In this document: positions 1 to 24,032 of the stretch, one piece after another
Layout of the letters: the number at the start of each line of letters is the position of its first letter
Numbering within the stretch: the stretch's first letter is position 1
Origin: a virus
DNA length: 24,032 bases
IMG/VR virus record: IMGVR_UViG_3300045999_003624
Location: 1 to 24,032 of that record
Direction: 5' to 3' (one strand)
Notes under the pieces: generated by a model
Told to the model about the DNA's origin: nothing
Database searches by the model: none
The model's input: the letters and a program-made list of their open reading frames with translations, nothing else
Program-made: the position numbers and the translations under genes

Positions 1-636
1 GATGTCGCCAGACTCACCGAAGTCATTCATCTTCATGGACATCATGCGCTCCATTTGTTCTTGGCGCATCTCTTCCATTTCTTGCTTGCAGTATGCAAAC
101 AAATCCTTGGCAATCTGAACAACTTCAGCCCAAGTCTCAGCCACGTCAATGCGACGGATAAAGACTTGTTCATCCGAAGAGAAGTCAACGCCAGCCAGAG
201 AACCGATCTTGTAATGCAGGTTGATGCGGTCGATCAACAGAAGACCGTTGATATCAACATCGCGAATACCAAAGAAGTTCTTCTCCAGAAGTTCACCGTA
301 GCCCTTGAAGAAGGACTTGCGAATGCCAGGAAACTTTTCTTTGATCTTGCGCTCAATCCGAGCGTCCTCAATCACATTGAGGAAGGTCTTGAAGTTCTTA
401 CCAATCTTCTCATCAAGAGCATCATGCCAGCCTTGCGCTGGAGTGTGTAGTGCGTGACCGACTTCATGCCCGCCAAGCAGGTCATAGAGTTCCGAAGACA
501 TATCATCCCACAGGGGCAGAGTCATGGTGCGAGTCTTGACATCAAAACACGCAGTCTCGACTTTGCGAAACTCCACTTTGATGTTCTCGGTAGCCAGAAG
601 TTTGGCTAGAATGGATTTGGTTTGCTGAAGGGACAT
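1..636 (-). CDS. HEVGH-motif metallopeptidase-like (CobT/VWA-type) protein, C-terminus outside the window
   Basis: Open from an ATG at 636 to the window edge (212 codons, no stop), so the C-terminus is missing. I translated it by hand. It contains HEVGHALHTP with the zinc-binding HExxH pattern at residues 57-61, followed about 30 residues later by NVIEDARIE (E90, D91), the usual place for a third metal ligand. This layout matches the phage peptidases/CobT-like proteins of marine T4-like phages, which often carry a C-terminal VWA domain and work beside a MoxR/CobS-type AAA+ ATPase. The VWA part cannot be seen here. Residues after about 185 become Met/Glu/Gln-rich (EEMRQEQMERMM). The start is supported by GGAGAA eight bases upstream and by its own sigma70-type promoter. 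The peptidase fold is likely from the motif; the substrate is unknown. Confidence 0.72.
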   Translation of the reverse strand, partial: MSLQQTKSILAKLLATENIKVEFRKVETACFDVKTRTMTLPLWDDMSSELYDLLGGHEVGHALHTPAQGWHDALDEKIGKNFKTFLNVIEDARIERKIKEKFPGIRKSFFKGYGELLEKNFFGIRDVDINGLLLIDRINLHYKIGSLAGVDFSSDEQVFIRRIDVAETWAEVVQIAKDLFAYCKQEMEEMRQEQMERMMSMKMNDFGESGDI

Positions 637-663
637 TTCTATGTTCTCCGATCTAATGAATAC

Positions 664-692
664 ATTCTAGCGCGGATCGGGTGACTTGTCAA
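664..692 (-). promoter_or_regulatory. sigma70-type promoter for the HEVGH gene
   Basis: On the minus strand TTGACA (687-692) and TAGAAT (664-669) are separated by exactly 17 bases. The -35 box is perfect and the -10 matches five of six positions. The -10 box ends 27 bases before the ATG at 636. The -35 overlaps the stop codon of the preceding 144-aa gene, so the next gene can be transcribed independently by host RNA polymerase. Confidence 0.75.
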
Positions 693-1123
693 GCAGTCTG
701 TTGCGCGAAAGCAACAGCTTCCCGAATCATTTCGATTCGACGGGACAGGTCTTGCATGATGCGATCCTGTTCAAGACCTTCACCGAATGCGCCTTCTTGG
801 TAGGCGTCAATCTGTTCTGACAGAATCATCTGTTCTTCCATCATGTTACCAACGTCGGAACCGATGTAAGGATTCTTAGGAGCCGCAGGCTTAGCCTTAG
901 GAGTGAAAGGCTGAGGAGCCTTCCATGCTATCTTGCGGAAGAACCAGCCAGGAACGGTCACCTTGACTTGGAAATTCTTGCCGATGAACTTAACAGCAGC
1001 AACAGACAACGGCATCCAGGACTGTTTAGCCGAGCCGTTGTCTTCAATCTCAACAAGGATAGCCTTGTCGGTCTTAGCCTTGGAAACGCCGTAGATGGTG
1101 TGGATTGTGGTAGTCTGACCCAT
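689..1123 (-). CDS. Hypothetical 144-aa protein
   Basis: I do not recognise the family. The N-terminal 60 residues look like a small beta-rich domain (VSKAKTDKAILVEIEDNG, then WMPLSVAAVKFIGKNFQVKVTVPGWFF). A Pro/Ala/Lys linker follows (FTPKAKPAAPKNP), and then an acidic helical tail (residues about 90-144) that could form a coiled coil. The N-terminal pattern, a substrate or ion check followed by a W-F-x-K motif, is seen in small phage proteins of unknown role. The start at 1123 has a ribosome site (GAGAGG, six bases upstream). It lies nine bases after the stop of the 46-aa gene, so the two are probably co-transcribed from the promoter at 1299-1326. Codon use and GC are like the HEVGH gene and richer in GC than the genes on the other side. 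Confidence 0.7.
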   Translation of the reverse strand: MGQTTTIHTIYGVSKAKTDKAILVEIEDNGSAKQSWMPLSVAAVKFIGKNFQVKVTVPGWFFRKIAWKAPQPFTPKAKPAAPKNPYIGSDVGNMMEEQMILSEQIDAYQEGAFGEGLEQDRIMQDLSRRIEMIREAVAFAQQTA

Positions 1124-1132
1124 GATAACCTC

Positions 1133-1273
1133 TCAGATATCGAATTCACAAGCAGCCAAGGCTTCAGCCTCAAACCGCGCCAGCCAGTCACGATAAGCCG
1201 AGGTTTCTTCCAGCGGCATATCGGCGAAAGCATCATCCCACTCTTGGGCTGGGATCGTGTCGTTTGGAATCAT
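1133..1273 (-). CDS. Small acidic protein, 46 aa, unknown function
   Basis: This short reading frame runs MIPNDTIPAQEWDDAFADMP and ends CEFDI before TGA. It is acidic and helical with a Trp at residue 12 and another at 30. I do not recognise it. Support for it being real: a GAGAGG ribosome site six bases before the ATG, a sigma70-type promoter just upstream, and a stop nine bases before the next gene, which has almost the same ribosome-site sequence. It could be a small host-takeover protein, but nothing in the sequence shows this. Confidence 0.6.
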   Translation of the reverse strand: MIPNDTIPAQEWDDAFADMPLEETSAYRDWLARFEAEALAACEFDI

Positions 1274-1298
1274 TAGAACCTCTCTCATCACAGGTACT

Positions 1299-1326
1299 AC
1301 TATACATGGATGAGGAGATGGGTCAA
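1299..1326 (-). promoter_or_regulatory. sigma70-type promoter for the 46-aa / 144-aa gene pair
   Basis: Minus strand TTGACC (1321-1326), 16-base spacer, TATAGT (1299-1304), 25 bases before the ATG at 1273. The -35 matches five of six positions and the -10 five of six. It lies in the 88-base gap after the GIY-YIG-like gene. The same gap also holds a 7-bp inverted repeat (1331-1337 with 1347-1353) that lacks a T tract on the transcribed strand. Confidence 0.6.
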
Positions 1327-1361
1327 GCGGTAGTTGAGTGGATTAGTCAACTATGTTGTTT

Positions 1362-1982
1362 TTATGCAACAAGAAATTCAGAGAGCGTATTTCCTTTCAT
1401 AACATCATGCGAAAGTGTATTTGGCACTCTCCTATCGACTCTATTTGATTTATTTTGAATCTTTTCTGAACTACTTTTGTGGTCTAAATTCATCACCGGA
1501 ACATTACCAAATGTTTTGATGTAGAAGTAAATATACTCATCTTCTACCATATGCATAAATGCTTTTGTTAAAATCTCATTCATGTCTTTATTTGGAATAG
1601 AAAGACTATACCAAACTCTCAATTCTGAATTCATCAAATCTGGATCATCATTATGAAACAAAGCATACTTTTCATGAAATAGTCTATACTTTTTATCTTT
1701 AGTTCTTGGATTATAGAGATGTTTATTATGTTGAAACATTCTCTTGGTAGAATTCATTTGAATACTGCCTGGATACTTTCTGTTTTTCTTATCGTAATGC
1801 ATTCCGCCAGACATTCCAATATAGAATGTATCCTCATAAAAACAAGGCAATACAGAATTGTCCGGCTTTTCTTTACTGCAAGCTAGCCCATATATCACAT
1901 TAGGAAGACCTTTAGTTGCTTGAATAACAGAATTCTTATCAAACCAACCAATGTGTCTGCCGTTTTCACTATATAGATGCAT
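1362..1982 (-). CDS. GIY-YIG-like nuclease, probable homing endonuclease
   Basis: 206 aa, AT-rich. Residues 29-33 (VIYGL) and 54-60 (YIGMSGG) fit the two signature strands of a GIY-YIG nuclease, with a spacer longer than in small family members. Arg81/His85 (RMFQHN) and Glu120 (SELRVW) are placed where the catalytic Arg and metal-binding Glu would be. The C-terminal 80 residues have no motif I recognise and may form a DNA-binding part. The start at 1982 follows the stop of the glycosyltransferase gene by three bases, and its ribosome site (AGAGGATG) overlaps that stop. The family call rests on a spaced motif only; a different fold is possible. Confidence 0.5.
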   Translation of the reverse strand: MHLYSENGRHIGWFDKNSVIQATKGLPNVIYGLACSKEKPDNSVLPCFYEDTFYIGMSGGMHYDKKNRKYPGSIQMNSTKRMFQHNKHLYNPRTKDKKYRLFHEKYALFHNDDPDLMNSELRVWYSLSIPNKDMNEILTKAFMHMVEDEYIYFYIKTFGNVPVMNLDHKSSSEKIQNKSNRVDRRVPNTLSHDVMKGNTLSEFLVA

Positions 1983-1985
1983 TTT

Positions 1986-2891
1986 TCATCCTCTGAAATT
2001 TGTTTCCAAGTGCATGCCGTAGTTGTTGATTCCGTTAGGAACATCAACTCCAGGCTTGTATCTTAACACATTTTTCTTGAAAGGTGAATAGTCCACGTAG
2101 TGGTGCCATCTTCCGTAGCGCCAAACGACTCTGGAGACATCTGGATGCATGTCCACCAGCATCTGCGACTTGTTGATTGTACCCTCAGGATTCAAGGTGC
2201 CATCTCGCCACTTTGACTTGTCCTGTGTACCTTCAGCATGATAAAACTCAGCAGTATTACCACCTTTTACAGTTTGAGTAGCAGCTTTGCCTTGCAAAAA
2301 TGCATTGAATTGTATCGTGCAGTCACCGTCTTTGAGTACCCGCAAGCAAATATCGGTGTCTTCATTATATCGTCCACGCCAACGATGCTTACACTTGTTG
2401 TCAATCAGCAGGGTTGAATATATGCGAGTGTTCTTCACATAGGGTGGATAACTTTGATTCGGCGCGATGAAGAATCGATACTGAAAGCCGGCGATGGGAA
2501 CATTCTCATAGCGATCTACAAAGTCTTCAGCAGCACGAAAGATCGCACCAGACTCTACGCGGATACGCTTGTTCTGATGCAGCCGATAGAAGTCTGAGAT
2601 GTTACAATCCATTACCCAATGCTTTTCTGCGCCAATCTCAATAGAGTGATCCCAGCAAAGATTTCTAGCACGACCAGGACCATCGCCGTGATTAGAAAAT
2701 GGTGCAATGAGTAAGGTCGCGTAGTCACGAAGATTGAAGTTGTCTAGTGCTTTTTCGTATGGTTCCTCATCTTGAGGTTCGATCATGATGTAATGAGGTA
2801 CCTTCATCCTAGACAGTGATCTTGATGTATACATGGACTCTGATCTCCCTTTGGAGATGATATAGACTGGCCATTTTGGATTAGTTGTCAT
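1986..2891 (-). CDS. TET-associated glycosyltransferase (TAGT)-like protein
   Basis: 301 aa. Visible blocks are VYIISKGR near residue 9, PGRARNLCW (72-80), HWVMDCNISDFYRL (91-104), EDFVDRYENVPIAG (122-135), NTRIYS (154-159), WRGRYNEDTDICLRVLKDG (171-189) and KGGNT (209-213). This block order matches, from memory, the TAGT family of phage nucleotide-sugar transferases. Members in some phages sit beside TET/JBP oxygenases and are predicted to add sugars to modified DNA bases. The D-x-N at 95-97 stands where a DxD-type metal site is expected, but here the usual DDN reads DCN. No TET gene is in this window, so the acceptor (DNA or protein) is open. A clear AGGAG lies before the ATG. It is flanked by two probable homing endonuclease genes with gaps of only three bases. 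Confidence 0.72.
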   Translation of the reverse strand: MTTNPKWPVYIISKGRSESMYTSRSLSRMKVPHYIMIEPQDEEPYEKALDNFNLRDYATLLIAPFSNHGDGPGRARNLCWDHSIEIGAEKHWVMDCNISDFYRLHQNKRIRVESGAIFRAAEDFVDRYENVPIAGFQYRFFIAPNQSYPPYVKNTRIYSTLLIDNKCKHRWRGRYNEDTDICLRVLKDGDCTIQFNAFLQGKAATQTVKGGNTAEFYHAEGTQDKSKWRDGTLNPEGTINKSQMLVDMHPDVSRVVWRYGRWHHYVDYSPFKKNVLRYKPGVDVPNGINNYGMHLETNFRG

Positions 2892-2894
2892 AAT

Positions 2895-3497
2895 TTATTC
2901 ACTCCTAGCAAATTCACCATGCAATTCCGATCTCTTATTCAAGATCCATTCTTTTGCAAGGTCTAAATTCTCTTGTGTTATGGAAAAGAAATGCTTGTGG
3001 TATTTTTTACCTAAATGCTGTATTTGTGCATGGATACAGTTCTTCTTCTCATATATTGAGATTCCCTTGTAACCAGATGAGTTGTCTTTTCTGATTTTCT
3101 GATTACAATTGTTTTGTTGTGTTGTTGCTTCTCTCAAATTCTCAATTCTATCATTTAGAGGATTGCAATCAATGTGATCTACCAATCCTGGGCAGTATCC
3201 ATGATGATAAAGAAAAACTATATGATGATTTGGATATCTTTTATCATCAATACACACTCGCCTTCTATTTCTTGATGTATGTATTCTTGAAGCCAATTCA
3301 CCTCTTTTTACTTTACCAAAAGCGGCAGGAGACTTTCTATAGAGAAGACCATCACGATATTCAAACAAACTCCTAACATAGTCTTGAGTTAGATGTTCAT
3401 ACAGATTGAGTTTAGCGTTAGGTATGGGATCGGACGTTCGATCTAGACCAAAAAAATCACATAATGAGTTATGAATAGAATAAATATCTTTAGACAT
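2895..3497 (-). CDS. HNH homing endonuclease with AP2-type DNA-binding domain
   Basis: 200 aa, AT-rich. An HNH nuclease core runs from about residue 88 to 125: NHHIVFLYHHG, then LVDHIDCNPLNDRIENLREA. His91/92 and the DHID histidine at 108, plus Asn115 and Asn120, are candidate catalytic and metal residues. The segment GYKGISIYEKKNCIHAQI (142-159) with GKKYHKHFF is the AP2-type DNA-binding domain found at the C-terminus of many phage HNH homing endonucleases. The ribosome site AGAGG lies eight bases before the ATG. It stands free rather than inside an intron, three bases before the glycosyltransferase gene. This type usually cleaves a conserved site in a related phage lacking the insertion, which would carry neighbours along with it; that role is inferred. 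Confidence 0.88.
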   Translation of the reverse strand: MSKDIYSIHNSLCDFFGLDRTSDPIPNAKLNLYEHLTQDYVRSLFEYRDGLLYRKSPAAFGKVKRGELASRIHTSRNRRRVCIDDKRYPNHHIVFLYHHGYCPGLVDHIDCNPLNDRIENLREATTQQNNCNQKIRKDNSSGYKGISIYEKKNCIHAQIQHLGKKYHKHFFSITQENLDLAKEWILNKRSELHGEFARSE

Positions 3498-3528
3498 ACT
3501 GACTACCTCTTATAGTTAGTTTTGTTTA

Positions 3529-3560
3529 GATGAAAAAGATGCGTCAACATCTTTTTCATC
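3529..3560. other. Perfect 13-bp stem-loop in the gap before the HNH gene
   Basis: GATGAAAAAGATG (3529-3541) and CATCTTTTTCATC (3548-3560) are exact reverse complements around a six-base loop. No T run follows on either strand, so it is not a standard intrinsic terminator. It lies in the 92-base gap between the long metabolic operon (ending at 3590) and the endonuclease/glycosyltransferase cassette. Confidence 0.8.
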
Positions 3561-3568
3561 GCCATTGA

Positions 3569-3576
3569 TATTTATC
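3569..3576 (-). promoter_or_regulatory. Possible late promoter (GATAAATA) before the HNH gene
   Basis: Minus strand GATAAATA differs by one base from the T4 late consensus TATAAATA. It lies 72 bases before the ATG at 3497 in a gap, which is further away than the other late promoters here. The core also forms a small palindrome (TTGATA-TT-TATCAA), so the match may be chance. Confidence 0.3.
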
Positions 3577-3589
3577 AAAAATGGAAGTT

Positions 3590-3949
3590 TCACTCTTCCT
3601 CAATCCAACGCATCAATGCATTCTCTGTCCGATCAAGTTTCGGATGCCAAATAGACTTTGTTTTCTCAGTGAGGTGTTGATCAATCAACTTAGCAAATTC
3701 CTCATAGTCATCTTTGTTCCGAAAGTGGACATAGATTGTCTTGTATGTTGGGTTGTTTTCTTGAGTGTACTCTGGCATACCAACCCAATGCTTCTTCCAT
3801 TCTTTGTCTTCTTGTTGCTCCAGAGACAGACGTTCAGATTCATCCAAGTCCATGAAGTCAAATACAGATGCGGGCTTTGACGCTTCGCTCTTCTTTCCGA
3901 TAAAACTATCGTATTGTGTTGATTCTTTCAATACAGGTTTCTTAGCCAT
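3590..3949 (-). CDS. Conserved phage hypothetical protein, 119 aa (HWVGMPE motif)
   Basis: The C-terminal half contains WKKHWVGMPEYTQ (about residues 51-63), IYVHFRNKDDYEEFAKLIDQ and TEKTKSIWHP. I remember this block arrangement from many small phage and bacterial proteins of unknown function. Some of them lie beside ParB-like/DNA methylase or nucleotide metabolism genes. The N-terminal 50 residues are charged and probably disordered. It starts three bases after the stop of the dCMP deaminase gene with an AGGAG ribosome site inside the end of that gene, so it is the last gene of the long operon. No function can be assigned. Confidence 0.75.
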   Translation of the reverse strand: MAKKPVLKESTQYDSFIGKKSEASKPASVFDFMDLDESERLSLEQQEDKEWKKHWVGMPEYTQENNPTYKTIYVHFRNKDDYEEFAKLIDQHLTEKTKSIWHPKLDRTENALMRWIEEE

Positions 3950-3952
3950 AAT

Positions 3953-4399
3953 TTACTCCTCTAATGACAAATGTGCGGTATACACATTACACTTATGTAG
4001 GAAATCTAATCCATCACTGTTGCGATACGGTTCGCTATAAAACACTTTGGATATGCCAGATTGATAGATCATTTTAGCACACTCTAAGCATGGAACACAA
4101 GTCACGAACATGTAAGCACCCTCACCACTTTCTGTAGATCGGGCAAGTTTCAAGATTGCATTGGACTCTGCATGCAGAACCTCTGGTTTTGTTCTCAATA
4201 AAGGCTCAACTTTGTCTGGAGTGTATATCTTATCTTCACACTCGTTTGTCCAGCCAGATGGCATACCATTGTATCCAATGGAAATGATACGGTTATCTTT
4301 TACGATAATCGCACCAACTTTTCGTCTTACGGCTGTGCTAAGATCACCGAAGATACGGGCAGTCTTCATGAATGCCCACATGTACTTCTCTTTCATCAT
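3953..4399 (-). CDS. cd: dCMP (deoxycytidylate) deaminase
   Basis: 148 aa. It converts dCMP to dUMP, feeding dTMP synthesis for phage DNA. The zinc site is visible as HAE (76-78, Glu78 the proton shuttle) and CVPCLEC (101-107, Cys104 and Cys107 as zinc ligands). The N-terminal segment MWAFMKTARIFGDLS with RRKVGAIIVKDNRIISIGYNG is typical of the family, as is the extra loop GMPSGWTNECEDK. It is shorter than T4 Cd (about 190 aa) but contains the full core. The ATG overlaps the end of the upstream kinase by four bases (ATGA), implying translational coupling. This is one of the best-supported calls here. Confidence 0.95.
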   Translation of the reverse strand: MMKEKYMWAFMKTARIFGDLSTAVRRKVGAIIVKDNRIISIGYNGMPSGWTNECEDKIYTPDKVEPLLRTKPEVLHAESNAILKLARSTESGEGAYMFVTCVPCLECAKMIYQSGISKVFYSEPYRNSDGLDFLHKCNVYTAHLSLEE

Positions 4400-5160
4400 A
4401 ATGAATTGATGTCCTTTTCAGTTATTGTATAGACACCTTGATGTTGAACGGAGATGGACGCAAGTTTGTTTGCAAAAGGAATAGCATTTTCTATGCTTCC
4501 TGTAAACAGATAAAAAACTGCTAATGATGCGAGATGAACATCACCTGCGCCAGTCACATCATGCACTTCAACTTTGTCTGTTGGATAGATTTTATCATTC
4601 CATCGTGTTCCTTCTGAACTCAAAGTCACTATGTAATCAGATGGAAGTGATGTTGCTTTAGAAAATTCTGATTCGTTGATTTTGACGTAGCAACCATCAA
4701 ACCTACCCAGGTCTGTTTTTTTGGTATCTATGAAGATCGGTCCTGTGTAAGACTTTCTAATCTCTTCTACAAAGTCATATGTGATAAATCCTTTATCATA
4801 ATCAGATATAACAATAGCATCATACCCATCATTGCAATCTACAATCCTAAGAGGTACCTGATCAGCATCACTGTCAACACGAAGAAGTTGATATCCGCTT
4901 TTGACGTCAATATATCTTGTCTTTACAGACTGATTGCCTCTAATGTGTTTGACTTCACAATTAAGTGCTTCTAGATTTTTGCGTACATTGCTCGACATTC
5001 CTCCACGAAAGTCTTGCTTTCCAGTCGTCTTCAAAACAGGAATGGGCGCTTCAGGTGAAACTCTATCTACAGTTCCATAGATATAGTTGTCTATACAAGT
5101 ATCACCGATTAGCAATACTTTGTATTTTTGCTGTCGAAGAGTAGTCACCAAATCTGTCAT
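4396..5160 (-). CDS. HldE-type sugar (heptose phosphate) kinase, PfkB family
   Basis: 254 aa from the ATG at 5160. I preferred this start over a longer frame beginning at 5220 because GAGG lies nine bases before it and the homology begins at KVLLIGD. Motifs: IGDTCIDNYIYG (18-29), RVSPEAPIPV (33-42), FRGGMSSNV (51-59), ISDYDKG (118-124), IDTKKTD (144-150), and DVTGAGD (201-207) with the catalytic Asp207. These align with the N-terminal kinase half of HldE (RfaE), which phosphorylates D-glycero-D-manno-heptose 7-phosphate. About 30 residues of the usual lid region, between residues 70 and 80, are absent, so the substrate may differ. It overlaps the adenylyltransferase gene by 59 bases and is followed by the dCMP deaminase gene. 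Confidence 0.85.
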   Translation of the reverse strand: MTDLVTTLRQQKYKVLLIGDTCIDNYIYGTVDRVSPEAPIPVLKTTGKQDFRGGMSSNVRKNLEALNCEVKHIRGNQSVKTRYIDVKSGYQLLRVDSDADQVPLRIVDCNDGYDAIVISDYDKGFITYDFVEEIRKSYTGPIFIDTKKTDLGRFDGCYVKINESEFSKATSLPSDYIVTLSSEGTRWNDKIYPTDKVEVHDVTGAGDVHLASLAVFYLFTGSIENAIPFANKLASISVQHQGVYTITEKDINSL

Positions 5161-5500
5161 AGAACACAACCTCATTACAATACTGTTTAGCCAATTTACT
5201 GGTTTCGCGATGATCGCCACCCTTTACGATGATGTCTGGTTTGTACGCAACAAGAATATGAATTAGATCGTCTTCGCTGCCAAACACCTGCACTTCATCA
5301 ACCGCTTTTAGATTCTGCAAAAAAGTCTTTCTCTCATATACATCATTGATCGGTCGATTGTTGCCTTTCAATTCTCTAATACGCTTGTCTGTGTCTATTG
5401 CAACCATCAGATGATCGCCAAGACTCTTTGCATAGTTGAGAATCTTCAGATGCCCAAGATGAAGAACATCAAAAGTTCCGTTCAGAAATATCTTCTTCAC
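5102..5500 (-). CDS. HldE-type nucleotidyltransferase (RfaE2-like)
   Basis: 132 aa, the usual size of a stand-alone cytidylyltransferase-fold domain. GTFDVLHLGH (8-17) is the nucleotide-binding HxGH signature. LKGNNRPIND, IIVKGGDHR and YSSTAKI are equivalents of the LKGDSRPVN, LVKGGDYK and STTNII blocks in the C-terminal half of HldE. That enzyme attaches AMP to heptose 1-phosphate, giving ADP-heptose. A TagD-like glycerol-phosphate cytidylyltransferase is the main alternative, but the LKG..RP and VKGGD blocks favour HldE. The ATG overlaps the stop of the cupin gene by four bases. In bacteria the two activities are often fused; here they are separate, overlapping genes in the order transferase then kinase. 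Confidence 0.87.
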   Translation of the reverse strand: MKKIFLNGTFDVLHLGHLKILNYAKSLGDHLMVAIDTDKRIRELKGNNRPINDVYERKTFLQNLKAVDEVQVFGSEDDLIHILVAYKPDIIVKGGDHRETSKLAKQYCNEVVFYDRFGDYSSTAKIQSIANR

Positions 5501-5856
5501 CTTTGACTGTCTCCTCTAGATACACGATAGTTATCTTCCACACTGTCTGGTGTAGATACTTCAATTATAGTACCTTTCTCTAGACAAGTCAATCTGTGGG
5601 GAAGCAGAGGTGGATTGTGCCAAACATCACCCGTCTTTAGAGTTTTGGTATATGTTGACGCATCTTTAGTATCAATGCACTCTACAATGAATCTGCCCTC
5701 GAGGACATACCAAGTCTCTTCTTTCTCCGCATGAAAGTGCATTGAGAACTTTGCGTCTTGATGGAAGTTTAGAAATTTACTACAATACTTGTCATTGGAC
5801 ACCCAAATCTCTTCACTTCCCCACCCCTTTGAAACTGGTCCTTGGAGTCTAGTCAT
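5497..5856 (-). CDS. Single-domain cupin, probable sugar isomerase/epimerase-like protein
   Basis: 119 aa. The cupin motif is clear: SMHFHAEKEETWYVLEG (residues 38-54) with two His and a Glu for the metal, then GDVWHNPPLLPHRL with the second-motif His. The leading KGWGSEEIWVSNDKY block resembles the cupin part of mannose-6-phosphate isomerases and sugar-binding cupins. Its ATG overlaps the deformylase stop by four bases and its stop overlaps the start of the nucleotidyltransferase. Lying directly before the HldE-type pair, it probably acts on the same sugar. The reaction cannot be told from the sequence; it could also be a non-catalytic sugar-binding protein. Confidence 0.85.
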   Translation of the reverse strand: MTRLQGPVSKGWGSEEIWVSNDKYCSKFLNFHQDAKFSMHFHAEKEETWYVLEGRFIVECIDTKDASTYTKTLKTGDVWHNPPLLPHRLTCLEKGTIIEVSTPDSVEDNYRVSRGDSQR

Positions 5857-6368
5857 TTTACTTTCCTTTTTAGAATCATGCGCTTTCTAGTTGCGCGTTG
5901 AAGTTCAAATGATGATGCACGATTCAAATATGTTATTCCATCTAAGTGATCCAATTCATGCAATGCAACCCTAGCGGACATACCAATGAATTGTTGCGTC
6001 TTTGTTTCGCCGTCGGCAGTCTGAAATCTGATTCTCACTGCATCTGGGCGCTTGACGTTCATGTACAGAAGAGGAAAACTCAAGCATCCTTCTTTCATGC
6101 TGACTTCGTTTTCAGACACACTCACGATCCTAGGATTGAATATTGCGAGAGGTTCTACACTATCGACTCGCATGACGAACACTTTGTACCGAATACCAAC
6201 TTGACAAGCTGACAAACCGAGCCCGTTGTTCTTGATCATACACTCGTTCATCTTGAAGGCTAAGTCTTTTGGATCGTAAGGAAGATTTTCAAAATCAAAG
6301 TCTCTCTGCGTCTGCTTCAAGATTTCACTTGTTTCTGGAATTAGTTCTAGTGCTTTCAATTCAATCAT
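5853..6368 (-). CDS. def: Peptide deformylase
   Basis: 171 aa. It removes the N-formyl group from new proteins, acting at the ribosome. All three signature motifs are present: GLGLSACQVG (49-58), EGCLSFP (93-99, metal ligand Cys95) and HELDH (137-141, metal ligands His137 and His141, catalytic Glu138). The length equals that of bacterial enzymes, so it is probably functional. The basic C-terminal tail (RATRKRMILKRKVK) is unusual and may aid ribosome binding. Phage deformylases are known from marine T4-like phages, where they are thought to maintain host or phage protein maturation during infection. Its start overlaps the gp46 stop by four bases (ATGA). Confidence 0.96.
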   Translation of the reverse strand: MIELKALELIPETSEILKQTQRDFDFENLPYDPKDLAFKMNECMIKNNGLGLSACQVGIRYKVFVMRVDSVEPLAIFNPRIVSVSENEVSMKEGCLSFPLLYMNVKRPDAVRIRFQTADGETKTQQFIGMSARVALHELDHLDGITYLNRASSFELQRATRKRMILKRKVK

Positions 6369-8080
6369 TTTACCATCCTCGAAAAATTGTTTACCTTCTC
6401 AAACCGAATCACATTCCTAAACTTGTCTTGAAGAATGTCACCCTTGTGCGATATGACAAACAGATTCGTACTCTCTAGCAAGTTCAGAATTTTCATCAAG
6501 TCTTCTGTGCCGTTTGTGTCTAGACTTGAGTCAAACACCTCATCCAGAATCAGCAGATTGGTGTTTGATGAGTTCTTCAGTTTAGCGACTGCTCTCCATG
6601 TCAACATCAGTGCCATATCAATTCGTTGCTTCTCACCCTCAGAGAATGAGCCATAAGAAAAGTCATCGCGATGTCTTGACTTGATAGTCTCTTTGAATGA
6701 TTCATCCAACGTGAAGTTCACAAAGAAGTCCATCGCAGAAAGGTACTTGTTCACAAACTTGTTGATCACAGGTATGTATTGTCTAATGATCTTTGTCTTG
6801 ATGCCAGTGTCTTTCAGTAGATTCGTCGCAACATCAAGGTAGTGTTTCTCACTTGTCAATGTCTGCTCTGACATTGCAGCAGAAGTCATTTCATGTTGCA
6901 AGTCTCCTATTCGTGTCTTGATCTCTTTGATGTCCTCTTGTGGCTTTTCCATTTCATCAAGTTCTTCTTTCAATGAACCAATGTACTTGTAAGATGCAGT
7001 CAAGTTTCTAGAAAGAGTTGCGCATTCCTTAGACTTCTCATCCATCTGTCTCAGTAGCTTATTGATCTCTTCCAGTCTATCAACTTCTTGATTGTACTTT
7101 CTGTTCAAGTCTTGAATTGCACTCTCAACATCTTTCAACTTGCCCTCTCGCTCATCAATCAGAACTTTCTTGTGTTCATGTGGAATGCCTTGCTTGCAAA
7201 CTGGGCACTCTTCAGTCTCAGTGTACAATGATATGTCAGCAGCAACCTTTTTTAGCGTCTTGTTCAGATTGGATTCAATGTTGTCATATCGCTGAAGTTT
7301 GGATTGAATGGAACTTTGATCCTTTGTCTTGTCTCTCAGGTCATCGATCTCGGCACTCAACGTTTCAATCTGCTTTTCATATGCAGCAATCGTAGTGCTT
7401 TCTTTGTCAAGAACATCACGCTTCTGTTGGATTCTGTCTTTGTTGCCCTTGACAAGAGTTGCAGCATGCTCAACTAGAATATCATGCTTATCTTTAGCAG
7501 ACTCATGCTTTCTTTTGACATCTGCAATGTCGTCCTTCAGTTTTGCGTACTTCTCTTTCAGAACACCATTCATCCTAGAGAAAATCTGGATGTCTAGCAA
7601 GTCTTCAATGATCATGCGTCTGTCGTTAGCAGTCAACTGCATGAACGGAGTGAACGATGCAGAACCAAGGATCACGATCTGTGTGAATGACTTGAAGTTC
7701 AGTTTCAGAATGAACTTTTCTAGATGCTCTTGATAGTCTCTATTCGCGGCTGACTGAGATATAAGAGTTCCGTTGCAGTATATTTCAAAGATGTTGGGTT
7801 TCATTCCTCGAACAACGCGGTAAGACTTGTTGCCAGTGTCAAACTCAACCTCAACCACACAGTCCTTTTGATTTATTGAATTCAAAAGTTGTGGTTTATT
7901 CACATTCCGGAATGGTTTACCAAACAGACCAAAGCAGATTGCGTCAAGCATAGTTGACTTGCCAGAACCATTTGATCCAACAACAAGTGTAGCAGACTCT
8001 TCAGCAAGTTGCATCTCTGTGAAGATGTTTCCTGTTGACAAGAAATTCTTCCATCGGACATTTCTAAAAACAACATTCAT
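6365..8080 (-). CDS. 46: gp46 recombination nuclease ATPase subunit (Rad50/SbcC-like)
   Basis: 571 aa, close to T4 gp46 (about 560). With gp47 it forms the Mre11-Rad50-type complex that resects DNA ends for recombination-dependent replication. Walker A is GSNGSGKST (35-43). A long coiled coil spans about residues 170-430 and carries a zinc hook CPVC (292-295), used for dimerisation. The ABC signature region reads SFSEGEKQRIDMALML, and Walker B/D-loop is LILDEVFDSSLD (510-521), followed by the switch histidine in VISHKGD. The ATG overlaps the gp47 stop by four bases, matching the 1:1 complex. The frame is intact. Confidence 0.97.
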   Translation of the reverse strand: MNVVFRNVRWKNFLSTGNIFTEMQLAEESATLVVGSNGSGKSTMLDAICFGLFGKPFRNVNKPQLLNSINQKDCVVEVEFDTGNKSYRVVRGMKPNIFEIYCNGTLISQSAANRDYQEHLEKFILKLNFKSFTQIVILGSASFTPFMQLTANDRRMIIEDLLDIQIFSRMNGVLKEKYAKLKDDIADVKRKHESAKDKHDILVEHAATLVKGNKDRIQQKRDVLDKESTTIAAYEKQIETLSAEIDDLRDKTKDQSSIQSKLQRYDNIESNLNKTLKKVAADISLYTETEECPVCKQGIPHEHKKVLIDEREGKLKDVESAIQDLNRKYNQEVDRLEEINKLLRQMDEKSKECATLSRNLTASYKYIGSLKEELDEMEKPQEDIKEIKTRIGDLQHEMTSAAMSEQTLTSEKHYLDVATNLLKDTGIKTKIIRQYIPVINKFVNKYLSAMDFFVNFTLDESFKETIKSRHRDDFSYGSFSEGEKQRIDMALMLTWRAVAKLKNSSNTNLLILDEVFDSSLDTNGTEDLMKILNLLESTNLFVISHKGDILQDKFRNVIRFEKVNNFSRMVK

Positions 8081-9144
8081 TCAATGTTCTCCGACGACAA
8101 TGCTTCCATGTACAGTTCATGCATAATAGCTTTTAGTCTGGGCGATTCCACTTGGAGTGTTTGTTGATCTATGAAATTATAAAGTGATGTCAGTGTGTCT
8201 TCAGCTTGATTCACATCCGTATCTTCGCCGGATGTGTTCAACTCAGTGAAGTCTTCGACAATCATCACATCAATGGGCGACACTTTGAAAATCTCATCTA
8301 GCATCTTGTCAAACACATACGGATTTTGTTTGTTCATGACAACGATCTTCACATACTTATCTTTTAGTCTGCTGTAGTCTGTACCAAGAACATCTTGAAG
8401 ATCAAACTTAGAGTCATCATAGAATACCTTGTAGAACATACGTAATGTGTTCTCTACAAACTCAACTTGATGTGTAGATGTATCTAGGACGTAGAATCCT
8501 TTGGTGTCTTTGTAGTCACTCCATACCAACTCATATGGAGTGCCAGTGTACGTCACATTTCCTTTTGTTGATCGTGTGTGATAGTGCCCACTGTATACGT
8601 GATCATATCTGTCAAGAAACTTCGCTTCAATGCCATCATGACTCTCAACACCCTTCATCAGAGGGAAGCCAACAAGTTCAAAATGACCAACGCAAACTGG
8701 AGAGACTGAACTTTCTACGAATGCTGCAATCTCATCTTCGTTCTCGTTGCACATCCAAGGAACAAGATCAATTGATAGCCCAGGAAACCTCAGTGTCGTC
8801 GGTTTGTCATGGATGAAGATGTTATCATACTCTTGAAGAAGAAGATCAGGAGAGTTGACGGAAAGACTGTGCTTCCAGAAGATGTCATGATTGCCAACGA
8901 GAGCATAGAAGTTGATCTTCCTTTCAGCAAGACGATCAAAGAAATATCTCTTTGACTCAGCGAGTGTGTAGAAGTTTACATACTTTCGCCGATCAAAGAG
9001 GTCACCTAGTTGGATGACTGTCGTTATCGCATGTTCATCCAAATAGGAAAAGAAAAAGTCATAGAACTTCTCAAAGTATTCATGGAAGTGTTTAGAGTCG
9101 TTTCTCGCGCCTAGGTGTGTATCCCCGAGAAGGCAAATTTTCAT
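8077..9144 (-). CDS. 47: gp47 recombination nuclease subunit (Mre11/SbcD-like)
   Basis: 355 aa, near T4 gp47 (339). It is the phosphoesterase/nuclease partner of gp46. Metallophosphatase motifs are GDTHLG (7-12), GDLFDRR (47-53), GNHD (84-87), CVGHFEL and GHYHTRS, together supplying the two-metal site. The last 100 residues are an acidic cap/partner-binding region (DVMIVEDFTELNTSGED). The start at 9144 is fixed by homology (MKICLLGDTH) and an AAGGA ten bases upstream. It overlaps the previous small gene by 53 bases, so translation is probably coupled. gp46 follows with an ATGA overlap. Confidence 0.97.
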   Translation of the reverse strand: MKICLLGDTHLGARNDSKHFHEYFEKFYDFFFSYLDEHAITTVIQLGDLFDRRKYVNFYTLAESKRYFFDRLAERKINFYALVGNHDIFWKHSLSVNSPDLLLQEYDNIFIHDKPTTLRFPGLSIDLVPWMCNENEDEIAAFVESSVSPVCVGHFELVGFPLMKGVESHDGIEAKFLDRYDHVYSGHYHTRSTKGNVTYTGTPYELVWSDYKDTKGFYVLDTSTHQVEFVENTLRMFYKVFYDDSKFDLQDVLGTDYSRLKDKYVKIVVMNKQNPYVFDKMLDEIFKVSPIDVMIVEDFTELNTSGEDTDVNQAEDTLTSLYNFIDQQTLQVESPRLKAIMHELYMEALSSENIE

Positions 9145-9295
9145 ATCTCATCTTTCCTTTAGTCAAAGTTTCATTGATTATATCACGGATTGTGCTAAGA
9201 TGCAACATCGCATCATCCTTGAGATTGGGATGTGACTTCTTGTTGTGGACGATCTTCATCCAATGTTCAATTTGTGCTGGCAATGGCGTCTGCAT
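9092..9295 (-). CDS. Small conserved protein between gp55 and gp47, 67 aa
   Basis: The product begins MQTPLPAQIEHWMKIVHN and has a helical middle (DDAMLHLSTIRDIINETL) and a basic tail. I recall similar small proteins with an IxHW-I-V pattern in the same position in cyanophage genomes, but no function is known. GGAGG lies six bases before the chosen ATG at 9295; an adjacent ATG at 9298 is possible. The gene is nested: its start lies inside the last 29 bases of gene 55 and its end inside the first 53 bases of gene 47, each in another frame. The strong ribosome site and the position argue that it is real. Confidence 0.7.
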   Translation of the reverse strand: MQTPLPAQIEHWMKIVHNKKSHPNLKDDAMLHLSTIRDIINETLTKGKMRYENLPSRGYTPRREKRL

Positions 9296-9857
9296 CATCT
9301 TCCTCCATAAACTTAGTGATACCAGTTTTTTTCTTTCTTGCAATTGTTTTCTTCCGCTTTGTCTCCTCAAAAGACTGAATGAAATCGCGAATGAACTCTT
9401 CTGCGTAAGAATCGTGCATAGAACCATTGAGTTGTGATCCAATCATATCTTCACCCTCACCAGTGTTCTCAATGATTGCATTGATGACTTCGTTTTCCAT
9501 GCTCTTATACTTCACATACATGTGCTTCTTTTCCTTTTGAATGCGGCGCAAAAAGGCAAAGTAGATGATCTGTGTGAAATACGCAAATGGATTTTTAGAC
9601 TTCTCAGGATCAAAGTTGTCTATGTAAAGAAGACAGTTCTCCACTCCATCGGAAATCATGTCTTCTCGGAATGTGTATCGTGCGAAGTTTGGTCTGCGTG
9701 ATAGATGAGTGGCAATCTTGAAGAGACAGGTTCCTATGTAATTTGGCACTCTTGGGCGCTCAAGTTTGTTTTGCTGCGCATCATACACTGCATTCCTATA
9801 TTCCGTCATCTCCTTTAGGAAGACTTCGTTATCAACATAATGATTAGATTTTGTCAT
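9267..9857 (-). CDS. 55: gp55 late-transcription sigma factor
   Basis: 196 aa, near T4 gp55 (185). This minimal sigma factor directs host RNA polymerase, with the sliding clamp, to late promoters of the form TATAAATA. The sigma region-2-like core is visible: ISDGVENCLLYIDNFDPEKS then NPFAYFTQIIYFAFLRRIQKEKK (about residues 68-112). The tail is rich in Lys then acidic residues (KRKKTIARKKK, FMEEDDADA). A clear AAGGA lies seven bases before the ATG at 9857. Its predicted target motif is found before genes 67, 22 and 23 in this same window, which supports the assignment. The co-activator gp33 and clamp gp45 are not in the window. Confidence 0.95.
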   Translation of the reverse strand: MTKSNHYVDNEVFLKEMTEYRNAVYDAQQNKLERPRVPNYIGTCLFKIATHLSRRPNFARYTFREDMISDGVENCLLYIDNFDPEKSKNPFAYFTQIIYFAFLRRIQKEKKHMYVKYKSMENEVINAIIENTGEGEDMIGSQLNGSMHDSYAEEFIRDFIQSFEETKRKKTIARKKKTGITKFMEEDDADAIASTN

Positions 9858-9942
9858 AATATTCCTTATTTTTCATTGACTTTCACTTGACAACCTGTTA
9901 CATTCACTGTGTACCCTCTGCAAAGGGTTAGAGTAAGTATAC
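9858..9942. other. 85-base gap between the beta-barrel-like gene and gene 55
   Basis: It holds a short hairpin on the minus strand (ACCCT-TTGCAG-AGGGT, without T run) and half of a 12-bp palindrome TAAGTATACTTA (9934-9945). No convincing promoter is seen for gene 55, so it is probably transcribed from the uvsY promoter or an unrecognised middle promoter. Confidence 0.45.
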
Positions 9943-10338
9943 TTAATGTAGTTTACTTCTTTTAGCTTGCATGATGAGATCACTGACCTCATCCTGAATA
10001 GTCTGCAAGTCATTTTCTGTTGAAGATTCCTCTTCGCTGGTGTCTGCATCGCTTACAACAACCTCAGTGTAGGCTGCCACCATCTCATCTTTTGGTTTAG
10101 CACATGCCACAATTGTGTTCTTGAACACACGAACTGGATAATTAAAGTCAATAGCCATGTCCCAACGGATGATAGTCAGATTCATTGATGCTCCATTATA
10201 AACCATAAGCAGTTTGAATGGATTACTCAATTCAATGTATCCTTGAGTTTCTTTAACAACAGATCCAACAACTGTTTCGCCACTAGAAAGTTTCAGAATC
10301 AAGACTCTTCCGCCATCTACTTCTTCCGTTTGAATCAT
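9943..10338 (-). CDS. Hypothetical protein with an Sm-like/beta-barrel N-terminus, 131 aa
   Basis: Residues 10-60 (RVLILKLSSGETVVGSVV, YIELSNPFKLLMVY) alternate short beta strands in a way resembling small Sm/Hfq-type barrels. A conserved-looking block IIRWDMAIDFNYPVRVFKNTIVACAKP (55-82) follows, then an acidic Ser/Glu linker (SDADTSEEESSTEND) and a short helical tail. I recall equivalents in the uvsW-55 interval of marine T4-like phages, all of unknown role. The ATG lies directly after the stop of the uvsW C-terminal part, with AAGGAT three to eight bases before it. RNA or protein binding is only a guess from the fold. A 12-bp palindrome (9934-9945) covers the stop codon. Confidence 0.7.
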   Translation of the reverse strand: MIQTEEVDGGRVLILKLSSGETVVGSVVKETQGYIELSNPFKLLMVYNGASMNLTIIRWDMAIDFNYPVRVFKNTIVACAKPKDEMVAAYTEVVVSDADTSEEESSTENDLQTIQDEVSDLIMQAKRSKLH

Positions 10339-10339
10339 A

Positions 10340-10646
10340 TCATCCTTTTAGTTCAATTGTGTAAATTTTGTACTCAAACTTCTCATCGTTGTATATCTTC
10401 ATGCGTTCCATGAAATGATCAAGTGTGAAGTTCTTCTTGGATTTATATGACATATCATCTGCGATATCAAATAGAGTCGCAACATCTTTATTACTTCCAA
10501 GTCTCAATCCACGCCCAATTGATTGAAGTGTTCTGATCTTACTTTTGCTAGGTGAAGCAAAGATGACATTGTGAAGATTGCGAATATTTATTCCAGTGGA
10601 AAAACGTGCCGTATGAAGCAATTATAATTGCGCCACACGCCTCCTT
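10340..10646 (-). pseudogene. uvsW: C-terminal exon of uvsW, separated by an insertion and frameshifted
   Basis: The start of this piece reads KEACGAIIIASYGTF in one frame. The rest, STGINIRNLHNVIFASPSKS and IRTLQSIGRGLR (helicase motifs V and VI), is in the next frame. The shift falls in a run of five T at 10600-10604, where four would keep the frame. T4 UvsW reads VASYGVFSTGI here, so the expected product is clear. In the motif V/VI frame a TAA precedes everything except a TTG at 10621, so no credible start exists without a frame change. With one T fewer, an ATG at 10667 would open a 109-aa product to 10340. The end (KFEYKIYTIELKG) matches the natural UvsW C-terminus. Confidence 0.85.
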
Positions 10647-11528
10647 TTCAATTTTAGTTGGTTTCATTTTTTAGTTTCCTATTTCTCTTTCTACATTGCA
10701 ACATATAGTCTCTCCACACAGGATCTTTCCATTTCTCTTTTAGATATAGACTATTACTTCCGTGATTTCTATGTTTCATTTTATTTCTAAAATCATTTTC
10801 TTTCCATTTATCTTTCAGTTTTTTTGAGATTTCATCTTTTTTCTCATAGTTGATATTTTTCATCTTTTCAGAAAATTCACTCAACTCATCTTGAGTTTTG
10901 TTTTTCCACATTTCCAATGTGTTTTTTCTTAATCTCTCAATTTCTAGTGGATTTTCAGAATAGTATCTCTTCATATTGTCAGATTTTATTTTTTTTCTCT
11001 CTTCTGTCCAATACTCAAGCATTTTAATAGATTTTAGTTTTTTTATCAATTCATTGTTTTCTGGAGAAATTTCTCCACTTCCATTTTGTAGATTCAAAAA
11101 GTCATCTCTACGTGATGCGTCTAATCTTCTTAAAACTCTAGATTCCCATTTGATAGCATCACAAGAATTACTAAATCTTTTTCTGATTTGTATTATATCC
11201 GGATCACCTATAATTTTTCTCATCTGCTTTACTAGTTTTGATGATGTGAAATATGTTTTCCACAAATCATTGTCTGTGCATCCTTCTTTATATCTAACGC
11301 CATAATACCACAATTTGTGATTTGACCAACCAATAAGATACGTATATGAATTCATGTTGACTCCTGTTGTCTAATATTTTTATTTAGTATCCAACAGTCA
11401 TCAATATCATCATTTTCTGTAATATATTTTGCTTTTTTTGTTGTCCCATCGGTTAATAATACTAATTCATTCTCTTTACATGAGATTCTTGTGTCGCCAA
11501 AATTCAAAACTACGTTATCAACTATTTC
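10647..11528 (-). mobile_element. Homing-endonuclease insertion splitting uvsW
   Basis: About 880 bp separates the two UvsW parts. By homology the left junction follows RRITE or RRITEE (about 11528), and the right junction precedes KEACGAIII (about 10646). The segment is far richer in A+T than the flanks (one 60-base line has about 22% GC). It encodes a 57-residue extension read through from uvsW, then a GIY-YIG endonuclease. Only about 10 bases lie between the endonuclease stop and the second exon. A group I intron normally needs its P7-P9 core there, so a self-splicing intron is not supported. Confidence 0.75.
10654..11355 (-). CDS. GIY-YIG homing endonuclease inside uvsW
   Basis: 233 aa. 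The nuclease domain is at the N-terminus: YLIGW (6-10), then YYGVRY (17-22) with Arg21, LWKTYFTSSK (31-40), and the metal-binding Glu71 in IKWESRVLRR. The W/Y-F-T-S-S block is typical of T4-like phage GIY-YIG endonucleases. The remainder (100-233) is very rich in Lys, Glu and Asn with repeated W-K and Y-x-E elements, probably a modular DNA-contacting region. The ATG overlaps the TGA of the extended uvsW frame and has AGGAG five bases upstream, so it is translated by coupling to uvsW. It is expected to cut uvsW alleles lacking the insert. Confidence 0.88.
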   Translation of the reverse strand: MNSYTYLIGWSNHKLWYYGVRYKEGCTDNDLWKTYFTSSKLVKQMRKIIGDPDIIQIRKRFSNSCDAIKWESRVLRRLDASRRDDFLNLQNGSGEISPENNELIKKLKSIKMLEYWTEERKKIKSDNMKRYYSENPLEIERLRKNTLEMWKNKTQDELSEFSEKMKNINYEKKDEISKKLKDKWKENDFRNKMKHRNHGSNSLYLKEKWKDPVWRDYMLQCRKRNRKLKNETN

Positions 11529-12683
11529 TTCCGTGATGCGTCTGACTTCTTCACGTTCTTCGCCATCTACTCCACCATGCACAAAAAACAATCGTCTGTC
11601 TTCTATAGACTCATCAATCATCTTGTGTAGAACTTTACCATGCTTCTCAACGAGTTGATAGAGAACAAGTGTGTTCCCTTTTAGACTGACTGCAAGATTT
11701 CTGATGAACTTGTTTCGTGCAACGGAAGATACAAGGTAGTCAATCTCTTCTTGATACTTATTGTTCTTGTTTTCAGCGCAGATTGCAGCATCGTGCTTTA
11801 GAACAAGTGCTTTGATTCTGAACTTAGCAAGACTGCCTGCATCAATGAGTTCTTTTGTTGTCGTGATTTGCTTGACTCTACCGAATAGACCTTCAAGAAC
11901 TAGTTTGTGTGTTTGTGTTCCATCTAGTGTGCCAGTGAGACCATATCTATATGCGCAATTTGTCATTTTTGACAATATAGATGTTAGTGACTGCGCTTTG
12001 AACAAGTGTGCTTCGTCACCAATGACAATATCAAACTGAGAAAACCATTCCTTCGGTTGTTTGTAAATGGACTGCCAAGTTGATATGATAACTTGCTTAT
12101 TAGTAGTCTTCGTTGCTCCTGCAACGATTTTGTGTACATTTTCGTTGCTATCCCACCCATAGTCTTCGAAGTCTTTTGACAATTGAGACACTAGAGAGAT
12201 CGTCGGTACAATGATGAGTGTCTTACAGTTCAAATACCTCGCGATGAGATAGATGATGAGTGACTTGCCAGATGCAGTTGGTGACAACAGAAGACCTCTA
12301 CGCTTTCTGATTGCATAGACAAACGCTTTCATCTGATAGTCTCTTGGCATGAATGGTATGCCCAATGTATCAATGAATGTCATTGCTTCGTCATCAGAGA
12401 ACTCTTCATCTGCGTCTACACTACTATCGTTCTCACATGTGTATTCACGTTCTTTGCAAAAACTCTCTACATATGGAGCAAGCCCAGAATAGATTGTGTG
12501 GTTTGAACGATTGAATAATCTTATGCGACCATCCCAGGTCTTATTGCGAAAAGATGGATGAAATTTATAATTTGGAACAAAAAATGTAAAGTATTCACTT
12601 AGTTCCATTGCAATGCCTTTGTCGCACTGGACTCTTATGTGTACTTCATCTATCTTTGAGATTGTGATGTCAGTTGACGCCAT
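11352..12683 (-). CDS. uvsW: UvsW DNA/RNA helicase, N-terminal part with a 57-aa foreign extension
   Basis: 443 aa from the ATG at 12683 (MASTDITISK), chosen because T4 UvsW homology begins there; an ATG at 12710 would add nine residues and also lacks a clear ribosome site. UvsW unwinds branched DNA and R-loops and shuts down origin-dependent replication. Residues 1-110 are the DNA-binding domain (KTWDGRIRLF). RecA domain 1 has SPTASGKS (134-141), DEAH (223-226) and LTGTLDG (249-255). Domain 2 starts at about 285 and reaches LFFVHGGVDGEEREEVRRITEE (365-386), then stops short of motif V. Residues 387-443 are unrelated to UvsW. The missing arginine-finger motif VI is needed for ATP hydrolysis in this superfamily, so this piece alone should be inactive. 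It overlaps uvsY by 14 bases. Confidence 0.93.
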   Translation of the reverse strand: MASTDITISKIDEVHIRVQCDKGIAMELSEYFTFFVPNYKFHPSFRNKTWDGRIRLFNRSNHTIYSGLAPYVESFCKEREYTCENDSSVDADEEFSDDEAMTFIDTLGIPFMPRDYQMKAFVYAIRKRRGLLLSPTASGKSLIIYLIARYLNCKTLIIVPTISLVSQLSKDFEDYGWDSNENVHKIVAGATKTTNKQVIISTWQSIYKQPKEWFSQFDIVIGDEAHLFKAQSLTSILSKMTNCAYRYGLTGTLDGTQTHKLVLEGLFGRVKQITTTKELIDAGSLAKFRIKALVLKHDAAICAENKNNKYQEEIDYLVSSVARNKFIRNLAVSLKGNTLVLYQLVEKHGKVLHKMIDESIEDRRLFFVHGGVDGEEREEVRRITEEIVDNVVLNFGDTRISCKENELVLLTDGTTKKAKYITENDDIDDCWILNKNIRQQEST

Positions 12684-13107
12684 TGGTAAAACGCTGCCAA
12701 TCAATTGCATTTTTTATCTGATAGTTTCTCTGATTGAGATTCTTCAACACTTCTTCTAGAAAATCAATTTTTTCTTTCTGTGCTACGATTCTCATGTTTA
12801 CATCAACGATGTCTGCATCGGAGTCTACATACATGTCAACCTCATTCTTCATGAGTTTCTTGACAAAAGGCTCCCATCCCGCTTCTTCAAGTTCTTCGCG
12901 AGACATTCGCCCATTGTAGTATTCATACTTCTTGAGGAATGTTGCCTTGCTCTTGAATTCATAAGCACGAAGTCTTTGTCTCTCATCAAAGTAAATCTTC
13001 ATGAACTTACTATGGAGTTGAGGAATCTTCAGTGATTCAGCCCCAAGTTCTGTTGAATCTATTCCTGCGTCTTTTCGCCATTCCTCTGATATCTGGTCTA
13101 ATGTCAT
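12670..13107 (-). CDS. uvsY: UvsY recombination mediator
   Basis: 145 aa, near T4 UvsY (137). It loads the UvsX recombinase on gp32-coated single-stranded DNA. Shared features are the N-terminal LDQISEEWRKDAGIDSTEL (compare T4 LQEELKKDVFIDSTKL), the middle block LKKYEYYNGRMSREEL (T4 LDYYSGRG), and a mostly helical layout. The C-terminal segment is mostly helical. Its place directly before uvsW and its size support the call. The ATG follows GAGGA and a sigma70-type promoter at 13140-13168. The uvsX gene is not in the window. Confidence 0.92.
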   Translation of the reverse strand: MTLDQISEEWRKDAGIDSTELGAESLKIPQLHSKFMKIYFDERQRLRAYEFKSKATFLKKYEYYNGRMSREELEEAGWEPFVKKLMKNEVDMYVDSDADIVDVNMRIVAQKEKIDFLEEVLKNLNQRNYQIKNAIDWQRFTNGVN

Positions 13108-13139
13108 TACAAGTCCTCAAGTCAATACATATTGTCATT

Positions 13140-13168
13140 ATAATATCACATAATGATATAAAAGTCAA
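13140..13168 (-). promoter_or_regulatory. sigma70-type promoter for the uvsY operon
   Basis: Minus strand TTGACT (13163-13168), 17-base spacer, TATTAT (13140-13145), 33 bases before the uvsY ATG. Both boxes match five of six positions. The -35 overlaps the stop of the upstream tail-protein gene. No late motif lies here, which fits early/middle expression of recombination genes by host polymerase. Confidence 0.68.
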
Positions 13169-13683
13169 GAATACTTTCTTGCTGAATATGATGTATATGA
13201 GAATGTGCTTGAGATTGTTAGAAAATCTTGTGATTCTGTCGCGCTGAAAGTCAGATCGGACATAGAGACAGGAAAGACATCTTTGAAGTTTATAATGAAG
13301 TTTGGATTGTTTGAGTTTGTCTTTACAATCAATGAAGCATCAGAAGTGACGCTGTTTATTCTTCCTGCTGTATTTGTCAATGTGCCTCTTTTGTCATACG
13401 ATTCTGGATTACCTAAGTTAGTCATCCAATTGTAGAGTTCAAACCATGCATGAAAATCTTCATCCATAATGACAGTGAGACTCAACTCTCCATAATCAAT
13501 TTGGTTACCAGGCACCTGAACTCTTGTGAATGGAGAAGCAATGCGACTATCAAATAGTGTCAAACTGGGAATATTAACAGACTGCACAAAAAAGGTGAAG
13601 TTTGGTAGTCTCTGAATAGAAAACTCAAACTTATTATTTGAGAGAAAACTCTTGTTGATTGGTTCTTTATAAAATTCTGCCAT
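13165..13683 (-). CDS. Tail-tube-fold protein, probable gp3 tail terminator/completion (or gp19-like tube) protein
   Basis: 172 aa. The visible core is FTFFVQSVNIPSLTL (29-43), then FTRVQVPGNQIDYGELSLTV and MDEDFHAWFELYNWMTNLG (73-91), with NFKDVFPVSMSDLTF near residue 131. A beta-rich start, IPG-type strand, D-x-x-x-x-W/Y-x-x-W helix and late beta strands are common to gp19 tube proteins and gp3-type tail-completion proteins. In marine T4-like phages the gene between 23 and uvsY is gp3, which favours that name, but I cannot separate the two from sequence alone. A GAGG ribosome site and a CATAAATA late promoter precede it. The gp23 terminator is 40 bases upstream, so it is a separate late unit. 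Confidence 0.72.
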   Translation of the reverse strand: MAEFYKEPINKSFLSNNKFEFSIQRLPNFTFFVQSVNIPSLTLFDSRIASPFTRVQVPGNQIDYGELSLTVIMDEDFHAWFELYNWMTNLGNPESYDKRGTLTNTAGRINSVTSDASLIVKTNSNNPNFIINFKDVFPVSMSDLTFSATESQDFLTISSTFSYTSYSARKYS

Positions 13684-13710
13684 GTCATCCTCTTGTCTGA
13701 AATATGCATA

Positions 13711-13718
13711 TATTTATG
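13711..13718 (-). promoter_or_regulatory. Late promoter (CATAAATA) for the tail-tube-fold gene
   Basis: Minus strand CATAAATATATGC, one mismatch to the T4 late -10 TATAAATA, 28 bases before the ATG at 13683. It begins just after the gp23 terminator T-run, so it restarts late transcription. Confidence 0.65.
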
Positions 13719-13722
13719 AGAC

Positions 13723-13751
13723 AAAAAAAAGAGGCTCCGAAGAGCCTCTTT
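13723..13751 (-). terminator. Rho-independent terminator after gene 23
   Basis: On the minus strand a perfect 10-bp stem AAAGAGGCTC / GAGCCTCTTT encloses the stable tetraloop TTCG (UUCG in RNA). A run of T follows from 13730 to 13723. It lies 28 bases after the gene 23 stop. This is the only strong intrinsic terminator I see in the window. Confidence 0.95.
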
Positions 13752-13779
13752 GAATTCCGATCTATGTCGGCTATATTGA

Positions 13780-15093
13780 TTACATCAAGTTTGTAATCGC
13801 GAATCTGCGATAGTACAGATTCTTATTAGCGAATGCTACAGCGCCATCGCCAGCAGATGTTGCGAATGGGTTTGCAACCATGCCGTAACGTGTCTTGAAG
13901 CCAATCTTAGGTTGGAATGTGTCTTGACCGACAGCACGAACCATCTGTAGTGGAACGTATGGGCAGTAGAACAAACCAGCGTCAAATGCTGAAGTTCCCT
14001 TGTAACCCATAGTTGCGTAGTGAACGCCAGCAGATGCTGCGAAATATGGATCGATGTAAACCTTGACACGACCGTTTAGAACACCTGCGAATGTATTGCC
14101 TGTGTCGTCAACTTGCAAGTTGTTTGCAAGTGCTGGAGTGTAGTCAAGAACACCTGCCATCTGAAGTGCTGATGCAACGTCAGAAGAACAGATCATAACG
14201 TTACCCTTACCGCGACGAGTTGCCTTAGCAATTGCGTTAGCTTCGCGCTCTAGTTGGAACATTAGACCCTTGAACTTCTCAACAGACCAACGACCGTTAG
14301 CGTCAACGTCTAGGTCGAATGTACCTGCGATTGCAACGTTTTCTTGTGCGCCAACAGTAGCTGTAGAGTTGATTGTACGAACAACTTCACGGTTGATTTC
14401 AGCAAGAATTTCTGTGGAAAGAATGTTTGACAATTCTTGTTCAGCGTCAAGACCGTGAATTGCCTTCAAGTCTTGTGCCAATTCCATTGTGTACTCTGCC
14501 TTCAATGCACGGCTCTTAGCAGTAACAGCAATCTTGTCGATTGTGAATGCCATTTCAGCGAATGCGTTTGTGCCATCACCCAATGATTCTGCACGTATAG
14601 TAGACATTGCTGTGCCGTATGTGTAGTTTGTAGCGTTAGCAAGAGCAGGTGTAGACCCAGCTTGACCACCGACACCAGAGAATGCTGTATTTGCTTCGTT
14701 GAACAGTGCTTCTGTACCACGCTGTACTGTGTAGTTAGAACGCATTGCGAAGATCAAGCCTGTAGGACCAGTCATTGGCTGAACGCCGCAGATGTCATAC
14801 GCGATAAGATTTGGCATTGCACGACGAACCAAGCTGATTAGAACTGGATCGTATGTGTCGATACCACCTTGACCAGCTGTTGAAGAAGATAGACCCATGT
14901 TGTTTGTTGGGGCTGCTTCTGACAACAGTGATGATTGTGACTGATATCCGCCTGAAGAACCTTCGCGAAGTGCGATTTCTTGGTTCTCTAGAAGTTGTGC
15001 GGTAACCGCTCTTCTGTGATTGTCCTTGATTGCTGATAGTTCAGAGTGTTCAAGAACTGGACTCCATTTTTTTACAAGTGCTTCTACTGACAT
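13780..15093 (-). CDS. 23: gp23 major capsid protein precursor
   Basis: 437 aa. It builds the hexameric shell of the head. The family core is visible: YDPVLISLVRRAMPNLIAYDICGVQPMTGPTGLIFAMR lies at about residues 80-117, and later AELAQDLK-type (ELAQDLKAIHGLDAEQELSNIL) and GYKGTSAFDAGLFYCPYVPL blocks. The N-terminal 59 residues are charged and helical, as in the T4 prosequence. LSE-AAP at 57-62 fits the gp21 cleavage rule (Leu/Ile-x-Glu before Ala/Gly), giving a mature protein of 378 residues; this site is inferred. A strong AAAGGAG ribosome site and a perfect TATAAATA promoter precede it, and a UUCG terminator follows, as expected for the most abundant virion protein. It is shorter than T4 gp23 (521 aa) but like marine relatives. 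Confidence 0.97.
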   Translation of the reverse strand: MSVEALVKKWSPVLEHSELSAIKDNHRRAVTAQLLENQEIALREGSSGGYQSQSSLLSEAAPTNNMGLSSSTAGQGGIDTYDPVLISLVRRAMPNLIAYDICGVQPMTGPTGLIFAMRSNYTVQRGTEALFNEANTAFSGVGGQAGSTPALANATNYTYGTAMSTIRAESLGDGTNAFAEMAFTIDKIAVTAKSRALKAEYTMELAQDLKAIHGLDAEQELSNILSTEILAEINREVVRTINSTATVGAQENVAIAGTFDLDVDANGRWSVEKFKGLMFQLEREANAIAKATRRGKGNVMICSSDVASALQMAGVLDYTPALANNLQVDDTGNTFAGVLNGRVKVYIDPYFAASAGVHYATMGYKGTSAFDAGLFYCPYVPLQMVRAVGQDTFQPKIGFKTRYGMVANPFATSAGDGAVAFANKNLYYRRFAITNLM

Positions 15094-15130
15094 AAGTTTT
15101 CTCCTTTGAGTATTTGTAAAACTCTGATGT

Positions 15131-15138
15131 TATTTATA
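15131..15138 (-). promoter_or_regulatory. Late promoter (TATAAATA) for gene 23
   Basis: Minus strand perfect T4 late -10 sequence, 38 bases before the ATG at 15093, in the gap between genes 22 and 23. Confidence 0.85.
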
Positions 15139-15143
15139 AAAAT

Positions 15144-15878
15144 TTACTTTTTCACATTTCTTGAAATGCTCTGTACATAACGGCTCATTACTGGTGAGAA
15201 TGATTCGTCCAGAGATTCTTCGGAATCAAGACTACTTTGTGAATCGATCACCGAGTCTTCGGATTCCTTAGACTCAAAATACTTCTTCTTTGTCAAAAGA
15301 AGTTTTTCTTTGTAATCACCCTCAGACACAAACTCAATGTGTTCTGCCAGCGATTGCAATTTTGCCATCTGAACTTCAGAAAGGTCTTCTGAAACTTCAA
15401 ATGCAATTTGTTGCTTCTTGTATGTGTTTAGCTGATCAATCAATTCTGCTCTTTCTGTGATCGCTGAATCCAAGTCTTGCTGTAGCGATTCGACTTTTTC
15501 AGCCATACCTTCAACAATATCAACTTTATCTTCAGGAATAGTGATATAGTGTTCTGTGAATAGATTCTTCAGACCAACCATAAAGTCTTCTGCCATTTCA
15601 GCTTTTAGACCAGTTTCGATTGCAACTTTATTTTCTTCCATCCATTCAGTCACAACATAGTCAAGATAGTCGTCAATCTTTGAAACAAGAGTTTCAGTGA
15701 TTTCTAGAGTTTTTTGCTCAAGAAGCCCTTCCATCTCTTCTTCTAGTTGTGTCTTGTGCTCTTCTACTTTAGATTGAACAGCCGCTTCAAAGATTGCTTT
15801 CGCCTGATCTTTGAATTGTTCTGATAGTTCTTCTCCGCTGAATAGAGCATCAATGTGTTCTTTAGTTTCGATTCCCAT
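15144..15878 (-). CDS. 22: gp22 prohead scaffold (core) protein
   Basis: 244 aa from the ATG at 15878. A longer frame could begin at 15905, but AAAGGAG lies just before MGIETKE. It is the main internal scaffold of the prohead and is destroyed by gp21 during maturation. The protein is highly acidic and helical: long Glu/Lys/Gln stretches (EEHKTQLEEEMEGLLEQK; VESLQQDLDSAITERAELI) form predicted coiled coils at about 30-70 and 125-155. The region 205-230 is Ser/Asp/Glu-rich and the end is basic (ISRNVKK). Its place between 21 and 23 and its own late promoter support the assignment; primary sequence is poorly conserved in this family. Confidence 0.9.
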   Translation of the reverse strand: MGIETKEHIDALFSGEELSEQFKDQAKAIFEAAVQSKVEEHKTQLEEEMEGLLEQKTLEITETLVSKIDDYLDYVVTEWMEENKVAIETGLKAEMAEDFMVGLKNLFTEHYITIPEDKVDIVEGMAEKVESLQQDLDSAITERAELIDQLNTYKKQQIAFEVSEDLSEVQMAKLQSLAEHIEFVSEGDYKEKLLLTKKKYFESKESEDSVIDSQSSLDSEESLDESFSPVMSRYVQSISRNVKK

Positions 15879-15914
15879 AAGAATTCTCCTTTGTATTTGA
15901 ATCAATCATTTATG

Positions 15915-15922
15915 TATTTATA
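15915..15922 (-). promoter_or_regulatory. Late promoter (TATAAATA) for gene 22
   Basis: Minus strand perfect TATAAATA in the 66-base gap between 21 and 22, 37 bases before the chosen ATG at 15878. This supports the shorter start, since the longer one would leave only nine bases after the promoter. Confidence 0.8.
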
Positions 15923-15944
15923 AAATGATGTTTTGCTACTTTCA

Positions 15945-16595
15945 TCAAAGTTTTCCTAGGAAATCTTTGAAAACTTTTAGTTTCATTTCAGTCAATTCTT
16001 TACTTGACGCTTTCTTGATAGCATTCTTGTATGTATTGATGTCCATTTCGCGAATGACACCGTTATCCCAAACCCACTCTTTGCTTTCCATGATGCCGCG
16101 AACGAATGCATCTGGTGCTGATGGATCCGCTACAATATCGGCTGCTGTTGCGAGATAGAAATCATCTTCGACGATCTTGACTCCATCTTTGCCCTCTTTT
16201 AGACTTCCCATGCCTCGAGTGGAAACGCCAAGTGTGGCGCCCTCATCAATCAAGTTCTTTACGATGTTTCCGTATGGTGTGTCTAGAATCTTTGCTCTAC
16301 CGTAGAAGTCCGTGCCTTCCGATTTCAGAGACTTGATCAAGTGTGATGCTCTTTCTAGATTGATGGTTGGTCCTGATGGATGACCCAATTCCCCGAAAGC
16401 GCGCCCCTTCATAACATACTCTTCGTTGTAACGCTTTGTTTCTCTTTCTAGAGTCTCCATGCGATACATTCTTCCGTTCCGATTTGGTTTCTCAGCCTGC
16501 ATGTAGATGCCCTCAATGTAAAGATTTTTCTTTCCATTTTCGGTTGCTTCTGTTACATACTTGACATCTTCTACCAGTTCTGTGATTAGTTTCAT
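15945..16595 (-). CDS. 21: gp21 prohead core protease
   Basis: 216 aa, the size of T4 gp21 (about 212). It is a serine protease that matures the prohead by cutting gp23, scaffold and core proteins. The catalytic triad can be placed: His72 in GELGHPSG, Ser125 in LGVSTRGMG, and probably Asp153 in ATAADIVADPSAPDA. IEGIYMQAEKPNRNGRMY (28-45) is the usual N-terminal block. The C-terminal Lys/Glu-rich helix may be a self-cleaved tail. Its ATG overlaps the previous gene by four bases. The frame is intact. Confidence 0.96.
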   Translation of the reverse strand: MKLITELVEDVKYVTEATENGKKNLYIEGIYMQAEKPNRNGRMYRMETLERETKRYNEEYVMKGRAFGELGHPSGPTINLERASHLIKSLKSEGTDFYGRAKILDTPYGNIVKNLIDEGATLGVSTRGMGSLKEGKDGVKIVEDDFYLATAADIVADPSAPDAFVRGIMESKEWVWDNGVIREMDINTYKNAIKKASSKELTEMKLKVFKDFLGKL

Positions 16596-16864
16596 TTGTT
16601 GAACCCCGCAGTTTTTCTTTTTCTCAGTGACATCTTCATTTTTCTGACGATTTGATTCATCATCGCTTTTCTTTTTCTAGCAGCTTTTCTCTGTGCAACT
16701 TCTCTGTGTCTTATCTCTTGATATGACATCTTGACAAGTCTACCATCTTCTACTTTGTATCCAGGAACTCTGCTAACAAGAACTCTCTTCTGAATTTTAC
16801 CATGACGGATGCGATTTACTCTTTCCGTTCTAGCTTCAGAAATGAACTCTTTGAAACGAATCAT
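16592..16864 (-). CDS. Basic prohead core protein, gp68-like by position
   Basis: 90 aa with many Arg/Lys, especially QRKAARKRKAMMNQIVRKMKMSLRKRK (split here as about residues 58-84). The N-terminus MIRFKEFISEA resembles prohead proteins that carry a short leader; ISE-A at 8-11 fits a gp21 cleavage site. T4 has gp68, a prohead core protein, directly before gene 21, so position suggests the same role, though T4 gp68 is longer (141 aa) and I cannot align it. Its ATG overlaps the end of the upstream structural gene by four bases and its stop overlaps gene 21, so expression is tightly coupled. Confidence 0.65.
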   Translation of the reverse strand: MIRFKEFISEARTERVNRIRHGKIQKRVLVSRVPGYKVEDGRLVKMSYQEIRHREVAQRKAARKRKAMMNQIVRKMKMSLRKRKTAGFNK

Positions 16865-17319
16865 GGTGAAATACCATCATCAGTGGATTCACGACTTGCG
16901 AAACCAGCGCCCTTCTTACCCTCAATGACAACTGTGTATGCAGCATTTGCAGTGAAGCCTGCTGTAGACAACAGAATATCTCCTGTTGGTGTTGGTGCAT
17001 TATTTATGAATGGAGCTTGTGCACCAGATGATAAATCCCAATATCCAGAACCAGTGAGTGTTGCGATAACTGTGTTTGATGATCCAGCCCAAGATAGAAC
17101 AACTCTAGGTGACATTGTTGAAGATGTTCCAGATGCAACAGACCACAACAATTTTGTAATTGAAAGTCTCTCTGCTCCAACTCCAGTGTTTGCTACAAGT
17201 GTAGATGCATCAACTTTGATGACATTATTTTCACCTGTACCATCAGAAATGTTAGTTAGCTTTACTGCATATCCACCAGCGTGATCTTTTAGAACTTGTG
17301 TCGTTACTGCATCTGGCAT
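16861..17319 (-). CDS. Conserved virion structural protein, 152 aa
   Basis: The predicted all-beta domain includes YAVKLTNISDGTGENNVIKVD (17-37, cited in part), LSITKLLWSVASG, GYWDLSSGAQAPFINN and YTVVIEGKKG. I recall this strand pattern (a KLTN-SDGTGE start, a W-x-x-x-G turn, a G-Y-x-D-x-G middle and a final V-I-E-K) in small structural proteins encoded near capsid genes of marine phages. It may decorate the head. It starts two bases after the stop of the 385-aa gene, with AAGGAG six bases before the ATG. There is no signal peptide or catalytic motif. Its place in the head module is solid, its exact role is not. Confidence 0.72.
   Translation of the reverse strand: MPDAVTTQVLKDHAGGYAVKLTNISDGTGENNVIKVDASTLVANTGVGAERLSITKLLWSVASGTSSTMSPRVVLSWAGSSNTVIATLTGSGYWDLSSGAQAPFINNAPTPTGDILLSTAGFTANAAYTVVIEGKKGAGFASRESTDDGISP
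17001..17008 (-). promoter_or_regulatory. Possible internal late promoter (CATAAATA) upstream of the gp68-like gene and 21
   Basis: Minus strand CATAAATA, the same variant as at 13711 and 23972, but inside the 152-aa coding region and 137 bases before the next ATG. It could boost the gp68-like gene and 21 or be a chance match. Confidence 0.25.
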
Positions 17320-17321
17320 GA

Positions 17322-18479
17322 TTACTCCTTAGACAAAACTGATTCTGCAAAAGCAAGAAGTTTTTCTGGATCAGTTTCAATCATAGACTCAAACATACTT
17401 TGATTCTCTTCATTTAGAGAATCATAGAGTGCCATTAGCATGTCTTGATGATCTTCGTTCTTCATCTTTGCTTTGATTGTTGTGTATGCTTTCTTTGCTG
17501 AAGCTGGCTTGTCTCTTACCATTGCTGATGCAACTGCAAATGGACCACCTTTAGATTCGTCTCCGACACCCTTCTTCTTGAAGTATTTACCGATTGTGTG
17601 TGCCATTGTTGTCTGTGCTTTGGAGAAGTCGGCTTCTTCTAGTTCAACTTCTTCTTTTTGAACTTTGTGTGCTGGAATATTTTCTGAACGATAGCCACCC
17701 ACATCTACGACATAATGTGGACTTCCGTGCTTGTCACCCTTATCGTGTCTTACGACTTTACCAGAAACCATCTTACCGTTGTGTGGAACTCTTACTTTTG
17801 TTCCTGGTTTATGAATTTCGGCTTCTTCTAGTTCAACTTCTTCTGGCAACTTACCCTTAGGACCAGTGAGCCCACCCATTCTCTGAGTGAACTGCATTTG
17901 ACCCTTTAGATGTTCTTGTCTGCGCTTTTGTTCTCTAGCTTTGCCAGCAGGAGTCTTGTTGAATCCGGGGCTGCTAGTGCCCATGCGCCTCGCTAGTTCA
18001 TCGTATGCGCCTCTGCCTTCTTCAACATGCTCAACTTCTTCTTTTCTGAAGTAATCAAACTTGTGCTTCTCGCCAGTCTTGTCGTCCTTGACAGTATATC
18101 CCTTATCACTCATATCATGAATCTTGCCCATGTGCTTAGACCCATCTTTTGGATGATAATAGTCAACTCCGTGACCAACCTTGATGTCTTGCTTTCTTTC
18201 AGCACCAATGCCTTTTTGTGCAAGTACGCGATAGTTCTCTTCTAGGTCAACTGACTCACCAAACTTCTGCTTGTTGTTCAGTCTGTCTGCCGATCTCTTA
18301 CCAGAACCTGTTTTCGTGTCATGAGGACCAATCTCTTCAGGACCAACTTTCTCTAGATCACCTGGATCTTTGATCTGAGCGAGATAAGTAGAGTGAACGA
18401 ACTTGTGTTCACCCTTAGACTTAGGTGCAACGCCAGTCAACTCATCTAGTTGACTAACGAAAGAACTAAACTTCTTCAT
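17322..18479 (-). CDS. Modular prohead-associated protein with repeated gp21-type cleavage motifs, 385 aa
   Basis: I chose the ATG at 18479 (MKKFSSFVSQLDELTG), with AGGGG nine bases upstream, over a longer frame from 18554. The protein is a chain of small charged domains separated by near-identical acidic linkers: VDLEEN (77-82), VEHVEEG (149-155), VELEEA (215-220) and VELEEA (278-283). These resemble gp21 sites (Leu/Ile-x-Glu then Ala/Gly), so it may be processed into peptides. Residues 223-275 (KPGTKVRVPHNGKMVSGKVV ...) look like a KOW/SH3-type barrel, and 103-145 is a related-looking barrel (HGVDYYHPKDGSKHMGKI). Residues 285-340 form a Lys-rich helical domain and the C-terminus a helical LLAFAESVL segment. 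It overlaps the gp67-like gene by 14 bases. I do not know a named homologue. Confidence 0.72.
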   Translation of the reverse strand: MKKFSSFVSQLDELTGVAPKSKGEHKFVHSTYLAQIKDPGDLEKVGPEEIGPHDTKTGSGKRSADRLNNKQKFGESVDLEENYRVLAQKGIGAERKQDIKVGHGVDYYHPKDGSKHMGKIHDMSDKGYTVKDDKTGEKHKFDYFRKEEVEHVEEGRGAYDELARRMGTSSPGFNKTPAGKAREQKRRQEHLKGQMQFTQRMGGLTGPKGKLPEEVELEEAEIHKPGTKVRVPHNGKMVSGKVVRHDKGDKHGSPHYVVDVGGYRSENIPAHKVQKEEVELEEADFSKAQTTMAHTIGKYFKKKGVGDESKGGPFAVASAMVRDKPASAKKAYTTIKAKMKNEDHQDMLMALYDSLNEENQSMFESMIETDPEKLLAFAESVLSKE

Positions 18480-18690
18480 CTGTTGTTTCCCCTGTTTCAA
18501 TTGAATCTTCTTCGTATTCTTCATCATCTGAATCATCAGATTGATCAAAAACACTTGATGCGTAATCTACTTTTGCAGCATGGAGTTTGTCAGAAACTTT
18601 TGCTCCCAAAATATCAAAAATTGCACTCTTGAATGCTGAAGGATCAGTTTCAAAAACTGACGCAATTGCATTTTTTAGTTCATCGCTCAT
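18466..18690 (-). CDS. Prohead core protein gp67-like
   Basis: 74 aa, near T4 gp67 (80). The first 45 residues are helical (ELKNAIASVFETDPSAFKSA; VSDKLHAAKVDYASSVF), and the rest is extremely acidic (DQSDDSDDEEYEEDSIETGE), the gp67 architecture. gp67 is a prohead core component processed by gp21. In T4 it precedes 68 and 21, here it opens the same module with two extra genes between. It has its own perfect late promoter and an AAGGAG ribosome site. Low sequence complexity limits the certainty. Confidence 0.72.
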   Translation of the reverse strand: MSDELKNAIASVFETDPSAFKSAIFDILGAKVSDKLHAAKVDYASSVFDQSDDSDDEEYEEDSIETGETTDEEV

Positions 18691-18709
18691 AATTTATCTC
18701 CTTTTTATC

Positions 18710-18717
18710 TATTTATA
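18710..18717 (-). promoter_or_regulatory. Late promoter (TATAAATA) for the head module
   Basis: Minus strand perfect TATAAATA in the 34-base gap after the repeat-protein gene, 20 bases before the ATG at 18690. It probably drives the gp67-like gene through gene 21. Confidence 0.82.
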
Positions 18718-18724
18718 AACATTG

Positions 18725-20587
18725 CTAATTCAAAGCAAGAAACTCGCCCTTTGTCAAATATTCATCTTGCACGGTTGCTGCAATCGCCGTGTTGTCTGCA
18801 AGATTGAATGGATCTTTTGCAAGAATAGTCAATTCACCTAAAGTATCAGTATCAGACGCTAACAGTGCGATTGAATATATTCCATCACCCAAATCTGTAA
18901 CTGTTCTATTGACAGTGGTGAATGGACTTCCTTCTTTACTTATACTGATCTCTGGCTGCAGCCCAGATACAGATGATATATGATCAAATGATGCTCTGAA
19001 AAACACACTCACATTTCTAGGATAATTTCTTCTGATTATATGTGCGGTGTTCAGCGGTAGAGTTGGTTTTCCAAATCTTGCAGCAATGGAATCTACAAAA
19101 TCTGTTGCGTTTGTAGACTCACTAACGCTTCTATTAAATGCTAAAGATGCCGTTATTGAATCACTTGAAGAAACAGGAACTTCTGAAAAATCAATGAAAA
19201 TATCAGCAACAATCGACTCTGATGTAGATGTGCTTTCATTTAGTGTTGCGTTTGCAGTTAATTGACTTGACGATACTTCTGTAGACGATGTTGATTCAGA
19301 TACGCTTGATGCTGCGGTGACAGTAGAATTTTCACTTGAAGTTATTACACTAGATTCATCTGACGATGCAAGTGCCACAAAAGAAGCATTTGCAACATCT
19401 GTAACCGATGCAGATGTTTCATTCAATACTCTTGTTGATAAAATTGAGGCAATCTCTGATGCAGATGTTGCGACAGAGGTTTCACTGAGACTTGATACTA
19501 CATTTGCGCTAGAAAGTTCTGACGAATCCGTTGAAGTCGTTTCACTTAGAGTACTTACGAATTCAGCATTAGTTGATTCTGTAGATGCTGTTGAATTTGT
19601 TTCACTTAGTGTGCTTACGAATTCAGCATTAGAAGATTCTGTAGAAGTGACAGAATTTGTTTCGGAAACTGTTTCTGATTGAACGCCACCAGAAGATTCA
19701 GTTGAAGACGCTGATACGGTTTCACTTAGGAAAGAAGTGAATACAGCATTAGTTGATTCTGTAGATGCTGTTGAATTTGTTTCACTTAGTGTGCTTACGA
19801 ATTCAGCATTAGAAGATTCGGAAGCAGTTGCTGATAGTTCTGGTTCACTTAGCGTGCTTACGAATTCAGCATTAGCAGATTCTGTAGCAGTTACAGAATT
19901 TGTTTCGGAAACTGTTTCTAATGAAGAACCATCAGAAGATTCTGTTGTTGATGTCGCAACAGAATCTTCAGATAGAGTTACAGCAAATACAGCATTAGCA
20001 GATTCTGTTGATGATGCTGATAGTTCTGGTTCACTTAGGGTAGAAGTGAATTCAGCATTAGTTGATTCTGTTGATGTTGTGGAATTCGTTTCACTTAGCG
20101 TGCTTAAGAATACAGCATTAGCAGATTCTGTTGATGATATAGAATTTGTTTCGGAAACTGTTTCTAATGAAGAACCACCAAAAGATTCTGTTGTTGATGT
20201 CGCAACAGAATCTTCAGATAGAGTTACAGCAAATACAGCATTCGCGGATTCGGTCTCTGATGTAGATGTAGATTCCGATACATTCAGAGTTGATGTTACA
20301 TCAGCAGATTCGGTCTCTGATGTTGATGTCGTTTCACTTAGGGTGCTTACGAATTCAGCATTAGCTGACTCAGTGGCAGTTGCTGATAGTTCTTGTTCAC
20401 TTGAACTGATGTCAAATACAACATTAGCGACACTGGAATCAGAAGTCGCTAAACTTGGTTCACTTAGGGTGCTTACAAATACAACATTAGCGACACTGGA
20501 ATCAGAAGTCGCTAAACTGATCTCAGATACATTGCCTACTACTATCCCCGCCTCGCCGGCAGAACTCAACAGGGTTAATAGTGACAT
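18725..20587 (-). CDS. Ser/Thr-rich repeat virion protein with C-terminal beta-sandwich, 620 aa
   Basis: After a short N-terminus (MSLLTLLSSAGEAG), residues about 20-505 are about 24 tandem units of roughly 20 residues. Their consensus is V-S-x-L-S-E-T-x-S-x-x-S-T-E-S-x-N-A-x-F. They hold almost no basic or aromatic residues apart from the closing Phe. Units near the N-terminus are closest to one another; later ones drift. Residues 506-620 differ: LPLNTAHIIRRNYPRNVSVF, ISKEGSPFTTVNRTVTDLGDGIYSI and a closing EYLTKGEFLAL look like an Ig/fibronectin-like adhesion domain. It resembles extended fibre or surface proteins; Ser/Thr-rich arrays are also glycosylation targets. AGGA lies six bases before the ATG. 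The exact virion location is unknown. Confidence 0.85.
   Translation of the reverse strand: MSLLTLLSSAGEAGIVVGNVSEISLATSDSSVANVVFVSTLSEPSLATSDSSVANVVFDISSSEQELSATATESANAEFVSTLSETTSTSETESADVTSTLNVSESTSTSETESANAVFAVTLSEDSVATSTTESFGGSSLETVSETNSISSTESANAVFLSTLSETNSTTSTESTNAEFTSTLSEPELSASSTESANAVFAVTLSEDSVATSTTESSDGSSLETVSETNSVTATESANAEFVSTLSEPELSATASESSNAEFVSTLSETNSTASTESTNAVFTSFLSETVSASSTESSGGVQSETVSETNSVTSTESSNAEFVSTLSETNSTASTESTNAEFVSTLSETTSTDSSELSSANVVSSLSETSVATSASEIASILSTRVLNETSASVTDVANASFVALASSDESSVITSSENSTVTAASSVSESTSSTEVSSSQLTANATLNESTSTSESIVADIFIDFSEVPVSSSDSITASLAFNRSVSESTNATDFVDSIAARFGKPTLPLNTAHIIRRNYPRNVSVFFRASFDHISSVSGLQPEISISKEGSPFTTVNRTVTDLGDGIYSIALLASDTDTLGELTILAKDPFNLADNTAIAATVQDEYLTKGEFLALN
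19073..20530 (-). repeat. Tandem approx. 60-bp coding repeats with larger duplications
   Basis: The array has a 60-bp base period (20 codons). A 76-bp stretch is identical at 19564-19639 and 19744-19819, offset 180 bp (three units). A block starting at 19901 recurs at 20147, offset 246 bp, with few changes over about 100 bp. A 42-bp stretch from about 20414 recurs exactly about 72 bp on. Offsets are multiples of three, so copy-number change keeps the frame. Confidence 0.88.
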
Positions 20588-20658
20588 AGATTATTCCTAA
20601 TTGGGTGGTTACACTATTACCTGTATCTTAGAATACTGCAACAAGGGGTTAACTCACC
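20588..20658. other. 71-base gap before the Ser/Thr repeat gene
   Basis: No late motif is present. The minus strand has TTGCAG, 16 bases, then TAATAG, a weak sigma70-like match that I do not claim as a promoter. There is no hairpin with a T run. The repeat gene is probably read through from 23972. Confidence 0.4.
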
Positions 20659-20823
20659 TTAAACCAACGTTTTGAGTTGATTTAATGTTACCATAGTTTC
20701 GGCAATTTCTGAATCTAACTGAGTGACCTGTTCTAGTTCTCCGGAGGCGATCGCTATGTTCTTTTTAGCTTTCAAGGACTCCAACCTGTTATTAAGGATT
20801 TGTATAATGTCTTGTAATAACAT
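20659..20823 (-). CDS. Small coiled-coil protein, 54 aa
   Basis: I chose the ATG at 20823 (MLLQDIIQILNNRLESLKAK) with AAGGA six bases upstream; a longer frame from 20868 would run into the end of the 880-aa gene. The product is one or two amphipathic helices with a Leu/Ile heptad pattern, a break at GELEQVTQLD, and a second helix EIAETMVTLNQLKTL. Similar small helical-hairpin proteins occur beside tail and structural genes in marine phages; I know no function. It could be a chaperone or trimerising partner for the neighbouring fibre-like proteins. Confidence 0.7.
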   Translation of the reverse strand: MLLQDIIQILNNRLESLKAKKNIAIASGELEQVTQLDSEIAETMVTLNQLKTLV

Positions 20824-20833
20824 ACAACTTCCT

Positions 20834-23476
20834 TTACCAGAAAGCCAAGCAACGGAAGCACTCTGCAAAAGATGCTCGGTTGAGCCAGATGTACTTCAAG
20901 CCGTCTTTTGTTCTAATAATCTCCATTCGGTTGCCAATGATTGCTGTAGGAGCAACATACGGATACATTGAAGCACCATTAACGTTTGCAGTTACTACGT
21001 TCAAGCTGTAAACACGTTGAGTGTTGTCTTTGTGGAAGTAGATACGATCTTTTCCATCATACGCTGCCATAGTACCAGTAGTCAATGTTTCTGTAAGTGG
21101 CGAAGTTGTCATCAAGCTAACGCGATCTGTGGTAACGTCCCAGCGATCAAAACCAGTATTAGCACCGCCACGAGTAGTGTACATGTACCGACCACGAAGG
21201 GCTGCAACACTAGTACCAAACGCCCAATTTGCTGTAGTGCCAAGACCTCTTACAGTAGGTTCGATAATTACATAACCTGTTTGAGCACTAACAGGTGCAG
21301 CACCTAACGCGGCTGAGAATGTTAGGGTATTAGCAGTATTGCTAAGAATGATCGCTTCAACGGGACCGCCAGGACTTGTTAAGATACGAGCTCTTTTACC
21401 AGCATGGATGTTTACTGCCCAAGTTTTGCTGGTATCTTGCAGTGTTGTTGTGCTGTGTGTACCAGTTGCAACACCAAAGTCAGTTGCTCCAATTGCTGAA
21501 CTAGTACAGATAGAATAACGATTGATACCGTTTGTTGGTGCGGTACCTGCTACAGCAAAGGTTAAGGTTGTAGCAGTGTTGCTTATAATTCGCAATACTT
21601 GACCTGTAGTTGAACCTGATGCAGCGGTTGGAGTTGCTGCGTACATGTAGCAGGTAAAGCCTGCCCACTGGTTAACTGTCCAACTCTTAGAACCGTCTGT
21701 GAGTGTTGTAGTAGACTGAGTACCAGGAATTGTAGTTGCAGCAGGAGTTCCTGCCATTGTATAAGTAAATGTAGTCGCTGAAGGTACAGTAGCAATTGCA
21801 ACGTTGGTTACGTTAAAGTTTGCATCTGTTGCGCCGCGGACCGTAACCAATTCACCAACCTTAAACTGATGAGGATGTGCAGTTGTAACCGTTGCCGTGG
21901 TTGTTGCATTAGCAAGTGAAGCAATTGCGACTGGTTGATATCCACCCACAGTTGCTGCGGCATTTCTGGCAATACCCCAATCTTGTTGACGACCAAAAGT
22001 TTGAACTTGAGAGCTGAAATTTAAGATTGGCGTACCAGCAATACCACCAGCGAATAGGTAAAACTTGTCTGGGTCACCTTGAATTACGTACACAGACGTA
22101 GTGTCAGGAGTTACTTCCCAGTTACCAACAATTGTCAAAGCTGTAGCAGTGTTGCTTGCAATGGCCACCACTTGACCCGCACCAGTACCTGCCAAAATAC
22201 GCACAGCGTAATTTGCCCAACGGTTTACAGGCCAAGTCTCGGTGCTATCGGTTAGGGTTGTAGAAGTAGCAGCAGTTGCAGTACCTGCATCAAAGCCCAA
22301 TATCAAGTATCGAGAAGTGGCGTCAGGAGCTGTGCCAGAAGTTGCCCAAGTCAGGGTGGTAGAAGTGTTGCTCAGTACTTGGCGGATCTGACCAACACCT
22401 GTTCCAGATTCAATGTACACCCAGTAACCAGCCCATTGATTGACACTCCAAGCTGCGCGATCTACACCTTGTGAACTATCGATTAGTGTAGTAGTTGTAC
22501 CACCTGTTGCCGTACCTCGTTCCCAAATAGAAGCGGTTTCTGACATACGCTCTAGGGCTAAATCGGTAACAGCAGCCAACAGGGTGTTGGTCATTGTTGG
22601 TAAAACATACCAAGTATCGGTTAGGATATCATACAACTGTGTCAATACGAAAGGAGCAGTTGCTGTCGCCGCGTTAGGTGACATCAACACAATCTGACCA
22701 GACTGAATGCGAAATACTGAAGTACTATCTGGTGTTACAGTCCAGGCTGAATCAACAGTCAAAGCCTGTGATTCAATGACATATGCAGACTGGGATCCTG
22801 CAGTGCTTGAGATTGCTGGCGTGAAAATCGCAGGGTTGTTCAACCGCATGTTCATCTGGGTACTATCACCAATAGTCAACACCGTTGCAGTGTTACTCAA
22901 GATACGGCGGTACTGACCAACACCACTGTTGCCAGAGATACGCACAGTGTGACCAGCCCACTGGTTGATACCCCAAGCTTTGAGAGTATCAGTCATGGTA
23001 ATACCACCAAGTGCGTTAGCAAATGCTGTAATCACGCCACTGTCATGGATTGTAGGCTCTGCAACAGCAGTAATTTTTCTGCGTTGTCCTGCACCTGTAC
23101 CACTGACAATAACAATATCATAGCCTAACATAGAAGACATTGAAATGGCTGGGACTGTGATTGTAGTTGAAGTAGCGGCGATGGTCTTACCTTCGGGTCC
23201 ATATGCTCCAACAAACTTCATTGTGCTTACGTTAAAACCAGCTACAGCCGGAGCAGTTAACCCTTGGAACATATCTGTCCAAGTGTCGTATCGTACAAAT
23301 TGAGTTGCAGAGATCAGGTAGTAGATATATCGACCGTGTTCAGTTTGCAAGAAACCCATGTTGTCGGGCGCACAAGTAGAACTCAATGCACTAGAAACAG
23401 CTGGCGCAAAGCGAGTCCACTCCCATGAAGGCAGATCGACTTGGTACGAAAGTGTATTTTTTGTTAAAGCAGGCAT
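20834..23476 (-). CDS. Large repeat-containing virion (fibre/surface) protein, 880 aa
   Basis: The N-terminal domain (1-95; LPSWEWTRFAPAVSSALSS, GRYIYYLISATQFVRYDTWT) and the C-terminal domain (740-880; LRGRYMYTTRGGANTGFDRW, DGKDRIYFHKDNTQRVYSL) look alike in style, like blades of a beta-propeller. Between them are about six copies of a unit reading roughly STTLTDST-x-W-x-VNQWAG, then a V-R-I-x-SGTGAGQ-x-R-x-I strand, SNTATTLT, and PDATSxYVI. One inserted segment (TVTTAHPHQFKVGELVTVRG) is a separate small beta module. No enzyme motif is seen. Phage genomes, large ones above all, often carry such units in tail or head surface proteins. GC is clearly higher than in the recombination genes. There is a GAGG ribosome site about 7-11 bases before the ATG. 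Confidence 0.82.
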   Translation of the reverse strand: MPALTKNTLSYQVDLPSWEWTRFAPAVSSALSSTCAPDNMGFLQTEHGRYIYYLISATQFVRYDTWTDMFQGLTAPAVAGFNVSTMKFVGAYGPEGKTIAATSTTITVPAISMSSMLGYDIVIVSGTGAGQRRKITAVAEPTIHDSGVITAFANALGGITMTDTLKAWGINQWAGHTVRISGNSGVGQYRRILSNTATVLTIGDSTQMNMRLNNPAIFTPAISSTAGSQSAYVIESQALTVDSAWTVTPDSTSVFRIQSGQIVLMSPNAATATAPFVLTQLYDILTDTWYVLPTMTNTLLAAVTDLALERMSETASIWERGTATGGTTTTLIDSSQGVDRAAWSVNQWAGYWVYIESGTGVGQIRQVLSNTSTTLTWATSGTAPDATSRYLILGFDAGTATAATSTTLTDSTETWPVNRWANYAVRILAGTGAGQVVAIASNTATALTIVGNWEVTPDTTSVYVIQGDPDKFYLFAGGIAGTPILNFSSQVQTFGRQQDWGIARNAAATVGGYQPVAIASLANATTTATVTTAHPHQFKVGELVTVRGATDANFNVTNVAIATVPSATTFTYTMAGTPAATTIPGTQSTTTLTDGSKSWTVNQWAGFTCYMYAATPTAASGSTTGQVLRIISNTATTLTFAVAGTAPTNGINRYSICTSSAIGATDFGVATGTHSTTTLQDTSKTWAVNIHAGKRARILTSPGGPVEAIILSNTANTLTFSAALGAAPVSAQTGYVIIEPTVRGLGTTANWAFGTSVAALRGRYMYTTRGGANTGFDRWDVTTDRVSLMTTSPLTETLTTGTMAAYDGKDRIYFHKDNTQRVYSLNVVTANVNGASMYPYVAPTAIIGNRMEIIRTKDGLKYIWLNRASFAECFRCLAFW
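21263..23188 (-). repeat. Diverged protein-level repeats in the 880-aa gene
   Basis: Spacing between copies of NQWAG/NRWAN/NIHAG-type cores is uneven (about 60-180 residues). The copies align by motif (T-L-x-D, W-x-V-N, G-x-G-Q, SNTA-T-L-T) but not by long DNA identity, which points to an older array than that in the 620-aa gene. Confidence 0.75.
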
Positions 23477-23484
23477 TTATTACC

Positions 23485-23937
23485 TCACTGGAAAGTTAAA
23501 CCAGAACGTATGCCTTGAATGTACGTCTGTTTTGCAATGTTGATGTACTGTTCGCGATCCATACCAGCATTTGACACCAAGTTAGAAACTGATGATAAAT
23601 TACTATCGTTAGATAGGACGACTCTCAGCGCAGTTCCGCCTGCGCCGGTGCCCGAAACGCTTAGCGGTGCAGCGGTAACAGCGTCAACGGCTACACGCTG
23701 ACGCTGTGCAGAGTCAACAGTTGCATTACTTTCTAATAACTTTACAATTCGACTTAAAGCTACTAGCAAGTCATCACTGCGACTTGCTATGGTTGGTATC
23801 GGATTTACCGAAGAAACATCAGTCGCAATACCATCATCACCAACGCTAAGTTTCATTCGTTGATACAAAACGCCGTTGATATCATCAGCGGCGACAACTG
23901 CACCACTACCCGGTGTATAACCTACGTTATCTGCCAT
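23485..23937 (-). CDS. Conserved phage structural protein, 150 aa
   Basis: It starts MADNVGYTPGSGAVVAADDI and continues GVLYQRMKLSVGDDG, a start I recall in many phage structural-region proteins of unknown role. The middle is helical (SDDLLVALSRIVKLLESN), and VDAVTAAPLSVSGTGAGGTALRVV is a beta segment. It ends MDREQYINIAKQTYIQGIRSGLTF, probably an amphipathic helix. It has a late promoter 34 bases upstream and lies 8 bases before the ATG of the 880-aa gene, suggesting they act together. It may be an adaptor or connector of the fibre-like protein. Confidence 0.78.
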   Translation of the reverse strand: MADNVGYTPGSGAVVAADDINGVLYQRMKLSVGDDGIATDVSSVNPIPTIASRSDDLLVALSRIVKLLESNATVDSAQRQRVAVDAVTAAPLSVSGTGAGGTALRVVLSNDSNLSSVSNLVSNAGMDREQYINIAKQTYIQGIRSGLTFQ

Positions 23938-23971
23938 GTTTTATACTCCACATTATTAATAAGAACATAGT

Positions 23972-23979
23972 TATTTATG
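23972..23979 (-). promoter_or_regulatory. Late promoter (CATAAATA) for the surface-protein genes
   Basis: Minus strand CATAAATAACTATG, one mismatch to TATAAATA, 35 bases before the ATG at 23937. It overlaps the TAA stop of the preceding gene. The surface-protein genes below it, down to 20588, have no other late motif. Confidence 0.65.
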
Positions 23980-24032
23980 TCAATGTAGTAGAGTAAGTCA
24001 CGTTCAATGTGTCGCCGTTAGATACGGATTTT
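23975..24032 (-). CDS. C-terminal end of an upstream protein (partial)
   Basis: Eighteen residues ending SNGDTLNVTYSTTLT before TAA are in the window; the rest lies beyond 24032. A C-terminal G-D-x-L-x-V-T-Y/W beta strand is common in small phage structural proteins, so another virion protein is likely. The call rests on the open frame up to the edge and on a stop just before the next gene. Confidence 0.5.
   Translation of the reverse strand, partial: KSVSNGDTLNVTYSTTLT

Follow-up and report, generated by a model that had tools for sequence, protein, structure and literature searches.

A cupin encoded with HldA- and HldC-like proteins in a T4-like phage is a probable non-homologous replacement for GmhA

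The kinase and nucleotidyltransferase activities of ADP-heptose synthesis reside in HldE (RfaE) of Gram-negative bacteria, or in separate HldA and HldC proteins. The first committed enzyme of heptose synthesis is GmhA, a protein of the SIS fold. GmhA has been studied as an antibacterial target (PMC5387315, PMC11056994), and ADP-heptose is reported to activate mammalian innate immunity (PMC10269868). The closest described viral system is the 'LPS' cassette of cyanophages such as P-SSM2, S-SSM7 and S-CAM1 (T4-GCs 304, 305, 306, 307 and 308), a cluster of transferase, kinase, short HAD-like protein, cupin and epimerase genes in which transferase, kinase and cupin are usually adjacent and overlapping. 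A comparison of cyanophage genomes published in 2010 found T4-GCs 304, 305, 307 and 308, together with three others, to be shared by three phages, without being able to tell whether these clusters function (PMC3037559).

The DNA analysed here (the window) comprises positions 1 to 24,032 of IMG/VR record IMGVR_UViG_3300045999_003624, 24,032 nucleotides in all, and its virus is represented by this fragment only. The fragment is T4-like, encoding gp46/gp47-type recombination nuclease subunits, UvsW, UvsY and a late sigma factor, as well as a head maturation protease, a scaffold and a major head protein. A DNA-level search of annotated phages matched short stretches only; this phage therefore has no close described relative. 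Searches of the window gave neither a tRNA nor, at gathering score, any Rfam RNA.

Homologues of the cyanophage transferase, kinase and cupin lie inside the T4-like recombination operon of the fragment, in the minus-strand order deformylase, cupin, transferase, kinase, dCMP deaminase (Table 1). Like the cyanophage genes they are clustered on one strand, but the window has these three genes only; the HAD-like protein (T4-GC 306) and the HldD-type epimerase (T4-GC 308) of the cyanophage cassette are both absent. The three reading frames had been placed between the peptide deformylase and dCMP deaminase genes in an original prediction made from the sequence, and this was confirmed, with the kinase start taken as the ATG at 5160 to give 254 residues. 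The predicted 59-base overlap and the ATGA overlaps at the two outer junctions (deformylase/cupin, 5853-5856; kinase/deaminase, 4396-4399) were also found. The cupin/transferase overlap, predicted to be ATGA as well, is instead GTGA (5497-5500), because the start codon of the transferase is GTG. The transferase/kinase overlap is 56 or 59 bases long in most relatives, and this conservation of length is therefore not due to chance. In two related viral loci (L008 and L009) a deformylase gene is also found upstream, separated from the cupin by at least two ORFs, and dCMP deaminase likewise follows directly after the kinase.

Table 1. Features of the sugar gene cluster and its surroundings in the window
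Feature	Position	Strand	Evidence
Cupin of 119 aa, proposed to do the work of GmhA as a non-homologous phosphoheptose isomerase	5497..5856	-	Cupin_2 E 5.5e-9
HldC-like nucleotidyltransferase, 132 aa, GTG start, HLGH motif	5102..5500	-	TIGR02199 E 7.1e-31; CTP_transf_like
Short HldA-like PfkB kinase, 254 aa	4396..5160	-	TIGR02198 E 2.9e-38; phrog_8133 E 6.6e-88
Coding overlap transferase/kinase, 59 bases	5102..5160	-	sequence
Peptide deformylase, upstream neighbour	5853..6368	-	Pep_deformylase E 2.7e-36
dCMP deaminase, downstream neighbour	3953..4399	-	phrog_174 E 8.2e-50
TAGT (TET-associated glycosyltransferase)	1986-2891	-	PF20691 E 5.9e-41

An alignment search of IMG/VR gave 551 candidate stretches encoding a relative of the kinase, of which the best 80 were examined; the kinase as a single-protein query against viral contigs gave no matches. 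These 80 contigs, six phage records and the window make up 87 loci. A profile match to the transferase was obtained at 83 of the 87, to the cupin at 79 and to an HldD-type epimerase at 64; GmhB and the cyanophage HAD-like protein were detected at 12 and 11 respectively. Seven loci have the order cupin, gmhB, nucleotidyltransferase, kinase, hldD, and the cupin is the sole additional gene that nearly all of the viral cassettes share. The epimerases that were scanned had ADP-glyceromanno-heptose 6-epimerase as their best match (TIGR02197, E 1e-54 to 1e-66), the phosphatase scanned in related loci matched GmhB, and GT9 heptosyltransferase-like matches were obtained in 10 of 52 virus records. The HldD, GmhB and GT9-like genes of related loci therefore point to ADP-heptose and not to just any sugar. 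In the annotated phage collection, kinase and cupin relatives were found nearly exclusively in marine T4-like cyanophages and marine single-cell viruses. Heptose is the best reading of the sugar, because the same gene set recurs in cyanophages and uncultured viruses, most often with an HldD-type epimerase; these epimerases strengthen the earlier proposal of an HldE-type kinase and transferase tied to ADP-heptose or a related sugar.

Profile matches to TIGR02198 (HldA) and TIGR02199 (HldC) uphold the view that the two halves of HldE are present but unfused. The kinase scored 131.8 bits with TIGR02198, for which the curated NCBIfam cut-off is 345, and the transferase scored 107 bits with TIGR02199, its best NCBIfam model, for which the curated cut-off is 181.5. 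Both scores are well under the family cut-offs, and the proteins are therefore named HldA-like and HldC-like. The HLGH of the transferase is an instance of the HxGH motif of the nucleotidyltransferase fold. The AlphaFold model of the kinase (pLDDT 88.8) was nearest to Burkholderia HldA (4e84; Z 26.4, rmsd 2.3 over 245 residues). The top four rows of the structure search were all HldA, with Z scores of 23.4-26.4, and ribokinase and other PfkB kinases scored 22.8 or below. The catalytic motifs are retained, GAGD, NxxE, the aspartate and lysines of DTKK, and PEAP being invariant in an alignment of 23 relatives.

The kinase, with 254 residues against a 315-position profile, is shortened in several places and is about 60 residues shorter than its counterpart in HldE. 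Kinases were short, 243-291 residues, in all 87 viral loci, which include the best 80 of the 551 IMG/VR stretches, and short length is therefore a lineage trait. The suggestion that about 30 residues of the lid are missing was inaccurate, since all the lid strands are present in the AlphaFold model, in which the substrate region is still flanked by its four long strands (14-34, 41-55, 69-85 and 91-97). Judged by eye, the main gap instead removes a helix/strand unit of the core beside the lid, and spares the lid itself.

No SIS_2 match (the GmhA domain) was obtained in the window or in 51 related virus records, including five whole cyanophage genome records; in a control search, E. coli and others matched. 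The 24-kb fragment also gave no match to HAD-IIIA/GmhB or to HldD. The earlier statement that neither GmhA nor GmhB is visible thus holds for SIS and HAD-IIIA proteins in the fragment, but it overlooked the cupin as the likely isomerase. The closest relative for which a long contig is available is L009 (143 kb). It shares the three genes and gave no SIS or HAD-IIIA match, and its epimerase matches are weak and lie inside another sugar cluster. The 'phosphoheptose isomerase' annotation of T4-GC 306 (L002:6749-7072, L003:6716-7060, L005:7670-8005, L007:7272-7610) was considered as a possible GmhA and rejected, as the protein has a DxDGTI HAD-like signature and no Pfam match. T4-GC 306 may be the GmhB-type phosphatase of the cyanophage cassette, and T4-GC 307, the cupin annotated as 'cysteine dioxygenase', is the likelier isomerase of the two.

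The window cupin belongs to the cupin superfamily, scoring 36 bits with Cupin_2 for a cut-off of 27.2. The metal motif HxH(x4)E...H was kept in 93 of 93 cupins tested, both phage and cellular. The AlphaFold model of the window cupin (pLDDT 93.6) consists of beta strands apart from a single short helix, and its structural matches are cupins; this barrel is unrelated to the SIS fold, and the protein is therefore no member of the GmhA family. With the cupin sugar isomerases (type II phosphomannose, D-lyxose and L-ribose isomerases) it shares the common cupin fold, the metal ligands and a KGWGxE-like N terminus. However, the profile similarity to these enzymes is weak (21 bits with the type II phosphomannose isomerase family PF01050, for a cut-off of 23.6), and the window cupin belongs to a separate subfamily that is linked to HldA and HldC. 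The profile relatives of solved structure include two aldose-ketose isomerases, acting on D-lyxose and L-ribose, and also oxalate decarboxylases. In the structure search CapF was the top match, and archaeal phosphomannose isomerases were among the matches. Neighbours in sequence and fold are thus mixed (oxalate decarboxylase, CapF, quercetinase, isomerases); a fold search cannot separate isomerases from other cupins, and it was therefore not used as proof.

The window cupin falls in a large phage clade, apart from a cellular operon clade and a cyanophage clade; in each of these clades the cupin is associated with HldA- and HldC-type genes. Its identity to the operon cupins is mostly 37-43%. 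In two viruses (L065 and L069) the cupin is fused to an HldC-like protein. Members of the family also stand alone, in genomes with no heptose genes nearby, and the role of the family may therefore be broader.

Cellular genomes were scanned with the cupin profile. An operon of the form cupin-HldD-HldA-GmhB-HldC, with no GmhA, was found in archaea (L107, L110, L112, L113, L115, L116, L118, L122 and L127) and in L100, which is filed as Nomurabacteria; in some of these loci genes are fused or GmhB was undetected. Such an operon covers the remaining pathway steps in addition to the cupin. We then scored the neighbours of HldA, taking as HldA a match with E below 1e-60 and as neighbour a gene within 5 kb, in 145 archaeal genomes of the order of L113. 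HldA was present in 42 of these. Its neighbour is the cupin in 11 and SIS in 26; no genome has the two together beside HldA, and five have neither (hypergeometric probability 1e-6, relatedness ignored). Among 333 genomes of Patescibacteria, the phylum of L100, 16 have HldA; the cupin is adjacent or fused in six, SIS is the neighbour in nine, and there were none with both and one with neither (8.7e-4 by a hypergeometric calculation). Over the two groups, SIS GmhA lies beside HldA in 35 genomes and the cupin in 17, and the two are never found together.

The cupin thus fills the GmhA slot beside HldA in archaea and Patescibacteria, and it does so in gene fusions as well. HldA-SIS fusions (G191, G100, G147) are paralleled by HldA-cupin fusions (G178, G174), and a SIS-HldA fusion (G351) by cupin-HldA fusions (G393, G415, G528), indicating that cupin and SIS occupy the same slot. 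In a tree of 55 HldA sequences, one of them a second HldA from the same cupin cluster of G178, the neighbour label changes between cupin and SIS 11 times, and strongly supported branches force at least six of these changes. The pattern is thus accounted for by recurrent exchange of one gene for the other, and not by relatedness. There are two counter-examples. In G083, a genome with the cupin, a SIS gene lies elsewhere. At a single locus, in an Acidimicrobiaceae MAG (L126:7461-12343), cupin and SIS were seen close together: kinase, transferase and cupin genes are accompanied there by a SIS-like ORF, another transferase and an HldD-type gene, which may represent two parallel heptose routes.

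On these grounds the cupin family is likely to be a second, non-homologous sedoheptulose 7-phosphate isomerase. It would have taken the place of GmhA several times over in DPANN archaea and Patescibacteria, and would be standard in the ADP-heptose cassettes of tailed phages, that of the window among them. The 'missing GmhA' is therefore likely to be present in disguise. We infer that the window cupin would have the same function, somewhat less firmly than for the cellular clade. The three genes of the window probably form a compact phage segment of the ADP-heptose pathway. The cupin would isomerise sedoheptulose 7-phosphate in place of GmhA, and the kinase, by its family and structure, would phosphorylate O-1 to yield heptose 1,7-bisphosphate. 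A phosphatase encoded outside the fragment, by phage or host, is assumed to remove the 7-phosphate, and the HldC-like protein would act as nucleotidyltransferase, putatively of the adenylyl and not the cytidylyl type. As the fragment has no HldD, the product might remain D,D-configured if no epimerase is encoded elsewhere or by the host. The acceptor may be a host surface glycan, the virion or another target.

A host might supply GmhA to the same pathway, GmhA being common in bacteria, and the cupin would then act at another point, for instance as a sugar epimerase, in tailoring or as a metal-binding scaffold. Cupins do include sugar C3/C5 epimerases, such as those for Campylobacter capsular heptose (PMC7949155), and CapF, the top structural match, is an enzyme of capsule sugar synthesis. 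We consider this unlikely, because it leaves unexplained the mutual exclusion of cupin and SIS beside HldA in 52 cellular genomes, and the fusion positions that they share. That the sugar is another aldose phosphate, activated by the same types of enzyme, and not glycero-manno-heptose, appears quite improbable. Such a sugar would fit the sub-threshold NCBIfam scores of kinase and transferase, the cytidylyltransferases among the relatives of the transferase, and a window with neither HldD nor GmhB; it is at odds with the HldD-type epimerases of the viral loci, which match the ADP-heptose enzyme best where scanned, and with a kinase whose structure is closer to HldA than to ribokinase or other PfkB kinases.

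The original prediction also noted a glycosyltransferase of a DNA-modification type less than 2 kb downstream. This is a genuine TAGT, about 1.5 kb away with dCMP deaminase in between, and 53% identical to genes of Aeromonas T4-like phages. Use of the nucleotide sugar by TAGT to modify phage DNA nevertheless seems very unlikely. TAGT lies near the cassette in this window only, being found at none of the 86 related cassette loci, and among annotated phages its carriers (Aeromonas, Vibrio, Tenacibaculum and other phages) differ from the cyanophages that carry the cassette. In addition, the fragment has no recognised gene for a hydroxymethylase or TET. DNA glycosylation by way of the nearby enzyme thus found no support, and it was dropped because TAGT is unlinked to the cassette in relatives. 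'Stuffer DNA' has been raised as an explanation of cyanophage LPS genes (PMC3037559), but it is hardly credible that the three genes of the window are filler or decaying. Their frames are intact, and the gene set and overlap are conserved over many viruses. Loss of active-site residues on alignment, which had been named as evidence that would count against the proposed enzymes, was not seen, the motifs being invariant in 23 kinases and 34 cupins.

The gene set is a further example of a known phage cassette, in which the cupin as a likely substitute for GmhA is the new part; no description of a cupin phosphoheptose isomerase was found in the published, non-subscription papers searched. If the assignment is true, many phages, and small-genome archaea and bacteria which seemingly have no GmhA, gain a working start to the pathway. 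For phage 'LPS' cassettes, whose function is so far unexplained, it would offer an ADP-heptose route open to testing, and it would assign a role to a common cupin that phage databases label 'cysteine dioxygenase'.

Several other features were observed in these sequences. DPANN archaea (L113:3831-7125; also L110, L112, L116, L118, L122 and L127) have an apparently near-complete ADP-heptose operon, which is unexpected there, as DPANN cells are thought to have no LPS. A second sugar cluster is found in the nearest relative of the window, on the 143-kb contig (L159:4203-11014). Its genes encode a DegT-like aminotransferase, a ThDP-type enzyme and two proteins like NAD-dependent epimerases/dehydratases, together with a protein of the GDIIWALP type, which is GT9-like by eye and has no Pfam match. 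In the window, uvsW (10340-12710, minus strand) is split: the N-terminal helicase part is encoded by one ORF (11352-12710) and the C-terminal part by another (10340-10621), with an ORF of unassigned family between them (10654-11355, weak match to phrog_37840). An insertion of the intron or intein type may account for the break; the Rfam search gave no intron at gathering score. A free-standing HNH endonuclease gene (2895-3497, minus strand; phrog_99, E 1.1e-49) lies between the deaminase region and the glycosyltransferase. Positions 18725-20587 (minus strand) encode a 620-residue protein of SE/ST-rich repeats, opposite which the other strand is open over 287 codons.
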